Assembly: GCA_017395365.1 (NCBI GenBank)
Contig: JAFPUN010000003.1
Span: forward strand, 186,001-250,000
Reading direction: 5' to 3'
Length of the DNA: 64,000 bases
Source: Bacteroidales bacterium
Lineage (GTDB): Bacteria > Bacteroidota > Bacteroidia > Bacteroidales > F082
In this document: positions 1 to 64,000 of the stretch, one piece after another
Numbering within the stretch: position 1 is the first letter of the stretch
How the letters are laid out: each line of letters starts with the position of its first letter
Notes under the pieces: generated by a model
What the model was told of the DNA's origin: nothing
What the model saw: only the letters and a program-made list of their open reading frames with translations
Database searches by the model: none
Translations under genes and position numbers: made by a program

Positions 1-498
1 TTGCCAGAAGCCGAAGGTGAAAACCGTGATTTTCTTCCTGATGAAACATCGGTTATCATCGCCCCATACCGCGACCAAAGACATTTGGATTGGATATTGA
101 ATAACCATTTTTACAATATGCGCGCTGGGGATGCCAATGGTTCGGTTCAACTTAATAATGATGTGATAAATGCAAGATATGTATTGCTTCACGATGGCAA
201 GCATTCCAATAGATTAATTAGAATCGTTAAAGGAGGACCTAAAGTATATACAAGAACTCAATTGCTCTTAATGGGTTATCCTCAATACTTGAAAAAAGAC
301 GGCACTATTGATACCGAAAAAGAACAAAATGAAGCCGACAGAATTTATCTTGTTTTCGAATTGTTTAAAAATAACAATGTAGAAAAAGAACTACAAGAAT
401 ACGCTTGGGACATGAATAGAGTATTGCCAAGTCAAAAAATGAAAAGCTTACCTTATGCTGAAAAGTTAGTAAAACTAATCAAACTAAGTCGCTCTTAA
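1..498 (+). CDS. C-terminal part of an unrecognised protein
   Basis: The reading frame is open from the first base of the window, so the gene begins upstream and only its last 165 or so residues are seen. The fragment is soluble and mixed in character, with the stretch RLIRIVKGGPKVYTRTQLL near residues 72-90 and a charged, helical C-terminus. I see no signal peptide, membrane segment or catalytic motif I can name. The sequence is AT-richer than the genes after it. The stop codon TAA is followed directly by the ATG of the YqaE-like gene. The function is unknown. A restriction or defence role is possible but not supported by anything I can point to. Confidence 0.6.
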   Translation: MPEAEGENRDFLPDETSVIIAPYRDQRHLDWILNNHFYNMRAGDANGSVQLNNDVINARYVLLHDGKHSNRLIRIVKGGPKVYTRTQLLLMGYPQYLKKDGTIDTEKEQNEADRIYLVFELFKNNNVEKELQEYAWDMNRVLPSQKMKSLPYAEKLVKLIKLSRS

Positions 499-650
499 AT
501 GTCCTGCCTCCAAGTCATCCTAGCCATTATCTTCCCGCCACTGGCGGTGATCGACCGCGGCTGCGGCTCGATGCTCATCGTGTTTCTGCTCACGCTCTGC
601 GGCTGGGTGCCGGGCGTGCCGCACTGATTATCCTCAACAAGAACAAATAA
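499..650 (+). pseudogene. YqaE/Pmp3-family small membrane protein, frameshifted near its end
   Basis: The open frame 499-627 encodes 42 residues beginning MSCLQVILAIIFPPLAVIDR and continuing GCGSMLIVFLLTLCGWVPGV. This is the YqaE/Pmp3 (UPF0057) pattern of two short membrane helices with FPPLAV and GW-PGV motifs. After PGV the frame runs into TGA, but another frame continues as ALIILNKNK and stops at 648-650, which is the usual C-terminal part of such proteins in this group. A small indel (for example four lost bases) near 616-621 would explain this. Family members are tiny inner-membrane proteins linked to membrane stress and ion leakage. Either the second helix is shortened in the living cell, or the assembly has an error here. 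Confidence 0.6.
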
Positions 651-663
651 AAACCACCAAAAT

Positions 664-2064
664 ATGAAACGCCTCCACCTCTTCCTCATCGCCGCCATCC
701 TGTTCTGCGGCAACCTTGTGACTCGAGCACAAGACAACGGCGTCACGCTGTATTTCAGCGCCGAAGAGATGCCTGACCTCATCAAATGCCTGCCTCCGCC
801 ACCTGATACCCTCGGGACAGACTTTGCCAACGACATCATGCGCTACATGTGGGGCAAACAACAACGCAACGACCCAGAACGCGCCGCCCTCGTCTTTCAA
901 GATGCCGTGTGGAACTACGACTCGCTCTTCGCCGTGTTCACTGTGCCCTTCGGCCTCGAAATCACCAAGGAAGGCACTCCTGAGATTTATAAGTTCATGA
1001 TCAACAGCCTCTCCACCATCGACCCGACACGCGTCAAGCCGAAAGCTTTCTACCACCGCAAGCGGCCGTTTGAGCGTTTCCATGAGCACATGCTCACGAG
1101 ATACGAGGAAGTGGAACTTTCGGGCGAAGGCTCCTACCCCTCCGGCCACAGCCAGCGCGGCTATGCCACCGCTCTGCTCCTTTCGGAAATCAACCCCGAC
1201 AACGCCGACACTATCATGGCGCGTGGTTATATGTACGGTGAGAGCCGCGTCATCGCTGGCGCTCACTGGCAGAGCGACGTCGACGCCAGCCGCCTCTGCG
1301 CCGCCATCGGCGTGAGCCGACTGCACACCAGCCCGACTTTCCTAGCCCATCTTGAGAAAGCACGCAACGAGTTCCAACGGTTGACGGGTAAGCTGTCGCC
1401 CACCGACGACTTCAGCCAGTTTGTGAACATTGCAGATGTCATCCCCGACGCCATTCTGGAAATTCGCTACTACGGCACCTTTAACTTCGTCGGGACACGC
1501 GTGGACGGCTATCTAGAGCCCGTCGCACTGCTCACCCGACAGGCCGCCGACAGCCTACGCGCGGTGAGTGATGACTTGAAAAAACAAGGCTATCGCCTGA
1601 AAATCTACGATGCCTACCGCCCGCAGTGCGCCGTCGACCATTTCATGCGCTGGGGCGCCGATGTCAACGACACGCTCATGAAACCCTATTTCTATCCCGA
1701 AGTGCCCCGCGACAGGCTTTTCGAATTAGGCTACATCGCCAAGAGAAGTGGCCACACCCGCGGCTCCACCGTCGACATAACGCTTTTTGACATGGCTACG
1801 GAAAAAGAAGTGGACATGGGCGGCACCTTCGACTGGTTCGGTCGCAGGAGCCATCCCGATTTTGGCGGCAATCCAAAAACCGGAAAATATAAACCCAACG
1901 ACCAAATCACCGCCGAGCAGTTCCACAACCGTATGATCTTGCGCGAGGCCATGCTGAAACACGGTTTCAAACCCATCGGCGAAGAATGGTGGCACTTCAC
2001 ACTGAAAAACGAACCGTTCCCCGACACCTATTTCACTTTTCCAGTGAAGCAACTCAGCAAGTGA
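664..2064 (+). CDS. Exported PAP2 phosphatase fused to VanX-type D-Ala-D-Ala dipeptidase
   Basis: The 466-residue protein begins with a signal peptide (MKRLHLFLIAAILFCGNLVTRA). Residues about 30-240 form a PAP2 / class A acid phosphatase domain with all three motifs: K-(x6)-RP in KAFYHRKRP, PSGH near 158, and SRVIAGAHWQSD near 193. Residues about 250-460 match VanX/DdpX dipeptidases: YDAYRPQ, the zinc motif SGHTRGSTVD near 361 and EWWH near 441, which supply the His, Asp and His ligands and the catalytic Glu. The first domain would remove phosphate from a lipid or small phosphoester in the periplasm, and the second would cut D-Ala-D-Ala or similar peptides. It starts 36 bases after the YqaE-like gene and faces the hydrolase gene on the other strand. 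Substrates are inferred from family only. Confidence 0.85.
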   Translation: MKRLHLFLIAAILFCGNLVTRAQDNGVTLYFSAEEMPDLIKCLPPPPDTLGTDFANDIMRYMWGKQQRNDPERAALVFQDAVWNYDSLFAVFTVPFGLEITKEGTPEIYKFMINSLSTIDPTRVKPKAFYHRKRPFERFHEHMLTRYEEVELSGEGSYPSGHSQRGYATALLLSEINPDNADTIMARGYMYGESRVIAGAHWQSDVDASRLCAAIGVSRLHTSPTFLAHLEKARNEFQRLTGKLSPTDDFSQFVNIADVIPDAILEIRYYGTFNFVGTRVDGYLEPVALLTRQAADSLRAVSDDLKKQGYRLKIYDAYRPQCAVDHFMRWGADVNDTLMKPYFYPEVPRDRLFELGYIAKRSGHTRGSTVDITLFDMATEKEVDMGGTFDWFGRRSHPDFGGNPKTGKYKPNDQITAEQFHNRMILREAMLKHGFKPIGEEWWHFTLKNEPFPDTYFTFPVKQLSK

Positions 2065-2076
2065 TACCCTGAAACA

Positions 2077-2919
2077 TCACTTGCCAAAAACGGTTTTGAA
2101 GAACTCCACTGTACTGGCAACGACTTGCTTGCGGCGGCGGGTGATGGTGTGGTTTTCGCCTTCCACCACTTTGAGGGTGGCATGAGGGCCGTAGGTCTCC
2201 AAGTATCGCTCGCTGCACCACATCGGCACGATGCCGTCGCGGTCGCCATGAAGAAGAAGCACAGGGCCGTGGTAATCAGCCGCAGTGCCATAGATGTCGA
2301 GCTGCTGTGTGGTGACGAGGTATTCGCGCCCCAGCTTATACAATCCCCAACAGCGGATATATTCCGGCGGGTCCTTAGGGTCGAAGGTCGCATTGAAGAA
2401 CTTGCCACCCTGACAAGCCTCCTTGATGACCGAGCCCGGGGCGATAAGCACTACACCCGAAGGCAACTTGCTTTCGGCAGCTAATCGTCCAGCCGCCATC
2501 GAGGCAACAACACCGCCTTGCGAGTGACCCAACAAACCTACACCTTTCACATAAGGCAGACTCTGCACATAGTCCCAAACGGCGCGCGCTTCGGCCAGTT
2601 CCTTTTCGATGGTCATGTACTGCTTGCGACCATCGCTCTTGCCATGTCCACCGAAGTCGAAGCGGATGGAGGCGATGCCGGCTTCGGCAAGACCTTTCGC
2701 AAGCTGCGGCATGGGACCATAGTCCTTGCTGGAGAAGATGCCGTGCATCAGGATCACCATCGGGCATTGGTCTTTTGTTGGATCAAACCCATCGGGCAAG
2801 GTAACTTTGTAGGCAATCTCGCCTTGAGGACCGCGGATGGAGGCTTTTTGCGCTTGGCAACCCGATAGAAACACCAGGCCAAGCACTGTCAGAAGTATAT
2901 AAATAACATACTGTCTCAT
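2077..2919 (-). CDS. Alpha/beta hydrolase lipoprotein (S33 / esterase type)
   Basis: The 280-residue protein has a lipoprotein signal (VLGLVFLSGCQAQ), so it should be anchored to a membrane on the outer side of the cytoplasmic membrane. The catalytic triad of the alpha/beta hydrolase fold is visible: nucleophile in GHSQGG near residue 134, acid in HGDRDGIVP near 226 and His in GENHTI near 257. The oxyanion region is MHGIFSS. This pattern fits serine aminopeptidase-type or acyl-esterase hydrolases, and the exact substrate cannot be read from sequence. It converges on the PAP2-VanX gene with 12 bases between the stops. No clear -7 box was found upstream, where the 2984-3110 inverted repeat lies. 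Confidence 0.8.
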   Translation of the reverse strand: MRQYVIYILLTVLGLVFLSGCQAQKASIRGPQGEIAYKVTLPDGFDPTKDQCPMVILMHGIFSSKDYGPMPQLAKGLAEAGIASIRFDFGGHGKSDGRKQYMTIEKELAEARAVWDYVQSLPYVKGVGLLGHSQGGVVASMAAGRLAAESKLPSGVVLIAPGSVIKEACQGGKFFNATFDPKDPPEYIRCWGLYKLGREYLVTTQQLDIYGTAADYHGPVLLLHGDRDGIVPMWCSERYLETYGPHATLKVVEGENHTITRRRKQVVASTVEFFKTVFGK

Positions 2920-2983
2920 AAACAGATAACGATGATTGTCGCAGTTTATTATATATAGCTGTGCATATTAATCCACCTTATTG

Positions 2984-3110
2984 AGATTCCCTAAGCGAAT
3001 GGAGTTGGGACATGGTCTTATAAACGGCGGCATAAGCAAGTCACCCCTATGTATGCCCCACAAGCCGCCGCGTATAGAAAAAAGAACGACCTCCATTCCC
3101 ATGGGAATCT
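2984..3110. repeat. Nested inverted repeat, possible structured RNA or degenerate mobile repeat
   Basis: Three perfect stems are nested. AGATTCCC at 2984-2991 pairs with GGGAATCT at 3103-3110. GAATGGAG at 2997-3004 pairs with CTCCATTC at 3091-3098. GGCGGC at 3026-3031 pairs with GCCGCC at 3064-3069. The unpaired stretches between stems are equal in length on both sides (21 and 21 bases). It lies between two divergent genes, so it is not a terminator for either. No open reading frame of note is inside it. Confidence 0.6.
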
Positions 3111-3184
3111 AACTAATATCTTTTTAGATATACATGGTTTTGAACAGTAACTTATATCACATGTTTTGATGAATGGATATTTTG

Positions 3185-3192
3185 TACCTTTG
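3185..3192 (+). promoter_or_regulatory. -7 box TACCTTTG before the truncated methyltransferase gene
   Basis: This matches the Bacteroidota consensus TAnnTTTG. A TTTG that could serve as the -33 element lies at 3165-3168. The start codon chosen for the truncated gene (3211) lies 18 bases downstream, which argues against the longer frame starting at 3166. Confidence 0.5.
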
Positions 3193-3210
3193 CATGTTCA
3201 ATACAATTCA

Positions 3211-3357
3211 ATGATGAAATCAAACTTGTTTTTTCAAGGGATAACGAAATTTCTCCTCGGCGTCATCATTTTGGGTCTGCTCATCTTCTTGCCCGCAGGC
3301 TGTATTCTAGCAAAAATAGCAAAAAGTAGAATTGAGAATTTTTCTAATAACTTTTGA
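3211..3357 (+). pseudogene. Truncated isoprenylcysteine methyltransferase-like membrane protein (N-terminus only)
   Basis: The first 29 codons, MMKSNLFFQGITKFLLGVII followed by LGLLIFLPAG, look like the N-terminal membrane helix of isoprenylcysteine carboxyl methyltransferase-family proteins of Bacteroidota. Similarity stops abruptly after PAG near base 3299. The remaining residues are unrelated and the frame ends after 48 codons, against roughly 200 for intact proteins. The break point lies just before the iterons and the DUF4143 ATPase gene, and the missing part is not found after that gene. I infer that the rest was deleted or replaced when the ATPase segment arrived. The family call rests on one short helix and is moderate. 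Confidence 0.45.
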
Positions 3358-3386
3358 GAATTTTTATTAGTAGATTTGAGAATTTT
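3332..3386 (+). repeat. Three direct repeats at exact 22-base spacing upstream of the DUF4143 ATPase gene
   Basis: TTGAGAATTTT occurs at 3332, 3354 and 3376, each starting exactly 22 bases (about two helical turns) after the last. The third copy ends four bases before the -7 box of the ATPase gene. The exact spacing places all three on the same face of the DNA, which suits a protein-binding array or a recognition site used when the cassette moves. Confidence 0.65.
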
Positions 3387-3389
3387 ATC

Positions 3390-3397
3390 TATTTTTG
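3390..3397 (+). promoter_or_regulatory. -7 box TATTTTTG of the DUF4143 ATPase gene
   Basis: It matches TAnnTTTG and lies 20 bases before the ATG at 3418. It directly follows the third iteron, so binding at the iterons would be expected to affect transcription. Confidence 0.55.
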
Positions 3398-3417
3398 CAT
3401 CATAAAATCAACTTGTT

Positions 3418-4617
3418 ATGTTTAAAAAACCGCAATTTTATGAATTAAAGTCGAGACTATCGGAACCAAAAGATAAAATCCAAACAGTATCGGGGCCTCG
3501 CCAAGTGGGTAAGTCGACGATGGTCAAGCAGGTGTTGCAAGAAATCGACATTCCATATTTGTCGGTCAGTGCAGACAATGTGCCAAAGACAGACACTTTT
3601 TGGATTAACGAAATGTGGGCCACAGCACGCGCTAGAATGAAGGCTGCTAATGCACCAGAGTTTCTGTTGGTCATCGATGAAGTGCATAAGCTAGACAATT
3701 GGAGCGAAGCCGTCAAGAAAGAATGGGATGACGACGTGAGAAATGACATCAATATGAAAGTGGTCATTTTGGGTTCTTCGCGGTTGTTGCTAAAAGATGG
3801 CCTGACAGAATCGCTGGCAGGACGTTATGAACTAATACGCATGCCGCACTGGAGTTACAACGAGATGCGTGAGGCTTTCGCTATGGACTTAGACCAATAC
3901 ATCTATTTTGGTGGCTATCCTGGTGGTGCCAAATACATCAAAGATGAACGTCGCTGGCGAAGATATATTAAGGACAGCATTATTGCGCCCACCATTGAAC
4001 GTGACATCCTTACAACGAAGATTATCTACAAACCCATATTGATGCGACAATTCTTTGATTTGGGATGCATGTACTCTGGCAAGGAACTTTCTCTAAACAA
4101 GATGTTGGGGCAATTGCAGGATGCCGGTAATGTGACGACGCTGGCAGGCTATCTCAACACATTGGGAGAAGGACGTCTCCTCTGCGGTCTTCAAAAATAT
4201 GCACAAGACGAAGCGCGCAAATACAATTCCGTTCCGAAACTTATGGTTTACAATACAGCACTACTCACAGCACAAACCAGTACGACATTTCACAAGACCT
4301 TTACCATGCCTGCCTTATGGGGTAGATGGGTAGAAAGCGCAGTCGGTGCTTATCTGCTCAATCAAGCCGACGAATACGACTACAAGTTGTACTATTGGCG
4401 CGAAAACAATGATGAGGTGGATTTCGTCATAGAGTACAGCGGACAACATATTGCCATTGAAGTGAAGAGTGGAAGGCGAGGCGCAAACGAAGGCTTGAAG
4501 ACTTTCACAAACAAGTTTCATCCCCAACAGTCTTTTGTTGTCGGAACAGATGGTGTCCCTATCGAGGAATTCCTTACTTGGAACTTAGGAAATCTGTTAG
4601 AATCTAAACCAATATAA
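3418..4617 (+). CDS. AAA-family ATPase with DUF4143 domain
   Basis: The 399-residue protein has Walker A GPRQVGKST at residues 26-34 and Walker B FLLVIDEVHKL at about 82-92, then a sensor-like stretch VVILGSSRLLL. The C-terminal half is the DUF4143 region. It ends with VDFVIEYSGQHIAIEVKSG near 334-350, which resembles the core of a PD-(D/E)XK nuclease fold with its D and ExK residues. Such proteins are widespread in Bacteroidota, often in many scattered copies, and their job is not established. The length is normal for the family. It sits beside a truncated gene and has its own iterons and promoter, so it looks like a transferred single-gene cassette. The next gene starts nine bases after its stop. 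Confidence 0.8.
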   Translation: MFKKPQFYELKSRLSEPKDKIQTVSGPRQVGKSTMVKQVLQEIDIPYLSVSADNVPKTDTFWINEMWATARARMKAANAPEFLLVIDEVHKLDNWSEAVKKEWDDDVRNDINMKVVILGSSRLLLKDGLTESLAGRYELIRMPHWSYNEMREAFAMDLDQYIYFGGYPGGAKYIKDERRWRRYIKDSIIAPTIERDILTTKIIYKPILMRQFFDLGCMYSGKELSLNKMLGQLQDAGNVTTLAGYLNTLGEGRLLCGLQKYAQDEARKYNSVPKLMVYNTALLTAQTSTTFHKTFTMPALWGRWVESAVGAYLLNQADEYDYKLYYWRENNDEVDFVIEYSGQHIAIEVKSGRRGANEGLKTFTNKFHPQQSFVVGTDGVPIEEFLTWNLGNLLESKPI

Positions 4618-4626
4618 TTACTACTT

Positions 4627-5313
4627 ATGAAACCCAAACTAGCGATCTTCGACCTCGACGGCACGCTGCTCGACACCATCGACGACCTCAAGGAGGCCGT
4701 CAATCACGCCATGAGTTTGAGAGGTTTCCCGACCTTTACGCACGACGAAGTCATGGCTATGGTCGGCCATGGCGCCCGCAACCTGATGCGAAAAGCTTTG
4801 CCCGACGGCCACAAAGACGACGACATGGTAGATGCCGCTTATAACGACTTCAAGGCCTATTACATTACCCATATCGACACGTACACAAAACCCTTTCCAG
4901 GCATACAAGACCTCTTGGCCAAGCTGCACCAAGAAGGCGTGATGTTGGCCGTGGCCTCCAACAAGTTCCAAGAGGGCACCGAACACCTCATCAAGGAGTT
5001 CTTTCCAAAGATTCCCTTTGTGGCGGTCTTGGGCGGTCGCCCCGACTTTCCCCTCAAGCCCGACCCTGAAATCGTCGGCGAGGTGCTACGCAAGGCGGGC
5101 ATCGAAAAAAAGGATGCCGTCATGGTCGGCGACTCCGACACCGACATGGAGACCGCTGCCAACGGCGGCATCATGGGCATCGCGGTGAACTGGGGATATA
5201 GGAATATGAGAGACATTATCAATTGGGGAATCGGCCCTTCGACAGGCTCAGGGACCGAACCTTGGAAAGTAGTAGAAACCGCTGAAGAATTACATCAATT
5301 GCTACTGCCATGA
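4627..5313 (+). CDS. gph: HAD-family phosphatase, phosphoglycolate phosphatase-like
   Basis: The 228-residue protein shows the HAD motifs in order: DLDGTLLDT near residues 9-17 with the nucleophile Asp, VASNK near 117, Lys in LKPDPE near 145, and VGDSDTDM near 165-172. The helical cap between motifs I and II is of the Gph/PGMB type. It would act in the cytosol on 2-phosphoglycolate or a similar small phosphate ester. Near the C-terminus the residues GPSTGSGTEPW are encoded by a 24-base repeat (5233-5256) that also occurs in the EFR1 gene. The frame is kept and the catalytic core is complete. Its stop overlaps the Vsr gene start by four bases, so the two are probably translationally coupled. 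Confidence 0.85.
   Translation: MKPKLAIFDLDGTLLDTIDDLKEAVNHAMSLRGFPTFTHDEVMAMVGHGARNLMRKALPDGHKDDDMVDAAYNDFKAYYITHIDTYTKPFPGIQDLLAKLHQEGVMLAVASNKFQEGTEHLIKEFFPKIPFVAVLGGRPDFPLKPDPEIVGEVLRKAGIEKKDAVMVGDSDTDMETAANGGIMGIAVNWGYRNMRDIINWGIGPSTGSGTEPWKVVETAEELHQLLLP
5233..5256 (+). repeat. 24-base dispersed repeat, copy 1, inside gph
   Basis: The sequence begins GGCCCTTCGACAGG and ends CTCAGGGACC. An identical 24-base copy in the same orientation lies at 18910-18933 inside the EFR1 gene. Its length is a multiple of three and both copies keep the host frame open. Confidence 0.8.
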
Positions 5314-5855
5314 CTGACAAAATGACTCCCGCTCAGCGGCATTACTGCATGTCGCGCATCCACGGCAAAGGCACCAAGCCCGAGCTGAAGGTAAGGCAAT
5401 GGCTGTGGCGGCACGGCTACCGCTATCGTCTCAACGTGAAGGGCGTGCCGGGCAAACCTGACATCGTCATGCGGCGGTATCGGACGGCGATTTTTGTGAA
5501 TGGTTGTTTCTGGCATGGTCATCATGTAGAGACGCGATTAATCGCGTCTCTACCAGCAATCACCAATTCATCTTGCTGTAAAATTCCGCAGACAAATCGC
5601 GAGTTTTGGGTAAACAAAATCAAAAGGAACCAAGAGCGCGACCAAAAGAACTACCAAGTGCTGCACGACAACGGCTGGCAGGTCATCGTGGTATGGGAGT
5701 GCCAGCTGACGCCCAAGCGCATCGAAGAGACGATGCTGCGTGTGGAGCTGCTACTCAACGAGCATTTCTTGGCCTTGCACCAACCCAATCCTGTGCCTTA
5801 TCATCACGAAGAAGAAGGGGAAATACCCATGGCAGCAGAAGAGCTTCCAAAATAA
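5310..5855 (+). CDS. vsr: Very short patch repair endonuclease (Vsr family) with a repeat-encoded insertion
   Basis: Vsr nicks DNA next to T:G mismatches that arise from deaminated 5-methylcytosine. The 181-residue protein has the family landmarks: HGKGTKPELKVRQWLWRHGY, the active-site region GKPDIVMRRYRTAIFVNGCF with the catalytic Asp, WHGHH, and TNREFWVNKIKRNQERD with a closing WECQL. Between WHGHH and CKIPQTN there are extra residues beginning VETRLIASLP. They are encoded by a perfect 28-base palindrome at 5526-5553 that belongs to a dispersed repeat family. The insertion lies in a surface loop and the frame stays open, so the enzyme may still work. About 25 residues follow the usual end. 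No cytosine methyltransferase is in the window. Confidence 0.85.
   Translation: MTDKMTPAQRHYCMSRIHGKGTKPELKVRQWLWRHGYRYRLNVKGVPGKPDIVMRRYRTAIFVNGCFWHGHHVETRLIASLPAITNSSCCKIPQTNREFWVNKIKRNQERDQKNYQVLHDNGWQVIVVWECQLTPKRIEETMLRVELLLNEHFLALHQPNPVPYHHEEEGEIPMAAEELPK
5526..5553. repeat. GTAGAGACG palindrome, copy 1, inside vsr
   Basis: This is a perfect 28-base palindrome with arms GTAGAGACGCGATT and AATCGCGTCTCTAC. It is one of eight sites in the window that share the outer arms GTAGAGACG/CGTCTCTAC or close variants. This copy is the only one wholly inside a recognised coding domain. Confidence 0.85.
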
Positions 5856-5935
5856 TTTACCACATCGGTTGAAAAAGAGGATGACGACCACTATAATTGT
5901 AGTGACGACCCACCGTATCTGTTTGCAAAAACCTT

Positions 5936-5943
5936 TATCTTTG
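5936..5943 (+). promoter_or_regulatory. -7 box TATCTTTG of sbcDC
   Basis: It matches TAnnTTTG and lies 20 bases before the sbcD ATG at 5964. Confidence 0.55.
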
Positions 5944-5963
5944 CCATCAACAAAACCATACCC

Positions 5964-7259
5964 ATGAAAATAATACACACTGCCGACCTGCACATAGGTC
6001 AGATCCTCTACCAAAACTACGAACGGTGCGACGAGCACCTCCATTTCTTCGAACAGCTGAAGCAATGGTGCAAGGAAGAGCAACCCGACGTCTTGCTCGT
6101 GAGCGGCGACGTGTTCGACATCCAGCAGCCGTCAACGGCCACGAAGAAACTGTTTAATGAGCAGTTCGTAAAACTCCAGAAAGAGATGCCCGACATGCAC
6201 ATCGTCATCACCGCCGGCAACCATGACTCGGCTTCGCGTCTCCAAGCCGACCGCGACGTTTGGACCTTCTCGAACACACATCTGGTAGGTGTGGCACCAT
6301 CGTTGATGCTCAACGATGGTTGGGAGGACGACTACATCATTGAGCTGCCCAGCGGCTTCATCGTCGCCATGCCCTACATGCTCGGCGACCGCTCTCAACA
6401 GCTGCAGTCGCTGCTCGATTGCGTTGCCCAGCGCAACACCGACGGCCGCCCCGTCGTCATGATGGGACACCTCGCCGTGACAGGATCCGACATCACGGGA
6501 CACGACTTCGAGATTGGCACGCTCAAGACCCAAAGCCTCGCTTCGCTCGGCACGGGCTACGACTACCTCGCCCTTGGCCATATCCACAAGCCGCAAACCT
6601 TGGGACACCCTGAAGACTCTATGAACATGGAAGCCATCACCTACCCTGCCCCTGTGGCACGCTATTCGGGTAGCGCCCTCCACGTCAGCTGCGACGAGAC
6701 CTATCCCCATACCGTTAGCCTGATCGGCATCGACCACCATGGTGGCCAAGTCACCGTGCGCCAACTGCGTATCGACGAGTTGCGGCATTTCTACACATTA
6801 CCTGAAGACCCCAATGCTGCCTTCGCTGATGAAGAAGAGGCATTAGAGGGCGTCAAGTCATTCTGCCAAACGGTTGGCCGCGGCTACATACGTCTCAAGG
6901 TGCAATACAGCGCCGACCTATCGGCCAATTTCGCCCAGAAGGTATACGACATCTTGGAGAGTCGTGGCAACGAAGTGCGCTACAACCCCAAGACCCTCTG
7001 GATCGGTGAGCCCGAGAAGAGTCAAGATGAAATCAAGCAGACATTTGAGTTGGCCGAGTTGCAGCAAATGAACGACCCAATAGAGTTCATCGAGAAGACC
7101 AAGACGCAATACCCTAGACTCGACTTTCATTTCCTTAACGACGTCATCAAAGAGATTGAAGCCGAAGTGGAACGCATCAAAGAGAAAGAGGCTGCAAAAC
7201 AAGCAAAGAAGACCAACGACAGCACTACCGACGACACCACCAACCCCGAACAAGAATAA
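5964..7259 (+). CDS. sbcD: SbcD exonuclease subunit (Mre11 family)
   Basis: SbcD is the nuclease half of the SbcCD complex, which opens DNA hairpins and trims protein-blocked or double-strand ends. The calcineurin-like phosphoesterase motifs are all present: ADLHIGQ near residue 7, SGDVFD near 47, TAGNHDS near 77, MMGHLAVTG near 166 and LGHIHKPQ near 206. A capping domain follows to about 330, then a long charged C-terminal tail rich in Lys, Glu and Thr. The 431-residue length is slightly above the usual 380-420 because of this tail. sbcC starts five bases after the stop, so the pair is one operon. An enzyme that cleaves hairpins is notable in a region so rich in palindromes. Confidence 0.93.
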   Translation: MKIIHTADLHIGQILYQNYERCDEHLHFFEQLKQWCKEEQPDVLLVSGDVFDIQQPSTATKKLFNEQFVKLQKEMPDMHIVITAGNHDSASRLQADRDVWTFSNTHLVGVAPSLMLNDGWEDDYIIELPSGFIVAMPYMLGDRSQQLQSLLDCVAQRNTDGRPVVMMGHLAVTGSDITGHDFEIGTLKTQSLASLGTGYDYLALGHIHKPQTLGHPEDSMNMEAITYPAPVARYSGSALHVSCDETYPHTVSLIGIDHHGGQVTVRQLRIDELRHFYTLPEDPNAAFADEEEALEGVKSFCQTVGRGYIRLKVQYSADLSANFAQKVYDILESRGNEVRYNPKTLWIGEPEKSQDEIKQTFELAELQQMNDPIEFIEKTKTQYPRLDFHFLNDVIKEIEAEVERIKEKEAAKQAKKTNDSTTDDTTNPEQE

Positions 7260-7264
7260 GAGAG

Positions 7265-10200
7265 ATGAAAATCAAAGAGTTACATATCAGAAACATCGCC
7301 TCCATCGAGAAGGCCGACATCAACTTCGAGAACGACCTCAACGAGGCTTACACTGGAACACCAGCTCCCATTTTTCTCATATCTGGTGACACTGGTGCTG
7401 GCAAATCGGTCATCCTCGACGCCATCTCGATGGCCCTCTACAAGACCACACCCCGCCTCAACGGCGTGAACAACACATCCAACAACGAGTTCGTCAACGC
7501 GGCAGGCGAAAAAGTGCGTGTGGCCAGTATCCAACAATACACACGACTGGGCATTGCTCCAAAAGAAGAATGCTATAGCATGGTAGTGTTTGAGGGCAAC
7601 GACGGCAAGACCTACACGGCCAAACTCTCATTAGGCCTTTACAAAGGTAACAAAAACGCCGACGGCATCAACCCCATCAAATACAACAAGCCTGAGTGGA
7701 TGCTCATGGTCGACGGTCACAGCTACAGCAAAGAGGCCGACATCCGAAAGATGATCATAGATGCCGTAGGACTCTCGTTCGACCAATTCAGCCGCATGGC
7801 CATGCTGGCACAAGGCGAATTTGCCTCCTTCCTCACCGGCGATAAAGAAAAGCGCGAGACCATTTTGGAACGACTCACCAACACCAAGCACTTCACCGAC
7901 TACGGCAACGCCATCGCCAACCTGCACAAACAATCCAAAGGCCACATGCTCAGCTGCAAGGAGGCATGCCAACTCGAGGAAGGACATATCCTGAAGGAAG
8001 AAGACTTGGCACTGCTACTACAAGAGAAGCAAGAAAAGGGGAAGCAAAAGAACAAACTCAACGAAAGCATCATCGCACTTGGGCAACAAATCACCCAACT
8101 CAATCTTATCGAGACCAACCAAAAAGCCATCGGAGACGCGCAGGCACGACTCACTCGCCTGGAAGACGTCACCGCATTGCAATCCACCTTTGCCACCCTT
8201 GCCGCCGACCTTGCTGACAGGGAATGCCAACTCGGTGCACTCAAAGAGGCCGTAAAAGAAGACGAGCAATGGCTTGAGGTACGCAAAGAACAAGAAGAAC
8301 TATATACCAAGGCGGGAGAATACCTCATACAGCTGGAGCAACTGAAGGAAAAAAGCGAAAAAATCAAGCGATTAGAACAACAAAAAAAGGCTGCCGAAGG
8401 CCAAGTGGAAGCCCTGCAGACAACCTTGAAAACCGCCAATGAACAAGTCGAACAGGCTCGACAGGCCGTCGCAAGCAAGCAGAAGGCCATCGACGAGAAG
8501 GCCCAAGAACGTACAGCGCTGCATCCCGAAGAAATCAACCAAAAACTGGGACAACTCCGTGACGAGAAAGCCAAACTCGAGCAGCTTCAATCCGACATCC
8601 AACAATACAATGAGAAATACAAAACGCTACAAGAACTCCTCACCGAAATCGCTGACGACAAGAAAACGCTTGATACACTGCAACAGGCTCTGAAACAAAA
8701 AGAAGAAGCCTTCCTACAAGCCAAGGAGGCCTATGAGCGCGCCAACGCGCAATACGTCACCATGGGAAGCAGCATTGAGGAAACGATGGTCGCCCTGCGC
8801 CAACGACTCGTCAACGACCATGTCAAGACCTGCCCGCTCTGTGGCCAAGGCATCGCGCATGAACTATTGTCGACCGACGACTTCAAACACATCATTACCC
8901 CACTTGAGGAAGAGAAAAACCGATGCAAAAAAGCGATGGACGAAGCAGAAAAGGAACGCAAAGACGCCAATAGCGCCTACGACACCTTTAAAGGCACCGT
9001 CGGCAACAAGGAAAAACAAGCCAATCGTCAACAAGAGGAGAACAAAAAAGAGCACCAACGTATCGTTGGCGTCGCCGACAGCCTTCGTCTCGACCGTGAG
9101 CAGAAATACCCAGCGCAAATCGAAACACGACTCACCGCCATTGAAAACGAAACCACCACGCTGAACCAGTCATGGGAAAAAGCCGAGGCGCTGCAAAAGG
9201 AAATCAATAGCCTGATAGAGCAGAGAAAGCCGTTGGATAAGTCTAAAGAAGAGGCCGACAAAGCACAAGTGAATGCAACAAAAGCCTTTGAGAGCAACGA
9301 CAAGGACATCAAAGACTACGGCACACAAATCGCCGAGGCCGAGACGAAAAAGGCAGCACTGACTGCCATGCTGTCGGCGGTGTTAAAGCCTGTCTATCCT
9401 AACTGGACCGACGACATCGATGCCACCAAGACGCGTCTCGACGCTGCCGCCAAAGAATACAAAGCGATAAAGACGCGACGCGATGACAAAGCCTCCCAAG
9501 CCCAGCAAGCCAAGTTGCAATTGGAGGGTCTCAGTCATATAAAAGGGAATATCGTAGAGAAACATCCCGACTGGGATGCAGCCTACCCTGCCAGCGCCCA
9601 CCCATCGACCGACATCGCCAAGGAATGGAGCACTCTGTTGGCCGACGTCAGCCAAAACCTCTCCGACATCGCAAGCCAACACACGGCCATCGCCAATGCC
9701 CAAAAAGCCATCCAAACGGCTTTTGCCGAATTGAAAGTCGAGAAAGAGGAAGACCGACCGAATAAAGAGGAACTCGAAGCGCAAAAAGGAACCTTGGAGA
9801 CTGCCAAAGAAACGCTCGTCGAACGCCTCGGAGCCATCCAAAGCCAATTGGACGAAAACGCCCGTAACGAAGACAAAGTCAAAGAGGCCAGGAAGAACTT
9901 GGAGCAGGCCGAAGAGAACCTGAAGAAGTGGGATGTCCTCAACGAATATTTCGGCGGTACGCGCTTTCGCACATTGGTACAGACCTACGTGCTGCGGCCC
10001 CTACTCGACAACGCCAATATCTACCTGTCGAAAATCACCAAACGTTACGAACTCACCTGCAGCGAAGAGAACGAGCAGCTTTCAATCCTAGTGCTCGACA
10101 ACGACAACAAGAAACAGGTGCGCAGCGCAACCCTCCTCTCGGGCGGCGAACGTTTTATGGTCTCACTCGCCCTTTCTTTGGCACTCTCGTCGCTCAACCG

Positions 10201-10435
10201 CCCCGACCTCAACGTCAACATCCTGTTTATCGACGAAGGCTTCGGCACCCTCGACGAGAAGAGTCTCGACTCCGTAATGGAAACTTTGGGCAAACTACAG
10301 GATATTGCCGGCTTGAAGGACCGCCGTGTGGGCATCATCTCGCACCGCACCGAGCTTGAAGAACGCCTTCCCGTGCAAATTCGAGTGGAGAAGCGAGGCG
10401 AAGGACGCAGCCAAGTCACTATAACAAGCATGTAG
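7265..10435 (+). CDS. sbcC: SbcC exonuclease subunit (Rad50-like SMC ATPase)
   Basis: SbcC is the ATPase and tethering partner of SbcD. The 1056-residue protein has the Walker A region GDTGAGKSVILDAI near residues 40-53 and two long coiled coils rich in Glu, Lys and Gln. The zinc hook CPLCG sits near residue 523, close to the exact middle as expected. The C-terminal lobe has the ABC signature LLSGGERFMVSLALSLALS near 957 and Walker B NILFIDEGFGTLDE near 985. The length is normal. It follows sbcD by five bases and appears to end the operon. Confidence 0.95.
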   Translation: MKIKELHIRNIASIEKADINFENDLNEAYTGTPAPIFLISGDTGAGKSVILDAISMALYKTTPRLNGVNNTSNNEFVNAAGEKVRVASIQQYTRLGIAPKEECYSMVVFEGNDGKTYTAKLSLGLYKGNKNADGINPIKYNKPEWMLMVDGHSYSKEADIRKMIIDAVGLSFDQFSRMAMLAQGEFASFLTGDKEKRETILERLTNTKHFTDYGNAIANLHKQSKGHMLSCKEACQLEEGHILKEEDLALLLQEKQEKGKQKNKLNESIIALGQQITQLNLIETNQKAIGDAQARLTRLEDVTALQSTFATLAADLADRECQLGALKEAVKEDEQWLEVRKEQEELYTKAGEYLIQLEQLKEKSEKIKRLEQQKKAAEGQVEALQTTLKTANEQVEQARQAVASKQKAIDEKAQERTALHPEEINQKLGQLRDEKAKLEQLQSDIQQYNEKYKTLQELLTEIADDKKTLDTLQQALKQKEEAFLQAKEAYERANAQYVTMGSSIEETMVALRQRLVNDHVKTCPLCGQGIAHELLSTDDFKHIITPLEEEKNRCKKAMDEAEKERKDANSAYDTFKGTVGNKEKQANRQQEENKKEHQRIVGVADSLRLDREQKYPAQIETRLTAIENETTTLNQSWEKAEALQKEINSLIEQRKPLDKSKEEADKAQVNATKAFESNDKDIKDYGTQIAEAETKKAALTAMLSAVLKPVYPNWTDDIDATKTRLDAAAKEYKAIKTRRDDKASQAQQAKLQLEGLSHIKGNIVEKHPDWDAAYPASAHPSTDIAKEWSTLLADVSQNLSDIASQHTAIANAQKAIQTAFAELKVEKEEDRPNKEELEAQKGTLETAKETLVERLGAIQSQLDENARNEDKVKEARKNLEQAEENLKKWDVLNEYFGGTRFRTLVQTYVLRPLLDNANIYLSKITKRYELTCSEENEQLSILVLDNDNKKQVRSATLLSGGERFMVSLALSLALSSLNRPDLNVNILFIDEGFGTLDEKSLDSVMETLGKLQDIAGLKDRRVGIISHRTELEERLPVQIRVEKRGEGRSQVTITSM

Positions 10436-10508
10436 ATTTGACACTCAAAAAAAAGATAATACACGCCAAAATGCTGATGAAAGGAATCCACGAATAAAAG
10501 TATATTTC

Positions 10509-10516
10509 TATATTTG
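10509..10516 (+). promoter_or_regulatory. -7 box TATATTTG of the OmpA-family gene
   Basis: It matches TAnnTTTG and lies 30 bases before the ATG at 10547. Confidence 0.55.
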
Positions 10517-10546
10517 CAGTCTTAAACCTATCAAAACGCATTAAAA

Positions 10547-11650
10547 ATGAAGAAGTTTATTACTGCAATAGCGATGCTTTTGTTCGCCGGAATGGCTGCA
10601 ATGGCTCAAGAAACTACCTATGCTAAGAGCGACTTCGTCCCTGGCGATGAAATCATCTTCGACGACAACTTTGAAGGGGAGAAAATAGGCGAGTTCCCGC
10701 TGAGATGGGATTTGCTAGACGGCTATGCGGAAATGGCACAGCAGCAAGGACGCAACGTGATTGCCTTCACCGACAACGGACTAGGACAGGTGATGCCGCT
10801 GATGAAAAAGAAATGGGATTGGCTGCCAGAGGTATTCACGGTGGAGTTCGACCTCTACGTGGCTCCAATGAATACGGGGGACGAGGAAGAGACAACGCTC
10901 GATATGAGCATTTATTTCGGCGACCGCGGCGATGACAGCTACTACAATGCCTCGAGCTATGTGCATTTCTGGTACAGAGAAGACGGGGCGTGCAACCTGA
11001 CGTGGAGTCTGCTGAAACCGGATGGGGACAACCAGTCGAGTGGAGAGAAGATGCTGGGACTGAGCCCAGGCAACAGCGACTACCTGGAGAAGGACAACCC
11101 GGTAGTTGCTGGAGAGTGGAACCACTTCGCTTTCTCGTTCAATCAGCGGGCTTTCAAGGGCTATGTGAACGGCGTACGCATGATCAACGTGCCGGCCATG
11201 AAGGCCCCTGGCTACTTCTTCTTTGCCAGCGGAGCGTTCTATCGCTACACGGGGTTGAGCAATGTGCACATCGCCCAAGGTGCCGTGCCGCTCTACGACC
11301 GCCTCACCACCGATGGCAAAATCATCTCCTACGCCATCACTTTCGAGACTGGCAAGGCTGACCTGAAGCCGGAATCCGTCATCGAAATCAACCGTGTGGC
11401 CAAACTGATGCAAGAGCATCCCGAGCTTGAGTTTGAGGTGCAAGGCCATTGCGACAACACTGGCACTGATGCCGTAAACGATCCGCTGAGTCAACAAAGG
11501 GCTGAAGCCATCGTGAACGCCCTTGTGAAACAAGGTATCGCGCAATCACGTCTCACGCCCGTGGGCAAAGGTTCGCATTCCCCCATTGCTTCTAACGATT
11601 CAGCAGAAGGTCGTGCCAAGAACCGTCGTGTGGAGTTCGTGAAGAAATAA
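10547..11650 (+). CDS. OmpA-family envelope protein with an N-terminal lectin-like domain
   Basis: A signal peptide (MKKFITAIAMLLFAGMAAMAQ) is followed by a beta-rich region of about 225 residues starting DEIIFDDNFEGEKIGEFPLRW. It resembles concanavalin/LamG-like sandwich domains. Residues about 260-367 are an OmpA peptidoglycan-binding domain with the usual GHCDNTG, LSQQRAEAIVNALV and NRRVEFV motifs. The protein should sit in the periplasm or outer membrane and grip peptidoglycan through the C-terminal domain. The ligand of the front domain is unknown. It has its own promoter and converges on the DUF1295 gene with three bases between the stops. Confidence 0.85.
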   Translation: MKKFITAIAMLLFAGMAAMAQETTYAKSDFVPGDEIIFDDNFEGEKIGEFPLRWDLLDGYAEMAQQQGRNVIAFTDNGLGQVMPLMKKKWDWLPEVFTVEFDLYVAPMNTGDEEETTLDMSIYFGDRGDDSYYNASSYVHFWYREDGACNLTWSLLKPDGDNQSSGEKMLGLSPGNSDYLEKDNPVVAGEWNHFAFSFNQRAFKGYVNGVRMINVPAMKAPGYFFFASGAFYRYTGLSNVHIAQGAVPLYDRLTTDGKIISYAITFETGKADLKPESVIEINRVAKLMQEHPELEFEVQGHCDNTGTDAVNDPLSQQRAEAIVNALVKQGIAQSRLTPVGKGSHSPIASNDSAEGRAKNRRVEFVKK

Positions 11651-11653
11651 GCT

Positions 11654-12502
11654 TCAGATCAACATTCTTGTATTTTTCTTATATTCAGCATAACCCGGCT
11701 TGTTTTGGAGCTGGCGTCGTTCCATCATGGGGATGCTGATGAACAGGAAGAGTGCAGTCATGGCAATAGGGGCGATGATCAACCAATCAAAACCATAGAT
11801 TGAAGCATACATCGTCCAAACGCCCCACCACATCGAGATTTCGCCAAGATAGTTGGGGTGCCGGCCGTGTTTCCATAGGCCAACAAAACAATATTGTCCA
11901 GGATGGTTTTCACGGAAGCGATGGATTTGGGTATCGGCAACCAACTGCAAAGTGGCGGCTGAAATGCAAATTGCAAAGCCGAGCCAAGTCAATATGTTTG
12001 CCGCTTCTGTCGACTCAAACAAGCCAAATCCAGGAAGCATGACTGCGAACACCAGTACGGTAGGCATCATGTTCAAGCCAAAGAAATTGATGACATGGAA
12101 AATAAAAGGCGATTGCGTCTCGCGATAACGGGTATAGCGCCAATCCTCATGGGCAAGACCTTTGAAAGTAAATGCCCAGTTCCCCGTCAAACGAATGCCC
12201 CAATACCACACGGCAATGAGCAGCAAGACTACCGGCAAGGTGAAGGTCGACTTGTAAAAGGCCCAAACGGTGAACATGACAGGAGGCGCCACGCTCCAAT
12301 AGGGGTCGTAAACCGACACATTTTTATAGAAAAGGCCAAATCCCCACACGACAACCGTAGCCACCACATCGGCCAAAAACAAAGCCACCAACTCGTGCAG
12401 TCCCGTGTTTAGCATCCTAAAAACAAAATAGCCTAATAAAATGGCTATCAGATATATAATTCCGATGATAACAATACTAACTGTTTTGGTTTGATTCCTC
12501 AT
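11654..12502 (-). CDS. DUF1295 / steroid 5-alpha-reductase-like membrane protein
   Basis: The 282-residue protein is mostly hydrophobic with about seven membrane helices. The hallmark GLWKHGRHPNYLGEISMWWG lies near residues 207-226, as in DUF1295 and the related C-terminal steroid reductase and isoprenylcysteine methyltransferase families. Members are inner-membrane proteins that probably reduce or modify lipid substrates, and the true reaction is not established for the bacterial proteins. It starts seven bases after the stop of the GH92 gene on the same strand, so the two may be co-transcribed, although no shared pathway is evident. Confidence 0.85.
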   Translation of the reverse strand: MRNQTKTVSIVIIGIIYLIAILLGYFVFRMLNTGLHELVALFLADVVATVVVWGFGLFYKNVSVYDPYWSVAPPVMFTVWAFYKSTFTLPVVLLLIAVWYWGIRLTGNWAFTFKGLAHEDWRYTRYRETQSPFIFHVINFFGLNMMPTVLVFAVMLPGFGLFESTEAANILTWLGFAICISAATLQLVADTQIHRFRENHPGQYCFVGLWKHGRHPNYLGEISMWWGVWTMYASIYGFDWLIIAPIAMTALFLFISIPMMERRQLQNKPGYAEYKKNTRMLI

Positions 12503-12509
12503 TTTCCAA

Positions 12510-14756
12510 TCATTTCAAAATAAACTCCAACGTTCCACCCGCCATGATTTGTTGGTGGGTAATCTTGTAGTCCTTAATTGGCTTCCCGTTCAGCTTCACG
12601 CTCTTGATATGGATGCGTTCGGGTGTCTTGTTCTTGGCAGTGATGACAAAGTCATTCCCGTTTTCCAAATGCAAAGTGGCCTTAGTGAACAATGGGGTGC
12701 CGATGACGTATTCTGCCGACCCCGCATGGAAGGGATAGAAACCGAGACTTGAGAAGATGTACCAAGCCGACATCTGGCCACAGTCGTCGTTGCCGGCATA
12801 GCCGCAAGGCGTGGCACGGTAGAACTCGCTCCTCACCTGCTCCACCAACTCCTGCGTGCGCTCGGGTTTGCCAGCAAAGTTGTAGAGATAAACGGTATGG
12901 TGGCTAGGCTCATTGCCATGGGCATATTGTCCGATGAAACCACTGGCGTTGCCGTTCACCTCGCCCGAAGTGGCAGTAAGGCTGAAGTTCTCGTCGAGTT
13001 TCTTCAAGAAGCCTTTCTTGCCGCCGAAGAGGTCGATAAGACCTTGCGGGTCTTGCGGCACAAACCACATATACTGCCAGGCATTACCTTCAACGAAGCA
13101 AGGTTGTTCGTACGACAAAGGATCGAAGTCTTCCATCCAATTGCCCTTCTCATCTTTGGGACGGAAGAAGCCCGTTTCGGAGTCAAAGAGGTTCTTGTAG
13201 AACATGCTACGACAATAGAAACGCTCGTAGTCATCCATTTTCCCGAGTTTCTTAGCCACCAACGCTACGCAAGCGTCATCAAAAGCCTGCTCCATGGTGA
13301 TGCTGACGCTCTCATCTTGCAAAGTTTGAGGCATGTAACCATATTTTTCCCAAACCTCGAAAGGTGAGTTGAAATGGCTCCGCGTGCTGCTCTCGACCAT
13401 GGCTTGATAAGCCGCTTCTACATCGATGCCTGGAATCTCAGCCATGATAGCATCAGCCAAGACGGGAATGGCATGGTTGCCAATCATGCAGTAGTTGTCC
13501 TGTCCCCAAAGGTCCCAAATGGGCAAATAGCCGTAGGTTTGGTGATGCAGCACCATATCTCTCACGAACTGCGCAGCCACATCGGGGGCGATGAGTGTAT
13601 AAAGCGGATGTGCGGCACGGAAAGTGTCCCAAAGGCTGAAGGTGCTGTGATAGGTCTGTCCCGCAGGCATCTGCTTGATCTCGAAGTTGGTGGTCATATA
13701 GCGACCATCCACATCGCTCATGGTGTTGGGTTGCATCAACACGTGGTAAAGACCCGTGTAGAAGATGGTCTTCTGCTCGTCGGTACCTTCGATGTCGATG
13801 CGGCTGAGCTCATGCTGCCAAGTGTCGTGGGCTGCTTGAACAAATTCATCAAAGTCCCAACTTTGGGCCTCGGCCAGCATATTTTTCCTTGCGCCTACAT
13901 TATCCACAGGCGAGATGGCGACTTTCACCATCAATTCGTTGCCGTCTTTTGGGTCAAAACTCAAGGCAGCGCGTAGGGTGCGACCGTTGACGACATCACT
14001 ATTCCCGACATTCAGTCCGCCATTCATCAGCAGATGCTGGTTAAATGGCCTTGAGAATTCAGCACGAAAATACACCTTGCGCATCTTGGCCCAACCGGTG
14101 ACGACGCGGTAGCCTTCGATGGTGTGGTCATCGACGAGGCGAATCTGTGCTTGAATCACATCGTAGGTGCGGCGTTTGGAGTAATAGGCCTCGCCACGGA
14201 AGGTGCCACGGTCGAGGTCGAGGACGACGGTTTGGGGCTGGCCTTCAGGAAAAGTATAACGATGGATGCCCGTTCGCGTGGTGGCCGAGAGCTCCACATT
14301 CACACCACTCTCCGGCAACAACACCTGATAATATCCCGGACGAGCAGATTCTTTGTTATGGCTATAATGTTGCCCGAAGTCGGCGGCCTTCAACTGTTCG
14401 GGAGTCACTGCGCTACACAAAGGCATCAGACTCACATCGATGAGGTCGGTGCAACCCGTGCCACTGAGGTGGGTATGGGTGAAACCGTAAATGATGTCTT
14501 TATTGTAGTCGTAGCCCGAGCAAGGGTCCCAAGTCACCATTAGCTCCGTCTCGGGACTCAGTTGCACCATGCCTTGCGGCATCGTGGCGCCAGGGAAGGT
14601 GCTGCCACTGAGGGCGCCCGTCTCGTCGGTCTGCGTGCCAATAAAAGGGTTCACATATTGGGTGTAGTCATTGGCGCTTTGGGCGCTGAGGAAGAGGGGC
14701 AGCAGAAGAAGGGCTGCTAAGAGAGAAGCGTGTTTTGCTTTCATTTTCTGTTTCAT
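12510..14756 (-). CDS. GH92 family alpha-mannosidase, exported
   Basis: The 748-residue protein has a signal peptide ending near LFLSAQS and then the GH92 start motif YVNPFIGTQTDETGALSGST. Further motifs are GYDYNKDIIYGFTHTHLSGTG, WDLWGQDNYCMIGNHAIPVL and the catalytic region GNDDCGQMSAWYIFSSLGFY. GH92 enzymes are calcium-dependent, inverting exo-alpha-mannosidases, mostly alpha-1,2, and in Bacteroidota they trim N-glycans or yeast mannan. The length is typical. No SusC/SusD pair is nearby, so it is an isolated glycan enzyme, not part of a full utilisation locus. The linkage specificity is inferred. Confidence 0.9.
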   Translation of the reverse strand: MKQKMKAKHASLLAALLLLPLFLSAQSANDYTQYVNPFIGTQTDETGALSGSTFPGATMPQGMVQLSPETELMVTWDPCSGYDYNKDIIYGFTHTHLSGTGCTDLIDVSLMPLCSAVTPEQLKAADFGQHYSHNKESARPGYYQVLLPESGVNVELSATTRTGIHRYTFPEGQPQTVVLDLDRGTFRGEAYYSKRRTYDVIQAQIRLVDDHTIEGYRVVTGWAKMRKVYFRAEFSRPFNQHLLMNGGLNVGNSDVVNGRTLRAALSFDPKDGNELMVKVAISPVDNVGARKNMLAEAQSWDFDEFVQAAHDTWQHELSRIDIEGTDEQKTIFYTGLYHVLMQPNTMSDVDGRYMTTNFEIKQMPAGQTYHSTFSLWDTFRAAHPLYTLIAPDVAAQFVRDMVLHHQTYGYLPIWDLWGQDNYCMIGNHAIPVLADAIMAEIPGIDVEAAYQAMVESSTRSHFNSPFEVWEKYGYMPQTLQDESVSITMEQAFDDACVALVAKKLGKMDDYERFYCRSMFYKNLFDSETGFFRPKDEKGNWMEDFDPLSYEQPCFVEGNAWQYMWFVPQDPQGLIDLFGGKKGFLKKLDENFSLTATSGEVNGNASGFIGQYAHGNEPSHHTVYLYNFAGKPERTQELVEQVRSEFYRATPCGYAGNDDCGQMSAWYIFSSLGFYPFHAGSAEYVIGTPLFTKATLHLENGNDFVITAKNKTPERIHIKSVKLNGKPIKDYKITHQQIMAGGTLEFILK

Positions 14757-14784
14757 TAGTAAACCACTATGTTAATTAATTGTT

Positions 14785-16062
14785 TTACAAATAGATAAAG
14801 TTTGAATTGATAGTTTTAACCATCGCGGGTGGTACATCACAGTCTTTTGCCATTTCTGACCAACGAGAGGCCGTTTCACACACCTCGTCAATAATGAACA
14901 TGGCTTCCTTAATGTTATTAAGTGTGGCAAAAGCCAGCAAGTCTTTCCTTGTGATGTCATCGAACTTTCCGTTAATTGACATCTGATGCGTGGAAGTCCA
15001 GCCTCCTTGGGGATTATAGGCATAACCCATGTCATAGGCAGGTGACAAGCGCCAAATGCCATCCTCACCCATTAAGAAAGAAATGTTCTTGGTATGATCA
15101 TCCTGATTGCGGACCACCACATTGAACACCATCCGGCGGAACATTTCCTTGGCTGCAGAATAGGGCAAACGCAGTGCACGCATCACATTGAAAGCCTGTT
15201 CGTAGGAATAGGCTCGACGAAGCCGGAAGTCATAATGGGCCATGCCGCAAAGCGTCTGCATGTGTATTTTTTTTCCATCCTCACGGTCAAAACGTTTAGT
15301 CATAAAGTGTGCTCGACCGTTTTCTATAATCAGCATACACTTCGACATTTCAATACCACAAGCACGCGCCAGTTGATAGAATGAGTATTCCAAACGGCCG
15401 TAGTTTTCCGTGGCCTTGAATCCCGCTTGGGCAGAGACGCCATCCAACTTAATCAGGTAGTAATCAAATCCTTCTGGGGCCTTCACTTGACCTGAGCGAA
15501 CCTCTCCTGTTGTTGGATTGTATGCAATGATGGCCTTAGCCCGCTGACCGCCTGCCGAAGTCCCCAACCGCAATATTTCTGCTATTGCAGCTTTTTTATC
15601 ATCATTAAGATTAACGCCAAATGAAGATTTTTGGGCGAGAGCGTCTTTGGCCACCTCCACCAAGGTATCAATCTCAAACTTTTCGTGGACATCGTAACCG
15701 ACATCGAAAGCGGGTTCAAACTCCAAAGCACCCATACAGCGTTTGCCAAGAAAGCAGAGCGTCTCAACTGGGTTGCCACTTGTCCGTCCTGTCAAGGCAA
15801 GCCATCTATCAAACAGCGCACGGCCGTATGTGTCGGGAAGTGAATCGGCCAATAGACCCGGCAAGCCGTTAAAGGTTTCTTTACCAAGGTTGGCGAAAGA
15901 GTAAACTCGCCCTTCGCGCACGGGCATCATTAGCGGCGAAGGCTCCAAGCCTCGCCCCATAAAGCTGCGGTCATATTCGAACCTGACTATCTGATACTGT
16001 TCATCCCAACGGAAAGTCCCGACAGGTAGGCCAAACATGTTCACTTTTGCTACATCTACCAT
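14785..16062 (-). CDS. hipA: HipA-family serine/threonine kinase toxin
   Basis: HipA phosphorylates a translation factor (glutamyl-tRNA synthetase in E. coli) and stops growth until the antitoxin restrains it. The 425-residue protein has the N-terminal HipA domain (LPVGTFRWDEQY to ALFDRWLALTG). The kinase domain then shows SAGGQRAKAIIAYN, the ATP-site lysine in YLIKLDG, KRFDRE, and the catalytic loop RNQDDHTKNISFL followed by the metal-binding DMG. All key residues are present, so the toxin should be active. Its start overlaps the end of the HipB-like gene by seven bases, in the usual antitoxin-first order. Confidence 0.92.
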   Translation of the reverse strand: MVDVAKVNMFGLPVGTFRWDEQYQIVRFEYDRSFMGRGLEPSPLMMPVREGRVYSFANLGKETFNGLPGLLADSLPDTYGRALFDRWLALTGRTSGNPVETLCFLGKRCMGALEFEPAFDVGYDVHEKFEIDTLVEVAKDALAQKSSFGVNLNDDKKAAIAEILRLGTSAGGQRAKAIIAYNPTTGEVRSGQVKAPEGFDYYLIKLDGVSAQAGFKATENYGRLEYSFYQLARACGIEMSKCMLIIENGRAHFMTKRFDREDGKKIHMQTLCGMAHYDFRLRRAYSYEQAFNVMRALRLPYSAAKEMFRRMVFNVVVRNQDDHTKNISFLMGEDGIWRLSPAYDMGYAYNPQGGWTSTHQMSINGKFDDITRKDLLAFATLNNIKEAMFIIDEVCETASRWSEMAKDCDVPPAMVKTINSNFIYL

Positions 16063-16403
16063 TCAGATTCCTCCTTTTTCACATGATTGATTTTACCAGC
16101 GGCCCGTTGGCGCATGGTGGCTTGCGAGGAATGCACCAAGTCGTAGTATTCGCTCGGACTCAGTTGTTCTTCTTCCATCAAGGGCTGTAAGATGTCAAGT
16201 TTTCCTAAAATGCGCAACACTCTCAACAAGGAGTCGAACGAACGAATCTCACCTTTTTCCATTTTCTTGATAGACGAAAGCGACACGTTGGCGGCTTCAG
16301 AAAGACTTTGCTGGGTAATGTTTTGCTTCAATCTCGTAGCCCTCAGTCTATTACCAATTCGACTAAGAATTACAGTATCAGCAAGCATATAGATATCATC
16401 CAT
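16056..16403 (-). CDS. hipB: HipB-like XRE-family antitoxin and autorepressor
   Basis: The 115-residue protein carries a helix-turn-helix of the XRE type at about residues 12-70 (RLRATRLKQNITQQSLSEA, then VSLSSIKKMEKGEIRSFDSL). A C-terminal extension of about 35 residues follows. It would bind the operators at 16404-16469 and also neutralise HipA. The ATG sits directly against the first operator. It is a little longer than E. coli HipB (88 residues). The predicted autoregulation rests on the operator arrangement, which is clear in the sequence. Confidence 0.88.
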   Translation of the reverse strand: MDDIYMLADTVILSRIGNRLRATRLKQNITQQSLSEAANVSLSSIKKMEKGEIRSFDSLLRVLRILGKLDILQPLMEEEQLSPSEYYDLVHSSQATMRQRAAGKINHVKKEESEW

Positions 16404-16425
16404 AATAGTTTTAATTTGAACTATT
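16404..16425. promoter_or_regulatory. hipBA operator O1
   Basis: An inverted repeat AATAGTT-N8-AACTATT lies immediately upstream of the hipB start codon. The same half-sites with the same eight-base spacer form O2. Confidence 0.8.
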
Positions 16426-16431
16426 CGGATG

Positions 16432-16439
16432 CAAAAATA
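16432..16439 (-). promoter_or_regulatory. -7 box of hipBA
   Basis: Read on the minus strand this is TATTTTTG, matching TAnnTTTG. It lies between the two operators, so repressor bound at either one would cover the promoter. Confidence 0.7.
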
Positions 16440-16441
16440 CG

Positions 16442-16469
16442 AATAATAGTTTAATTTGCAACTATTATT
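16442..16469. promoter_or_regulatory. hipBA operator O2
   Basis: A longer inverted repeat AATAATAGTT-N8-AACTATTATT contains the O1 half-sites within ten-base arms. Its centre is 41 bases (about four helical turns) from that of O1. Confidence 0.8.
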
Positions 16470-16487
16470 AAAAGAATCATATTTGTA

Positions 16488-16715
16488 TCAAATCTCCTCT
16501 TCCACGATATACTCTTCTGAAATGTAAGAGCAGATATAAGGCCTCGCCTCATAGCTTTCAATGGGCCGTTTCACTTTATGGTAGGAGAGTTCTGAGACGT
16601 TGATGCAGAAGGCAGTACATTGCTTCATCTGCTCGCCAATCTCTATTATTAAGAATAATGTCAATAAAATCAGGAATGGGGATTCCTGCAAATTCGTATT
16701 CTGTTTGTTTAGCAA
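16488..16715 (-). CDS. Small unrecognised open reading frame
   Basis: A 75-codon frame lies between the hipBA control region and the T9SS cargo gene, on the same strand as both, starting 11 bases after the cargo gene stop. It has a hydrophobic stretch (SPFLILLTLFLIIEIG) and an acidic end (EEYIVEEEI). I recognise no family. The codon content is AT-rich. It could be the remnant of a longer gene, a small real protein, or chance. The only support is its position and orientation. Confidence 0.25.
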   Translation of the reverse strand: MLNKQNTNLQESPFLILLTLFLIIEIGEQMKQCTAFCINVSELSYHKVKRPIESYEARPYICSYISEEYIVEEEI

Positions 16716-16726
16716 TAACCCCCATT

Positions 16727-18238
16727 CTATTCCTTCACCAACTTGATAGTGCGCGTTCCAGCCTCACTTGAGATGCGGGCCATATAGACGCCTTTTGCAC
16801 AACCACTGAGATCCACCACAGCACGGCCTTCCTGCATGATAGCAGTGGCGACCTTCCTGCCAAACAGATCCATGACGGTGACTTCGCCATCGGCGCTGTT
16901 GGATGCAATCGTAACGCTGCCCGAAGTGGGATTGGGACTGACACTCATGGCAAAGGAAGCAACCTCCTCTACGCCATCATCAATATAATTGCCCACTCTA
17001 ACATCGTCGACATACACGCCATCTGCTTCGTTCGACTTGGCCTTGAATGCGATGAGATAAGCGTCTGAAGCTTCGGGCAAGTCAAAGGTGACCTCCTCCC
17101 AGTCCTCGCAAGCGGATGTGAATTCGCCAAGGAGATGCCAATAATCGTTGATCGAAGGCGCATACCACACCGACAGTTCATCCACAAACTGACCCAGCGA
17201 ACGCTGCCTATGCTTGAAAGTGAGCATGGGCTGGGTGACGGCGGTGATGTCAAGCGGAGCCGACACGAGCATGGCCTCCTCACCAAGCCAGATGAAGAAT
17301 GCCGTATTGTTGGGAATGAGATATCCAGGGTCAACCACCCAGTCATCCTCACCGGAGATGATCTCGCTCCGCCAGCAGACGAATTCTTCCGAAGCCTCAA
17401 AGTCGTCGAAATAGGGTTCGTCGTCGGTAACGACAAACACTTCGCACATTGTCTTGAACGTCGTAGGCTGCGACCACTCCGACTCCATTCCGCCCCCACA
17501 GTTGGCTTTCACACGGAAACTATAATCCGTGTTAGGCTCCAAACGATCTATCACATAGGGTTGCGAAGTCACCGTGGTCTGCTGTCCGTTGATGTCAATT
17601 GTCCAACTCTCCTCGTTGCCCGCCGTCGACCATCCAAGGAGGGCAGAATTCGTGGTGATTTCAGAGGCAGTCAAACCAGCAGGACGAGCACAGCCGCCCG
17701 CAGAGACTATCTCAATATCATCGACGAAGATATAGTAACCTCCATTGCAGTGACCCAAGAATGAAACTTGGAAGGTTGAGCTCAAGTCGTCTATCGTAAA
17801 CAAAGCGTCATAGGTATTCGACCAGTCGCTGATGCTATAATTGGCAAGCTGATGCCAACTGTCGGAAGGCGAGGTGCGATAACTTACCGTGAGTTCGTCA
17901 TAGGGAGGATACAGGGCCATCATCGCGTAGGCAAAGCTGAAGGTAGCGCTATTGCTGCCCGTCAGATCGTAGGTGGGCGACACCAGTCGGGCCTCTTGAC
18001 CTTCAGTGGCATTTTGGAAGGCCACCACATTGGAGCTCGTACCCTGCATCACTGCCCAAGTGGCCGAACTCGTCGTCTCCACCGTCCAGCATTCCATCTC
18101 TCCCGACTGAAAGTCTTCAATATAGGACTGTCCAGGTGGAATGGGAATCGTACATTGCGCAACCGCAGTAGCCACACTGAAGAAGATAATCGCTGTTGTG
18201 GCAAAGAGGACTTTTGTAAAGTAGTGTTTGTTTTTCAT
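16727..18238 (-). CDS. Secreted T9SS cargo with choice-of-anchor and fibronectin III domains
   Basis: A signal peptide (MKNKHYFTKVLFATTAIIFF onward) is followed by a beta-sandwich near residues 25-180 (YIEDFQSGEMECWTVE, FVDDIEIV) of the choice-of-anchor J / MAM-like type. A fibronectin III domain (ARPAGLTASEITTNSALLGW) lies near 185-265, and a second sandwich (YVDDVRVGNYI) near 280-420. The C-terminus is a Por/type IX sorting domain starting VSPNPTSGSVTI and ending GTRTIKLVKE. The protein is exported by the Sec route, moved across the outer membrane by T9SS and probably attached to the surface. The start at 18238 is preferred over 18277 because the -7 box lies between them. Its ligand is unknown. 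Confidence 0.85.
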   Translation of the reverse strand: MKNKHYFTKVLFATTAIIFFSVATAVAQCTIPIPPGQSYIEDFQSGEMECWTVETTSSATWAVMQGTSSNVVAFQNATEGQEARLVSPTYDLTGSNSATFSFAYAMMALYPPYDELTVSYRTSPSDSWHQLANYSISDWSNTYDALFTIDDLSSTFQVSFLGHCNGGYYIFVDDIEIVSAGGCARPAGLTASEITTNSALLGWSTAGNEESWTIDINGQQTTVTSQPYVIDRLEPNTDYSFRVKANCGGGMESEWSQPTTFKTMCEVFVVTDDEPYFDDFEASEEFVCWRSEIISGEDDWVVDPGYLIPNNTAFFIWLGEEAMLVSAPLDITAVTQPMLTFKHRQRSLGQFVDELSVWYAPSINDYWHLLGEFTSACEDWEEVTFDLPEASDAYLIAFKAKSNEADGVYVDDVRVGNYIDDGVEEVASFAMSVSPNPTSGSVTIASNSADGEVTVMDLFGRKVATAIMQEGRAVVDLSGCAKGVYMARISSEAGTRTIKLVKE

Positions 18239-18274
18239 GGTGTTTTTATTTTTGACAATGAATGATTTACGAGG

Positions 18275-18282
18275 CAAAGATA
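18275..18282 (-). promoter_or_regulatory. -7 box of the T9SS cargo gene
   Basis: On the minus strand it reads TATCTTTG. It lies 36 bases before the start at 18238 and rules out the upstream in-frame start at 18277. Confidence 0.6.
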
Positions 18283-18309
18283 TGTATTTATGTTTAATTG
18301 TTGAATTGA

Positions 18310-18362
18310 GCTATTAGCTTTCAGCTATCAGCATTGTAATGACTAAGCTGATAGCTGATAGC
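18310..18362. repeat. Inverted repeat after the EFR1 gene
   Basis: Arms of the GCTATCAGC type at 18310-18332 face GCTGATAGCTGATAGC at 18347-18362. It lies four bases beyond the end of the EFR1 gene and upstream of the T9SS cargo promoter, so it may stop transcription between the two. Confidence 0.55.
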
Positions 18363-18365
18363 TTA

Positions 18366-19151
18366 TTATCCTCTCCCAAAGTAATACTGTCCCTTCCCTA
18401 CCGTAGCACTGCCGTATTGGATGGCATTGACGGGACAATGGTGGTAACAGCCCATACACATCGTACAGTTGCCGTTCCATTTTGGAAGACCGTCTTCCAA
18501 AGTGACATTCTTTAACGGACAGGCTTCCACGCACTTGCCGCAGTGAATGCAGGCTTCCGTGACGTGGTATTTCTTGTCATTGGTGGCCATTTTGCTGAAG
18601 CCAGGGTTGATCAAACGGCTCTTGAACCAAGCCGCGCCGCCTTTTGTCATTTTGGAAAAACTTTCCTTGTTTTGCAGACGCAAAATACAATCGTTCATAA
18701 GCTTATCGGCGGCGGCAATCTTTCTTTGGGCGTTTTCGTCGGTGTCAAGCTTGAAGCCCGGCATGCCGATATAGGTCTCGGGCATCTGCACGCTGAAGCA
18801 GGCGTTAAGATTCCAGCCCTTTTGCTCCAAGGCCTTACGGAAGATATCCTCGGCGAGGCCACATTCGTCGCCGCAGGTGCAAGTAAAATAAATGTATGGC
18901 TTTGAGGTCGGCCCTTCGACAGGCTCAGGGACCTTAACTGCCACTTTTTTCACAAAGTCCATCACCAATTTCGGAGGTCCCCAGGCATAGATGGGAAACA
19001 CAAAGCCAAGGCGTTCGCCTTCGGCCAATTCGTATTCGTAACGGCCTTCACGAGCTGCTTCGGGGATGAACACCAATGTGTCGTTGAGACCAGCAGCCAA
19101 GGTCTCGGCCACATGGCGGCTATTGCCGCAACCGGAGAAATAGAAAATCAT
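18366..19151 (-). CDS. EFR1-family flavodoxin-ferredoxin protein
   Basis: Residues about 1-150 are a flavodoxin-like FMN domain starting MIFYFSGCGNSRHVAETLA. Two [4Fe-4S] clusters follow near the C-terminus: CIHCGKCVEACP and CTMCMGCYHHCP. Proteins of this build are cytosolic electron carriers, and the partner here is unknown. Residues VPEPVEGP near 75 are encoded by the 24-base repeat at 18910-18933 and look like an in-frame insertion in a loop of the flavodoxin fold. The longer frame to 19349 runs into the divergent MATE gene and its promoter, so the start at 19151 is chosen. That gives 261 residues, the normal size. Confidence 0.87.
   Translation of the reverse strand: MIFYFSGCGNSRHVAETLAAGLNDTLVFIPEAAREGRYEYELAEGERLGFVFPIYAWGPPKLVMDFVKKVAVKVPEPVEGPTSKPYIYFTCTCGDECGLAEDIFRKALEQKGWNLNACFSVQMPETYIGMPGFKLDTDENAQRKIAAADKLMNDCILRLQNKESFSKMTKGGAAWFKSRLINPGFSKMATNDKKYHVTEACIHCGKCVEACPLKNVTLEDGLPKWNGNCTMCMGCYHHCPVNAIQYGSATVGKGQYYFGRG
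18910..18933 (+). repeat. 24-base dispersed repeat, copy 2, inside the EFR1 gene
   Basis: It is identical over 24 bases to the copy at 5233-5256. Because the host gene is on the minus strand here, it is read in the other direction as VPEPVEGP, where copy 1 is read as GPSTGSGT. Confidence 0.8.
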
Positions 19152-19211
19152 AGTTGGATGCTTTTGAAAAGGCAAAAATAAGAAAAACTCCATTATCGCA
19201 AAGAATTGTCG

Positions 19212-19219
19212 TACTTTTG
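19212..19219 (+). promoter_or_regulatory. -7 box TACTTTTG of the first MATE gene
   Basis: It matches TAnnTTTG. An in-frame start at 19206 lies upstream of this box and would not be on the transcript, so the ATG at 19239 is used. Confidence 0.6.
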
Positions 19220-19238
19220 CAACCCAAAACGCAAGCCT

Positions 19239-20552
19239 ATGCCAAAAGACTCGCTCAATCGCTCGATACTCAAGCTCGCCATCCCCAACATCATCAGCAA
19301 CATCACCGTGCCGCTGCTGGGCTTCGTCGACATGATGCTGATGGGACATCAGGACAGCATCGCCTACATCGGCGCCATCGGCTTGGGTGGCACCATCTTC
19401 AGCGTGATGTACTCCATCTTCAGCTTCATGCGGGCGGGCACGACGGGGTTCACGGCACAGGCCTATGGCGCCAACGACCGTGCCGAGATGGCTTATTCTC
19501 TCTATCGTTCCCTATGCATCGCACTGATCGCCACTGTCTTGGTGCTTTCGCTACAAGGTCCAGTGGAATGGCTCAGCATGAAACTGCTGCATGGTAGCGA
19601 GGAGGTGTTGGCCTATACCGCCACCTATTTCCGCGTGCGCATCTGGGCGGCTCCGGCGGTGCTCTGCCTCTATGCCTTCAACGGCTGGTACATCGGCATG
19701 CAAAACACCACCATCCCCATGATCATCGCCATCCTGACCAATGTGGTGAACATCGTTTTGAGCATCATCTTCGTCAACGCCATGGGCATGGGCGTCACGG
19801 GGGTGGCCTTGGGCACCGTCATCGCACAATACTGTGGTCTACTGACCGCTGTCATCTTCCTCTTCACCAAGTTCCGCCACTATCTCGTTCCCATCCGACG
19901 CGTGCTTCTGTTACAAGCCGACAAGCTGAAACGTTTCTTCAAGGTGAATGCCGACTTCATGATCCGCAGTATCTTGTTAGTGCTGAGTATCGCTTTCTTC
20001 AACAACCAGTCGGCCAAACTCGGCGATGATATGCTGGCCGTCAATATGATCCTGATGCAGTTCTTCTACATCTTCTCTTATTTCACCGACGGCTTTGCCT
20101 ACGCAGGCGAAGCGTTGGTGGGGCGTTTCACAGGTGCCCATGACCCCAAGCAACTCCGCCAGAGTGTCAAACTGTTGTTCCTTTGGGGCTTCTTCATCGC
20201 CTTGCCTTTCACGGTGCTCTACGCCCTCTTCCCCGACTGGTTCATCCGTCTTGTCAGCGACCAGCCGAGCATCATCCCGATGGCACAGCCTTACCATATC
20301 TACCTGGCCGCCATCCCGCTCATCACCTTCGCTGCCTTCCTGTGGGACGGTGTCTACATCGGCGCCACGGCAGCCCGTGCCATCCGCAACACCATGCTCA
20401 TCTCGGCCGTTGGCGTGTTCCTGCCCGCCACCTTGTTATTAATGCCCCGTTTCGGTAACCATGGTCTTTGGATAGCCTTCTTGTTGTTCATGGTGGCCCG
20501 AGGCCTTTCCATGACTTTGATGGCGAAAAAGGCCGTGTTCGGTGCAGAATAA
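19239..20552 (+). CDS. MATE-family multidrug/organic cation exporter
   Basis: The 437-residue protein has twelve hydrophobic segments in two halves, the MATE layout, and begins MPKDSLNRSILKLAIPNIIS. Typical features are the PLLGFVDMMLMGHQ stretch in helix 1-2 and QAYGANDRAEMA in the loop after helix 2. MATE pumps use sodium or protons to expel drugs and metabolites across the inner membrane. This one belongs to the DinF-like branch common in Bacteroidota. The substrate is unknown. It is divergent from the EFR1 gene (87 bases apart), and the DUF2461 gene follows 27 bases later. Confidence 0.9.
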   Translation: MPKDSLNRSILKLAIPNIISNITVPLLGFVDMMLMGHQDSIAYIGAIGLGGTIFSVMYSIFSFMRAGTTGFTAQAYGANDRAEMAYSLYRSLCIALIATVLVLSLQGPVEWLSMKLLHGSEEVLAYTATYFRVRIWAAPAVLCLYAFNGWYIGMQNTTIPMIIAILTNVVNIVLSIIFVNAMGMGVTGVALGTVIAQYCGLLTAVIFLFTKFRHYLVPIRRVLLLQADKLKRFFKVNADFMIRSILLVLSIAFFNNQSAKLGDDMLAVNMILMQFFYIFSYFTDGFAYAGEALVGRFTGAHDPKQLRQSVKLLFLWGFFIALPFTVLYALFPDWFIRLVSDQPSIIPMAQPYHIYLAAIPLITFAAFLWDGVYIGATAARAIRNTMLISAVGVFLPATLLLMPRFGNHGLWIAFLLFMVARGLSMTLMAKKAVFGAE

Positions 20553-20557
20553 ATTCG

Positions 20558-20565
20558 TATATTTG
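20558..20565 (+). promoter_or_regulatory. -7 box TATATTTG of the DUF2461 gene
   Basis: It matches TAnnTTTG and lies 14 bases before the ATG at 20580, giving a very short leader. Confidence 0.55.
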
Positions 20566-20579
20566 CAAAAAATTCATCC

Positions 20580-21245
20580 ATGGAAGAAATCTTAACTTTC
20601 CTCGACGACGTCCTCCACAACAATAACCGCCCTTGGTTTCAGGAGCACAAGAAACAATACCAAACGGCGCAGGCCAACTTCAACGCCTTGGCCGAACAGA
20701 TCATCGCCGGCGTGCAGAAGTTCGATGACAACTGCAAAGGCCTGACCCTAAAAGACTGCACCTACCGTTTCTACCGCGACACGCGCTTCTCGCCCGACAA
20801 GCGACCCTATAAGACCCATTTCGGCGTGTTTGTCTGCCCCGAAGGCAAGAAGTCGATGCTGAGCGGCTACTATTTCCATTTGGAGGCCAAGGAGTCGGAA
20901 TACCTCGGCCACAACATGCTCTGCACGGGGATGTACATGCCCGACACGACCATGCTGAAGACCATCCGCGACGAGATCCTCTTCAACGGCGAGCCCTTGG
21001 TGGAGGCCATCGCCAAAGCCAAAGGTTTTGACTTGGACACCAGCCATGCCATGAAACGCGTGCCCAACGGCTATCCCAAGGACCACCCGCAGGCCGAACT
21101 CTTCAAGCAACGCGACTGGCTCGTGGTGCAAGACCTCCCCGACAAGCGCCTTTCCGACCCGCATCTCGTCGATTGGGTGCTGAGTGAGTTCGAGAAGACG
21201 AAGGACTTCTGCCAATGGTTGAATAGAACCGTTCGGGGTGAATAA
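20580..21245 (+). CDS. DUF2461 family protein (TIGR02453)
   Basis: The 221-residue soluble protein shows the family pattern: NNRPWFQEHKKQYQTAQANF at the start, YRFYRDTRFSPDKRPYKTHF near 60-80, and GYYFHLEAKESEYLGHNM near 96-113. DUF2461 proteins are widespread but have no proven function. The highly conserved Arg and Lys positions suggest binding of a phosphorylated or acidic ligand. It has its own promoter although it follows the MATE gene closely. It converges on pheS, and a perfect palindrome of the GTAGAGACG family fills the gap. Confidence 0.88.
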   Translation: MEEILTFLDDVLHNNNRPWFQEHKKQYQTAQANFNALAEQIIAGVQKFDDNCKGLTLKDCTYRFYRDTRFSPDKRPYKTHFGVFVCPEGKKSMLSGYYFHLEAKESEYLGHNMLCTGMYMPDTTMLKTIRDEILFNGEPLVEAIAKAKGFDLDTSHAMKRVPNGYPKDHPQAELFKQRDWLVVQDLPDKRLSDPHLVDWVLSEFEKTKDFCQWLNRTVRGE

Positions 21246-21249
21246 AACA

Positions 21250-21277
21250 GTAGAGACGGTGCATGCACCGTCTCTAC
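21250..21277. repeat. GTAGAGACG palindrome, copy 2
   Basis: This is a perfect 28-base palindrome with arms GTAGAGACGGTGCA and TGCACCGTCTCTAC. It lies between the convergent DUF2461 and pheS genes, where it could act as a shared transcription stop. Confidence 0.85.
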
Positions 21278-21302
21278 ATACCATTTGCTATTTCTTAAAG
21301 AT

Positions 21303-22334
21303 TTACGCCAGTTCAAACTGTTCCAAGAACTTCATATCGTTCTCGAAGAACAGGCGCAGGTCGTTGATGCCGTATTTCAGCATGGCGATGCGTTCCACAC
21401 CCATGCCGAAGGCGAAGCCGGTGTACTTCTCCGGATCGATGCCGCTGGCGATGAGGATGTTGGGGTCGCACATGCCACAGCCCAAGATCTCAACCCAACC
21501 CGTGTGCTTGCAGATGTTGCAGCCTTTACCGCCACAGATGTTGCACGAGATGTCCATCTCCGCCGAGGTCTCGGTGAAGGGGAAATAGGACGGACGGAAA
21601 CGCACCTGGGTGCCCTCGCCGAAGAACTCCTGCACGAAATGGTACAAGGTCTGCTTCAGGTCGGCAAAGGAGACGTTCTCGTCGATGTAAAGGCCCTCAA
21701 TCTGGTGGAAAATGCAGTGGGCGCGGGCCGAGATGGCCTCGTTGCGGAACACACGGCCAGGGGCGATGATGCGGATGGGCGGCTGATGGGTCTCCATCAC
21801 GCGAACCTGCACGCTCGAGGTGTGGGTGCGCAGCAACACATCCGAAGCCTTGTTGACATTGGGCTCCTTGCTGATGAAGAAGGTGTCCTGCATGTCGCGG
21901 GCAGGGTGGTCGAGCGGGAAGTTCAAGGCCGAGAACACGTGGTAGTCGTCCTCAATCTCAGGACCTTCGGCGATGGTGAAGCCGAGGTGCGAGAAGATCT
22001 CGTTGATGTCGCGACGCACGATCGACAACGGGTGACGGGCACCTTTCATGTCGGCGGCGGGCATGCTCATGTCGAAGCCGGCATCGTTGCTGTGCTGGCT
22101 TTCAAACTTCTGCAGTTGCTCTTCCACCTTCTCTTGAACCGTGTTCTTCAGCTCGTTGAGCTTCATGCCCATCTCCTTGCGGAGCTCGGGGGCCACGTTC
22201 TTGAAGTCGGCAAACAAGGCGGGGATGATGCCTTTCTTACTCAAATAAGTGATGCGGAATTCCTCCAAAGCCTCTTTGCTCTCGGCCTGGAAACCACGCA
22301 CCTGGGATAGTATCTCTTCGATTCTTTCTTTCAT
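21303..22334 (-). CDS. pheS: Phenylalanine--tRNA ligase alpha subunit
   Basis: PheS carries the class II catalytic core of the (alpha-beta)2 enzyme. The 343-residue protein has an N-terminal coiled coil, motif 2 in VRFRPSYFPFTETSAEMDIS, the Cys cluster CNICGGKGCNICKHTGW and motif 3 in GMGVERIAMLKYGINDLR. The length is normal. pheT is not in the window, so the two subunits are unlinked here, which is common in Bacteroidota. A variable region of CTTCTGGCAACTGG repeats separates it from the cyclophilin gene downstream. Confidence 0.95.
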   Translation of the reverse strand: MKERIEEILSQVRGFQAESKEALEEFRITYLSKKGIIPALFADFKNVAPELRKEMGMKLNELKNTVQEKVEEQLQKFESQHSNDAGFDMSMPAADMKGARHPLSIVRRDINEIFSHLGFTIAEGPEIEDDYHVFSALNFPLDHPARDMQDTFFISKEPNVNKASDVLLRTHTSSVQVRVMETHQPPIRIIAPGRVFRNEAISARAHCIFHQIEGLYIDENVSFADLKQTLYHFVQEFFGEGTQVRFRPSYFPFTETSAEMDISCNICGGKGCNICKHTGWVEILGCGMCDPNILIASGIDPEKYTGFAFGMGVERIAMLKYGINDLRLFFENDMKFLEQFELA

Positions 22335-22346
22335 TGTTGTATGCTT

Positions 22347-22415
22347 TTAGCTTCTGGCAACTGGCTTCTGGCAACTGGCTGATTGAATGCCAGCAGCCAA
22401 AGGCCAAAAGCCAGT
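22347..22415. repeat. Short-unit repeat and inverted repeat upstream of pheS
   Basis: GCTTCTGGCAACTG occurs twice in tandem at 22353-22379. It is partly matched by CCAGCAGCCAAAGG and AAAAGCCAGTAG in the opposite sense further on. No gene is present in this gap. Confidence 0.55.
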
Positions 22416-22419
22416 AGCC

Positions 22420-23055
22420 TTATTTCTCTATCGTAACGGAAATGATGGTGACAGGCTTGACGGGCACATCTCCGCGGCCGGTCTCGACGGCAGCGATCTT
22501 GTCGACCACCTCAAGGCCTTCGACGACCTCGCCAAACACCGTGTAGTCACCATCGAGATGCGGGGTGCCACCCACAGTCTTGTAAGCCTGACGCTGGCGG
22601 GCGCTGAACACCTTGCCCATACGGCCCTCAAACATGTCCAAAGTACGGTCGTCATACACCTTGCCTTGCACGATGTAGAACTGCGAGCCACTGGAAGCCT
22701 TTTGGGGATTCACCTGGTCAGGCTGGCGAGCTGCAGCCAAGGCGCCTTTCTTGTGGAAGTGGTTGTCCTTGAACTCGGCCGGGACTCTATAACCGGGGTC
22801 GAGGCGACCGTCCTTGTTCTGTCCGCCTTGGATCATGAAGTCCTTGATGACGCGGTGGAACGGCGAGCCGTTGTACCAGCCTTCGTTCACCAACTTGATG
22901 AAGTTGTCACGATGCTTGGGCGTGTCGTTATACAGTTTGGCCTTAATAGTGCCCATGCTGGTCTTGATGACAACGACGGTTTCTTTCTCTGTAGTCTTCT
23001 GTGCTTGGCAGGTCAAACCGACCAGTACCAATGCTGCGATAATCAGTTTTTTCAT
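22420..23055 (-). CDS. Exported cyclophilin-type peptidyl-prolyl isomerase
   Basis: A signal peptide (MKKLIIAALVLVGLTCQAQ, possibly a lipoprotein) precedes a cyclophilin domain of about 180 residues. Landmarks are GTIKAKLYNDTPKHRDNFIK, FHRVIKDFMIQGG, the substrate-site region SSGSQFYIVQG and VFGEVVEGLEVVDKI. It should catalyse proline isomerisation during folding in the periplasm. The active-site Arg in FHRV is present. It lies 17 bases downstream of the DUF4270 gene and is probably in one transcript with it and the glycogen synthase gene. Confidence 0.92.
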   Translation of the reverse strand: MKKLIIAALVLVGLTCQAQKTTEKETVVVIKTSMGTIKAKLYNDTPKHRDNFIKLVNEGWYNGSPFHRVIKDFMIQGGQNKDGRLDPGYRVPAEFKDNHFHKKGALAAARQPDQVNPQKASSGSQFYIVQGKVYDDRTLDMFEGRMGKVFSARQRQAYKTVGGTPHLDGDYTVFGEVVEGLEVVDKIAAVETGRGDVPVKPVTIISVTIEK

Positions 23056-23072
23056 TTTATTGTTGTTTTATT

Positions 23073-24422
23073 TTATTCTTTTACGATTGAATAGGTCACC
23101 TCAAGGTGCAACTTCTCGCCTTCGGTGGCTTCGGGACCGTTGACCACCATGCGTTGTGCGTTATAGGAAGCGCCATTGATACCCAGGCTGAGGCCATTGT
23201 TCTCTTTCTCGCCCATGATGACACTCTGGAGATATTCCGAAATGCGGAAGGTCACGCACTGACGACTCGAGTTATAGGTGCCACCGAAATAGCTATTGCC
23301 TTCAAAATAGTCGGGCAAGAGATACGTAGTGCTATCGGCGTTGAAGCCCACCAGCAAGAAGGTTCTCGGGGCGGTATACACCGAGTCGAGCGAGGCTGGG
23401 GCTACGGGCACGACCAGTTTTGCTTCGTTGATCACCATGTGGCATTCCTCCAAGGTGTCGGCCCAATGCTCAAGGTTGGGGAACTTGACGAAGGTCCTCA
23501 CGCCACCCATGGTCTGCAGGTAGACCTGTTGCTGTCCCAAGGCCGTCTGGCCCTCGAGCACCTGGCTCGTGAAGTCGGCATTGCCTTGAGTATAGTCATG
23601 ATCCATGTGGTTGAAATAGACATCCGATGAGGTCACGTAATAGTTGTAGCGCATGGGCTTGTCAGGCGTGGCAGCATCATGGTAATAGAGTTGCAGCACG
23701 GTGTACTCGTTGTTGTTCAAGTTGATGCTACTGATGGCACCATTTTGGCTGACGGGGCTGCAAGTCACATAAAGGCCACGGAACTCGGATTTGAAGAGGT
23801 CGGGCAACGAATAGACGGTGGTGTCGAGCGTCAGAAGCTGGTTGCCCAGTTCTTGGCCCAAGGGGATGCGGATGACGGGTTGCGCCAAGGTGTCGGTGCC
23901 TACGATATGCGTCTTGGTCCGCGGATGTGGGCGGAACTGGTATCCATTGGCATGATCTATCGCATGAGTAGCCACAACGCTATGGTTATAATAGCTCTCA
24001 TGAGACGAGAGGGTGTCGGCCAACTCGTAGACATGGGCGGTTTGCAGTACCATGGTGTCGCCATAGCAACCCGTCAGGCAGAGCTGCAGCACAAGCGAGT
24101 CGAGCACGGGGTTGGTGCCAAACGACTGGCCTGCCACCGAGAAGCGGAACTGCGTGTAGAAGCCTGCTTCGGTAGTGCCAAAGACGGGGTCTTTCGTCGC
24201 GCCCAACAAGGCGTTGGTCGGGTTGGTCGTGTTGACCGAGTCGAGATACGAATGGCAGACGATGGCCACGGTGTCGGTATGGTAGATATCCATGTATTCG
24301 CTCTCGCCTATGAGGTTGTTGCCGATGGTGTTGGGTGATTTCCTACACGAAGCGAAAGCCAATAACAAAGTGCCAATCATTAAGGCCACACAAGTCAAAG
24401 CCGTTGAATGACGTGTTTTCAT
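23073..24422 (-). CDS. DUF4270 lipoprotein
   Basis: The protein begins with a lipoprotein signal (LLLAFASCRKS) and is about 449 residues from the chosen ATG. The mature part is beta-rich, with DTVAIVCHSYLDSVNTTNPT and LLGATKDPVFGTTEAGFYTQ as in DUF4270 proteins. These are outer-membrane-associated lipoproteins of Bacteroidota with no proven role. They commonly sit next to glycogen synthase, as here. The start could instead be 24461, which would add 13 residues before the signal peptide, so 24422 is preferred. The position between glgA and the cyclophilin gene suggests one operon. Confidence 0.85.
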   Translation of the reverse strand: MKTRHSTALTCVALMIGTLLLAFASCRKSPNTIGNNLIGESEYMDIYHTDTVAIVCHSYLDSVNTTNPTNALLGATKDPVFGTTEAGFYTQFRFSVAGQSFGTNPVLDSLVLQLCLTGCYGDTMVLQTAHVYELADTLSSHESYYNHSVVATHAIDHANGYQFRPHPRTKTHIVGTDTLAQPVIRIPLGQELGNQLLTLDTTVYSLPDLFKSEFRGLYVTCSPVSQNGAISSINLNNNEYTVLQLYYHDAATPDKPMRYNYYVTSSDVYFNHMDHDYTQGNADFTSQVLEGQTALGQQQVYLQTMGGVRTFVKFPNLEHWADTLEECHMVINEAKLVVPVAPASLDSVYTAPRTFLLVGFNADSTTYLLPDYFEGNSYFGGTYNSSRQCVTFRISEYLQSVIMGEKENNGLSLGINGASYNAQRMVVNGPEATEGEKLHLEVTYSIVKE

Positions 24423-24472
24423 CAGAATCAAAATGTTTTTGTTCGGTGACTGATAACTCAAAAAAGCCTTTC

Positions 24473-25297
24473 TTATTGTTTCTCGAGGATAGAATCATAG
24501 AACTCGTTGCAGGCCTGTGCATAGTGCACCTGGTCTTGATACGAGAGGAAAGGTTTCTTGGAAGCGACCAAATACTCCTCGATTTCAGGGTTGAGACGGT
24601 TGGTGCTCACCACAATGCCGTCGGAATAGTCGATGGCGGCCTTCATCAGGTTGACGTAGTTGGCCTCCTTGAAATACTTGAGGTCTTTAGCGTTCATGCC
24701 CGGCAGTTTCATCTTCTTTTCGAAACCAGCCTTAAAGCTCTCTTCGAATTCGTCGTCGTAAATGGAATAGATGATCTTCGACTCGTTGAAGAGCGGGTTG
24801 TCGCGAACGTTCATGGCGCGTTTGATGTAAACCGGCATCAAAGCAGAGATCCAGCCGTGACAATGGATGATATCCGGCGACCAGTTGAGTTTCTTCACCG
24901 TCTCGATGACGCCACGGGTAAAGAACACACAGCGGCTGTCGTTGTCTTCACAAAAAGCACCATTCTCGTCATACATCAGGTATTTCTTCTTCGTAAAGAA
25001 GTCATCGTTGTCGATGAAATAGATCTGCATCCTCGCCTTTTGGATGGAGGCCACCTTGATGATCAAAGGGTGGTCGGTATCGTTGATGATGAGGTTCATG
25101 CCCGAGAGGCGAATCACCTCGTGGAGTTGGTTCCTCCTTTCGTTGATGACGCCATAACGCGGCATGAAGATGCGAATCTCCTTACCGCTTTCCTGGGTGG
25201 CCTGTGGCAGATAGCGCCCGACGAGGCTCATAGGCGTTTCCGGCAAGTAGGGGGCGATTTCCTGATGGACGAATAGTACTCTTGTCTTGCTAGTCAT
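24473..25297 (-). CDS. glgA: Short-form glycogen/starch synthase (GT5 N-terminal domain)
   Basis: The 274-residue protein has the GT5 start KTRVLFVHQEIAPYLPETPMSLVGRYLPQ and the region WSPDIIHCHGWISALMPVYI. Those are conserved in glycogen synthases that use ADP- or UDP-glucose. The whole C-terminal half with its nucleotide-sugar site is absent, so it is about half the length of E. coli GlgA. This short form is the normal annotated glycogen synthase in many Bacteroidota and is not a local truncation. Whether it is active alone cannot be told from sequence. The longer frame to 25336 is rejected because its start precedes the -7 box. Confidence 0.85.
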   Translation of the reverse strand: MTSKTRVLFVHQEIAPYLPETPMSLVGRYLPQATQESGKEIRIFMPRYGVINERRNQLHEVIRLSGMNLIINDTDHPLIIKVASIQKARMQIYFIDNDDFFTKKKYLMYDENGAFCEDNDSRCVFFTRGVIETVKKLNWSPDIIHCHGWISALMPVYIKRAMNVRDNPLFNESKIIYSIYDDEFEESFKAGFEKKMKLPGMNAKDLKYFKEANYVNLMKAAIDYSDGIVVSTNRLNPEIEEYLVASKKPFLSYQDQVHYAQACNEFYDSILEKQ

Positions 25298-25323
25298 GGG
25301 CTGTTTGTCTTGCTTAGAAACTA

Positions 25324-25331
25324 CAAAATTA
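25324..25331 (-). promoter_or_regulatory. -7 box of the glycogen synthase operon
   Basis: On the minus strand it reads TAATTTTG and lies 26 bases before the start at 25297. Confidence 0.5.
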
Positions 25332-25403
25332 CGCATTTTTTTTGAAATAACGCAAGAAAAATTTCAAATTAATTGATTTACAACTGTTTCAACCATGGTC
25401 ATG

Positions 25404-25455
25404 GCCAATGGCAAACATTTCAACAATTCAACAATCAACAACTCAACAATCAACA
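25404..25455 (+). repeat. Low-complexity CAACAATT-type tandem repeat
   Basis: CAACAATT-like units recur about five times between the divergent glgA and meaB genes, just upstream of the meaB promoter. Variation in the number of units would move upstream sequence relative to the promoter. Confidence 0.5.
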
Positions 25456-25463
25456 ATAATCCA

Positions 25464-25471
25464 TATCTTTG
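25464..25471 (+). promoter_or_regulatory. -7 box TATCTTTG of meaB
   Basis: It matches TAnnTTTG. The in-frame TTG at 25469 falls inside the box, so the ATG at 25493 must be the start. Confidence 0.65.
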
Positions 25472-25492
25472 CAAAATCAAACGCAGCCCGCT

Positions 25493-26608
25493 ATGGAACA
25501 CGAACACTTTGAAAATCAAGAGCATGAATGGGAATCGAACCTTCGAGTGACAGAAGGAGTCGACGGACCCATCCAAGTCAACCCGAACGCTTTGGAACGC
25601 ATGAAGCGCAACCAGCAACAGCTGATGCCGTTGGAATGGTATGTCGATGGCATCCTCAAAGGCGACCGCGTGACGCTCAGCAAAGCCATCACTCTGGTGG
25701 AGAGCGCCCTGCCCAAGCATCAGGAGTTGGCGCAACAGATCATAGCGGCTTGTCTGCCTCATGCGGGAAAAGCCCTTCGTTTGGGCATCACGGGCGTGCC
25801 AGGCGCGGGCAAGAGCACTTTCATCGAGGCATTGGGCGTGCATCTCTGCAACAAAGGCCAGAAACTGGCGGTGTTGGCCATCGACCCGTCGAGCCAACGC
25901 TCCAAGGGCAGCATCTTGGGCGATAAGACCCGCATGGAGACACTTTCCGTGCATCCCAATGCCTACATCCGTCCTTCGGCCTCGGCGGGCACTTTAGGCG
26001 GCGTGGCAAGAAAAACCAGGGAAACGATTATCCTTTGTGAAGCAGCGGGATACGATACCATTTTTGTGGAGACCGTGGGCGTAGGTCAATCCGAGACGGC
26101 GGTGCATTCCATGGTGGATTTCTTCCTGCTCATATTAATCAGCGGCGCTGGCGACGAGCTGCAAGGCATCAAGCGCGGCATCATGGAGATGGCCGATGGC
26201 ATCGCTGTGAACAAGGCTGATGGCGACAACGTGATGCGTGCCAACCGTGCCGCCGCCGAATGTCGCAATGCGTTGCACCTCTTCCCTCTACCCGAATCGG
26301 GACAGGAGACCAAGGTGCTGACCTGCTCCGCATTAACGGGTTTCCAAATCGACGAAGTGTGGCAGATGGTCGCCGACCACGTGCAGGCCATCCGCGACAA
26401 TGGCTATCTTTATAAGAAACGCGCCCAACAAGACGTACAGATGATGTACGACTCGATGGACAGCGCCTTGAAGAACGACTTCTACCAAAACCAACTGGTC
26501 GCCGACCTCCTTCCTTTGGTCGAAAGCGACGTGCGCGGCCAGCGAATGAGCGCGTACATTGGGGCACAGAAACTGCTGGATGCTTATTTTAATATGCTGA
26601 AGAGATAA
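25493..26608 (+). CDS. meaB: Methylmalonyl-CoA mutase-associated GTPase MeaB
   Basis: MeaB (G3E / ArgK family) uses GTP to load and protect the B12 cofactor of methylmalonyl-CoA mutase, part of propionate metabolism. The 371-residue protein has Walker A GVPGAGKSTFIEAL, the conserved SSQRSKGSILGDKTRM, switch II ETVGVGQSE, and the guanine site NKADGDN. An unusually acidic N-terminal stretch (MEHEHFENQEHEWE) precedes the family core. Its last codons (LDAYFNMLKR, stop) are repeated at 26915-26946 after an ORF6N fragment. The mutase genes are not in the window. Confidence 0.93.
   Translation: MEHEHFENQEHEWESNLRVTEGVDGPIQVNPNALERMKRNQQQLMPLEWYVDGILKGDRVTLSKAITLVESALPKHQELAQQIIAACLPHAGKALRLGITGVPGAGKSTFIEALGVHLCNKGQKLAVLAIDPSSQRSKGSILGDKTRMETLSVHPNAYIRPSASAGTLGGVARKTRETIILCEAAGYDTIFVETVGVGQSETAVHSMVDFFLLILISGAGDELQGIKRGIMEMADGIAVNKADGDNVMRANRAAAECRNALHLFPLPESGQETKVLTCSALTGFQIDEVWQMVADHVQAIRDNGYLYKKRAQQDVQMMYDSMDSALKNDFYQNQLVADLLPLVESDVRGQRMSAYIGAQKLLDAYFNMLKR
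26577..26608 (+). repeat. meaB 3' end, copy 1 of a 32-base direct repeat (candidate att site)
   Basis: The last 32 bases of meaB match 26915-26946 at 28 of 32 positions. Most differences are synonymous at the codon level (AAG AGA TAA against AAA AGG TGA). This indicates a second diverged meaB end and not a simple slippage duplication. Confidence 0.65.
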
Positions 26609-26611
26609 AGT

Positions 26612-26904
26612 AGAAAGGCCAACTAAACCGACAAGTGAAACGTAATATTGAGAGATTTCCCTCCGATTTCATGTTTCAGCTGACCAAAGAAGAGATGGCA
26701 ATCTTGAAATGCCAAAATGGCATAGCAAGTTGGGGAGGCGATAGACATTTTCCATACGCGTTCACAGAAAACGGTGTTGCAATGCTTAGCGGAATTCTTC
26801 GTTCAGAAACCGCTGTTGACGTTAACATTCGAATCATGCGTGCTTTTACCCTATTGCGAGACATGACCGCTGCTGAATTGCTTAAAAAGATTCAAACAGC
26901 TTAG
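26612..26904 (+). pseudogene. ORF6N-domain protein fragment
   Basis: The frame encodes [20 protein letters not shown], then [20 protein letters not shown] and [14 protein letters not shown]. This is the ORF6N DNA-binding domain found in phage and mobile-element antirepressors. The homology begins a few codons earlier ([11 protein letters not shown]) with no start codon, so the first 30 or so residues of the domain are missing, as is any C-terminal part. A GTG at 26635 could start an 89-residue product, but I take it as a remnant. It lies directly between the two copies of the meaB 3' end. Confidence 0.65.
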
Positions 26905-26914
26905 TAAACAAAAA

Positions 26915-26946
26915 TGGATGCTAATTTTAATATGCTGAAAAGGTGA
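26915..26946 (+). repeat. meaB 3' end, copy 2 of a 32-base direct repeat (candidate att site)
   Basis: It encodes (M)DANFNMLKR and a stop, against LDAYFNMLKR in meaB. No upstream part of a second meaB is present. Confidence 0.65.
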
Positions 26947-27118
26947 TATTTATACGAAAAACAACATAGTAAATCCTTTTATCCGCATTATAGATTATTA
27001 TAATTTGACACCAGAAGAAAACAAAACCATATTAATTTCGTTATTAATAAAAACAGAGAACCCAAATGATTACACTAAAGATTATATTGTTAGCATTGCT
27101 CTTCCATCAAAATCCTGA
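26939..27118 (+). pseudogene. Open frame without a start, probable gene remnant
   Basis: About 59 codons are open in this frame. They read as protein-like sequence, including NPFIRIIDYYNLTPEENKTI and TENPNDYTKDYIVSIALPS, and overlap the start of the next gene in another frame. No start codon is present at its head, which runs on from the second meaB-end copy. I recognise no family. The reading may be a degenerate coding sequence brought in with the ORF6N fragment, or chance in AT-rich DNA. Confidence 0.3.
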
Positions 27119-27761
27119 TTCTCCAATTGATTACAAGTCAGGAACAAACTATGTCATTCAAGAGGTGGTATATGGTTATCCAGAGTTTTATCCTCCATTT
27201 ACCTGTTTCTTAAGGTTGAAAACAGATTATGATTTGTATTACATTGCAGATGAGGATTATCTATTAAATGCGATTGCTGCTGATTCGATCAATTTAGATT
27301 CCCTAACCTATTTAATTCCACATTATAGTAATTGGGAAATATTTGATTCTGTGCAAAATAAGTATGTATACCGAGTTTGTTTTTCGCAGCATTTGGATAA
27401 TCTTATGACCATGGATAATACAGAAGTATATAAAATAGGAAGTAAGTATTATGCAATAAAAAAGATACGGTACGCATATTTGGACGACATCGAGGTTTAT
27501 AGAAGCTTATATAACATCGTACGTGATGGTACAGATGATATTCAAATTGAGAAAGAGGAAGAGGAATATTATAGAACAACATATAAAACAATAAAAGAGT
27601 ATCTTCCAAACAGGAAGTACCAGTATTATCTATTTCTTCTGGATATTTGTGAAACCGATAAGGCCATCAAAGAGCATTTATGGAAAAGGAGATACGAATT
27701 GGATGATTTTTGGATAAAATATGTAGAGACGCAGATTGCTACGTCTAAAAACAAAAAATAA
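27066..27761 (+). CDS. Unrecognised AT-rich protein whose C-terminus is encoded by a repeat
   Basis: The 231-residue frame may start with a weak signal sequence (MITLKIILLALLFHQ). It is rich in Tyr, Asp and Ile with several YY pairs and a Glu-rich stretch (QIEKEEEEYY). I recognise no family and see no catalytic motif. Base composition is far more AT-rich than the flanking conserved genes, which suggests transfer. The last 12 codons (VETQIATSKNKK) come from a GTAGAGACG-family repeat that starts at 27723, so the original C-terminus has probably been replaced. No -7 box is obvious upstream. Confidence 0.5.
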   Translation: MITLKIILLALLFHQNPDSPIDYKSGTNYVIQEVVYGYPEFYPPFTCFLRLKTDYDLYYIADEDYLLNAIAADSINLDSLTYLIPHYSNWEIFDSVQNKYVYRVCFSQHLDNLMTMDNTEVYKIGSKYYAIKKIRYAYLDDIEVYRSLYNIVRDGTDDIQIEKEEEEYYRTTYKTIKEYLPNRKYQYYLFLLDICETDKAIKEHLWKRRYELDDFWIKYVETQIATSKNKK

Positions 27762-27786
27762 GAGAGGTCGCGTGCAACGTCTCTAC
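27723..27786. repeat. GTAGAGACG repeat, copy 3 (two degenerate palindromes)
   Basis: The outer arms GTAGAGACG (27723-27731) and CGTCTCTAC (27778-27786) enclose 46 bases. The inner sequence looks like two decayed copies side by side. It covers the stop codon of the upstream gene and ends ten bases from the stop of the next, convergent gene. Confidence 0.7.
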
Positions 27787-27795
27787 AAAATCGTA

Positions 27796-28032
27796 TCATT
27801 CCGACATTTTCCGAAATTCCTCCACCTTCGCCTCATCGCCGTTGAGGGCATACAATTCACTAAGGTTACGACACACTTCCTTACGGATGTTTTCTTGTGC
27901 CTCGGTGAACGGACCTTCGCCCAATTTTTCGATCACACGCTCGTATTCCGCTATCAATTCAGGACCTTCCTCGCCGTTCGACTCCATCGTCTTGGCGTTG
28001 TTGAAGGCAATCATCCAGTCTTTTAGTGCCAT
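27796..28032 (-). CDS. Small helical protein of unknown function
   Basis: The 78-residue protein is predicted to be all-helical and acidic, starting MALKDWMIAFNNAKTMESNG, with no signal peptide. Its spacing of Leu and Ala recalls a pair of TPR-like helices (NIRKEVCRNLSELYALNGDE), but no family can be named. It follows the 28044-28817 gene by 11 bases on the same strand, so the two are probably co-transcribed. Codon use is closer to the conserved genes than to its AT-rich neighbours. Confidence 0.55.
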   Translation of the reverse strand: MALKDWMIAFNNAKTMESNGEEGPELIAEYERVIEKLGEGPFTEAQENIRKEVCRNLSELYALNGDEAKVEEFRKMSE

Positions 28033-28043
28033 AATGCTTGGTT

Positions 28044-28817
28044 TTATTCTTGTTTTTCAATCACGTTCGTTATCCAATCCCAATGGTTTTCCACGACCTC
28101 TTCCATGGGATATATCTTTTTCTCTTGGGTATCAATGTAAAAGAATTTGTCTCCTTTCATGGCAAAATAATAGCCGAGATTCCAAAAAACATGGTCTTTT
28201 GAAAAAACCCAATCAGCCTTCCCAAAAAAGGTAGGAAAACAAAACACAAAAACTATCACATCGGCATTAAATAGTTTACCGAGAAATTCTTCATAATCAT
28301 GATCAAGTTCACGGATCGGGTATCCAAACTTGCAAAAAAAAGTGTCTAAATCATCAGAAACATGGTGAATCTTGTCAAGTCGAGGATATCTCTTAACACA
28401 AGAATACGCTTTGTCATTTACAGTATCAAATACAAATGAATCATCCACACTTATTCCAGCCTTCCCCTGTTCTTCTAGTTTGACCCAGTCTTCCAAAAAC
28501 TTTCCGCTCACAAAATAATTCTTGGTGAACAAGTTAGTGTCGATAAGGGCTTCTTCATAGTAGAAATAATTGCTTCCTCCTATCCCACTCCGACCCTCAT
28601 GGCAGTTATATATATCATAAACGACACAGTTTTCCGGCTCAAAGGGGCGGACAAACTCCAACTTGTCATTATCAAAAACAAACGCCGAATCCAATTTCGA
28701 CAAAATGAATTCATTCCGTTCCTTTATCGAAACAGAATCCACGATTCTTTCAAGAAGCGTTTGCGCGTTTGCCCAAGTCGAGCAAAACACAAGTGCGAAT
28801 AAAATGGATTTTTTCAT
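28044..28817 (-). CDS. Exported protein of unknown function
   Basis: The 257-residue protein has a clear signal peptide (MKKSILFALVFCSTWANAQ). The mature part is rich in aromatic residues and Asp, with YFYYEEALIDTNLFTKNYFV and a hydrophobic strand VIVFVFCFPTFFG near 195. There are few cysteines and no catalytic motif I can name. It has its own -7 box at 28851-28858. It is AT-richer than the core genes. It probably works in the periplasm or at the outer membrane, together with the small protein that follows it. Confidence 0.6.
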   Translation of the reverse strand: MKKSILFALVFCSTWANAQTLLERIVDSVSIKERNEFILSKLDSAFVFDNDKLEFVRPFEPENCVVYDIYNCHEGRSGIGGSNYFYYEEALIDTNLFTKNYFVSGKFLEDWVKLEEQGKAGISVDDSFVFDTVNDKAYSCVKRYPRLDKIHHVSDDLDTFFCKFGYPIRELDHDYEEFLGKLFNADVIVFVFCFPTFFGKADWVFSKDHVFWNLGYYFAMKGDKFFYIDTQEKKIYPMEEVVENHWDWITNVIEKQE

Positions 28818-28850
28818 AGTTCAAATCGTTATTTTGTCGTTTTATCGTTG

Positions 28851-28858
28851 CAAAAGTA
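28851..28858 (-). promoter_or_regulatory. -7 box of the 28044-28817 gene
   Basis: On the minus strand it reads TACTTTTG, 33 bases before the ATG at 28817. Confidence 0.6.
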
Positions 28859-28930
28859 GTAATTTATTTTATAAGCAAAGGAAAAAACGGAAATTTTTGT
28901 CTTTTAAACTTTTTATGACGGAATATTCCC

Positions 28931-28938
28931 TATCTTTG
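28931..28938 (+). promoter_or_regulatory. -7 box TATCTTTG upstream of glnA
   Basis: It matches TAnnTTTG and lies 130 bases before the glnA ATG, so the transcript would have a long leader that contains the repeat at 28949-29020. Confidence 0.55.
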
Positions 28939-28948
28939 CGCACAATCT

Positions 28949-29020
28949 GTGGACTGCTTCGTGCCTCGCAGTGACGCAAAGCGGCAGAAAGTCCCGCGTC
29001 CCGTGTCCCGCAGTCCCGCG
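28949..29020. repeat. Repeat cluster in the glnA leader
   Basis: GGACTGCTTCGTGCCTCGCA resembles the GGATTGCTTCG...CTCGCAATGACG family also seen at 32302-32406. It is followed by GTCCCGCGTCCCG, TGTCCCGCAGTCCCGCGTC units, which resemble the inverse of the GGGACGCGGGACTG run at 45302-45338. Confidence 0.55.
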
Positions 29021-29068
29021 TCAAACGAATCTTGAAATAATATTGAAATCTTTAAATAGCAAATCGTA

Positions 29069-30580
29069 ATGGACCAAAGAATTGCCATGAACCCCAATCT
29101 TCTGGTGCAGTACCTTCAGAAGCCTGCAGCAGAGTTCACTCGCGCCGACATCATTCGTTACTGCGAGGAAAATGAAATAGAATTCGTCAACTTCCACTAT
29201 TGTGGCTGGGACGGCAAACTGAAGACCCTCAACTTCGTGATCCACAGCGCGGAACACCTTGAGAACATCCTCACCGCCGGCGAGCGCGTCGACGGCTCGA
29301 GCCTCTTCCCCTTCATCGAAGCCGGAAAGAGCGACCTCTACGTGGTGCCGAAGTACCGCACGGCCTTCCGCAACCCCTTCACCGAAGTGCCCACGTTGGA
29401 CATCCTCTGCTCGTTCTACAACCGCGACGGCGAGCCTTTCGAGAGTTCACCTGAACACATCCTCCACAAAGCCCACGAAGCCTTCAAGAAGACCACGGGC
29501 TTGCAGATGGAGACCATGGGCGAGTTGGAATACTATATCATCGCCGACGATGAACAAATCTATGAGGTGCCCGACCAACGTGGCTACCACGAGAGCGCCC
29601 CGTTCAACAAGTTCACCGAATACCGCGTCGAGGCCATGCGCCTCATCGCCCAGACTGGTGGCTTGATCAAGTACGGTCACTCCGAAGTGGGTAACTTCAC
29701 CCTCGACGGCAAGATCTACGAGCAGAACGAAATCGAGTTCCTGCCGACCAATATCGAAGACGCTGCCGACCAACTCGTGGTCGCCAAGTGGATCATGCGC
29801 CAACTGGCCTACGAATATGGCGTCACCCTGACCTTCGCCCCGAAGATCACTGTGGGCAAGGCTGGTTCGGGCATGCACGTGCACTGCAAGTTCACAAAGG
29901 ATGGCAAGAGCGTCATGGTCAATAAGGGCGAGCTCAGCGACTATGGCAAGAAAGCCATCGCTGGTTACATGGACGCCGGTACCTCGCTGCCTGCCTTCGG
30001 TAACCCCAACCCGCTGTCGTTCTTGCGTCTGGTGCCTCATCAGGAAGCCCCGACATCGTTGTGCTGGTCATACAGCAACCGCAGTGCCTTGGTGCGCGTG
30101 CCGCTGGGCTGGATCAACAACGGCAAGGACATGGCTGCCAACGCCAACCCGCTTGAGAAGAAGTCGAACAAGGACTTCAGCGAGAAGCAAACCTTCGAAT
30201 GGCGTGCCTCCGACGGCTGCGCTGACATGTACCTGCTGATGGCCGCACTCTGCTGCGCCGCCCGCCACGGCTTCGAGATGCCCAACGCCCTCGAAGTGGC
30301 CGAAAAGACCTATGTCGGCCTCGGCGTCAACATCCACGACGACAAGAACAAGAAGCTCCAAGAGAGCCTCGAACAACTGCCCGACAGCTGCGTGGCCGCC
30401 GCCAAGGAACTGGCCAAGGACCGCAAGATCTACACCGACAAGGGCGTGTTCTCCGACAGCATCGTCGACTATATGATCAAATTCCTCACCGACTTCAACG
30501 ATGCCAACCTCCGCAAGGAACTGGGCAACGACACCGAGAAAATCATGAAACTGGTGAAGGAAAACATTCACGTTGGTTAA
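29069..30580 (+). CDS. glnA: Glutamine synthetase, type I-like
   Basis: This enzyme makes glutamine from glutamate, ammonia and ATP in the cytosol. The 503-residue protein has the beta-grasp N-domain (VNFHYCGWDGKLKTLNFVI). Catalytic-domain landmarks are VDGSSLFPFIEAGKSDLYVV, the ATP-site region MHVHCKF, and FLRLVPHQEAPTSLCWSYSNRSALVRVPLG. The metal-site Glu residues occur in MGELEYYI and NEIEFLP. The length fits the Bacteroidota GSI group (about 500), not the 730-residue GSIII. An ATG six codons later is an alternative start. The long leader and missing nearby amt/glnB genes leave its regulation open. Confidence 0.93.
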   Translation: MDQRIAMNPNLLVQYLQKPAAEFTRADIIRYCEENEIEFVNFHYCGWDGKLKTLNFVIHSAEHLENILTAGERVDGSSLFPFIEAGKSDLYVVPKYRTAFRNPFTEVPTLDILCSFYNRDGEPFESSPEHILHKAHEAFKKTTGLQMETMGELEYYIIADDEQIYEVPDQRGYHESAPFNKFTEYRVEAMRLIAQTGGLIKYGHSEVGNFTLDGKIYEQNEIEFLPTNIEDAADQLVVAKWIMRQLAYEYGVTLTFAPKITVGKAGSGMHVHCKFTKDGKSVMVNKGELSDYGKKAIAGYMDAGTSLPAFGNPNPLSFLRLVPHQEAPTSLCWSYSNRSALVRVPLGWINNGKDMAANANPLEKKSNKDFSEKQTFEWRASDGCADMYLLMAALCCAARHGFEMPNALEVAEKTYVGLGVNIHDDKNKKLQESLEQLPDSCVAAAKELAKDRKIYTDKGVFSDSIVDYMIKFLTDFNDANLRKELGNDTEKIMKLVKENIHVG

Positions 30581-30592
30581 AAAACCATCATT

Positions 30593-30619
30593 GTAGAGAC
30601 GCGCCAGGCGCGTCTCTAC
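30593..30619. repeat. GTAGAGACG palindrome, copy 4
   Basis: This is a perfect 27-base palindrome around a single central base, with arms GTAGAGACGCGCC and GGCGCGTCTCTAC. It lies 12 bases after the glnA stop. Confidence 0.85.
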
Positions 30620-30647
30620 ATTTATTTATTAATTAATCCGCACGACC

Positions 30648-31460
30648 ATGAAAACTACACGACTTTGCATTGTTTTAAGTATCATCACATTATTATGTGT
30701 TTCAAGTTGTGTCAAAGACTACAGTATTTTGCTATCGTCGCAAGACCTTCGTTTTGGATTGGCTTCTGAAAGCCAAACTTTAACTATCAATGCAAACTGT
30801 AAATGGACGATTACTAAAAACGACGATGCGGATTGGTACACCATTTCGCCCATGTCGGGCAAAGCAAAGGATAGCATTGTCACCGTCACCGTAAATGATT
30901 ACAGCCACGGAGACTTTCGTGGTTCGTCATTTGTCGTCAATTCACCAGGTAGCCACATCCGACGCACGGTTTTTGTCAGCCAAAATAAACTCGATTTCGA
31001 TGGTTTAGTCAACAAGGTGTTTGGTTTGACCCGTTTAGAACGTTGGAACACAGACTACTATGGACAAATCATCGAGGACGAGTATGATCTTGATGAGTAC
31101 GACCCATACGATACGACAAGAGGTCAACGGATGTATTTCTTAGAGAATGGTCAAGGCGTACAACGCCGAGTTCGTGTAATTGACGACAGCGTCTTTTATT
31201 ATTCTTTCGAGTATAACTATAACAGCGATAGTAACATTTTCCATATCGTGTTTCATTTAGAAGATGGAAGTCTTGAGCCCTACGATCCTGAAGTGTTATG
31301 CGCTTCTGACTCACTTTTTCGCATCTTCCACGAATACAAACACAACTGGTGGGAACGTGCCGACATGCGTAAAGTAGGGACGATTGCTCTTGAAGAAAAA
31401 AAAATGTTGATGCGTGCCGTTAAAAGGCGTAAAAGCGGGGATGGTGTTTTTCAATTTTAG
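30648..31460 (+). CDS. BACON-domain lipoprotein
   Basis: A lipoprotein signal (IITLLCVSSCVKDY) precedes a BACON domain at about residues 30-120. Its features are the strand pattern LRFGLASESQTLTINANCKW, the WYTISPMSGKAKDS turn and a closing TVFVSQNK. BACON domains are Ig-like modules of Bacteroidota surface proteins, often in mucin or carbohydrate binding. The following 150 residues (VNKVFGLTRLERW to the end) are unrecognised and contain Tyr- and Asp-rich stretches. The gene is bracketed by two GTAGAGACG palindromes, 28 bases before its start and nine after its stop. Confidence 0.8.
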   Translation: MKTTRLCIVLSIITLLCVSSCVKDYSILLSSQDLRFGLASESQTLTINANCKWTITKNDDADWYTISPMSGKAKDSIVTVTVNDYSHGDFRGSSFVVNSPGSHIRRTVFVSQNKLDFDGLVNKVFGLTRLERWNTDYYGQIIEDEYDLDEYDPYDTTRGQRMYFLENGQGVQRRVRVIDDSVFYYSFEYNYNSDSNIFHIVFHLEDGSLEPYDPEVLCASDSLFRIFHEYKHNWWERADMRKVGTIALEEKKMLMRAVKRRKSGDGVFQF

Positions 31461-31469
31461 TTATTCGTT

Positions 31470-31497
31470 GTAGAGACGGAGCGCACACCGTTACTAC
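31470..31497. repeat. GTAGAGACG palindrome, copy 5 (imperfect)
   Basis: GTAGAGACGGAGCGC is followed by ACACCGTTACTAC. The second arm has decayed (TTACTAC for TCTCTAC). It lies nine bases after the BACON gene stop. Confidence 0.75.
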
Positions 31498-31516
31498 ATA
31501 GCAAAACGATAATGCC

Positions 31517-33334
31517 ATGACAAAGGACAAATTATTCAATTGGAGGTTTTGCCTTTGTTGTGGTATTATCATTTGGTTTGTCGTCAACCTGTTGCAAGGC
31601 ATCTTCACCGAGATACAGGAAGACGAGGCCTATTACCACCTTTGGGGCGAGCACCTCGCCTGGGGCTATTTCGACCATCCGCCCATGGTGGCTTTGATGA
31701 CCTTTCTCAGCAACAAATTGTTTTCTGGAACCTTGGGCGTGAGGTTTTTCACCATTATTGCGTCGTGTTTGACGCTTTGGGTGATGTGGGAGATTGCGGA
31801 TCAAGTCCGCAATGACACGATAAAAAAGAGTCCGCTATTATTCTTTGTCCTGGCGTTTTCCATCGTGATGTTCAACATTTACGGTTTCGTCACCACGCCC
31901 GACTCGGCTTTGATCCTGTTTTCGGCCCTGTTTTTGTTGGTTTACCAGCAATATCTGCTAGACCAAACCTGGAAAAACGCCCTGCTGATGGGGCTTACAA
32001 TGGCCTTGATGGTCTACAGCAAATACCACGCATTCTTGTTGTTAGGCTTGATTGTGCTATCCAACCTTCGTTTGTTGAAAGACGGCAAGTTTTGGGTGGC
32101 CTGTCTCGTGGCTTTGGCCTTGCTGACGCCGCATATCCTATGGCAAGTCAACAATGGCTTTCCGAGCTTCAGGTACCACCTGTCAGGGCGCAACGAAGCG
32201 TTCCGCTGGAGCTATTTCTTGGAGTATCTGCCCAATCAGCTACTCATTTTCAATCCGTTTACGTTTGGGGCGGTGGTGTATGTGTTATTCAAGCACAAGC
32301 CCTGGATTGCTTCGTCGTGCCTCCTCGCAATGACGAACAATCCCAACGCTCATGACGCTCAAAAAGTGGGGAGTGACGTCATTGCGAGCGAAGCGAAGCA
32401 ATCCAGAGAAAGGACCCCTCAGGAAGTATTTGAACGAGGCTTATGCTTCGTTATCATCGGATTCTTTTTCTTCTTCTGGTTGATGGCTTTCCGCGGACAT
32501 GTGGAGCCACATTGGACCATCGTATGCATCATCCCAGTGGTGGTCTTGCTGTATCGTAAAGCGTTGGTCGACGACAAGTTAAGAAGATATGTCAAGCATT
32601 TCATCTTGCCTTCCATCCTATTGGTATTGGCCTTTAGAATCATTTTGTTGACGCCTTTGGCCGACCGTTTTGGCTATCATGGCAAGGAGCCTTATTACAA
32701 GTCTATAGAACAGGTGGCGGGCGACCGTCCTGTGGTGTTCCGGGGCTCGTTCCAAGAGCCTGCCCTTTACCATTATTTCACAGGTAAGGAAAGCTCGACA
32801 CTGCAATGCTACTACGACCGCAAGACCCAATACGACCTCTGGCAATTCGACAAGGTATGGATTGGCAAACCCGTCTTCATTTGTGGTCCTGTCAATGGTC
32901 GCTCGGAGACATACCATGTAGGCGATGTGGAACTTGAAGGCTTCCTCTGCGATGATTTTTCCTCAGCCAACCGTCTAGTGACCACATTTGAAATCACAAA
33001 TGCCATACTTGGTGAAACTCCCATTTTCCATCCGGGCGACACAATCCAAATTGATTTCAGCGTCTACAACCCTTGTGATGCGCCCATTGATTTCCATCAC
33101 AAAGATTTTGGCATGATTATCAAGGCGCATTACTTGCCTGGCGACGAAATCAGCTACTGTGTCTATCAGGACATCAAGGAATTCGAGGCAAACTCGACCT
33201 ATCATGGGCAGTTGTATACTGTCATTGGGGAAAACATCAGCATGGGCAAACACCGATTTAACCTCGGCATTGGCGATCGTGTTTCTTCATTCGTGACCGA
33301 AGAAAGTGGAGTGATGATTAAGATTGAGCCCTAA
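31517..33334 (+). CDS. ArnT-like membrane glycosyltransferase with two repeat-derived insertions
   Basis: The 605-residue protein is a polytopic GT-C transferase of the PMT_2/ArnT type. The key loop is LQGIFTEIQEDEAYYHLWGE followed by YFDHPPMVAL, with the Asp-Glu pair that should bind the lipid-linked sugar donor. Such enzymes move a sugar from a polyprenyl phosphate to lipid A or protein in the periplasm. Two stretches are encoded by dispersed repeats: IADQVRNDT (31792-31816) near residue 95, and about 35 residues ending in VIASEAKQS (32302-32406) near 262-296, both in frame. The C-terminal 250 residues form a soluble beta-rich domain. The gene end overlaps the convergent IPExxxVDY gene by 17 bases. 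Confidence 0.85.
   Translation: MTKDKLFNWRFCLCCGIIIWFVVNLLQGIFTEIQEDEAYYHLWGEHLAWGYFDHPPMVALMTFLSNKLFSGTLGVRFFTIIASCLTLWVMWEIADQVRNDTIKKSPLLFFVLAFSIVMFNIYGFVTTPDSALILFSALFLLVYQQYLLDQTWKNALLMGLTMALMVYSKYHAFLLLGLIVLSNLRLLKDGKFWVACLVALALLTPHILWQVNNGFPSFRYHLSGRNEAFRWSYFLEYLPNQLLIFNPFTFGAVVYVLFKHKPWIASSCLLAMTNNPNAHDAQKVGSDVIASEAKQSRERTPQEVFERGLCFVIIGFFFFFWLMAFRGHVEPHWTIVCIIPVVVLLYRKALVDDKLRRYVKHFILPSILLVLAFRIILLTPLADRFGYHGKEPYYKSIEQVAGDRPVVFRGSFQEPALYHYFTGKESSTLQCYYDRKTQYDLWQFDKVWIGKPVFICGPVNGRSETYHVGDVELEGFLCDDFSSANRLVTTFEITNAILGETPIFHPGDTIQIDFSVYNPCDAPIDFHHKDFGMIIKAHYLPGDEISYCVYQDIKEFEANSTYHGQLYTVIGENISMGKHRFNLGIGDRVSSFVTEESGVMIKIEP
31792..31816. repeat. ATTGCGG inverted repeat inside the ArnT-like gene
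   Basis: ATTGCGGA and TCCGCAAT flank five bases. The 25-base unit matches 48959-48983 at 22 of 25 positions. Confidence 0.75.
32302..32406. repeat. Long inverted repeat inside the ArnT-like gene
   Basis: CTGGATTGCTTCG at the left faces CGAAGCAATCCAG at the right, and CTCGCAATGACG faces CGTCATTGCGAG. The element is 105 bases, exactly 35 codons, and leaves the frame open. It belongs to the widespread GTCATTGCGAGCGAAGCGAA-type repeat family. Confidence 0.8.
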
Positions 33335-33839
33335 GCTCGGCCATCCGCGTTTCCTGCTCCTGAATCTGTTGCCTGACCGCATTGATGTCGGTCCGCAGTT
33401 TTTTCTTGTCCATCATTTGCTGCTCACAGCCAGCAATGGTCTCAAGGACAATACGCAGGTTCTTGTCCTTCTCCAACACGAAGGCATGGATGACACCTTC
33501 TGCTTGACGTAGGCTCCGCATGATGGCCATCTGACGCTCGGGTGAGAGGGTGTTTTGGATGAGAAAAAGGTAGTCGATGCGGGGATTGAAGGTATAGAGC
33601 ACACGTTCACGGCTGACGAGGCTGACCAGGTTGTAGACATTGTAGTTCTCGCCTGCCGTGTAATAAAAGAAAGCGTACGGAGCACCTTCAAACACAAGGT
33701 CGTCATGACGCGCCAAGTCGATGGCCAGCGCGTTGTTGACGCTATAGGCCAACTTATAGTCAGGTAGGCTCGAGTTGATGCCGACTACGGTAGTGTCGTC
33801 GAACGAAGGGATCTGTATTTTGTTGCTCTTGGGTTTCAT
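33318..33839 (-). CDS. IPExxxVDY family protein
   Basis: The 173-residue protein begins MKPKSNKIQIPSFDDTTVVG and contains FNPRIDYLFLIQ near residue 95, which matches the signature region of the Bacteroidota IPExxxVDY family. The C-terminal 40 residues form a charged coiled coil. Function is unknown. The position next to rnc, fabF and acpP on the same strand is the usual one for this family, which supports the call. The frame extends upstream to 33926, but the -7 box sits at 33844-33851, so the ATG at 33839 is the first usable start and the transcript would have almost no leader. Confidence 0.75.
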   Translation of the reverse strand: MKPKSNKIQIPSFDDTTVVGINSSLPDYKLAYSVNNALAIDLARHDDLVFEGAPYAFFYYTAGENYNVYNLVSLVSRERVLYTFNPRIDYLFLIQNTLSPERQMAIMRSLRQAEGVIHAFVLEKDKNLRIVLETIAGCEQQMMDKKKLRTDINAVRQQIQEQETRMAELRAQS

Positions 33840-33843
33840 GCCG

Positions 33844-33851
33844 CAAAGATA
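33844..33851 (-). promoter_or_regulatory. -7 box of the IPExxxVDY gene, four bases from the ATG
   Basis: On the minus strand it reads TATCTTTG. With initiation a few bases downstream, the mRNA would begin at or next to the start codon. Confidence 0.5.
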
Positions 33852-33973
33852 TATAAATATTTTTACAGGTAGATGGGCTATTATAGAGATATTTGGACCC
33901 AGGACAGTAAGAGTGATGGGAACCACAGGCTCAACAACCTATGATGGCCGCTACTACATAGTAATAGCGGTTA

Positions 33974-34696
33974 TTATTCCGTAGGATTTAAGGTCTTAAA
34001 GGTCTTTTCCGCCGCCATTTGCTCGGCGCCACGGATGGAGCGGAAGGTAGCATCGCCGTATGGCTGGTCATCGATAAAGACCTGCACATGGAACTCTTTC
34101 TTGTGACCATCGCCAATCTCTTCCAGCATACGGAACTCGAGGTGGCGTTTGTGTTTCTGTGCCCATTCGAGGAGCTTGCTCTTGAAGTTGACGTCGGTGT
34201 TCTGCAGTTCGTCGATGTCGATATGGACGCGCACGATGCGGTTGATGATGACCGACTTGGCAAAGTCGTAGCCACGGTCGAGGTAGATGGCTCCCATAAG
34301 GGCTTCAAAGGCATTACCACCCATCGAGCGGGCGGTGTTGTTGCCGTTGTCGGGGGCATGGCGGATATAGTCGCCGAAGCCAAGTTTCTCCGAAAGCTTG
34401 TTGAGCGACACACGGCTGACGATGCGTGAGCGCATCTCGGTGAGAAAGCCTTCGGGTTGGGTGGGATAGGTGTGGAAGAGATAGTCGGCCACGGCAGTAC
34501 CCAACACGGCATCGCCAAGGTATTCCATACGCTCGTTGCTAACGTGGTAGCTGCCTACAGTCTCAGCAGCCATCGACTTATGGGTGAAAGCCACGCGATA
34601 AAGCGCGATGTTCTTCGGGTAGAAGCCGAAGATGTTATGGATATACTCGTAGAGTGCTCTGTCTTGAGGGTCTTTGGGGCGAGAGAAAAAGGCCAT
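33974..34696 (-). CDS. rnc: Ribonuclease III
   Basis: RNase III cuts double-stranded RNA in rRNA processing and mRNA decay. The 240-residue protein has the signature ERMEYLGDAVLGTAVADYLF near residues 55-74 with the catalytic Glu and Asp. The second acidic pair lies in NAFEALMGAIYLDRG, and a double-stranded RNA-binding domain (NFKSKLLEWAQKHKRHLEFR) covers the C-terminal 70 residues. The length is typical. It follows fabF by one base on the same strand, in the acpP-fabF-rnc order common in Bacteroidota. Confidence 0.95.
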   Translation of the reverse strand: MAFFSRPKDPQDRALYEYIHNIFGFYPKNIALYRVAFTHKSMAAETVGSYHVSNERMEYLGDAVLGTAVADYLFHTYPTQPEGFLTEMRSRIVSRVSLNKLSEKLGFGDYIRHAPDNGNNTARSMGGNAFEALMGAIYLDRGYDFAKSVIINRIVRVHIDIDELQNTDVNFKSKLLEWAQKHKRHLEFRMLEEIGDGHKKEFHVQVFIDDQPYGDATFRSIRGAEQMAAEKTFKTLNPTE

Positions 34697-34697
34697 C

Positions 34698-35954
34698 TTA
34701 CGATTCGTACTTTTTGAAAATCAAGGAGGCGTTTTGTCCGCCGAAGCCAAAGGAATTGCTAAGGGCGTAATGGATATCGCGTTTGCACGCCTTGTTGAAG
34801 GTGAAGTTAAGACGCGGGTCAATATTGGGGTCGTCGTCGAAATGGTTGATGGTAGGTGGAATGATGCCGTTTTTGAGTGCAAGGATGCTGGCAATGGCTT
34901 CGATGGCACCAGCGCCGCCAAGCAAGTGACCCGTCATCGACTTGGTGGAGTTGATGTTGATGTTGTAGGCATGTTCGCCAAACACCTCTTTGATGGCAAT
35001 AGGCTCGGCCAAATCGCCTGCCGGTGTAGAAGTACCATGTGTGTTGATATGGTCGATAGCCTCGGGACTAAGCTCAGCATCGGCCAGGGCACGGCGCATG
35101 CTGAGGATGCCACCTTTGCCCTCAGGATGTGGGGCGGTGATGTGATAGGCGTCGGCCGATGCGCCACCACCAACGACTTCGGCATAAATCTTGGCACCAC
35201 GGGCCACGGCATGCTCGTATTCTTCCAACACGAGGCTGCCTGCGCCCTCACCCATGACGAAGCCATCGCGGTTGAGGTCGAAGGGACGTGAGGCCGTCAG
35301 CGGGTCGTCGTTGCGCGTCGAAAGGGCGTGCATCGAGTTGAATCCGCCAATGCCACACTCGCCAATGGCTGCTCCCGCACCACCTGCCACGACGACCTTC
35401 GACTTGCCATAACGGATGTAGTTGAAGGCATCGATGATGGCATGAGCCGAAGAGGCGCAAGCCGAGACGGTGGCATAGTTGGGACCGCAAAAGCCGTATT
35501 TGATGGAGATGACACCCGACGGCATGTTGACAATCATCTTGGTGATGAGGAAAGGACTGAAACGGGGTGTCCCGTCGCCATTCTGGAAGAACTCCTTCAT
35601 TTCGCTGAAGAAGTGATTGACGCCGCCGATGCCCGAAGTCAACATCACGCCGACATCGTCGAAGTTGGTGTTTTCAGGGGTGATACCCGAGTCGGCAATA
35701 GCCTCGTCGGCGGCCACGATGTCGAATTGGGCAAACAAGTCGTATTTGCGCGCGGTCTTCTTGTCGAAGAAATCGTCGGGGTTGTAGCCCTTCACCTCGC
35801 AGGCGAAATGCGTCTTGTATAAAGCAGAATCGAAACGGGTAATCTCCCCGGCTCCGTTCTTTCCATTCACCAGTCCTTCCCAGAATTCCCTGACGGTGTT
35901 TCCGATGGGGGTGATGGCTCCCAGGCCAGTGACGACTACGCGTTTCGATTCCAT
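34698..35954 (-). CDS. fabF: Beta-ketoacyl-ACP synthase II
   Basis: FabF elongates fatty acids by condensing acyl groups with malonyl-ACP. The 418-residue protein has the thiolase fold with the Cys-His-His triad: ATVSACASSAHAI near residue 163, NTHGTSTPAGD near 305, and KSMTGHLLGGAGAIEA near 336. The start MESKRVVVTGLGAITPIGNT is canonical. It lies 32 bases after acpP and one base before rnc, so the three form one transcription unit. Confidence 0.96.
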   Translation of the reverse strand: MESKRVVVTGLGAITPIGNTVREFWEGLVNGKNGAGEITRFDSALYKTHFACEVKGYNPDDFFDKKTARKYDLFAQFDIVAADEAIADSGITPENTNFDDVGVMLTSGIGGVNHFFSEMKEFFQNGDGTPRFSPFLITKMIVNMPSGVISIKYGFCGPNYATVSACASSAHAIIDAFNYIRYGKSKVVVAGGAGAAIGECGIGGFNSMHALSTRNDDPLTASRPFDLNRDGFVMGEGAGSLVLEEYEHAVARGAKIYAEVVGGGASADAYHITAPHPEGKGGILSMRRALADAELSPEAIDHINTHGTSTPAGDLAEPIAIKEVFGEHAYNININSTKSMTGHLLGGAGAIEAIASILALKNGIIPPTINHFDDDPNIDPRLNFTFNKACKRDIHYALSNSFGFGGQNASLIFKKYES

Positions 35955-35986
35955 GAATAACTTTATTTTTCTAAGTTAATTGAAAA

Positions 35987-36232
35987 TCAATTGTTTTCAG
36001 CACGCATCTTTTCGATGAGTCTGACAACGTCGCCAACGGTTTGGATGTTTTCCTGTTGGTCGTCCGGGATGGAGAGGTTGAAGCTCTTTTCAAATTCCAT
36101 CATCAGTTCGACGGTGTCCAATGAATCGGCACCCAGATCGTTAGTGAAGCTGGCTTCCATGGTGACTTCTGAAGGATCAACGCCAAGTTTTTCAGCAATG
36201 ATCGGAACAATTTCATTCAAAATTTCTGACAT
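35987..36232 (-). CDS. acpP: Acyl carrier protein
   Basis: The 81-residue acidic protein carries growing acyl chains on a phosphopantetheine attached to the Ser of [18 protein letters not shown] (near residue 38). The helix pattern and length are standard. It is the first gene of the acpP-fabF-rnc unit, with two candidate -7 boxes upstream, as expected for a heavily expressed gene. Confidence 0.96.
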
Positions 36233-36263
36233 AGTTCTCTTTTTTTAGTTGATAAATGAGTCG

Positions 36264-36271
36264 CAAAGGTA
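36264..36271 (-). promoter_or_regulatory. Proximal -7 box of acpP-fabF-rnc
   Basis: On the minus strand it reads TACCTTTG, 31 bases before the acpP ATG. Confidence 0.6.
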
Positions 36272-36381
36272 AGACTATTTTCATTTTCCAAAGCATATAA
36301 ATAAGTCAATAGATTGACAATCAAATGCTTAAGAAAGATTTAGGCCGTATCTTGCGACCGATAATTACTCGTTTTCGGGTG

Positions 36382-36389
36382 CAAAGGTA
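36382..36389 (-). promoter_or_regulatory. Distal -7 box of acpP-fabF-rnc
   Basis: On the minus strand it again reads TACCTTTG, 118 bases upstream of the proximal copy. It may be a second promoter. Confidence 0.45.
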
Positions 36390-36439
36390 CAACTTTTTTT
36401 GAATACAAGCGTTTTTTCCGATTTTTCGTCAAAAACCAT

Positions 36440-36447
36440 TATTTTTG
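36440..36447 (+). promoter_or_regulatory. -7 box TATTTTTG of polA
   Basis: It matches TAnnTTTG and lies 18 bases before the polA ATG at 36466. Confidence 0.6.
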
Positions 36448-36465
36448 CCCTCAAATTAAGAAAAA

Positions 36466-39327
36466 ATGGAAAACGCTGAGAAAAGACTCTTCCTTTTGGA
36501 TGCCTACGCTCTGATTTACAGGGCATTCTTCGCCATGAGCAAGAACCCGCGCCTCAACTCGAAAGGCGTCAACACCTCGGCCGTTATGGGCTTTCTCAAC
36601 TCGCTCTACGAAATCCTTCAAAAAGAGAAGCCTTCCCATATCGGCGTGGCCTTCGATGTGGCCGGCACCGCACAACGACAAGCCGAATACAGCGAATACA
36701 AGGCCAACCGCGAGAAGATGCCCGACGACCTCCGCGACGCCATACCTTATATTATACGTCTCATCGAGGCCTTCAACATTCCCGTTTATGGCGTGGAAGG
36801 CTACGAGGCCGACGATGTCATCGGCACCCTGGCGAAAAAAGCGGAACAACAAGGCTTCCTTACCTATATGATGACCCCTGACAAGGATTTCGGGCAGTTG
36901 GTAACGGACAAGATCCTACTTTACAAACCTGCCAAATTCGGCGAGCCGGCGCAGGTGTGGGGACCTAAAGAGGTCTGCAAGCGCTACGGCATCCAAGAGC
37001 CCAAACAGCTCATCGACATCCTTGGCCTTTGGGGTGATGCCGCCGACAACATCCCGGGCATTCCTGGCATCGGCGAGAAGACTGCGGCACAACTGGTCGG
37101 AAAATACGGCAGCGTGGAAAACCTCATCGCCCACGCCGACGAGCTGAAAGGCAAGCAGAAAGAAAATGTCATCAACTTTGCCGAGCAAGGACTGTTGTCG
37201 AAGAGTCTGGCCACCATCAACCTTGAGGTGCCCGTCGACTTCGATGAAGAAGAACTGAAAGCCAAGGAGCCTGATGTGCCAGCGCTGATGGCCCTTTTTG
37301 AGGAACTGGAGTTCAAGACCTTTGCCAAACGGTTTTTGGAGGACTATAAGGGGAAGCGTGGGGTTGACTCCCCCCTGCCCCCCTCTGAGAGGGGGATGGG
37401 CCAACCCACGGGGGCAGTGGGGAGCCAAACGCCCGACTTGTTCTCCACATCAAGTTCGCTTGACCTCTTCAATCAAGGTGGCGAAGGCGAAACAGGGCTG
37501 CTCGACTTCTCGGACAAGGCTTCGGCAAAGACCGTCGAGCATGACTACAAACTCGTAGATAGCGATGAAGACATCAAGGCGTTGGTGGAACATTTGTCCA
37601 AGGGAAAACAATTCGTCTTCGACACCGAGACGACCAACATCGACGTTTACAACGCTGAATTGGTGGGCGTTTCGTTTGCCATCAAACCACATGAGGCTTG
37701 GTATCTGCCCATGCCCGCCGACCGCGAGGAATGCCAGAAGAAACTGGAATTGTTGCGTCCTTTGTTCGAGGACGAGAGCATTATGAAGATAGGGCAGAAC
37801 CTGAAATACGACATCTCTATGTTGGCGGAATATGGCATCAGCGTGAAAGGCAAGTTGTTCGACACCATGCTGGCCCATTACCTCCTTGAGCCCGAGCAAC
37901 GCCACAACATGGACTACCTCGCCGAGGTCTACCTCAACTACCTCACCATCCCCATCGAAGACCTTATCGGCAAGGGAAGAATGCAAAAAACCATGCGCGA
38001 GGTTCCCGTGGAATTAGTGAAGGAATATGCCGCCGAAGACGCCGACATCACGTTGCAACTCTACGAGAAGTTGCTGCCTCTGCTCAAGGAAAACGGCGTG
38101 GAGAAACTGTTTTATGAGATTGAGATGCCGCTCGTGCCTGTTTTGAGCCGTATGGAGGCCAATGGTGTGCGTATCGACACGGAGAACCTACAACAGATCA
38201 GCGAAGCCTTTGGCGTCGAGATTCATAAGATTGAGGAAGAGATCTACAAAGCCGCTGGCATGCCTTTCAACATCGCTTCACCGAAACAATTGGGCGAAGT
38301 GCTCTTCGAGAAACTGCGTATCGACGAGAAGGCCAAGAAAACCAAGACGGGACAATATGCCACGGGCGAGGATGTGCTGCAAAAGCTATCGCACAAGCAT
38401 CCCATCATCCAGATGATTTTGGACTACCGCTCGTTCACCAAGCTGAAGTCGACCTACCTCGACGCACTTCCTGCTTTGGTCAACCCGAAGGACGGACTCA
38501 TCCATACCTCCTATAACCAAGCCGTAACGGCTACGGGGCGCTTGAGCTCCAACAATCCCAACCTGCAGAACATCCCCGTGCGCACCGAGAAAGGCCGCGA
38601 AATCCGTCGCGCCTTCGTACCTCGCAGTCCAGAATACACCCTTCTGGCCGCCGATTACAGCCAAATCGAATTGCGCATCATCGCCCATTTGAGTCAAGAC
38701 CCAGCCATGGTTGCCGACTTCAACCTAGGCCACGACATCCATGCCGCCACGGCGGCCAAGGTGTTCCATGTGCCCATGGACCAAGTCACCAAAGAGCAGC
38801 GCAGCCGTGCCAAGGCCGTCAACTTCGGCATCATCTACGGCATGTCGGCCTTCGGTCTTGCCGAGCGCATGGAGCTCTCGCGCAGCGAGGCTGCCAACAT
38901 CATCAAGAAATACTTCGAGGAATATGCGGGCATCAAGGAATACATGAACCGCAGCATCGCCCTGGCGCGTGAACGCGGCTATGCCGAGACCATATTAGGC
39001 CGCCGCCGTTACCTCCGCGACATCAACGGTGCCAATAGCGTGGTGCGCGGCTTCGCCGAACGCAACGCCATCAACGCGCCCATCCAAGGCAGCTCGGCCG
39101 ACATGATCAAAATTGCCATGATCGGCATCCATCAGGAGTTGGAACGCTTGAAGATGCAGTCGAAGATGATCCTTCAGGTGCACGACGAATTGGTCTTCGA
39201 TGCGCATCTCGATGAACTCGATACCCTGAAATCCATTGTCAACGATAAGATGGTGAATGCCTTGCCATTGTCGGTGCCGGTCATCGTGGAGATGAACACA
39301 GGCGCGAACTGGCTGGAGGCGCATTGA
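36466..39327 (+). CDS. polA: DNA polymerase I
   Basis: The 953-residue enzyme has all three activities. The 5'-3' exonuclease at residues 1-290 has DAYALIYRAFFAMSKNPRLN and a helix-hairpin-helix GIPGIGEKTAAQLVGKYG. The 3'-5' proofreading domain near 365-550 is intact, with FDTETTN, IGQNLKYDISML and YAAEDADITLQLY. The polymerase domain has ADYSQIELRIIAHLSQD, RAKAVNFGIIYGMSAFGL and QVHDELVFD. The linker near residues 302-320 contains an insertion encoded by a 57-base inverted repeat (37368-37424), in frame and between domains where it should do no harm. It is divergent from acpP and converges on metG. Confidence 0.96.
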   Translation: MENAEKRLFLLDAYALIYRAFFAMSKNPRLNSKGVNTSAVMGFLNSLYEILQKEKPSHIGVAFDVAGTAQRQAEYSEYKANREKMPDDLRDAIPYIIRLIEAFNIPVYGVEGYEADDVIGTLAKKAEQQGFLTYMMTPDKDFGQLVTDKILLYKPAKFGEPAQVWGPKEVCKRYGIQEPKQLIDILGLWGDAADNIPGIPGIGEKTAAQLVGKYGSVENLIAHADELKGKQKENVINFAEQGLLSKSLATINLEVPVDFDEEELKAKEPDVPALMALFEELEFKTFAKRFLEDYKGKRGVDSPLPPSERGMGQPTGAVGSQTPDLFSTSSSLDLFNQGGEGETGLLDFSDKASAKTVEHDYKLVDSDEDIKALVEHLSKGKQFVFDTETTNIDVYNAELVGVSFAIKPHEAWYLPMPADREECQKKLELLRPLFEDESIMKIGQNLKYDISMLAEYGISVKGKLFDTMLAHYLLEPEQRHNMDYLAEVYLNYLTIPIEDLIGKGRMQKTMREVPVELVKEYAAEDADITLQLYEKLLPLLKENGVEKLFYEIEMPLVPVLSRMEANGVRIDTENLQQISEAFGVEIHKIEEEIYKAAGMPFNIASPKQLGEVLFEKLRIDEKAKKTKTGQYATGEDVLQKLSHKHPIIQMILDYRSFTKLKSTYLDALPALVNPKDGLIHTSYNQAVTATGRLSSNNPNLQNIPVRTEKGREIRRAFVPRSPEYTLLAADYSQIELRIIAHLSQDPAMVADFNLGHDIHAATAAKVFHVPMDQVTKEQRSRAKAVNFGIIYGMSAFGLAERMELSRSEAANIIKKYFEEYAGIKEYMNRSIALARERGYAETILGRRRYLRDINGANSVVRGFAERNAINAPIQGSSADMIKIAMIGIHQELERLKMQSKMILQVHDELVFDAHLDELDTLKSIVNDKMVNALPLSVPVIVEMNTGANWLEAH
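37368..37424. repeat. 57-base inverted repeat inside the polA linker
   Basis: CTCCCCCCTGCCCCC faces GGGGGCAGTGGGGAG with a single mismatch. The inner part has CCCCTCTGAGAGGGG. The length is exactly 19 codons and the frame stays open. Confidence 0.75.
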
Positions 39328-39339
39328 TTTATCCTTTCA

Positions 39340-39527
39340 CCCCTTCGGGGTTCAGCGGAATTGTCTGTTTTCTTCGGCAGGGGTTGACACCCCCTGCCTC
39401 GGATGCTGTCACCCTTTCAGGGTTCCGCTAGTGGCGAAATCCCGAAGGGATGACAGCAAATAGGCGGGGGTGTAAACCCTCGCCTATAAATAAACGGTAT
39501 TATCAAAACCCCGTAGGGGTGACAGAA
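39340..39527. repeat. Intergenic repeat cluster between polA and metG
   Basis: Several short palindromes lie in a row: CACCCCTTCGGGGTTC, GGCAGGGGTTGACACCCCCTGCC, CACCCTTTCAGGGTT with AATCCCGAAGGGATGACAG, GGCGGGGGTGTAAACCCTCGCC and ACCCCGTAGGGGTGACAG. The units CCCTTCGGGGTT and CCCGAAGGGATGACAG are variants of one family. The gap holds no gene. Stem-loops here could end transcription from both convergent genes. Confidence 0.75.
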
Positions 39528-39529
39528 AA

Positions 39530-41590
39530 TCATCCTACCGAGCATCCCGGTGCCACCAAATCGCTGGGCGTCAGCAGCACGAGACGGCCGTCCTTGTCCT
39601 CAGCGGAAAGGATCATGCCCTCGCTGACCACACCCTTGAGTTTGCGCGGCTCGAAGTTGGCGACAAAGCACACCTGCTTGCCTACCAGCTTCTCGGGTTC
39701 AGTGTAATACTTGGCAATACCGCTCACGATGGTGCGCTTCTGCATGCCGTCGTCGATGAGGAACTGAAGCAGCTTGTCGGCCTTCGGCACCTTCTGGCAC
39801 TCGAGGATGGTACCCACACGGACATCCACCTTCATATAATCGTCAAAGCTGACCACAGGCTTCACCTCGGCAGGTTTCCAAGCGTTCAGCTGGTTAGCCT
39901 TTTTGGTGTCTTCCAACTTTTGCAGTTGGGCAGCCACCACGCTGTCTTCGATCTTCTCGAACAACAGTTCAGGTTGGTTGATGACATGGCCTTCAGGCAG
40001 CAAAACGGTGTTCTCGGCATCGTTCCAACCCTTCACCTCCAGACCAATCATCTGTTGCAATTTCTTCGCGCTGAAAGGCAGGAAAGGTTCGCTCAAGATG
40101 GCGAGATGGGCAACAATCTGCAACGACAAAGCCATCACGGTCTTCACGCGCTCGGGGTCGGTCTTGATTTGCTTCCAAGGCTCATTGTCGGTGAGGTACT
40201 TGTTACCCAGACGGGCCAAGTTCATCAGCTCGGAGAGGGCCTCGCGGAACTTATAAGTGTCCAACAGATGACCAATCTTCTGCGGATAGGCGTTCATCTC
40301 TTCGATGACGGCATTGTCGGTGTCGGTGAGGTTGCCTAAGGCAGGCACAGCACCTTCATAGTATTTGTGCGTCAGCACCAACGTGCGGTTGACGAAGTTG
40401 CCAAAGATGGCCAACAACTCGTTGTTGTTGCGGTCCTGATAGTCCTTCCAAGTGAAGTTGTTGTCCTTGGTCTCGGGAGCATTGGCGGTAAGCACATAAC
40501 GTAACACATCCTGCTTGCCAGGGAATTCCTGCAGGTATTCGTGCAACCAAACGGCCCAGTTGCGCGAGGTCGAAATCTTGTCGTTCTCGAGGTTGAGGAA
40601 CTCGTTGGCGGGAACATTGTCGGGCATGATATAGTCGCCGTAGGCTTTCATCATGCAGGGGAAGATGATGCAGTGGAACACGATGTTGTCCTTGCCGATG
40701 AAATGCACCAACTTGGTCTCGGGGTCTTTCCACCACTTCTCCCAGTTTTCGCCGCGTTGCTCGCAGATCTCCTTGGTGTTGGAGATGTATCCGATAGGTG
40801 CATCAAACCACACATACAGCACCTTGCCTTCGGCACCCTCAATCGGGACGGGAACGCCCCAGTCGAGGTCGCGGGTAACGGCACGAGGTTGCAAGCCACC
40901 GTCGAGCCAGCTCTTCACCTGACCGTAGACATTGCTCTTCCATTCCTTGTGGCCTTCGAGAATCCATTCACGGAGCCAACCCTCATATTGGTCCAGGGGC
41001 AGGTACCAGTGCTTGGTCGGCTTCTTCACCAAGGCCGCGCCGCTGAGTTGCGAGTGCGGGTTGATGAGTTCGTCGGGGCTCAAGGAAGAGCCGCATTTCT
41101 CGCATTGGTCGCCGTAGGCGCCGTCGGCACCGCATTTCGGGCAAGTGCCCACGATATATCTGTCGGAAAGGAACTTCTGACGTTCAGGATCGAAGTATTG
41201 CTCCGTCTCTTTCTCGATGAACTTTCCTTCGTCATAAAGCTTCTTGAAGAACTCTTGGGCCGTGGCACGGTGCATCTTCGAAGAGGTGCGTGAGTAGATG
41301 TCGTAGCTGATGCCCAGCTCCTCGAACGACTTCTTGATGATCTCGTGATAGCGGTCCACGATGTCTTGAGGCGTACAGCCTTCCTTTTCGGCTTTGATGG
41401 TAATCGGCACGCCGTGCTCGTCGGAACCACCGACAAACAGGACGTCCTCGCCACGCATTCGCAGATAACGAACGTAAGTGTCGGCGGGGATATAAACGCC
41501 GGCAAGGTGACCGATGTGGACGGGGCCATTGGCGTAGGGCAAGGCCGTGGTTACTGTGTAACGCTTGAAGTGTTTGTTCGTTGATTCCAT
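39530..41590 (-). CDS. metG: Methionine--tRNA ligase
   Basis: The 686-residue class I synthetase charges tRNA-Met. It has the HIGH-type motif [14 protein letters not shown] near residues 18-31. A zinc knuckle follows ([21 protein letters not shown], near 145-165), and the KMSKS-type motif reads [10 protein letters not shown] near 341. The C-terminal 110 residues ([20 protein letters not shown]) are the EMAP/Trbp111-like tRNA-binding domain that dimerises the enzyme. The length is normal for the long form. The promoter lies 125 bases upstream. Confidence 0.96.
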
Positions 41591-41630
41591 AATTAAAGAA
41601 GAATTACAATTGTATTAGACTTAATCGTTT

Positions 41631-41700
41631 GGACGTGGGACGTAGGACTTAGGACAAGGGACGAACAAGTCTCATGTCTTGCGTCCTAAGTCTCGCGTCT
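41631..41700. repeat. Inverted repeat in the metG leader
   Basis: GACTTAGGAC (41646-41655) pairs with GTCCTAAGTC (41683-41692) within a larger run of GGGAC-type units. The 41591-41934 gap holds this repeat, the metG promoter, an orphan plus-strand -7-like box at 41744 and a minus-strand terminator, with no recognisable gene. Confidence 0.6.
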
Positions 41701-41714
41701 ATTAAAAACGGGTG

Positions 41715-41722
41715 CAAAAATA
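41715..41722 (-). promoter_or_regulatory. -7 box of metG
   Basis: On the minus strand it reads TATTTTTG, 124 bases before the metG ATG. The leader therefore contains the 41646-41692 stem-loop. Confidence 0.5.
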
Positions 41723-41843
41723 CGGAATAATGTTGAAATGCCGTATCTTTGCCGCACGAAAACAATAAAAAGGATTGACTAAAAAGTTTGAGACCCCGTC
41801 TGATATCGCATATATGACAATAGTCTCTTATCCCATCTGAATA

Positions 41844-41877
41844 CAAAAAAAGAGGATGACCTCTTGGGTCACCCTCC
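41844..41877 (-). terminator. Rho-independent terminator of the small secreted-protein operon
   Basis: GAGGATGACC (41852-41861) pairs with GGTCACCCTC (41867-41876) with one mismatch. On the minus strand the stem is followed by seven T residues. It lies 58 bases beyond the stop of the last gene of the 41935-43613 group. Confidence 0.8.
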
Positions 41878-41934
41878 ATTAAAACTAATATTAAATAATC
41901 GGTTAACGATTTTCCTCTACCTCATTTATCTTCG

Positions 41935-42381
41935 TTATCTTTTTTGAGGTTCAGGAAAAGGAACTGGATCATAAGCAACATTCGTGATTTCAATGTTGTA
42001 TTGATAAGTCTTACCTTCTTTCTCAGGACCTCCTTCAATTACTCCTCTTCTGCTACTAGTCAATTCTATTGATCTTCTTGCTGCGGGGATATTGGTAAAA
42101 TCATCATCGCACAACTCTAATGTTTTTTTGCTTCTGATAGGATAACTGGATTGTTCATACCAGGAGATAACAACTGTAACACGGATGTGTGCTTTAGTGA
42201 TTGTCAAATCGGAATTATTAGTGATTTTCAAGCGTCCCTGTTTTGAAGAATCGTGACTGCGGTCGTTGAAATATTCAACATTCAACGAACCCGATGGAAC
42301 AGGATAACTACTTGCCGCATTTTGCGCGCTTGCAGTAACTCCAAAATAGATTAATGCGATTAAAATTAGTATCTTTTTCAT
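41935..42381 (-). CDS. Small secreted protein of unknown function (cluster member 4)
   Basis: The 148-residue protein has a signal peptide (MKKILILIALIYFGVTASAQ). The mature part looks like a single beta-sandwich: LNVEYFNDRSHDSSKQGRLK, then ITNNSDLTITKAHIRVTVVI and a strand YQYNIEITNVAY near the end. The pattern resembles extracellular Ig-like domains in which a modified strand contains a Trp-Tyr pair (ISWYEQ). I recognise no named family. It is the last of four small exported proteins on one strand and is followed by a clear terminator. AT-rich codon use separates the group from metG. Confidence 0.6.
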   Translation of the reverse strand: MKKILILIALIYFGVTASAQNAASSYPVPSGSLNVEYFNDRSHDSSKQGRLKITNNSDLTITKAHIRVTVVISWYEQSSYPIRSKKTLELCDDDFTNIPAARRSIELTSSRRGVIEGGPEKEGKTYQYNIEITNVAYDPVPFPEPQKR

Positions 42382-42445
42382 AACGGGAATGTGTTTTTAA
42401 TCTGATTAAATCTCAACGCCAGCATGCTGGCGTTGAGCTGATTTA

Positions 42446-42649
42446 TTATTCTGCGGAATTGTCTATCGGCAACACAGCCTCTTCGTAATCGATAGAGGGG
42501 TTGGCTTGATCATTATTATTGTACAATTTCCAGTCACTGTCGTTATGGTGCCCATATCCGGAAGTTCCATAATCCTTTTCGCAGGAAGTAAAGATGAACG
42601 GAAGAGCCATCAGGCTTAACGTGAATACTGCTTTAACTAGTTTTTTCAT
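42446..42649 (-). CDS. Very small lipoprotein of unknown function (cluster member 3)
   Basis: The 67-residue protein has a lipoprotein signal (LSLMALPFIFTSCEKDYG) and a short mature part of about 46 residues. It is rich in Asn, Asp, Gly and Tyr (YGHHNDSDWKLYNNNDQANP). There is too little sequence for a fold. The start at 42649 is chosen over 42682 because the signal peptide begins there. It may be a surface-exposed tag or partner of the neighbouring exported proteins. Confidence 0.5.
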   Translation of the reverse strand: MKKLVKAVFTLSLMALPFIFTSCEKDYGTSGYGHHNDSDWKLYNNNDQANPSIDYEEAVLPIDNSAE

Positions 42650-42733
42650 TTTTTTATTGCCAGTTATATCCCATCGGCACATCGGTTTTTAGGTAAATGT
42701 TTTATTGGGTCTTTGATACTATTTTATATTATT

Positions 42734-43126
42734 TTATTCAGCTTTATATGCTTTGTATTTTACATAGTATTTTTTATAACCATCATGGTTAACACCAGGA
42801 GCATTATAAGTTGTATTCCCACATTTCCAAACATAAGTTTCTCTTGCATTTAATGTAAAACTTTTTGTGTCACGAACACTTTCTTCTACTTTTGCTTCGT
42901 TATCATAGTATCCTCCATAACTATATGGATAAATCCATAATTCCGCTTCTACCCAAACTGGATAATTATTCTCGTTCTTAAACTCGAAACCATGCATGTC
43001 AACTCCACGATCATTGCGATACTCCACAACCCTTGTTTGCACACCTCGAACTTCTTTCAGTTGTGCAAATACATTGGTAGATGCAAAACACATCAAAATG
43101 GTTAACAATGCCATTATCTTTTTCAT
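42734..43126 (-). CDS. Small secreted protein of unknown function (cluster member 2)
   Basis: The 130-residue protein has a signal peptide (MKKIMALLTILMCFASTNVFA). The mature part is a probable beta-sandwich with alternating aromatic residues: VDMHGFEFKNENNYPVWVEA, then ELWIYPYSYGGYYDNEAKVE and KKYYVKYKAYKAE at the end. The phrase ENNYPVWVEAELW has the same layout as QNNSYTVVLYNNN in member 1, which suggests distant relation. No family is recognised. The strand and spacing match the rest of the group. Confidence 0.6.
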   Translation of the reverse strand: MKKIMALLTILMCFASTNVFAQLKEVRGVQTRVVEYRNDRGVDMHGFEFKNENNYPVWVEAELWIYPYSYGGYYDNEAKVEESVRDTKSFTLNARETYVWKCGNTTYNAPGVNHDGYKKYYVKYKAYKAE

Positions 43127-43202
43127 TTTCTTTTACCCTATGTTCGTGCCGGGCGCAACCTCTATTCTATACTATGTTATTGTTTTATCTTTGTTGTTTC
43201 CC

Positions 43203-43613
43203 TTAATCATCATCTCTAGGATCTCTTTTGGCGGGTTCCTTCCCCAACTGCACGGTCACATACTTTTCGTTTCCTGCAGGCACCTCTCCTGGCCAAGCAT
43301 ATACGGTTCTTGAAGCAGATTGTCCACAACGAATGGTTTCTTGGTAATACTCACTCACCCTTTCACCTTTATAAGAAAGGTACCATTCGAAATTGTAGCT
43401 GGTTATTTCACCTTGATTGCCTCTGTTGTTATTATAAAGAACAACAGTATAGGAGTTGTTTTGATTGGCGGTTACGTAGCCGACACTAATGCCTTCTTTA
43501 GAATTTACAGTAACATATTCTGGTTCAACGAAATTAGGAATCCAATATTGGGCTTTTGCTGTATGGACGCCTATCCCCACGAAAAGCATCATTAAAAGAA
43601 CTATTTTCCTCAT
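43203..43613 (-). CDS. Small secreted protein of unknown function (cluster member 1)
   Basis: The 136-residue protein has a signal peptide (MRKIVLLMMLFVGIGVHTAKA). The mature domain is beta-rich: EYVTVNSKEGISVGYVTANQ, then SYTVVLYNNN and SYNFEWYLSYKGERVSEYY. It ends in a charged tail (AKRDPRDDD) after a strand KYVTVQLGKE. One Cys is present, so no disulfide is expected. It is the first gene behind the -7 box at 43665-43672. I recognise no family, and a single Ig-like or carbohydrate-binding-like sandwich is the best structural guess. Confidence 0.6.
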   Translation of the reverse strand: MRKIVLLMMLFVGIGVHTAKAQYWIPNFVEPEYVTVNSKEGISVGYVTANQNNSYTVVLYNNNRGNQGEITSYNFEWYLSYKGERVSEYYQETIRCGQSASRTVYAWPGEVPAGNEKYVTVQLGKEPAKRDPRDDD

Positions 43614-43664
43614 ATTTAATTCTATTTTACTATGTACGCCTTATGTTTGAATTATTTTACACTG

Positions 43665-43672
43665 CAAAAATA
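43665..43672 (-). promoter_or_regulatory. -7 box of the small secreted-protein operon
   Basis: On the minus strand it reads TATTTTTG, 51 bases before the ATG at 43613. With the terminator at 41844-41877 it defines one four-gene unit. Confidence 0.6.
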
Positions 43673-43734
43673 CAAGCATCTCGCATTAGGCCAATACATT
43701 TACCAGTCATTATTACAGACGGTTTTTGTCAATA

Positions 43735-44070
43735 CTACAGACGGTTTCGACTTATCAATTCTTCAAGAAACCAAGCCACCCGCTTCGCGTCGTCATCACA
43801 TAATTCATCAATGTTTATGTCAAGATGGATTTCTCGAGGACAAAGCGACGATTTCATCCCCCTTTGGAGTTGAATATCATCTAAAAAATTATGTTCCAGC
43901 GCATCGCAAATGTCTAATAGTTGCTCCATGTCAATACTTGGTCGTTCAAAGATGAAATACACGTTGGAGCGTGCGGTATGAATGCGACGTGCGAACTCAG
44001 CCACACTCATTCCACTCTCATCGAAAACGGCTTTGACAAGTTGCCCGATATGAAGGTTTTGTTTAGCCAT
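43735..44070 (-). CDS. XRE-family helix-turn-helix regulator
   Basis: The 111-residue protein has a helix-turn-helix at about residues 5-60 (IGQLVKAVFDESGMSVAEFA, then RRIHTARSNVYFIFERPSID) and an acidic C-terminal part (DINIDELCDDDAKRVAWFLE). It resembles regulators of mobile elements and stress genes. The frame is open back to 44142, but the ATG at 44070 gives the natural domain start. Its own promoter is about 250 bases upstream (44325-44332), so the mRNA has a long leader carrying the large inverted repeat. The gene lies just upstream of, and on the same strand as, the four small secreted proteins, which it may control. Confidence 0.75.
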   Translation of the reverse strand: MAKQNLHIGQLVKAVFDESGMSVAEFARRIHTARSNVYFIFERPSIDMEQLLDICDALEHNFLDDIQLQRGMKSSLCPREIHLDINIDELCDDDAKRVAWFLEELISRNRL

Positions 44071-44096
44071 GTCTCTGCGTATTAGACATAGAAAAA

Positions 44097-44251
44097 GCGT
44101 GGAAAATATTTCTTGCCAGGTACTTCGGGTTTCCACTCCCACTCATCTAACAAGCTTTCCACGCCGTATAAATACGGCAAATCGGAAACTTTTTCTTGAT
44201 GAGTTGCCCTCATAAAGAGGACTGGTAGTGGAAATAAACGAAGTACCAAGA
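44097..44251. repeat. Large structured inverted repeat in the XRE gene leader
   Basis: GCGTGGAAA at 44097-44105 pairs with TTTCCACGC at 44156-44164. GCCGTAT-AA-ATACGGC forms a perfect hairpin at 44063 plus 100 (44163-44178). Two outer arms at 44111-44147 and 44198-44251 share, in inverted order, TCTTG, GTACTTCG, TTTCCACT and ACTCATC. A small hairpin CCTC-ATAAA-GAGG lies inside the second arm. The structure falls wholly within the predicted 5' leader of the XRE gene and holds no gene of its own. The rest of the 44071-44466 gap holds only promoters. Confidence 0.7.
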
Positions 44252-44324
44252 ATCAGCCTCAAATCGCTGTTTATCCTATGTCAACATGTTGCTTTGCTTA
44301 CATAATATGGTGTTTTATTGGATG

Positions 44325-44332
44325 CAAAGATA
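44325..44332 (-). promoter_or_regulatory. -7 box of the XRE gene
   Basis: On the minus strand it reads TATCTTTG, about 255 bases upstream of the XRE ATG. Confidence 0.55.
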
Positions 44333-44384
44333 TGGATTTTGTTCTTACAAAAAATAATTGTTTTCAAAACATTATTGGAATCCT

Positions 44385-44413
44385 TTTGTATAAGGATATT
44401 CTTTGTACTTTTG
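44385..44413 (+). promoter_or_regulatory. Promoter of the 44467 barrel-protein gene
   Basis: A -33 element TTTG at 44385-44388 and a -7 box TACTTTTG at 44406-44413 are separated by 17 bases, close to the Bacteroidota arrangement. Confidence 0.6.
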
Positions 44414-44466
44414 CCATCATATTCATTTATTTAATGTAGATAGAAATCAAAATTAAAACTCGAATA

Positions 44467-45300
44467 ATGAAAATAAAACTGAGCTCTAAATTTATTGTGG
44501 TCGCTTTATTGATGGCGACACAAACCTTTGCGCAAACCACTGAAGAAAATGTCACGCCTCAGATTGTGCACAAGAGCAAGGTGCCGATCTGGCTCAATAT
44601 GGGCGTTGGCTTAGATGTGGCCGACTGTTACGACAACGGCACCGCCCCGTTCCGCTACCTCGGCGTGGGCGCCGACCTCAACCTGGGCGCCACCGTCGAA
44701 TGGCGACGCTGCCACGTGCAGGTCGAGTCACGGCTGTTCGGCAACATGCTCACGTCGTTCGACGGCTACGCCTTGGACCTCGACAGCCGCGCCGAGTTCC
44801 TCTACCGCTTCCACGACAGCAAACGCAACCGCTTCCACCTGTGGGCCGGCGGCGGCATCCAGACCTTCTACGACATCAAGGAAAATGCCTCGATGATGAA
44901 CGCCGCCATGGGTGCCTCAATCTACGAGAACCTCTGCGCCGAAGGTATGGCACAATACGACTTCGCCTATATCAAAGGCGGGTCGCACAACCTGCTCACA
45001 GCCTACGGCAAACTGAGCCTGCCTCTTGCTGGGCTGGTCAGCAGGCCAGGCTACGCCTATATGGACAACTATACGGGCGACATCAACTTGGCCAACACCG
45101 TGCTCAGCGACTACGAGACCTTCGGGATGTTCTTCCCTGGCGTCAGCACCGACATCGGACTGTACCTCAACCTGTTGAACGGCAACCGCATCGGCTTCAA
45201 CTACCGTTGGGACTACCTCACGACCAGGAACACGGGCGCCTACCGCTTCGATAATGCATTGCATACGTTTAATCTTAATCTCATGTTTAATATCAATTGA
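44467..45300 (+). CDS. Outer-membrane beta-barrel protein
   Basis: A signal peptide (MKIKLSSKFIVVALLMATQTFA) precedes about 250 residues of alternating polar and hydrophobic strands. Examples are LNMGVGLDVADCYDNG, FHLWAGGGIQTFYD, RIGFNYRWDYLTTR and the terminal strand TFNLNLMFNIN. The end in an aromatic/Asn pattern is typical for outer-membrane barrels, with about 10-12 strands. No specific family is recognised. The next three genes (S41 protease, TonB receptor, DUF4249) follow on the same strand, so it may be part of the same surface system. Confidence 0.7.
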   Translation: MKIKLSSKFIVVALLMATQTFAQTTEENVTPQIVHKSKVPIWLNMGVGLDVADCYDNGTAPFRYLGVGADLNLGATVEWRRCHVQVESRLFGNMLTSFDGYALDLDSRAEFLYRFHDSKRNRFHLWAGGGIQTFYDIKENASMMNAAMGASIYENLCAEGMAQYDFAYIKGGSHNLLTAYGKLSLPLAGLVSRPGYAYMDNYTGDINLANTVLSDYETFGMFFPGVSTDIGLYLNLLNGNRIGFNYRWDYLTTRNTGAYRFDNALHTFNLNLMFNIN

Positions 45301-45301
45301 C

Positions 45302-45338
45302 GTGGGACGCGGGACTGCGAGACGCGGGACTGCAAACA
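45302..45338. repeat. GGGACGCGGGACTG repeat after the barrel gene
   Basis: Two units, GTGGGACGCGGGACTGCGAG and GACGCGGGACTGC, follow the stop directly. The inverse of this unit is seen in the glnA leader at 28990-29020. Confidence 0.5.
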
Positions 45339-45362
45339 CCATAGGAATTACAAAACATAATA

Positions 45363-46397
45363 ATGACCATCATGAAAAAACTACATATTTTATTATTTGG
45401 CCTTTTGGCCCTTTGTTTTGCCTCATGCGAGCGCGCCTTCATGGAATCCGATGCGAGCGATGACCCCGTCAGTGTGTTCGACTATCTCTGGGACAAAGTC
45501 GATCAGCAATACGCCTTCTTCGATGTGAAAGGCATCGACTGGGATTCGGTGCGCGAGGTATACCGTCCCATGGTCTACGAAGACATGGATAACGACAGTC
45601 TCTTCCGCGTGTGCGCTGCCATGCTCAACACCTTGCAGGACGGCCACACCAACCTCATCTCCAGCTTTGACCTATCGCATTATGATTCTGTTTATTATAA
45701 GATGTATGCTGAGAAAAACATTGACGAAGACTTAGTTCTCTTGAACTATTTAACCATCAATTTCCACACTACAGGGAGCTTTACCCACAATGCCATACGT
45801 AATGGTAAGGTGGCATATATCCGCTATGTTTCATTCAGCAACGACATCAGCGAGACCAGCTTGAAGCATATAACGAAATGTTATAATAACTGCCAAGGTA
45901 TGATTCTTGACTTACGTCAAAACGGAGGAGGTTCTAAAAACAATATTGCCTCATTGCTCAGCATCTTCGACAACCACAAACAGCCGCTGTATCTCACGCA
46001 GATCAAGTCGGGGCCTGGGCACAACGATTTCACCGAACTTGAGGCTGTTTATGCCACCGACACCTGCATCTTAGAAACGCCCTACACCAAGCCCGTGGCT
46101 GTGCTCATCGACCGTGGCTCATATAGCGCCACCTCGTTCTTCTCGATTTGCACGATGGCCTACCCCAACATCCGTTTGTTTGGCGACTACAGCGGCGGCG
46201 GACTCGGTCTGCCCAACGGCGGCGCCCTGCCCAATGGCTGGACCTATCGCTTCAGCATCACCCGCACCATCGCCCTCGATGGCGGTAACTACGAGAACGG
46301 CGTGCCGCCTGCGGAGCGCGTCATCCTTGACCCCGCCTGCACCGCCCAAGGCATCGACAACGTGATTGAAGCCGCGGCAGATTGGATTATGCAATAA
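45363..46397 (+). CDS. S41-family (C-terminal processing) protease lipoprotein
   Basis: The 344-residue protein has a lipoprotein signal (LLALCFASCERAF). The N-terminal helical part reads VFDYLWDKVDQQYAFFDVKG, with the LQDGHTNL motif near residue 96. The S41 core has LRQNGGGSKNNIASLL and VLIDRGSYSATSFFSI, which holds the likely nucleophile Ser. A Lys in the usual partner position is not obvious. No PDZ domain is seen. Such lipoproteins sit beside TonB receptor/DUF4249 pairs in Bacteroidota. ATGs at 45363 and 45372 are both possible, and the second gives the cleaner signal peptide. Confidence 0.85.
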   Translation: MTIMKKLHILLFGLLALCFASCERAFMESDASDDPVSVFDYLWDKVDQQYAFFDVKGIDWDSVREVYRPMVYEDMDNDSLFRVCAAMLNTLQDGHTNLISSFDLSHYDSVYYKMYAEKNIDEDLVLLNYLTINFHTTGSFTHNAIRNGKVAYIRYVSFSNDISETSLKHITKCYNNCQGMILDLRQNGGGSKNNIASLLSIFDNHKQPLYLTQIKSGPGHNDFTELEAVYATDTCILETPYTKPVAVLIDRGSYSATSFFSICTMAYPNIRLFGDYSGGGLGLPNGGALPNGWTYRFSITRTIALDGGNYENGVPPAERVILDPACTAQGIDNVIEAAADWIMQ

Positions 46398-46439
46398 AAC
46401 GGAAATTGCATCGTTAAAACGTCGATAAATCAAATCGAG

Positions 46440-48848
46440 ATGAAAAGTGTTTTTTTCAGCCGATGGATGATTTTCATCGGTTTGGCGCTAGCTTGTTTGC
46501 CTGGATTTGCACAAAAGCGAACCATCAGCGGTTATGTGATGGACGCTGCCAGCAAGGAAACCCTCATCGGGGCCACCGTTATTGACAAGACATCAGGAAA
46601 AGGCTGTGCAACAAATAGCTATGGCTTCTACACTCTAACCTTGGACCAAGGTCAGGTCGACCTGCAAGTGTCGTATGTGGGCTACACCCAACAAAGCCGT
46701 TCCCTTGACCTAAAAGAGAACCTCAGCCTCAACTTCATGCTTGAGACCAACACGACCTTGGAAGAGGTGGTGGTGGAAGGCACACGAGCCATCGTGAGCG
46801 CCCGCAGTCCGCAGATGAGCGTGGTGGAGCTGCCCGTGCAACAAATCAAGAGTATCCCGACCTTGTTTGGCGAGGCCGATGTGCTGAAAGCCATACAGCT
46901 GCTGCCAGGTGTGCAGAACGGCTCGGAAGGCTCGGCCGGTATGTATGTGCGCGGCGGTGGCCCCGATGAGAACCTGCTGCTCCTCGATGGCGTACCCGTC
47001 TACAATGTCAACCACATGATGGGCTTCTTCTCCGTCTTCAACCCCGATGCCTTAAAGAATGTCACCTTGTATAAAGGCAGTTTTCCGGCACATTTCGGTG
47101 GTCGCCTCTCGTCGGTGGTCGACATCCGCATGAAGGAAGGCGACATGCAGCAATACCACGGCAATGTCAGCGTGGGCTTGATTTCATCGAAACTCAACTT
47201 CGAAGGCCCCATTGTGAAGGACAAGCTCTCATTCAACCTCTCCTTCCGTCGCACCTACAGCGACCTGCTGATGAAGCCCGCCCTGTGGATTGCACGACAT
47301 GCTGAAAAAGACATGAGCAAACTCAAGGCTGGATACTATTTCTATGACTTCAACGGCAAGCTCAACTGGAAGATCTCCGACAAAGACCGTCTTTATCTGA
47401 GCTTCTATTCAGGTGACGATGCCATCTATTTCGGAGTGAAATATAGGGATTATGCCTACGAAAATGTCAAATACACCGACAATATGGGCCTCAACTGGAA
47501 ATGGGGCAACAAGGTGTCGGCCCTCCGTTGGAACCATGTCATGTCGCAACAACTCTTCATGGATGCCTCGGTCAACTACACGCAATACCGCCACAACCTC
47601 GGCATGGAAATCAAAGAAGAGGCAAACTATCCGAATTACAACACTCTTGTCTTTAACGAGTACAACATGGCCTACAAATCGGGCATCAACGACCTGACCG
47701 CCAAGGTCGACTTCGACTATACGCCCTTGCCGAACCATGAGATCCGCTTCGGTGGCAGCTACACCTACCACCAATTCCGTCCCGAGGTGCAGTCGCTGAA
47801 AATCACTGACGGCGACTTCAACGTTGACACCATTGTCGGCTCATCCAACGTCTTTGCCCACGAGACCGCTCTCTATGCCGAGGACAACATGACCTTGGGC
47901 GACATCTTCCGCGTGAATGCAGGTGTGCATTACTCCACCTTCACAGTCGAAGGCAAGACCTACCAAAGCGTGCAGCCGCGTCTCAGCACCAGTGTGATGC
48001 TGGCCTCCAACCTCTCGCTTAAGGCGGGCTATGCTTATATGACGCAATATGTCCACCTGCTCTCCAACAGCAGTCTCAGCCTGCCCACCGACCTTTGGGT
48101 TCCCGTGACGAAAAACATCGTCCCGATGAACGCCCATCAAGTGTCGCTGGGTGCCTTCTATGAACTGCCACGCCTCTTCGACATCTCACTCGAAGGCTAT
48201 TACAAGGTCATGGACAACCTCTTGGAATACAGAGACGGCGCCTCGTTTTTCGGCTCGTCAGAGACTTGGGAAAACAAGGTATGCCTTGGTAAAGGTTGGG
48301 CTTATGGAGTGGAGTTTCTCGTGCAACGTAGCTTCGGCAAGACCACGGGCTGGGTGGGCTACACCTGGGCACATGCCAAGCGACAGTTCGACCGCGAAGG
48401 CATGACCATCAACGAGGGCAAGGTGTTTCCCGCCAAATATGATCGTCGCCACGACCTCAGCATCACCGTACAGCACAAGTTCAGCGACCGCTTCGACCTG
48501 AGCGGCACTTGGGTGTTCAGCAGCGGCAATTGCGGCACCCTCGGCACCCAGATCTATGAAGGCTTACCCGACTGGGATTACATCCCTTACATCCAAGCCC
48601 TCGAACGCAACAACTTCCGCATGGGCAATTATCACCGCCTCGACATCAGCATGAACTTCCACAAGCAGAAGAAACATGGCATCCGTACCTGGAACCTCAG
48701 CGTCTACAATGCCTACAACCACAACAATCCGTTCTTGGTGTATACGAGCTACGGCTTCGACGAAAACACAGGACAAGAGAAGAAAGTCCTAATGCAGGCC
48801 AGCCTGTTCCCGATTATTCCTTCGGTTAGTTATAGCTTTAAATTCTAA
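46440..48848 (+). CDS. TonB-dependent outer-membrane receptor
   Basis: The 802-residue protein has a signal peptide, a carboxypeptidase-regulatory-like domain at about 25-105 (GYVMDAASKETLIGATVIDK) and a plug with LLPGVQNGSEGSAGMYVRGG and GGRLSSVVDIRMKEGD. A 22-strand barrel ends SVSYSFKF, the standard aromatic terminus. It should import a ligand energised by TonB. There is no SusD partner. The DUF4249 lipoprotein gene follows five bases after the stop and is the usual partner for this receptor group. The ligand is unknown, and peptide or metal uptake is conceivable given the adjacent protease. Confidence 0.93.
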   Translation: MKSVFFSRWMIFIGLALACLPGFAQKRTISGYVMDAASKETLIGATVIDKTSGKGCATNSYGFYTLTLDQGQVDLQVSYVGYTQQSRSLDLKENLSLNFMLETNTTLEEVVVEGTRAIVSARSPQMSVVELPVQQIKSIPTLFGEADVLKAIQLLPGVQNGSEGSAGMYVRGGGPDENLLLLDGVPVYNVNHMMGFFSVFNPDALKNVTLYKGSFPAHFGGRLSSVVDIRMKEGDMQQYHGNVSVGLISSKLNFEGPIVKDKLSFNLSFRRTYSDLLMKPALWIARHAEKDMSKLKAGYYFYDFNGKLNWKISDKDRLYLSFYSGDDAIYFGVKYRDYAYENVKYTDNMGLNWKWGNKVSALRWNHVMSQQLFMDASVNYTQYRHNLGMEIKEEANYPNYNTLVFNEYNMAYKSGINDLTAKVDFDYTPLPNHEIRFGGSYTYHQFRPEVQSLKITDGDFNVDTIVGSSNVFAHETALYAEDNMTLGDIFRVNAGVHYSTFTVEGKTYQSVQPRLSTSVMLASNLSLKAGYAYMTQYVHLLSNSSLSLPTDLWVPVTKNIVPMNAHQVSLGAFYELPRLFDISLEGYYKVMDNLLEYRDGASFFGSSETWENKVCLGKGWAYGVEFLVQRSFGKTTGWVGYTWAHAKRQFDREGMTINEGKVFPAKYDRRHDLSITVQHKFSDRFDLSGTWVFSSGNCGTLGTQIYEGLPDWDYIPYIQALERNNFRMGNYHRLDISMNFHKQKKHGIRTWNLSVYNAYNHNNPFLVYTSYGFDENTGQEKKVLMQASLFPIIPSVSYSFKF

Positions 48849-48852
48849 AACA

Positions 48853-50013
48853 ATGATACAAAAACACAACTGGGATTATCAACCATTACGCCTTTCACCC
48901 TCATGGCGGACAAGGATCCGCCATCTCCTACATGCGAAGGAATCCCTATCGCTCAGGAGATTGCGGGTCGAGCCCGCAATGACGGTGAACGGTTGGATTA
49001 TTACCATCCTCTCAGTGGCATCCACTCTACTCCTGTCCTCCTGCGAGAAGCAAATCGAATTCAACGGCGAGCAGACCGACCCTAAGCTAGTCATCAACAG
49101 CATCGTAGGGACCGACGAACCCGTAAAAGCCTATATCAGCAAGAGCTACTTCTTCTTGGACTATGACGAAAACACCCAGGCCCCCGACGACCTCGTGGCT
49201 TCGCTTTATGTCAACGGCAACCATATTGGCGAGTTGACCCCTTCGGCCGACACCATTTGGCACAATTACGAAATGAATGCCTATCAACTCGTTCCCTACC
49301 TTTTCAATGACTATCGTCCCCAAGAAGGCGACATCGTCCAGATCAAGGCCTCGGCCAATGGCTACGATGACGTGGAAGGCACGACCAGCGCCTTGCCTAA
49401 ATTTGTGGATTGCCCGATGGAGGTGGAAGTGAAGGAATGGCATTCAAGCCATCCGTATCACTATGATGACGAAATCCAAGACTACGTGCCCGACACCACT
49501 ATTTTGGAAATAAGTGGGACTATGGATCTGACCTTTACCGTCACTGACCCCAATCCAGGGAAGACAAATTATTTCAGGCTCATCACGAGGAGAGGTAGCG
49601 ACACATGGGTGGGTCAAAACAAGCGTTATATCAGTTTCGACTATGATGATCTCATCTTTGAGCCTGTGATGACCGAGAATGATTTCATCGATGCCAGCGA
49701 CCTCGACACCCGTCCTGAGGGTGTGTTCACCGACAGGCTCTTCGACGGTGGTTCCTATCGCATAAAAGTGGAGCTTTACTTTGATTGTGAGTTGGCTGAA
49801 GATTTCGACCCCGACTTTTATAAGGTTTCTTTCATGGTGGAGCACCTCTCAAAGGAATACTACAACTACCTGTACACCTGCAACCAAGGCGATGATTATT
49901 TACAAATCTTGTCTGAACCCATCCATACCTATTCCAATGTCACAAATGGCTACGGTATCGTAGGCGGTAGGGCTGTCGACATCATTGAGCTTGCCTTGCC
50001 GTTGTCGGAATAA
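48853..50013 (+). CDS. DUF4249 lipoprotein with a repeat-altered N-terminus
   Basis: The mature part has the DUF4249 pattern (CEKQIEFNGEQTDPKLVINS, then VKAYISKSYFFLDYDENTQA). It is beta-rich and should lie at the outer membrane beside the TonB receptor. The lipobox STLLLSSCEKQ is normal. In the long frame, about 42 residues precede a second ATG at 48979, and they are largely encoded by repeats (48905-48922 and 48959-48983). Starting at 48979 gives a normal lipoprotein signal (MTVNGWIITILSVASTLLLS). The ATG itself lies inside the repeat. Either the signal peptide has been rebuilt by insertion or translation re-initiates after the receptor gene. Confidence 0.85.
   Translation: MIQKHNWDYQPLRLSPSWRTRIRHLLHAKESLSLRRLRVEPAMTVNGWIITILSVASTLLLSSCEKQIEFNGEQTDPKLVINSIVGTDEPVKAYISKSYFFLDYDENTQAPDDLVASLYVNGNHIGELTPSADTIWHNYEMNAYQLVPYLFNDYRPQEGDIVQIKASANGYDDVEGTTSALPKFVDCPMEVEVKEWHSSHPYHYDDEIQDYVPDTTILEISGTMDLTFTVTDPNPGKTNYFRLITRRGSDTWVGQNKRYISFDYDDLIFEPVMTENDFIDASDLDTRPEGVFTDRLFDGGSYRIKVELYFDCELAEDFDPDFYKVSFMVEHLSKEYYNYLYTCNQGDDYLQILSEPIHTYSNVTNGYGIVGGRAVDIIELALPLSE
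48905..48983. repeat. Repeat cluster at the start of the DUF4249 gene
   Basis: GGCGGA-N6-TCCGCC lies at 48905-48922. The 25-base unit at 48959-48983 (GATTGCGGGTC...CCGCAATGAC) matches 31792-31816 at 22 of 25 positions. All of it is within an open frame. Confidence 0.75.
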
Positions 50014-50018
50014 AAACA

Positions 50019-50104
50019 TGTAGGGCTGTCACATTGTGGCAACCGCTGGCTTGCATTCGGCCCGAATGCACGAACAGCGGTTGCCGTAATACGACAGCCC
50101 TACA
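50019..50104. repeat. 86-base inverted repeat after the DUF4249 gene
   Basis: TGTAGGGCTGTC (50019-50030) pairs perfectly with GACAGCCCTACA (50093-50104). An inner pair, GGCAACCGCTG and CAGCGGTTGCC, continues the stem, and GCATTCGGCCCGAATGC forms the tip. It fills the gap between convergent genes and could stop transcription in both directions. The outer termini differ from the GTAGAGACG family. Confidence 0.8.
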
Positions 50105-50124
50105 AGGATTCGCAAAAAATCAAA

Positions 50125-50736
50125 TCATTTCACCACAGCAGCCCAAGCCTCGATGTCGGCCTTGTCGATGCTGTTGAGCAACTTGCCTTGGCCGAACTTG
50201 TAGTTCGGATAGGCGGTTTGCAGGTCTTCGCAAGCTTTCTTGATGTTGCTACCGCCCGAAGTGGCGAAAGGAACGATGGTCTTGCCTGTAAAGTCATTGG
50301 CCTCGATGAAGGTGTTGATGATGGTCGGGGCGGTGTACCACCAAATGGGGAAACCGACATACACCACATCATACTGTGCGAGGTTCGGCACCTTACCGCC
50401 GTCCTTGAGGGCGGGACGAGAAGTCTTGTCGTTCATCTCAATCGTCGAGCGGGAGGTCTTGTCGCGCCAATCGAGGTCGGCATCGGTGTAGAGCTGCTCG
50501 GGGGTGATTTCGAAGAGGTCGGCACCAATGATGTCGGCCACTTGTTTGGCGGCATTGCGGGTCACGCCTGAAGCCGAGAAATAAGTCACTAAAGCTTTCA
50601 TAGTTGTTTCGTTTTGAGTCTTTTCTTGTTCTTTGGCAGTCGCTGAATCGGCATTAGCGACATTGTCTTTTTTGTCTTGAGCCGTGCCACAGCAGGTGAG
50701 GACGGCAAGAGCAATCACGAGCAAAATGTTTTTCAT
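50125..50736 (-). CDS. Exported flavodoxin lipoprotein
   Basis: The 203-residue protein has a lipoprotein signal (IALAVLTCCGTAQ) and a Glu/Asn-rich linker. A long-chain-like flavodoxin domain follows from about residue 45 (MKALVTYFSASGVTRNAAKQ), with the FMN phosphate loop and the aromatic-rich GFPIWWYTAPTIINTFIEA. Flavodoxins normally work in the cytosol, and exported forms occur in Bacteroidota with unknown partners. An internal ATG at the domain start could give a cytosolic version. The -7 box at 50761-50768 excludes the upstream start at 50763. Confidence 0.85.
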   Translation of the reverse strand: MKNILLVIALAVLTCCGTAQDKKDNVANADSATAKEQEKTQNETTMKALVTYFSASGVTRNAAKQVADIIGADLFEITPEQLYTDADLDWRDKTSRSTIEMNDKTSRPALKDGGKVPNLAQYDVVYVGFPIWWYTAPTIINTFIEANDFTGKTIVPFATSGGSNIKKACEDLQTAYPNYKFGQGKLLNSIDKADIEAWAAVVK

Positions 50737-50760
50737 AGTTTTTAATATGCTTTTCATGGG

Positions 50761-50768
50761 CAAAATTA
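50761..50768 (-). promoter_or_regulatory. -7 box of the flavodoxin gene
   Basis: On the minus strand it reads TAATTTTG. It lies 24 bases before the start at 50736. Confidence 0.55.
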
Positions 50769-50818
50769 CAAATATTTCTCGAAAAGCATCTTTTTTGGTT
50801 TGTTTTTCGAATTGTTTT

Positions 50819-50826
50819 TAATTTTG
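50819..50826 (+). promoter_or_regulatory. -7 box TAATTTTG of the DUF937 gene
   Basis: It matches TAnnTTTG and lies 44 bases before the ATG at 50871. It is divergent from the flavodoxin promoter. Confidence 0.55.
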
Positions 50827-50870
50827 CAGTTGAATTAGCAATTAAGTTCAACCATAAAACGATTATCAAA

Positions 50871-51407
50871 ATGGAATTATCAAACATCTTGGGTGCTTTG
50901 ACGGGCAATGATGCCATCAACGCCATCTCACAGAATCTTAAAATCGACCAAAAACAAGTTTCGTCTGTCGTCACTGCAGCATTGCCCTATCTTTTGGGTG
51001 CCATGCAGAAGAACGCTTCTTCGCAAGCCGGAGCCGCCTCTCTGGCCGATGCCCTTGGCTACCATGCCGGCAACGCAGGCAACATCGTCAACAACCTGAA
51101 AGCCGCCGACCTTGTCGATGGCAACAAGATCTTGAGCCATATTTTCGGAGGCGGTCTCTCCGGTGTGTTGGGGGGCATCTCCAAGTCGACGGGCGTGGCC
51201 TCCAATGCCGTTGGCAACATCCTCGCTTCTATAGCCCCAAGCCTTCTCGCCCTATTAGGTAAAGGTCAGAAGAGCAGTGGCACCAACGCAGCTGGACTGG
51301 AGGGCATGTTAGGCATGATTCTGGGCGGCATGTCATCAAGCGGCAAGAGCAACTCGGGCGGCTTGGGCAGCATCCTGGGCGGCCTGGGAAGTATCCTCGG
51401 AAAGTAA
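50871..51407 (+). CDS. DUF937 family protein
   Basis: The 178-residue protein begins with the DUF937 region (ISQNLKIDQKQVSSVVTAAL, then PYLLGAMQKNASSQAGAASL) to about residue 125. It ends with a Gly/Ser/Asn-rich tail (GMSSSGKSNSGGLGSILGGL). There is no signal peptide, so it should be cytosolic. Domain function is unproven; the related YidB proteins are small helical proteins of no known activity. The length is usual for the group. It is preceded by its own promoter and followed 63 bases later by the leucine-rich-repeat gene. Confidence 0.82.
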   Translation: MELSNILGALTGNDAINAISQNLKIDQKQVSSVVTAALPYLLGAMQKNASSQAGAASLADALGYHAGNAGNIVNNLKAADLVDGNKILSHIFGGGLSGVLGGISKSTGVASNAVGNILASIAPSLLALLGKGQKSSGTNAAGLEGMLGMILGGMSSSGKSNSGGLGSILGGLGSILGK

Positions 51408-51470
51408 GTATTTAAAACCATCTCTTTCATTGCATAACAGCAATGGAAGACCCAACGAAAACCAAATATC

Positions 51471-52664
51471 ATGAAAGAGTTTTTCTCACCCTACAAAAAA
51501 ACAGCATTTGTTGCCTTATCCCTCCTGATGTTCAGCATTATGGGAATGACACCACTGAAGGCACAGTCTTATATCATCATTGAAGATTTGTATTATCAAA
51601 TCAATGGCGACGGGGTTTCTGCAACATTAATAGGTCCTGTCGCCGGCACGGAAATCCAAGGTGAATTAAACATTCCGTCAAGCATTAATTACAATGAAAA
51701 AGACTACACTGTGACTGTAATCGGGAAAAACTCTTTCATTTCGTGTGACAGACTAACAGGCCACCTGGCCATTCCCAATACGGTTATCTCCATCGGCGAA
51801 AACGCCTTCTTGGGTTGCAGCGGATTGACCTCTTTGGATCTCGGCACCTCCCTTGACACCATCGGGCCTGCAGCATTCTATGGTTGCAATGGCTTCACCG
51901 GTTCACTGACGCTTCCCAATTCCGTGAGGTATATCTATTATGCGGCTTTCTATGGTTGCAGGGGCTTCACCGGTTCACTGACCATCGGCAACTCTTTGGC
52001 GCGCATTGAGGATGCTGCGTTCTACAAGTGTTCTGGTTTTTCCAGCTTGACCATCGGCAGTGCCGTGACCTCCATCGGCACTTCTACTTTTTGGGGTTGC
52101 ACGGGTTTAGCCGGTTCGCTGACCATCCCCAATACCGTGAGAAACATTGGACCCAATGCTTTCCACAATTGCAGCGGGTTGACTACCTTAACATTAGGGA
52201 ATGCATTGGACACCATTGGTGGAGCAGCCTTCATCAATTGCAGCGGGTTGACCGAAGTCATTTCATTGGCTACAGAACCGCCAGCGTTTTCGTTTGAGGA
52301 GGTGTTTGAAGGGGTCAATTGCACCACACTCACCGTACCTTGCGGTTGCATTGCTGCATACGAAGAGTCGGAATGGCATGATTATTTCACCACAATCATC
52401 GACGATTGCAGCAAAGTACCGGAATTTGATGAACAGATAGCCTCTGCTTATCCCAATCCGACCCATGGAACACTTCGTATTGAGGCCGAGAGCATCGAAG
52501 CCATCGGCATCTTCAACCTGTTGGGTGAAAAGCTCTACGAAGCCTCAACAATGGGCAACCGTCTTGAATACGATTTCGGTCCACAAGGACCTGGAGTTTA
52601 TATCGTCAGAATCCAAACCGACAAAGGAACTGCAACAAAGCGTGTCGTAGTAAAAGACAAATGA
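51471..52664 (+). CDS. BspA-type leucine-rich-repeat protein, T9SS cargo
   Basis: After a signal peptide (LLMFSIMGMTPLKAQ), the protein carries about eight LRR_5 repeats of 23-24 residues with the pattern AFxGCxGLTSLxLGxSLDTIG. An SLTIPNTVRNIG-type unit alternates with it. The C-terminus (SAYPNPTHGTLRIEAESIEA to TKRVVVKDK) is a type IX sorting domain. BspA-like proteins of oral and gut Bacteroidota bind host matrix or other cells, so a surface adhesin is likely. The internal repeats are protein-level and their DNA is only partly conserved. A strong terminator follows directly. Confidence 0.88.
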   Translation: MKEFFSPYKKTAFVALSLLMFSIMGMTPLKAQSYIIIEDLYYQINGDGVSATLIGPVAGTEIQGELNIPSSINYNEKDYTVTVIGKNSFISCDRLTGHLAIPNTVISIGENAFLGCSGLTSLDLGTSLDTIGPAAFYGCNGFTGSLTLPNSVRYIYYAAFYGCRGFTGSLTIGNSLARIEDAAFYKCSGFSSLTIGSAVTSIGTSTFWGCTGLAGSLTIPNTVRNIGPNAFHNCSGLTTLTLGNALDTIGGAAFINCSGLTEVISLATEPPAFSFEEVFEGVNCTTLTVPCGCIAAYEESEWHDYFTTIIDDCSKVPEFDEQIASAYPNPTHGTLRIEAESIEAIGIFNLLGEKLYEASTMGNRLEYDFGPQGPGVYIVRIQTDKGTATKRVVVKDK

Positions 52665-52690
52665 AAAAAGGCGGTTACCGCCTTTTTTCA
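52662..52690. terminator. Bidirectional terminator between the LRR and S46 genes
   Basis: GGCGGT and ACCGCC form the stem, with a run of A before it and T after it, so it reads as a terminator on both strands. It overlaps the last bases of the LRR stop codon region and precedes the S46 stop. Confidence 0.9.
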
Positions 52691-52691
52691 T

Positions 52692-54827
52692 TCATTCTAC
52701 TATCGTCATCTCATCTATCAGATGCCCTGCACCGGCAAACTTGTCGATGATGAAGAGCACATAGCGGATATCGACACTGATGTTACGACAGATGTCAGGG
52801 TCATAGATGAGGTCGCTCATGGTGCCCTCCCAGCAGCGGTCGAAGTTAAGACCGAGAAGTTGGCCTTCGGCGTTTAGAATCGGGCTACCTGAGTTACCTC
52901 CCGTGGTGTGTACGCTGGCAGTGAAAGCCACATGCATGGTGCCATCCTTGTCGGCGTAACGGCCGTAGTCTTTCTTGTTGTACAACTCCTTCAAGCGCGG
53001 CTCCACCACATAGTCATAAATGTCGGGGTTCTCCTTCTGCATGATGCCCTCGAGGGTGGTGAAGTGGCGGTAGGTCTTACCGTCTTGCGGCTTGAAGCCT
53101 TCCACCTTGCCGTAGGTGACACGCAGCGTGAAATTGGCATCAGGGAAGAGGCGTTTCTCGGTTTGCATCTCCATCTGGCCTTTCATGTAGATACGGCGCA
53201 GACGGTCGTTGTCCTTGGTGATGCTCGAGATGTTGTCGTACACCTCATCGCGGTAGAAACCAATAAGGCTCTGGTAGACCTTCATGGCAGGATCGTTGGC
53301 CAACTTCTTGGCATCCTTGACTTTGAAACCGTCAAGCAAGGCCATCATCTTGGCTTCGTCGGTAAACATCGTCTTATCAAAGAGCTTGTCTACATATTCG
53401 TCCACATCTTTGATTTCGTTGAGGAAAGACGGGCGGAAGTCGGCAGGTTGGGCCTTCAGGTATTCCTTGAGCAACATCTTGGCCACATCGCGGTCGATAG
53501 GCTCGTAATAGTCCTTGTAGAAACTCGGTATAGCGGTCTTTAGGTTGGTCACCATCTGATCGACCTTATCCTGCGGTGTGTCTTTAGTCACCTCGGAGAG
53601 GCGGGCAAAGCGACCTGCAAAGCTAACCAGTTCGATGCGTAGTCCTGCCTCGGAGAGATAGGTGTAAGCCAATTGAAAAGGCTCCAAATCCTTATAATTT
53701 TTCTTGAAGTCCTTCAGCAGGTCAAGGTACATGTAACGGTTGCGCGCACCCAAAACCCATTCCTGGAAGTCCTTCTCAAAAGCTTCTTTCTTCTCCACAC
53801 CGTGGAAATGATTGATACCTTCTGTGACACCCATCCATTTCTTCCAACCGTTGCCGATGCTGGCATGTTTGGAGGCATATTGGATGCGCACCTTGGGGTC
53901 TTGCTCCTGATATTGGTTGTAGATGTCGAGCACCTTGCCGCGCAGGTCGACGGTGATCGGGTCGATGAGGTTGGCCTCTTGGTCAACGGCCACGGCGGGC
54001 AGGTATTCGTTGGTACGGGCGGGATAGCCGAACACAAAGGCAAAGTCGCCTTCCTCGGCACCTTTCAACGAGATGTCAAGGTGCTTGGCGGGCTTGTACG
54101 GCACATTGTCCTTGTCATATACGGCAGGATGGCCTTCTTTGTCGGCATAAACACGGAAGATGCTGAAGTCACCTGTATGACGGGGCCACACCCAGTTGTC
54201 GGTGTCGCCACCGAACTTGCCGATGTTGCTCGGCGGGCAACCCACGAGGCGCACGTCGGTGTAGACTTCGTTGAGGAGCATATAGTATTCGTTACCCAAG
54301 AAGAAAGGCTTGATGCTGACCTTATAAGGGGTTTCTTTCTCGACCTGGGCGATAAGTCGCTTCATATTCTCATCGACTTTGGCCTGACGCTCGTCTTCCG
54401 CCATATCAGGGGTGACATTGAAGAGCACCTTCTCGGTCACGTCACGCATCTCGCGAAGGAAGATGACGCTGAGTCCAGGACAAGGCAGTTCCTCTCCCCT
54501 GTTCATCGCCCAGAATCCGTTGGTGAGATAGTCATGCTCGACGGAGCTATGTTTTTGGATATAGTCGTAGCCGCAGTGGTGGTTAGTAAGCAGCAAGCCT
54601 TGGTCGCTGACGATTTCTCCCGTGCAGCCGCCGCCAAAAAGCACGATGGCGTCTTTCAGGCTACTGTGATTGATACTGTAGATGTCGTCAGCGGTGATTT
54701 TCATGCCCATCTCCTGCATCTCTTTCTCGTTGTATTGCAGCAGCATGGGAATCCACATGCCTTCGCCGGCAAAGAGGAAGGCGGGGAAAAGGACCAAAAG
54801 GGTCGTCAAAAAATGGAATCGTTTCAT
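52692..54827 (-). CDS. S46-family dipeptidyl-peptidase, DPP11-like (Asp/Glu-specific)
   Basis: The 711-residue exported protein has the S46 triad: His84 in LLTNHHCGYDY, the Asp in WVWPRHTGDFSIFRVYADKE and Ser646 in TTGGNSGSP. S46 peptidases release dipeptides in the periplasm and feed amino-acid fermentation. The specificity-determining residue near 664 is Arg, in GLNFDRCWEGTMSDL, which is the DPP11 type that prefers Asp or Glu at P1; DPP7 has Gly there. The length is close to P. gingivalis DPP11 (720). The signal peptide is MKRFHFLTTLLVLFPAFLFA. It lies between a terminator and a GTAGAGACG palindrome and appears to be transcribed alone. Confidence 0.92.
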   Translation of the reverse strand: MKRFHFLTTLLVLFPAFLFAGEGMWIPMLLQYNEKEMQEMGMKITADDIYSINHSSLKDAIVLFGGGCTGEIVSDQGLLLTNHHCGYDYIQKHSSVEHDYLTNGFWAMNRGEELPCPGLSVIFLREMRDVTEKVLFNVTPDMAEDERQAKVDENMKRLIAQVEKETPYKVSIKPFFLGNEYYMLLNEVYTDVRLVGCPPSNIGKFGGDTDNWVWPRHTGDFSIFRVYADKEGHPAVYDKDNVPYKPAKHLDISLKGAEEGDFAFVFGYPARTNEYLPAVAVDQEANLIDPITVDLRGKVLDIYNQYQEQDPKVRIQYASKHASIGNGWKKWMGVTEGINHFHGVEKKEAFEKDFQEWVLGARNRYMYLDLLKDFKKNYKDLEPFQLAYTYLSEAGLRIELVSFAGRFARLSEVTKDTPQDKVDQMVTNLKTAIPSFYKDYYEPIDRDVAKMLLKEYLKAQPADFRPSFLNEIKDVDEYVDKLFDKTMFTDEAKMMALLDGFKVKDAKKLANDPAMKVYQSLIGFYRDEVYDNISSITKDNDRLRRIYMKGQMEMQTEKRLFPDANFTLRVTYGKVEGFKPQDGKTYRHFTTLEGIMQKENPDIYDYVVEPRLKELYNKKDYGRYADKDGTMHVAFTASVHTTGGNSGSPILNAEGQLLGLNFDRCWEGTMSDLIYDPDICRNISVDIRYVLFIIDKFAGAGHLIDEMTIVE

Positions 54828-54845
54828 AATAAGATGATAAAAAAT

Positions 54846-54872
54846 GTAGAGACGCGGCGGCCGCGTCTCTAC
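54846..54872. repeat. GTAGAGACG palindrome, copy 6
   Basis: A 27-base palindrome with arms GTAGAGACGCGG and CCGCGTCTCTAC lies between two genes of the same strand. It is 19 bases upstream of the S46 start and downstream of the 54890-55582 gene. Confidence 0.85.
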
Positions 54873-54889
54873 TCATTTGAACAATTAGA

Positions 54890-55582
54890 TTATTCCAGTC
54901 CGTGCCAATCGTCGGAAGCATCGAAGTCAACTTCCTTGCATTGGGTGAGGATGGCAGGGCAGTTGGAAACGCGGTAGTAATCATCGCCTTTCTGCTTCAC
55001 CACATCGACATTACGCCACGGGGTGTCGTAGCCATCGCTATAGAGCTGGAGGTGAATCACATAGCCTTTCAGCATCTGCGAACGCTCGTCACTCTTGGTG
55101 GGGTCTTTACGCAGACGAATGGTGTAGGGTTTGTCGGGGTTGTAGCCGCTCGACGGCTTGGCACCCTGCAGCATGGCCGAGACCAGGTAAGGACGGGCAT
55201 AGCTGTCGTTTTCGCGATAAAGTTCGTTCAACCGACGGGTTACCGAAGATAAGTTGACATCAGTGTTGCAGAGCGCAAGACATTGTTGACCGACAGCCTT
55301 GTCGTGACGGTACAATTCCATAGCTACAAGTTGCACAGCCACCGCACCTTCAGGAGTGGTACCATATTCAGCTTGGAAGGCTTGAAACTCTTCAAGTGTG
55401 GTAGGGAATTTCTCGAAAGTCACCTTGTCGGCAGCAATCTTGGAGCCCAGATTACTGGCACCTTCGGTAATCGTTGATTTCAGTTTTTGTCCAAGGCCTC
55501 TAATCTGCGCGTTGGCGGTAACAGTGCCAAACACAAAAACAACGGCCAAAGCCATTGCGACCAGGAAGTTTGCTTTTTTCAT
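54890..55582 (-). CDS. Exported protein of unknown function (DUF6935-like)
   Basis: The 230-residue protein has a signal peptide (FLVAMALAVVFVFGTVTANA). The mature domain has the stretches KFPTTLEEFQAFQAEYGTTP and AVAVQLVAMELYRHDKAVGQ. A second half reads YARPYLVSAMLQGAKPSSGY and YVIHLQLYSDGYDTPWRNVD. I recall similar proteins under DUF6935, but the assignment is unsure. No catalytic motif is apparent. The frame is open up to 55735, but the -7 box at 55643-55650 means 55582 is the real start. Confidence 0.7.
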   Translation of the reverse strand: MKKANFLVAMALAVVFVFGTVTANAQIRGLGQKLKSTITEGASNLGSKIAADKVTFEKFPTTLEEFQAFQAEYGTTPEGAVAVQLVAMELYRHDKAVGQQCLALCNTDVNLSSVTRRLNELYRENDSYARPYLVSAMLQGAKPSSGYNPDKPYTIRLRKDPTKSDERSQMLKGYVIHLQLYSDGYDTPWRNVDVVKQKGDDYYRVSNCPAILTQCKEVDFDASDDWHGLE

Positions 55583-55642
55583 TTTGATAGGATTTAGGTT
55601 AGTACTATGTTGGTTTGTTGCAATACAAGCATTTTTACTCTG

Positions 55643-55650
55643 CAAAAGTA
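55643..55650 (-). promoter_or_regulatory. -7 box of the 54890-55582 gene
   Basis: On the minus strand it reads TACTTTTG, 60 bases before the ATG at 55582. Confidence 0.55.
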
Positions 55651-55689
55651 ATGCCTTTTTTTGTAAAAAACAATGAAAAGTACCGCTTT

Positions 55690-56001
55690 TTATTCCGACT
55701 GGTCCCAAAAATAAAAGAAACTCACCACCCGGCAAAACAATTCACGGTACCAGGGTTGCTTCAGTTCGAGGTCGACGTCTTGGGTACGACTACGAAACAC
55801 ATGGAGCTTGTAAAAAAAGTTATGCGCACGCCACTCGTGAATCTGTGACTCTATATCACGCTGATTGACAGCCATTTCTTCGGGTACCCCTTCACGAAGC
55901 CTACGCAAATAGGTCCGCATATCCTCCTTGCTCTTGACCGAACAGGAGTCTAATATGTGGGTGTTGGTGGGCGACACTATGGCATTGATGAGATCAATCA
56001 T
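55690..56001 (-). CDS. Small protein of unknown function coupled to the MATE gene
   Basis: The 103-residue protein begins MIDLINAIVSPTNTHILDSC and includes KSKEDMRTYLRRLREGVPEE and a closing aromatic run (CRVVSFFYFWDQ). It has no signal peptide and seems mostly helical with a basic middle. I recognise no family. Its ATG overlaps the MATE stop (ATGA), so translation is coupled. The frame reads further upstream through the MATE gene, but that part is a shadow of MATE. A role with the pump is possible only by position. Confidence 0.55.
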   Translation of the reverse strand: MIDLINAIVSPTNTHILDSCSVKSKEDMRTYLRRLREGVPEEMAVNQRDIESQIHEWRAHNFFYKLHVFRSRTQDVDLELKQPWYRELFCRVVSFFYFWDQSE

Positions 56002-57371
56002 TCGGATGGTTTGAAGACATGACGTTGTGAAAGCATGAGCACAAAGGCAAGCACAGCACCGAGGAAATCGGAGATCGTCAACGAGGCCCACACACCCGTG
56101 AGACCGTTGCCTCCCATGTTGACGAAAATGGTCGGGACCAAATAGATCATCGGAATGAGGAACAGCACCTGACGCGAGAGGCTGGTGACGATGGCTATCC
56201 AAGGCTTATCAATGCTCTGGAAGAAGTTGGAGTTGGTGATAGTGAAGCCTACCAAGGGGAACATCACCAACATAAAGCGCATGGCAGGGATGCCAATCTG
56301 TATCAGTTCCTCTTCTTTTGTGAAGAGACGCAACAAAGCATGAGGCAGTGTCAAAGCCAGCACGGCTCCTACAGCGCCAATCAGTATGTTGGTTTTTAGC
56401 GTCAGGGTATAGACCTCCTTGAGTCGCAGAGGATGTCCTGCCCCATAGTTGTAACCCGCTATGGGCTGCATACCTTGGCAGAGACCCAAGATAAGCATCA
56501 CGCTGAGGCTGCCGAAAGTGTTGGCCAAGCCATAGGCACCTACAGCCAAGTCACCACCAAAGCGGATGAGCTGGTTGTTGAGAAAAGCCACCACTGCCGA
56601 GGCCGCCACGTTCATCAGAAAAGGACTCATGCCGATAAGCAAGATATTACGGAAGATATAGAGTTTGGGCTTCCAGGCATGACGACGGAAGCGGATAAAG
56701 GAACTCCTTTGCAAAAAATGCCACACAGCGAGAATGGCGGTGCATGTCATGGAGAGGGTGGAAGCCCATGCTGCACCCGCGATGCCCCAATCGAGGACGA
56801 TGATGAACAACGCATCCAAAAAGATGTTGAGAATGGCACCTCCAGCCATAATCCACATCGACTTTTGTGGATAGCCGGTGGCGCGCATCAATCCGGTAAG
56901 GTTAAACGACAACGTGGTCATAAACATACCAGGAAGGATGATATCCATATACTCACGGGCATAGGCGATGGTGTCGGCCGAGGCACCGAACGCTGTCAGG
57001 ATGCGGTCCATAAAGAGATAGCCACCCGTAATGAAGAGGAAACCAAAAACGAAGGTCAGCAGTAGGCTATTGCCCAAAATGTCTTCGGCCCATTTGTAGT
57101 CCTTCTTGCCAAGCACAATCGACATGCGCGCCGCCGAACCCACGCCCACCAATGAACCGAAAGCATGGATGATGTTCATGATAGGCATGGTGATGGCCAA
57201 ACCAGCAATGGCGAGGGCACCCACATATTGCCCCAAAAACACTCGGTCGACGATATTATAAATTGAGGCGATGATATGGCTGACGATGCTGGGCAACGCA
57301 TATACCCACAGCAACTGACCAATATTTCGCGTCTCCAATTCTCTTGTCCTGTCTATTTGCTCCATACCCAA
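55998..57371 (-). CDS. Second MATE-family efflux protein
   Basis: The 457-residue protein has twelve predicted helices and the MATE motifs IYNIVDRVFLGQYVGALAIA in the first half and QGMQPIAGYNYGAGHPLRLK in the second. This places it in the MepA-like branch, different from the first MATE protein of the window. It should export cationic compounds with ion exchange. The start could be 57371 or 57365 (MEQIDRTRELETRNIGQLLW). The -7 box at 57415-57422 supports either. The small gene after it overlaps its stop. Confidence 0.9.
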   Translation of the reverse strand: MGMEQIDRTRELETRNIGQLLWVYALPSIVSHIIASIYNIVDRVFLGQYVGALAIAGLAITMPIMNIIHAFGSLVGVGSAARMSIVLGKKDYKWAEDILGNSLLLTFVFGFLFITGGYLFMDRILTAFGASADTIAYAREYMDIILPGMFMTTLSFNLTGLMRATGYPQKSMWIMAGGAILNIFLDALFIIVLDWGIAGAAWASTLSMTCTAILAVWHFLQRSSFIRFRRHAWKPKLYIFRNILLIGMSPFLMNVAASAVVAFLNNQLIRFGGDLAVGAYGLANTFGSLSVMLILGLCQGMQPIAGYNYGAGHPLRLKEVYTLTLKTNILIGAVGAVLALTLPHALLRLFTKEEELIQIGIPAMRFMLVMFPLVGFTITNSNFFQSIDKPWIAIVTSLSRQVLFLIPMIYLVPTIFVNMGGNGLTGVWASLTISDFLGAVLAFVLMLSQRHVFKPSE

Positions 57372-57414
57372 AACTCACTCCGCACTGATGCGAAATTGAG
57401 GGTGCAAAAGTAGT

Positions 57415-57422
57415 AAAAAAGC
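57415..57422 (-). promoter_or_regulatory. -7 box of the second MATE gene
   Basis: On the minus strand it reads TACTTTTG, 43 bases before 57371. It is back to back with the promoter of the acylation operon. Confidence 0.55.
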
Positions 57423-57447
57423 GTGTTCCCAATCCAAAAGATTTACG

Positions 57448-57455
57448 TATTTTTG
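57448..57455 (+). promoter_or_regulatory. -7 box TATTTTTG of the envelope-acylation operon
   Basis: It matches TAnnTTTG and lies 61 bases before the ATG at 57517 (25 before the alternative ATG at 57481). The next three genes have overlapping or near-touching ends and no promoter of their own. Confidence 0.6.
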
Positions 57456-57516
57456 CGGTTTCTTTGCCGCAACCCAAAAAATGGCTTCCGACAAGCGGCT
57501 ACAGAGATTTAATGTA

Positions 57517-58449
57517 ATGAAAATCAAGATATTGAAAATAATATGGCTTTTCGTTTTCTGCCTTGCCGCCAACAACTGTTGCGTATCGTCGGACAGCGAT
57601 AGGATTGCCGAAAGGCTGAAAAGCCTTGAGCACACGCTGCCATTGCCCTACCATGAACGTCTGGACAAAGCAGTGCAAGCCTATTCAGCCAAAGCCCTCC
57701 CCGATGCCTTTGTGGTGAGCGAGCCCTTCCTCGATTCTGCCTTGTCGCAACATGGCATGCCGAAGGAAATGAAATACCTGCCACTGGCATTGAGCGGAAT
57801 GCGCACCGACTATGCCAACAACGACCGTTGTGGCGTATGGAGCCTACCCTCGTTGGTGGCCATGCGTTATGGTCTGGCTGTCGACGACAAGCGAGACGAG
57901 CGCTTTGCCATACGCACCTCCACTCAAGCCGCCCTCAGCTATCTCAACAATCTGTACCAACAATACGGTGATTGGTGGTACGCCATCTTGGCCTATACCA
58001 ACAGCCCCAACGCACTGCATCACGCCATTGACCGCAACGGCGAAGGCCTCCAACTCTGGGACTTCGACGAAGGCCACCTGCTTCCCAACACCAGCATCAT
58101 CGCCGACTTAATGGCCTGTGTCTATGCCTACGAAGGCGTTGAGCGGCCAGCTATTAAGAACACTCATATCGTGGAACCCGTCGAAAGACCCAAACCCGTC
58201 AAGACCGCTGACTCCACCTTGACTCAAGTCACCAAGCCTGTCGAAAAGCAGACCCAACCCTCTACCACCTCGGCATCCAAGAAAAGTTCTTCGACAAATG
58301 CCAGTACCACAAAATACAAAGTCAAAAAAGGCGACACATTGAGCCGCATCGCCTCAAAACATCATGTCACAGTCAATGACTTGAAGCGATGGAACAAACT
58401 GAAAAACGACAAAATCCGCGAAGGACAAACTCTAATCATCAAGAAATGA
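57517..58449 (+). CDS. LysM protein with a transglycosylase-like domain lacking the catalytic Glu
   Basis: The 310-residue protein has a signal sequence (IIWLFVFCLAANNCC, probably lipidated). The domain near residues 30-190 aligns with MltD-like lytic transglycosylases: MPKEMKYLPLALSGM, CGVWSLPSLVAMRYGL and YGDWWYAILAYTNSP. The family normally has YLPxIESAL, GLWQFM and AYNxGPG. Here the catalytic Glu is Leu (codon at 57790) and the other motifs are changed too, so cutting activity is unlikely. A Thr/Lys-rich linker leads to a LysM domain (YKVKKGDTLSRIASKHHVTV) at the end. It should bind peptidoglycan or a similar glycan. The alternative start 57481 adds 12 residues. Confidence 0.8.
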   Translation: MKIKILKIIWLFVFCLAANNCCVSSDSDRIAERLKSLEHTLPLPYHERLDKAVQAYSAKALPDAFVVSEPFLDSALSQHGMPKEMKYLPLALSGMRTDYANNDRCGVWSLPSLVAMRYGLAVDDKRDERFAIRTSTQAALSYLNNLYQQYGDWWYAILAYTNSPNALHHAIDRNGEGLQLWDFDEGHLLPNTSIIADLMACVYAYEGVERPAIKNTHIVEPVERPKPVKTADSTLTQVTKPVEKQTQPSTTSASKKSSSTNASTTKYKVKKGDTLSRIASKHHVTVNDLKRWNKLKNDKIREGQTLIIKK

Positions 58450-59966
58450 AACCCATTCGTATCCTCATATTTATCTTTTCGGTCATCCTCCTTTTGGGAG
58501 TCACTTGGTATTTCTTCCCTTCCGAAGGACTGGCCATCGGAGGCATGACACTTCGATTCCCCTCCTTTGCCGAGGACTCGGCTCCTGCCAAAGAAGAAGT
58601 CGACGTCGACGATGTTTTGAACAAAGTGAACAAGAGCTTTGAGATGACGGTCTCCGACAATTTGCTTGACAGCATGCGCTTTTTCCGCGACTACCTGAAA
58701 GAGAACCCCAACCGCATCTATCTGCCCAAAGACGACTACACCTACTTCGACCATCTGTTCAAACAATTGGACCAGGCACGTGCCACGGGTAAGACCTATC
58801 GCATCATGCACTATGGTGACTCACAAATCGAAATGGACCGCATCTCGTCCGTGTTGCGCCAAAAACTGCAGGAGTCTTTCGGAGGTTCGGGACCCAACAT
58901 GATTCCTGCCGTACAGCCTGTGGCGACCATCTCGGTGTCGCAACACGCGTCGGGCATGAACCGTTATGCCATCTATGGCGATGCCACTAACCAACGCGCC
59001 TCACACAACCGCTACGGTGTGATGACACAGTTCAGCCAAGTGTTTGGCGGCGGCTCGGTGTCGTTCACCCGCACCAACCATTCCCAAGCCTTCGACAAGG
59101 CCAAGAAAATCTCTACCGTTTCGGTGCTCTTGGGCAAAAACAGCCAAGGCTTCACTGCCTCACTGAATTGCGACACCATCAAGACCCAACCCAAGGTCCT
59201 CGATGCCAACGAAGGCGTCTCGCTCATCACTTGGGATCTGCCAGCCGAAGTGCGAAAAGGCACCATCAACTTCAAGGGCAACGCCGAAATCTATGCCATC
59301 CTTTTGGACGGCGAACCTGGTGTGGCCGTCGACAATGTCGCCTTGCGTGGTTGTGCAGGTAACATCTTCACGCGCATCAACGAGGCCACCCTACGCCAGT
59401 CGTTCGACCTGTTGGACACGCGCCTCATCATCATGCAGTTCGGTGGCAACAGGATGCCCAGCATCTCCTCGCCGAAGAACATCTCGCCCTATATCGCAGA
59501 GCTAGAAAAACAAGTCACTTATATGAAAAGCGTCGCCCCGAAAGCCACCCTGCTCTTCATTGGCCCTGCCGACATGGGACGCAGCTACAATGGCAAGATG
59601 GGCACTTGGCACGGATTGCCCGAACTGAACGACTCACTTCGTGACATGGCTTTGCGCAACAATGTGGCCTATTGGGACATGTTCCATGTGATGGGTGGCG
59701 AAGGCTCGATGGTACAATGGGTGAAACACAAACCCGCCTTGGCCGGTCCAGACTACATCCACTTCACCTTCACCGGTGCGCAAGAAATAGGCACCAACCT
59801 GGCCAAGTCGTTAACCACATATTACGACTTCTACAAGTTGCGCCAACATGTGCCGAGCGACAAAGTCATTGAGTTTGTCAACCTTGACCAAAAAGAAGAC
59901 TCCATTCGCACCGCAGGTCGCATCAAACTTCCTACCTACAACCCCTTTGGCGCCAAGAAGAAATGA
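58446..59966 (+). CDS. SGNH/GDSL-family esterase or acyltransferase, membrane-anchored
   Basis: The 506-residue protein has one N-terminal membrane helix (ILIFIFSVILLLGVTWYFF) and an extracytoplasmic SGNH domain. The nucleophile Ser lies in MHYGDSQIEMDR near residue 125. The Asn block is MQFGGNRMP near 335 and the DxxH pair is GPDYIHF near 440. Together they give a full catalytic set. Between them lies a beta-rich insertion (PNMIPAVQPVATISVSQHAS). Enzymes of this type, paired with MBOAT proteins, move acetyl groups onto or off surface glycans. The start overlaps the stop of the LysM gene (ATGA), and its own stop overlaps the next gene in the same way. Confidence 0.82.
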   Translation: MKPIRILIFIFSVILLLGVTWYFFPSEGLAIGGMTLRFPSFAEDSAPAKEEVDVDDVLNKVNKSFEMTVSDNLLDSMRFFRDYLKENPNRIYLPKDDYTYFDHLFKQLDQARATGKTYRIMHYGDSQIEMDRISSVLRQKLQESFGGSGPNMIPAVQPVATISVSQHASGMNRYAIYGDATNQRASHNRYGVMTQFSQVFGGGSVSFTRTNHSQAFDKAKKISTVSVLLGKNSQGFTASLNCDTIKTQPKVLDANEGVSLITWDLPAEVRKGTINFKGNAEIYAILLDGEPGVAVDNVALRGCAGNIFTRINEATLRQSFDLLDTRLIIMQFGGNRMPSISSPKNISPYIAELEKQVTYMKSVAPKATLLFIGPADMGRSYNGKMGTWHGLPELNDSLRDMALRNNVAYWDMFHVMGGEGSMVQWVKHKPALAGPDYIHFTFTGAQEIGTNLAKSLTTYYDFYKLRQHVPSDKVIEFVNLDQKEDSIRTAGRIKLPTYNPFGAKKK

Positions 59967-61237
59967 AGAAACTATTGATTACCATAGGGTTACTCATCGC
60001 CTGCCAATGGCTCGCTGCACAAAACCTGCCCTTAATAAAACCCATCGACGATTATTCGTTTGCCCATTTCGAACGCAACCATCTCCTCTATCCAGGCGAC
60101 AGCACGGCTATGGAACGCTTCTTCCAAAAGTTGGATTCGGTTGTGTTTCTCGGCGAAGGTAATGTGAACATCATGCATATCGGTGGCTCTCATGTACAAG
60201 CCGGCGTGTTCACCCAACAATTTCGAGATAACTTGCTCAACATCGGCACCGACCTCATCGGTGGGCAAAACTTCGTTTTCCCCTTCTCGGCTGGTGGCAC
60301 CAACAACCCTTCGCATTTTATGGTCAGTTCCACGGGCGGATGGGGTTATACCCGCAACGCCGTCCGTAAAGATACCGACAAACGCATGGGCTTGGCTGGC
60401 GCAGCTATCACCACCACCGACCCAAAAGCCACCGTCAGCATCATGAGCCGCGCACGTCGACCCAACCTGTTGACACCCGAATTCAACTTCAACAAGGTAA
60501 CCCTCATTGGGTTTTCGGAAACCGAAAATGTGGAACCCGTGGTAAGCTACAAGGGAAAGACCCTACACGGACATTATGACGACTACCAGTCCACCTATAC
60601 CTTTGAGTTTCCCGATTTCACCGACTCCATCTGCATCTTCTTTGAATCCATGCCTGGCGATTTTACGCTGCAAGGCGTGCTGCTGGAAAACGGCATGTCG
60701 GGCATTAGCGTGCATGGCGTGGGAGTCAATGGTGCCAGCGTGCCGTCGTATTTGCGTTGCGACGATTTCGAACGCGACCTTAACCTCATCCACCCCGACC
60801 TCATCATTTTCGGTATTGGCATCAACGACGCGGCAGAGGCCAACTTCGAGAAGGAGACCTTCAAACGCAACTATGATGACTTGATTCGCATCATCCACCG
60901 TGTCAATCCCGACTGTGCATTGCTCTTTATGTCCAACAACGACAGCTACAAGCGTGTAAAGGGCAAAAAGAAAAGAGTACGTTACGAGGTGAACACCAAC
61001 GGAAGCATCGTCGAGCAGGCCTGCTTGGAGATGGGCAAGAAATACAACGCCGCCGTTTGGGACCAGTTCGACATCATGGGGGGACTTCGCTCGATGCAAG
61101 ACTGGGAAAAAGCCGGATTGGCACAAAAAGACAAGGTACATTTCACTTCGGATGGCTATAAACTCCTCGGTGACTTACTCTACAACGCTTTGATTGAGCG
61201 TTATATACAACATGTGAAATCCAATCCGCAACGATGA
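59963..61237 (+). CDS. Second exported SGNH-family protein
   Basis: The 424-residue protein has a cleaved signal peptide (LLITIGLLIACQWLAAQ). The SGNH blocks are NIMHIGGSHVQAG near residue 72, with Ser in the GGSH form, GIGINDA near 289 with the block III Asn, and DKVHFTSDGYKLLGD near 390 with the Asp-His pair. A carbohydrate-binding-like segment (STYTFEFPDFTDSICIFFES) is inserted near 215. It resembles the preceding protein in layout and is probably a diverged paralogue without the membrane anchor. It is likely to act on the same glycan in the periplasm or at the surface. It overlaps its upstream neighbour by four bases. Confidence 0.82.
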   Translation: MKKLLITIGLLIACQWLAAQNLPLIKPIDDYSFAHFERNHLLYPGDSTAMERFFQKLDSVVFLGEGNVNIMHIGGSHVQAGVFTQQFRDNLLNIGTDLIGGQNFVFPFSAGGTNNPSHFMVSSTGGWGYTRNAVRKDTDKRMGLAGAAITTTDPKATVSIMSRARRPNLLTPEFNFNKVTLIGFSETENVEPVVSYKGKTLHGHYDDYQSTYTFEFPDFTDSICIFFESMPGDFTLQGVLLENGMSGISVHGVGVNGASVPSYLRCDDFERDLNLIHPDLIIFGIGINDAAEANFEKETFKRNYDDLIRIIHRVNPDCALLFMSNNDSYKRVKGKKKRVRYEVNTNGSIVEQACLEMGKKYNAAVWDQFDIMGGLRSMQDWEKAGLAQKDKVHFTSDGYKLLGDLLYNALIERYIQHVKSNPQR

Positions 61238-61238
61238 C

Positions 61239-63104
61239 ATGGAGAATTTAGCCCACATAGCCCTGGATTTCCTGACCCACCTTTTCTCGTTCGACAAGGC
61301 CCACCCCCTGTTGTTCACCCAATTCTATTTCTGGGCTTTCTTCGCCATTGTATTTGCCGTCTTTTGTTTGGTAAAGAACAAATGTCTGCTACGCAACATC
61401 TTCCTGTTCTTCGTCAGCCTTTTCTTCTACTATAAGACTAGCGGACTTTTCACTTTAATCCTGATTTTCATCACCTTATATAATTATTTTGCGGCTCGAT
61501 GGATGCATACACGCAAGAAAACAGGCAGTCGTAATACAATTCTCGCACTCAGCGTCATCGTCAACCTGTCTATCTTGTTCTATTTTAAATATGCTTATTT
61601 CATCACCGATGTGGTCAACAATCTGACAGGATTGGAGTTTCGCGTCTTTGACGTGTTCTCGTGGGTGGGCAATGAAATCACCCAATCGAACCGTTTCAGC
61701 GTCGACGCCATCCTATTGCCTGTAGGCATCTCTTTCTACACCTTCCAGGCCATCAGCTACATCATGGATGTCTACCGCAAGCGCATCAAGCCGGTACGCA
61801 ACATCTTCGACTTCGGCTTCTATGTCAGCTTCTTCCCGCAGTTGGTGGCTGGTCCCATCGTGAGGGCCAATGAGTTCATCCCGCAGCTTCACAAGAAATA
61901 CTTCCTCAGCCGCAAACAGTTTGGCATCGCCGTATTTTGGATCATGAACGGCTTGGTGAAGAAAATCGTGCTCAGCGATTATATCGCCGTCAACTTCATC
62001 GACCGCGTGTTTGACCAGCCGCTGCTTTACACCGGCTTCGAGAACCTGATGGCCTTGTTTGGCTATTCGCTCCAAGTCTATGCTGACTTCTCGGGCTACA
62101 CCGACATTGCCATTGGTGTCGCCATGCTCATGGGTTTCTACCTCCCCAAGAACTTCAACTCTCCCTATAAGGCCAAGAGCCCTGGCGAGTTTTGGAAACG
62201 CTGGCACATGTCGCTTTCGCGTTGGCTGCAGGACTATCTATATATCCCGCTTGGCGGTAACCGCAACGGCACCTTTGGTTCATTCTGCATCATCGCCATG
62301 GTGGCTGCCATCGCCGTGTTCCTCTCGGGCAGTTGGTGGGTTGGCTTGGGTGTAGGCATCGTCACTGTCATCCTTGTATTGTTGGCTGTCTTCAGGCCCA
62401 ATTCGCGAAAGACCATCACCACCGAAATCAACCGCATGGACACCATGCTCCTCGGAGGCTTGTGGCACGGCGCCTCGTGGAACTTCATGATTTGGGGCGG
62501 TTTGAATGGCATCGGCATGCTGTTCTATCGTTTTTGGAAAGACTGGAGCATTTATGGCCGGACCTTATTTATCTTGTCCGTCACTTTCCTGCTACGCATC
62601 TTATGTGTCTTCGTGCCACAGCCCGTGTTTAATGTTCTCTTTGCCTGGTGTCTTGTCGTGCTGGCTGGCAATATGATACGGATGCTTTACAACCTCTTTG
62701 GCGGAAAGAAGGCATGGCAGTGGCTGCAAGACGCCTGGGCCATCTTCCAGACCTTTACTTTCATCACCTTCACGCGACTGTTTTTCCGCAGCGGTTCCAA
62801 CCTCGACCCTGCCGTAGCGAACGAAACGGCATGGAACACCGCCAAGAACATGGTGAACCAAATGGGCAGCCATTGGGAGGTAAGCAAGATTCCGGAAATC
62901 GTTTTACACTATCGCAATGTGTTCATCCTCATTGTAATAGGACTGGTCATCCATTGGCTGCCGGAGAAGTTCAAGCGTCGTTACCGTATATGGTTCGCCA
63001 AGATGCCCATCCCTGTGATGATCCTGGTGTGCGCCCTCATTGTCTTCGTGATTTACCAGTTCATCACGGCCGATTTGCAGGCGTTTATCTATTTCCAATT
63101 CTGA
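61239..63104 (+). CDS. MBOAT-family O-acyltransferase (AlgI/PatA type)
   Basis: The 621-residue protein has at least eleven membrane helices. Family landmarks are the region PVGISFYTFQAISYIMDVYR, the FFPQLVAGPIVRA stretch, and SLSRWLQDYLYIPLGGNRNG. The catalytic His lies in GGLWHGASWNFMIWGG near residue 410. MBOAT proteins of this type carry acetyl groups across the membrane to be placed on alginate, cellulose or peptidoglycan by a partner SGNH enzyme. It is longer than AlgI (about 520) owing to extra C-terminal helices. One base separates it from the SGNH gene stop, so it completes a four-gene operon. Confidence 0.92.
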   Translation: MENLAHIALDFLTHLFSFDKAHPLLFTQFYFWAFFAIVFAVFCLVKNKCLLRNIFLFFVSLFFYYKTSGLFTLILIFITLYNYFAARWMHTRKKTGSRNTILALSVIVNLSILFYFKYAYFITDVVNNLTGLEFRVFDVFSWVGNEITQSNRFSVDAILLPVGISFYTFQAISYIMDVYRKRIKPVRNIFDFGFYVSFFPQLVAGPIVRANEFIPQLHKKYFLSRKQFGIAVFWIMNGLVKKIVLSDYIAVNFIDRVFDQPLLYTGFENLMALFGYSLQVYADFSGYTDIAIGVAMLMGFYLPKNFNSPYKAKSPGEFWKRWHMSLSRWLQDYLYIPLGGNRNGTFGSFCIIAMVAAIAVFLSGSWWVGLGVGIVTVILVLLAVFRPNSRKTITTEINRMDTMLLGGLWHGASWNFMIWGGLNGIGMLFYRFWKDWSIYGRTLFILSVTFLLRILCVFVPQPVFNVLFAWCLVVLAGNMIRMLYNLFGGKKAWQWLQDAWAIFQTFTFITFTRLFFRSGSNLDPAVANETAWNTAKNMVNQMGSHWEVSKIPEIVLHYRNVFILIVIGLVIHWLPEKFKRRYRIWFAKMPIPVMILVCALIVFVIYQFITADLQAFIYFQF

Positions 63105-63112
63105 TAAAAAAT

Positions 63113-63140
63113 GTAGAGACGCGGCACGCCACGTCTCTAC
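63113..63140. repeat. GTAGAGACG palindrome, copy 7
   Basis: GTAGAGACGCGGC at the left faces GCCACGTCTCTAC at the right with one unpaired position. It lies eight bases after the MBOAT stop and 28 bases from the convergent map stop. Confidence 0.8.
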
Positions 63141-63168
63141 AATGATTCTGTTAAACACGATTGGAAAA

Positions 63169-64000
63169 TCAATGCGTCAGGATTTCCAGTCCTGTCTCGG
63201 TCATCAAGAAGGTGTGCTCCCACTGGGCTGAAGGCAGTTCGTCTTCGGTGATGACAGTCCAGCCGTCAGCGCTGTCGATGAAGACTTTCCAAGTGCCCAT
63301 GTTAATCATCGGTTCGATGGTGAACACCATGCCGGGGACGAGCAACATGCCCGTGCCTTTCTTTCCATAGTGAAGCACCTCGGGCTCATCATGGAACTTG
63401 ACACCCACACCATGGCCACAGAGGTCGCGTACCACGCTGAAGCCATTCTTATGGGCATGTAGTTGGATGGCGTTACCGATGTCGCCAACAAAACCGAAAG
63501 GCTTGGCAGCTTCCATGCCTACATAAAGGCATTCCTTGGCCACATCGACCAGCTTCTGCTTGCGGGCTGTCGTTTGTCCGATGACATACATACGGGAAGC
63601 GTCGGCATAATAGCCATTCAAGATGGTGGTGCAGTCCACATTGACGATGTCGCCTTCCTTGAGGATTTCCTTGGCAGAGGGGATGCCGTGGCAGACCACC
63701 TCGTTGATGGAGACACAAACGCTCTTCGGGTAGCCTTCATAGCCCAAGGTAGCCGGGATAGCACCATGTTCGATGGTGTAGTTGTGGACAAGCTCATCGA
63801 TTTCAAGCGTACTCATGCCTGCGTGGATCTTCTCACCCACGAGGTCGAGGATGGCCGTGTTGATGACACCGCTCTTTCTGATGCCTTCAATCTCTTCGGG
63901 AGTGCGGATGAGGCTGCGCTTGGGCACCATCACGCCTTTGGCTTCCAAAGCCATCACTTTTTTATCCAATGCTGTCGGTTCCTGTCCGGCCGGCACACGC
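63169..64000 (-). CDS. map: Methionine aminopeptidase, 5' end beyond the window
   Basis: MetAP removes the starting Met from new proteins. The type I core is present with metal ligands in NVDCTTILNGYYADASR, the His in GHGVGVKFHDEP, and the Glu residues in VFTIEPM and QWEHTF. The 275 residues seen include a lead-in LDKKVMALEAKGVMVPKRSL before the catalytic domain, as in the longer Bacteroidota form. The frame stays open to the window edge, and the GTG at 63996 is not a convincing start, so the gene probably begins outside. It converges on the MBOAT gene with the palindrome between. Confidence 0.92.
   Translation of the reverse strand, partial: RVPAGQEPTALDKKVMALEAKGVMVPKRSLIRTPEEIEGIRKSGVINTAILDLVGEKIHAGMSTLEIDELVHNYTIEHGAIPATLGYEGYPKSVCVSINEVVCHGIPSAKEILKEGDIVNVDCTTILNGYYADASRMYVIGQTTARKQKLVDVAKECLYVGMEAAKPFGFVGDIGNAIQLHAHKNGFSVVRDLCGHGVGVKFHDEPEVLHYGKKGTGMLLVPGMVFTIEPMINMGTWKVFIDSADGWTVITEDELPSAQWEHTFLMTETGLEILTH

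Follow-up and report, generated by a model that had tools for sequence, protein, structure and literature searches.

A candidate two-state leader RNA ahead of an XRE-type regulator gene and its relatives across Bacteroidales

Why does the DNA just ahead of a small regulator gene in a Bacteroidales genome fold so strongly, and does this structure act as RNA, as DNA, or not at all? The region lies in a window of 64,000 nucleotides (by which we mean the whole stretch of DNA that was analysed) from a 2.1 Mb Bacteroidales genome that is 72.6% complete and whose genus includes Candidatus Limimorpha caballi. An earlier note on this DNA had predicted, from a -7 box, an XRE leader of about 250 bases with several stems inside it, and had offered control by RNA structure, a phage-like immunity region or a recombination site as explanations. 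The box, TATCTTTG, is of the TAnnTTTG type, which we take to be the promoter consensus of Bacteroidota. Transcription is expected to start near 44318, and the expected leader, from about 44318 to 44071, is near 250 nt, in agreement with the note. A structured element lies between this motif and the XRE gene, and its match ends 14 nt from the XRE start codon (Table 1). Four small ORFs are the downstream cargo of this RNA-XRE unit; relatives of the first two, with 58-59% identity, also follow an RNA copy in the Ca. Limimorpha caballi genome (G002). On the other side of the RNA, a divergent ORF (44467-45300) has no Pfam match, and we saw no toxin-antitoxin (TA) gene adjoining the RNA among the flanking ORFs inspected.

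Table 1. Positions of the promoter motif, RNA element, helices and genes of the RNA-XRE unit in the window.
Feature	Position	Strand	Basis or remark
-7 promoter box TATCTTTG, Bacteroidota-type TAnnTTTG	44325-44332	minus	sequence
Structured RNA element, ~190 nt	44085-44282 (5' end 44282)	minus	match to model R1, 167.4 bits (R1 was built from 29 sequences, this copy among them)
Helix H1, fold B: CGAAGTACC with GGTACTTCG	44239-44247 with 44119-44127	minus	hypervariable, Watson-Crick
Helix P3, fold B: TTTCCACT / AGTGGAAA	44130-44137 / 44227-44234	minus	
Helix H5, fold B: ACTCATC / GATGAGT	44141-44147 / 44198-44204	minus	hypervariable
Apical hairpin P7, fold B: GCCGTAT / ATACGGC	44163-44178 (44163-44169 / 44172-44178)	minus	
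Fold A terminator: GCGTGGAAA with TTTCCACGC, then T-run	44092-44164 (44156-44164 with 44097-44105; T-run 44092-44096)	minus	
XRE / Cro-C1-type HTH_26 regulator, 111 aa	43735-44070	minus	
Four small exported or lipoprotein-like ORFs	43203-43613, 42734-43126, 42446-42682, 41935-42381	minus	export signals by eye

Elsewhere in the window, a second short conserved leader motif, GCCGATGGGATATAACTGG, lies at 42660-42678 on the minus strand, before small exported or Cys-rich ORFs; it is followed by an A-rich stretch and, about 10-12 nt on, an ATG. The window's own genome holds three copies with at most two mismatches. An 18-base form, CCRATGGGATATAACTGG, is matched exactly 21 times among the 99 genomes of the genus, in 15 of them, compared with 0 for a reversed control pattern. 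An Acido-Lenti-1 RNA (RF01687; 42.2 bits, gathering score 37) matches at 39438-39483 on the minus strand, between ORFs that by eye resemble polA and metG.

The stems drawn in the earlier note are where it had put them: the 9-base stem GCGTGGAAA/TTTCCACGC, the GCCGTAT hairpin, and the inverted blocks GGTACTTCG/CGAAGTACC, TTTCCACT/AGTGGAAA and ACTCATC/GATGAGT. The folding exceeds chance. The minus strand at 44070-44325 has an MFE z of -5.15 and the plus-strand reading of 44097-44260 a z of -6.0, with none of 200 dinucleotide shuffles as good in either case; across three family copies, z ranged from -5.1 to -7.6. Loss of the stems in homologous loci, one of two results that the note had named as speaking against it, was not what we found; the stems are kept, with covariation in two largely separate sets of copies (below). 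For the second, a transcription start downstream of 44097, the evidence comes from the promoter motif, which is enriched upstream of the family (below). That an ordinary 5' leader might fold like this by chance, for which nothing speaks beyond RNA's general ease of folding, is countered by the low z values and refuted by this covariation, and we give it essentially no weight.

The element has many relatives. A blastn search with 44097-44325 gave matches in 64 of 99 genus genomes, the window's own included, and R1, a covariance model made from 29 sequences, matches 79 of the 99 at E <= 0.01 and 75 at E <= 0.001, with up to 13 copies per genome. The window's own genome carries a second copy (G000:C4:10039-10229). 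At the level of the family, 76 of 173 sampled genomes match, in only 2 of 16 genera and weakly in the second; an even sample of the order gave matches in 47 of 393 genomes and 32 of 206 genera, including one in another family that scores like the window copy (168.5 vs 167.4 bits). In a phylum sample with few Bacteroidales, the single match among 395 genomes is the window's own. A strict DNA pattern picked out 112 stretches in genome contigs. The count of copies used below came down from 120 aligned rows to 115 and then to 100 unique copies with the removal of a reverse-strand palindromic match (L141), elements shorter than 170 nt and duplicates.

We also looked for the element in known families and on mobile replicons. 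For the window copy and 28 other element loci, no overlapping Rfam 15 match reaches its gathering score; the best is 33.3 bits against a threshold of 120, and a known Rfam RNA was rejected on these below-threshold matches. The exact degenerate pattern occurs in 0 of 2.9 million viral contigs, and blastn with one near copy as query found nothing in plasmid and phage records. These searches speak against the phage-like immunity region proposed in the earlier note and, in the plasmid records, against a plasmid-borne element. The element has a wide but patchy distribution in Bacteroidales, is not matched in Rfam 15 and, as far as these searches show, is chromosomal.

Given that copies of the family share these stems, we asked how well the pairing holds across them. 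One set of pairs, fold B, consists of H1, P3, H5, H6, P7 and a variable side hairpin and is close to the MFE fold; its nested stems are visible in 29 predicted folds of family copies. In a set of 87 distinct near members, standard pairs fill 94.3% of the pair cells, with covariation of 0.327, compared with 0.127 in shuffled and at most 0.061 in slid alignments. Among 36 distant members, 94.3% are again paired and covariation is 0.786, compared with 0.211 shuffled and at most 0.101 slid. As judged from these alignments, the covariation of fold B is very strong. The near alignment (A2) has 91 rows, including the reverse-strand match L141, and draws on 86 of the 112 pattern loci; the near and distant sets are largely separate, with one copy common to both (L198 = L129).

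Two of the fold B helices change fast. Restricted to copies with a long enough unbroken helix, a choice that favours paired arms, H1 has 33 distinct arm sequences in 92 of the 100 copies and H5 has 43 in 86. In the related copies L147/L151 and L029/L139, both stem arms have changed in concert while most of the other sequence is identical; mismatched stems occur in a few copies, such as L178 and L083_5948 (in H5 of the latter). G-U pairs are nearly missing from the hypervariable H1 (3 of 491 cells; H5, 16 of 465), which hints at DNA-templated correction of the arms or at selection for strong pairs. Such scarcity would be surprising in a helix kept up purely as RNA, and it counts against a leader RNA as the whole explanation.

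A second set of pairs, fold A, competes with the first. It joins strand 1 to strand 2 (ATTCTTGA / TCAAGAAT) and strand 3 to strand 4 (CTTG / CAAG, often CTTAT / ATAAG in distant members), closing GCGTGGAA on TTCCACGC right before the T-run. Here the 9-base stem of the earlier note finds its place: it is present in the DNA, but it lies outside the MFE folds of the window and is part of this competing terminator fold. In the 100 copies, 6-8 T follow within 8 nt of CACGC/T in 95, those where the motif was found. Near members are 97.5% paired in fold A, with covariation of 0.113 compared with 0.081 shuffled and at most 0.067 slid; G-U is tolerated, and two pairs have often changed on both sides (AU 33 and GC 26; CG 52 and UA 24). 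Distant members are 88.4% paired, against 41-53% in slid alignments, with covariation of 0.162 compared with 0.135 shuffled. Double-change pairs and pair types show no clear excess over shuffles (132 and 60 of 500 in the near set; 25 and 42 of 500 in the distant set). Covariation in fold A thus appears modest: it is above shuffles but weaker than in fold B, and it partly tracks subfamilies. The RNAalifold consensus on alignment A1 is fold A; we think that this choice is due in part to MAFFT misaligning the hypervariable stems. Taken together, these comparisons lend fold A moderate support.

Which strands are conserved differs between the two folds. In A1, mean column entropy is 0.05 bits for positions paired in both folds, 0.24 for fold A only, 0.65 for fold B only and 0.78 for neither. 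The corresponding values in A2 are 0.18, 0.27, 0.71 and 0.93 bits; conservation is overstated there at GGCGTGGA, CTTGTTAGA and the 3' strand of P3, which are invariant in the DNA pattern used to gather this alignment. In the distant alignment, A5, they are 0.48, 0.51, 1.43 and 1.06 bits. Neither A1, a blastn selection, nor A5, an R1 selection, is pattern-selected, yet either kind of search favours conserved strands; a fold B model guided the alignment of A2 and A5. In these alignments, conservation appears to follow the switch: stems that serve fold B only drift, and strands that fit the terminator fold do not. The two-state model can therefore be tested from sequence alone, given that the conserved strands are those of the terminator fold and the one-fold stems drift.

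To compare the energies of the two folds we used constrained folding, in 95 of the 100 copies. The mean predicted energy is -71.1 kcal/mol for fold B (MFE) and -57.2 kcal/mol for fold A, which lies about 14 kcal/mol above the MFE (range 0-28). The terminator helix is in the MFE of 2 of the 95 copies and is missing in the other 93. In all 92 scorable transcripts cut before the last strand of the terminator, H1 has already formed. Given that fold B is both favoured and formed before that strand, read-through looks like the thermodynamic default in these models; a ligand, a protein, or the timing or kinetics of RNA polymerase would then be needed to impose fold A, and the gap of about 14 kcal/mol likewise suggests that switching needs kinetics or a factor.

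These observations fit an attenuation-like mechanism. In fold A, pairing of 1 with 2 and 3 with 4 would bring GCGTGGAA together with the 3' TTCCACGC as an intrinsic terminator, with the U-run just before the gene, and transcription would stop. In fold B, the partner of strand 1 (CTTGA) would be strand 4 and that of strand 2 (TCAAG..AAG) would be strand 3 (ACTTG), which would break the terminator hairpin and let RNA polymerase read into the XRE or cargo gene. The RNA family, both conserved pair sets, the U-run and the placement before genes on the same strand come directly out of the computation. The leader is presumably transcribed; we infer that termination takes place in cells, that the change from one fold to the other is controlled, and which fold is the default. 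On this evidence from sequence, the XRE mRNA probably begins with this segment as its 5' leader, a member of a bistable ~190-nt terminator/antiterminator RNA family of Bacteroidales.

We next consider the genes around the copies. The gene next downstream is of the XRE type in at least 52 of 100 copies, a lower bound, since the XRE genes of L010 and L013 were masked by the simple ORF caller. The next gene is on the strand of the RNA in 86 of the 94 copies with a gene call and on the other strand in 8, at a median distance of 21 nt; among XRE-less copies it is on the same strand in 37 of 42. On the upstream side, the nearest gene shares the strand of the RNA in 64 of 90 copies. In 52 of 97 copies a TAnnTTTG motif lies in the 150 nt before the RNA, compared with 5.6% of mononucleotide shuffles, and in XRE copies it is most often 46-55 nt upstream. 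Control by RNA structure, as raised in the earlier note, is supported by the two competing conserved folds, the terminator near the start codon and the strand bias of the next genes.

The main rival is an independent family of trans-acting, multicopy sRNAs of ~200-250 nt, each with its own promoter and terminator, in which the next gene would be reached through incidental read-through. The promoter motif upstream of roughly half the copies, an end that resembles an intrinsic terminator and the many copies per genome would all suit such an sRNA, and paralogous sRNA families are known in Bacteroides (FopS, in the passages of PMC11697453 that describe it). It leaves without explanation the short distance and shared strand of the next gene, a bias also seen in XRE-less copies, and it fits poorly with a short-XRE class whose start codon touches the U-run and with 18 XRE-less, motif-less copies that sit 29-84 nt behind a same-strand gene. 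We consider this rival unlikely, with some weight left to it. A second possibility is control of translation, in which the 5' GACATA would pair with the 3' TATGTC and hide the start-codon region. The MFE folds of the window copy and several others include this outer pairing, and in the short-XRE class the ATG lies within TTTTTTATG. Several copies (e.g. L019, L021, L023, L032) lack the outer stem in their MFE, however, the next ATG is 20-130 nt off in many, and the conserved switching strands would have no role, all of which makes this reading very improbable.

To see how closely the RNA is tied to its XRE partner, we took the window XRE and its ten closest relatives (E <= 1e-18, 30 genomes): 8, counting the window and one partial match, have an R1 match directly upstream. 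Two close relatives, both in G013, have no R1 match upstream, and L246 starts at a contig end, so that its upstream side cannot be judged. Among 19 more distant relatives, 2 have an R1 match (L257, L258) and L270 is a weak candidate at 20 bits. XRE leaders that lack an R1 match, in the 14 of 20 loci covered, include some that fold strongly against mononucleotide shuffles (z of -6.8 in L245, which is one of the G013 pair, -4.9 in L256, -4.0 in L259 and -3.0 in L260), with nine others at -2.0 to +1.2. The leaders of L245, L256 and L259, similar by eye, may be divergent members of the RNA family. R1 may fail to recognise divergent members, and the RNA may simply be absent from many XRE relatives.

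What the RNA precedes varies widely. Counting as cargo the gene after the XRE where one is present and otherwise the next gene, 88 downstream genes below 700 aa include 12 with a T9SS sorting domain, 5 radical SAM and 4 with BspA-type LRR; the family scans took genes below 700 aa, and large BspA-like proteins are among those left out. No common pathway is apparent among the best 25 families of each scan, and this diversity argues against a metabolite tied to one pathway as the trigger. By eye, the loci L063, L068, L075 and L195 have RNA-XRE units followed by Cys-rich or NRREFF-type peptides, with radical-SAM-like ORFs in L068 and L075 as well, and radical SAM matches are also found among the cargo genes; these loci are possible RiPP clusters under the RNA leader.

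The genes upstream are of another kind. Among 51 same-strand genes below 700 aa ending within 200 nt upstream of the RNA, 12 match HEPN, 8 DUF1016, 4 Fic and 3 nucleotidyltransferase, with single matches to PIN, YafQ, RhuM, Panacea, DUF2442 and GNAT and also to housekeeping families such as ATP synthase subunit C. A control of 72 genes at least 2.5 kb away (73 drawn, one duplicate dropped) has no HEPN or DUF1016 and one Fic among the best 25 of 78 Pfam families, and three PDC-S01, one Vsr and a few other single matches among the best 25 of 27 PADLOC families, a view in which single-member families may be hidden. Among the control genes is an XRE gene that follows a further copy of the RNA. The Fisher test counted the control as 1 of 72, and its value is only indicative, related copies not being independent. 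Toxin-antitoxin and abortive-infection-type genes thus appear, by these domain matches, to be enriched just upstream of the RNA. Behind the ribosomal-protein/tsf operon, four genomes (L065, L066, L067, L069) carry differing TA-like modules, RNA copies and cargo, which has the look of an insertion hot spot.

The genes that flank the RNA also appear to be exchanged. Arrays of the kind RNA-cargo-TA / RNA-XRE-TA / RNA-XRE occur (L064), and 43 pairs of copies share only the upstream flank and 28 pairs only the downstream flank. Such one-sided sharing suggests that genes on either side have been exchanged while the RNA stays. The recombination site proposed in the earlier note keeps a small probability, in that flanking genes are swapped around the element, but in 10 flank-swap pairs there is no fixed crossover base, and identity changes at differing places. 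The clearest switch, close to the apex in L112/L178, is likely to be an assembly chimera, given that L178 sits at the end of a contig and its stems are mismatched. Nor did we see the segment between the arms inverted, another suggestion of the note: every aligned copy has the single orientation, none with its inner part reversed, and an inversion site was rejected. Where a reverse-strand match overlaps a forward one, it is weak (L141, L257, L247; 19-29 bits).

Could the element then work as DNA? In this reading it would be a recombination or mobility site, attC-like or a cassette boundary, with the hairpin acting as single-stranded DNA. TA modules are frequent in integron cassettes. The cassette-like arrays and flank swaps, the near absence of G-U in H1, the TA modules upstream of the RNA and the patchy spread over families are all as expected of such a site. 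It would, however, leave fold A and the U-run without a purpose; the crossover positions vary, integron core sites are missing at the element ends, no recombinase caught our eye in the arrays inspected, and the searches made gave no viral, phage or plasmid match. We regard this reading as a good deal less likely than the sRNA. Best supported overall is a terminator/antiterminator leader that would act in cis before XRE regulators and accessory genes and would have spread within Bacteroidales by repeated horizontal transfer.

The terminator/antiterminator reading can be extended to a mobile cassette, tentatively and on balance doubtfully. The bistable RNA, with or without its XRE gene, would spread both inside a genome and from one Bacteroidales genome to another and be set before accessory genes of recent acquisition (secreted, BspA, RiPP), often directly behind a TA or abortive-infection gene whose transcription into the cargo it would gate; the one-fold stems would be renewed fast and kept Watson-Crick perfect, possibly by hairpin-templated correction at the level of DNA. 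If this is true, stem renewal would stop sister copies from cross-pairing or recombining. As for the earlier note, its interpretation as a whole is partly supported: the stems at 44097-44332 are confirmed as real, and they are part of something larger than its reader thought. An order-wide RNA family with up to 13 copies per genome and no Rfam 15 match would offer an example of a two-state, bistable RNA. If the terminator switch works, it would explain the control of accessory surface, secretion and peptide-maturation genes, often beside TA modules, in gut Bacteroidales, and the family could serve as a compact, portable regulatory part in a phylum for which few riboregulators are known.

How does the element compare with known systems? 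HTH_XRE was the commonest domain directly downstream of candidate RNAs from human microbiomes in the sections of Fremin and Bhatt 2021 (PMC8040213) that cover this point (15 candidates), and one candidate there, HMP2_1881, is a 108-nt, mostly Bacteroidetes RNA near radical SAM genes. The named motifs in those sections are 38-132 nt, compared by description with the ~190-nt element here; part of our family might be among the unnamed motifs. FopS and GibS of Bacteroides likewise form a multicopy Bacteroidales RNA family with an intrinsic terminator. FopS, as set out in passages of PMC11697453, consists of one terminator hairpin behind a 5' stretch that is single-stranded, and it is reported there to be in Rfam; the present element differs in its nested stems, its competing fold and the lack of an Rfam match. 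Most of the Bacteroidetes motifs given in the relevant part of PMC2864571 have an Rfam number and are therefore covered by our Rfam searches, except Bacteroides-2 and GUCCY-hairpin, which have none there. Among the open-access papers that our searches listed, we saw no description of the element.

The element shares with attC sites variable stems that are kept complementary, a position behind small TA genes, and cassette-like arrays. Integron attC sites carry the core sites RYYYAAC / GTTRRRY at their ends. By eye, the element instead ends in GACATA / TATGTC or similar, with GTTAGAT only inside it, and an integron attC was rejected; the length of ~190 nt, the long conserved switching strands, the promoter motif and the U-run are also unlike attC. 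In the general model of an attenuator, conserved strands pair in two exclusive ways, one of which forms an intrinsic terminator before the gene. Attenuators and terminator-type riboswitch leaders are thus the closest in kind, with two exclusive pairings, a terminator just before the gene and placement on the same strand; unlike them, the present family is known from sequence alone, stands in many copies per genome before unrelated genes, and has hypervariable stems in one of its folds.
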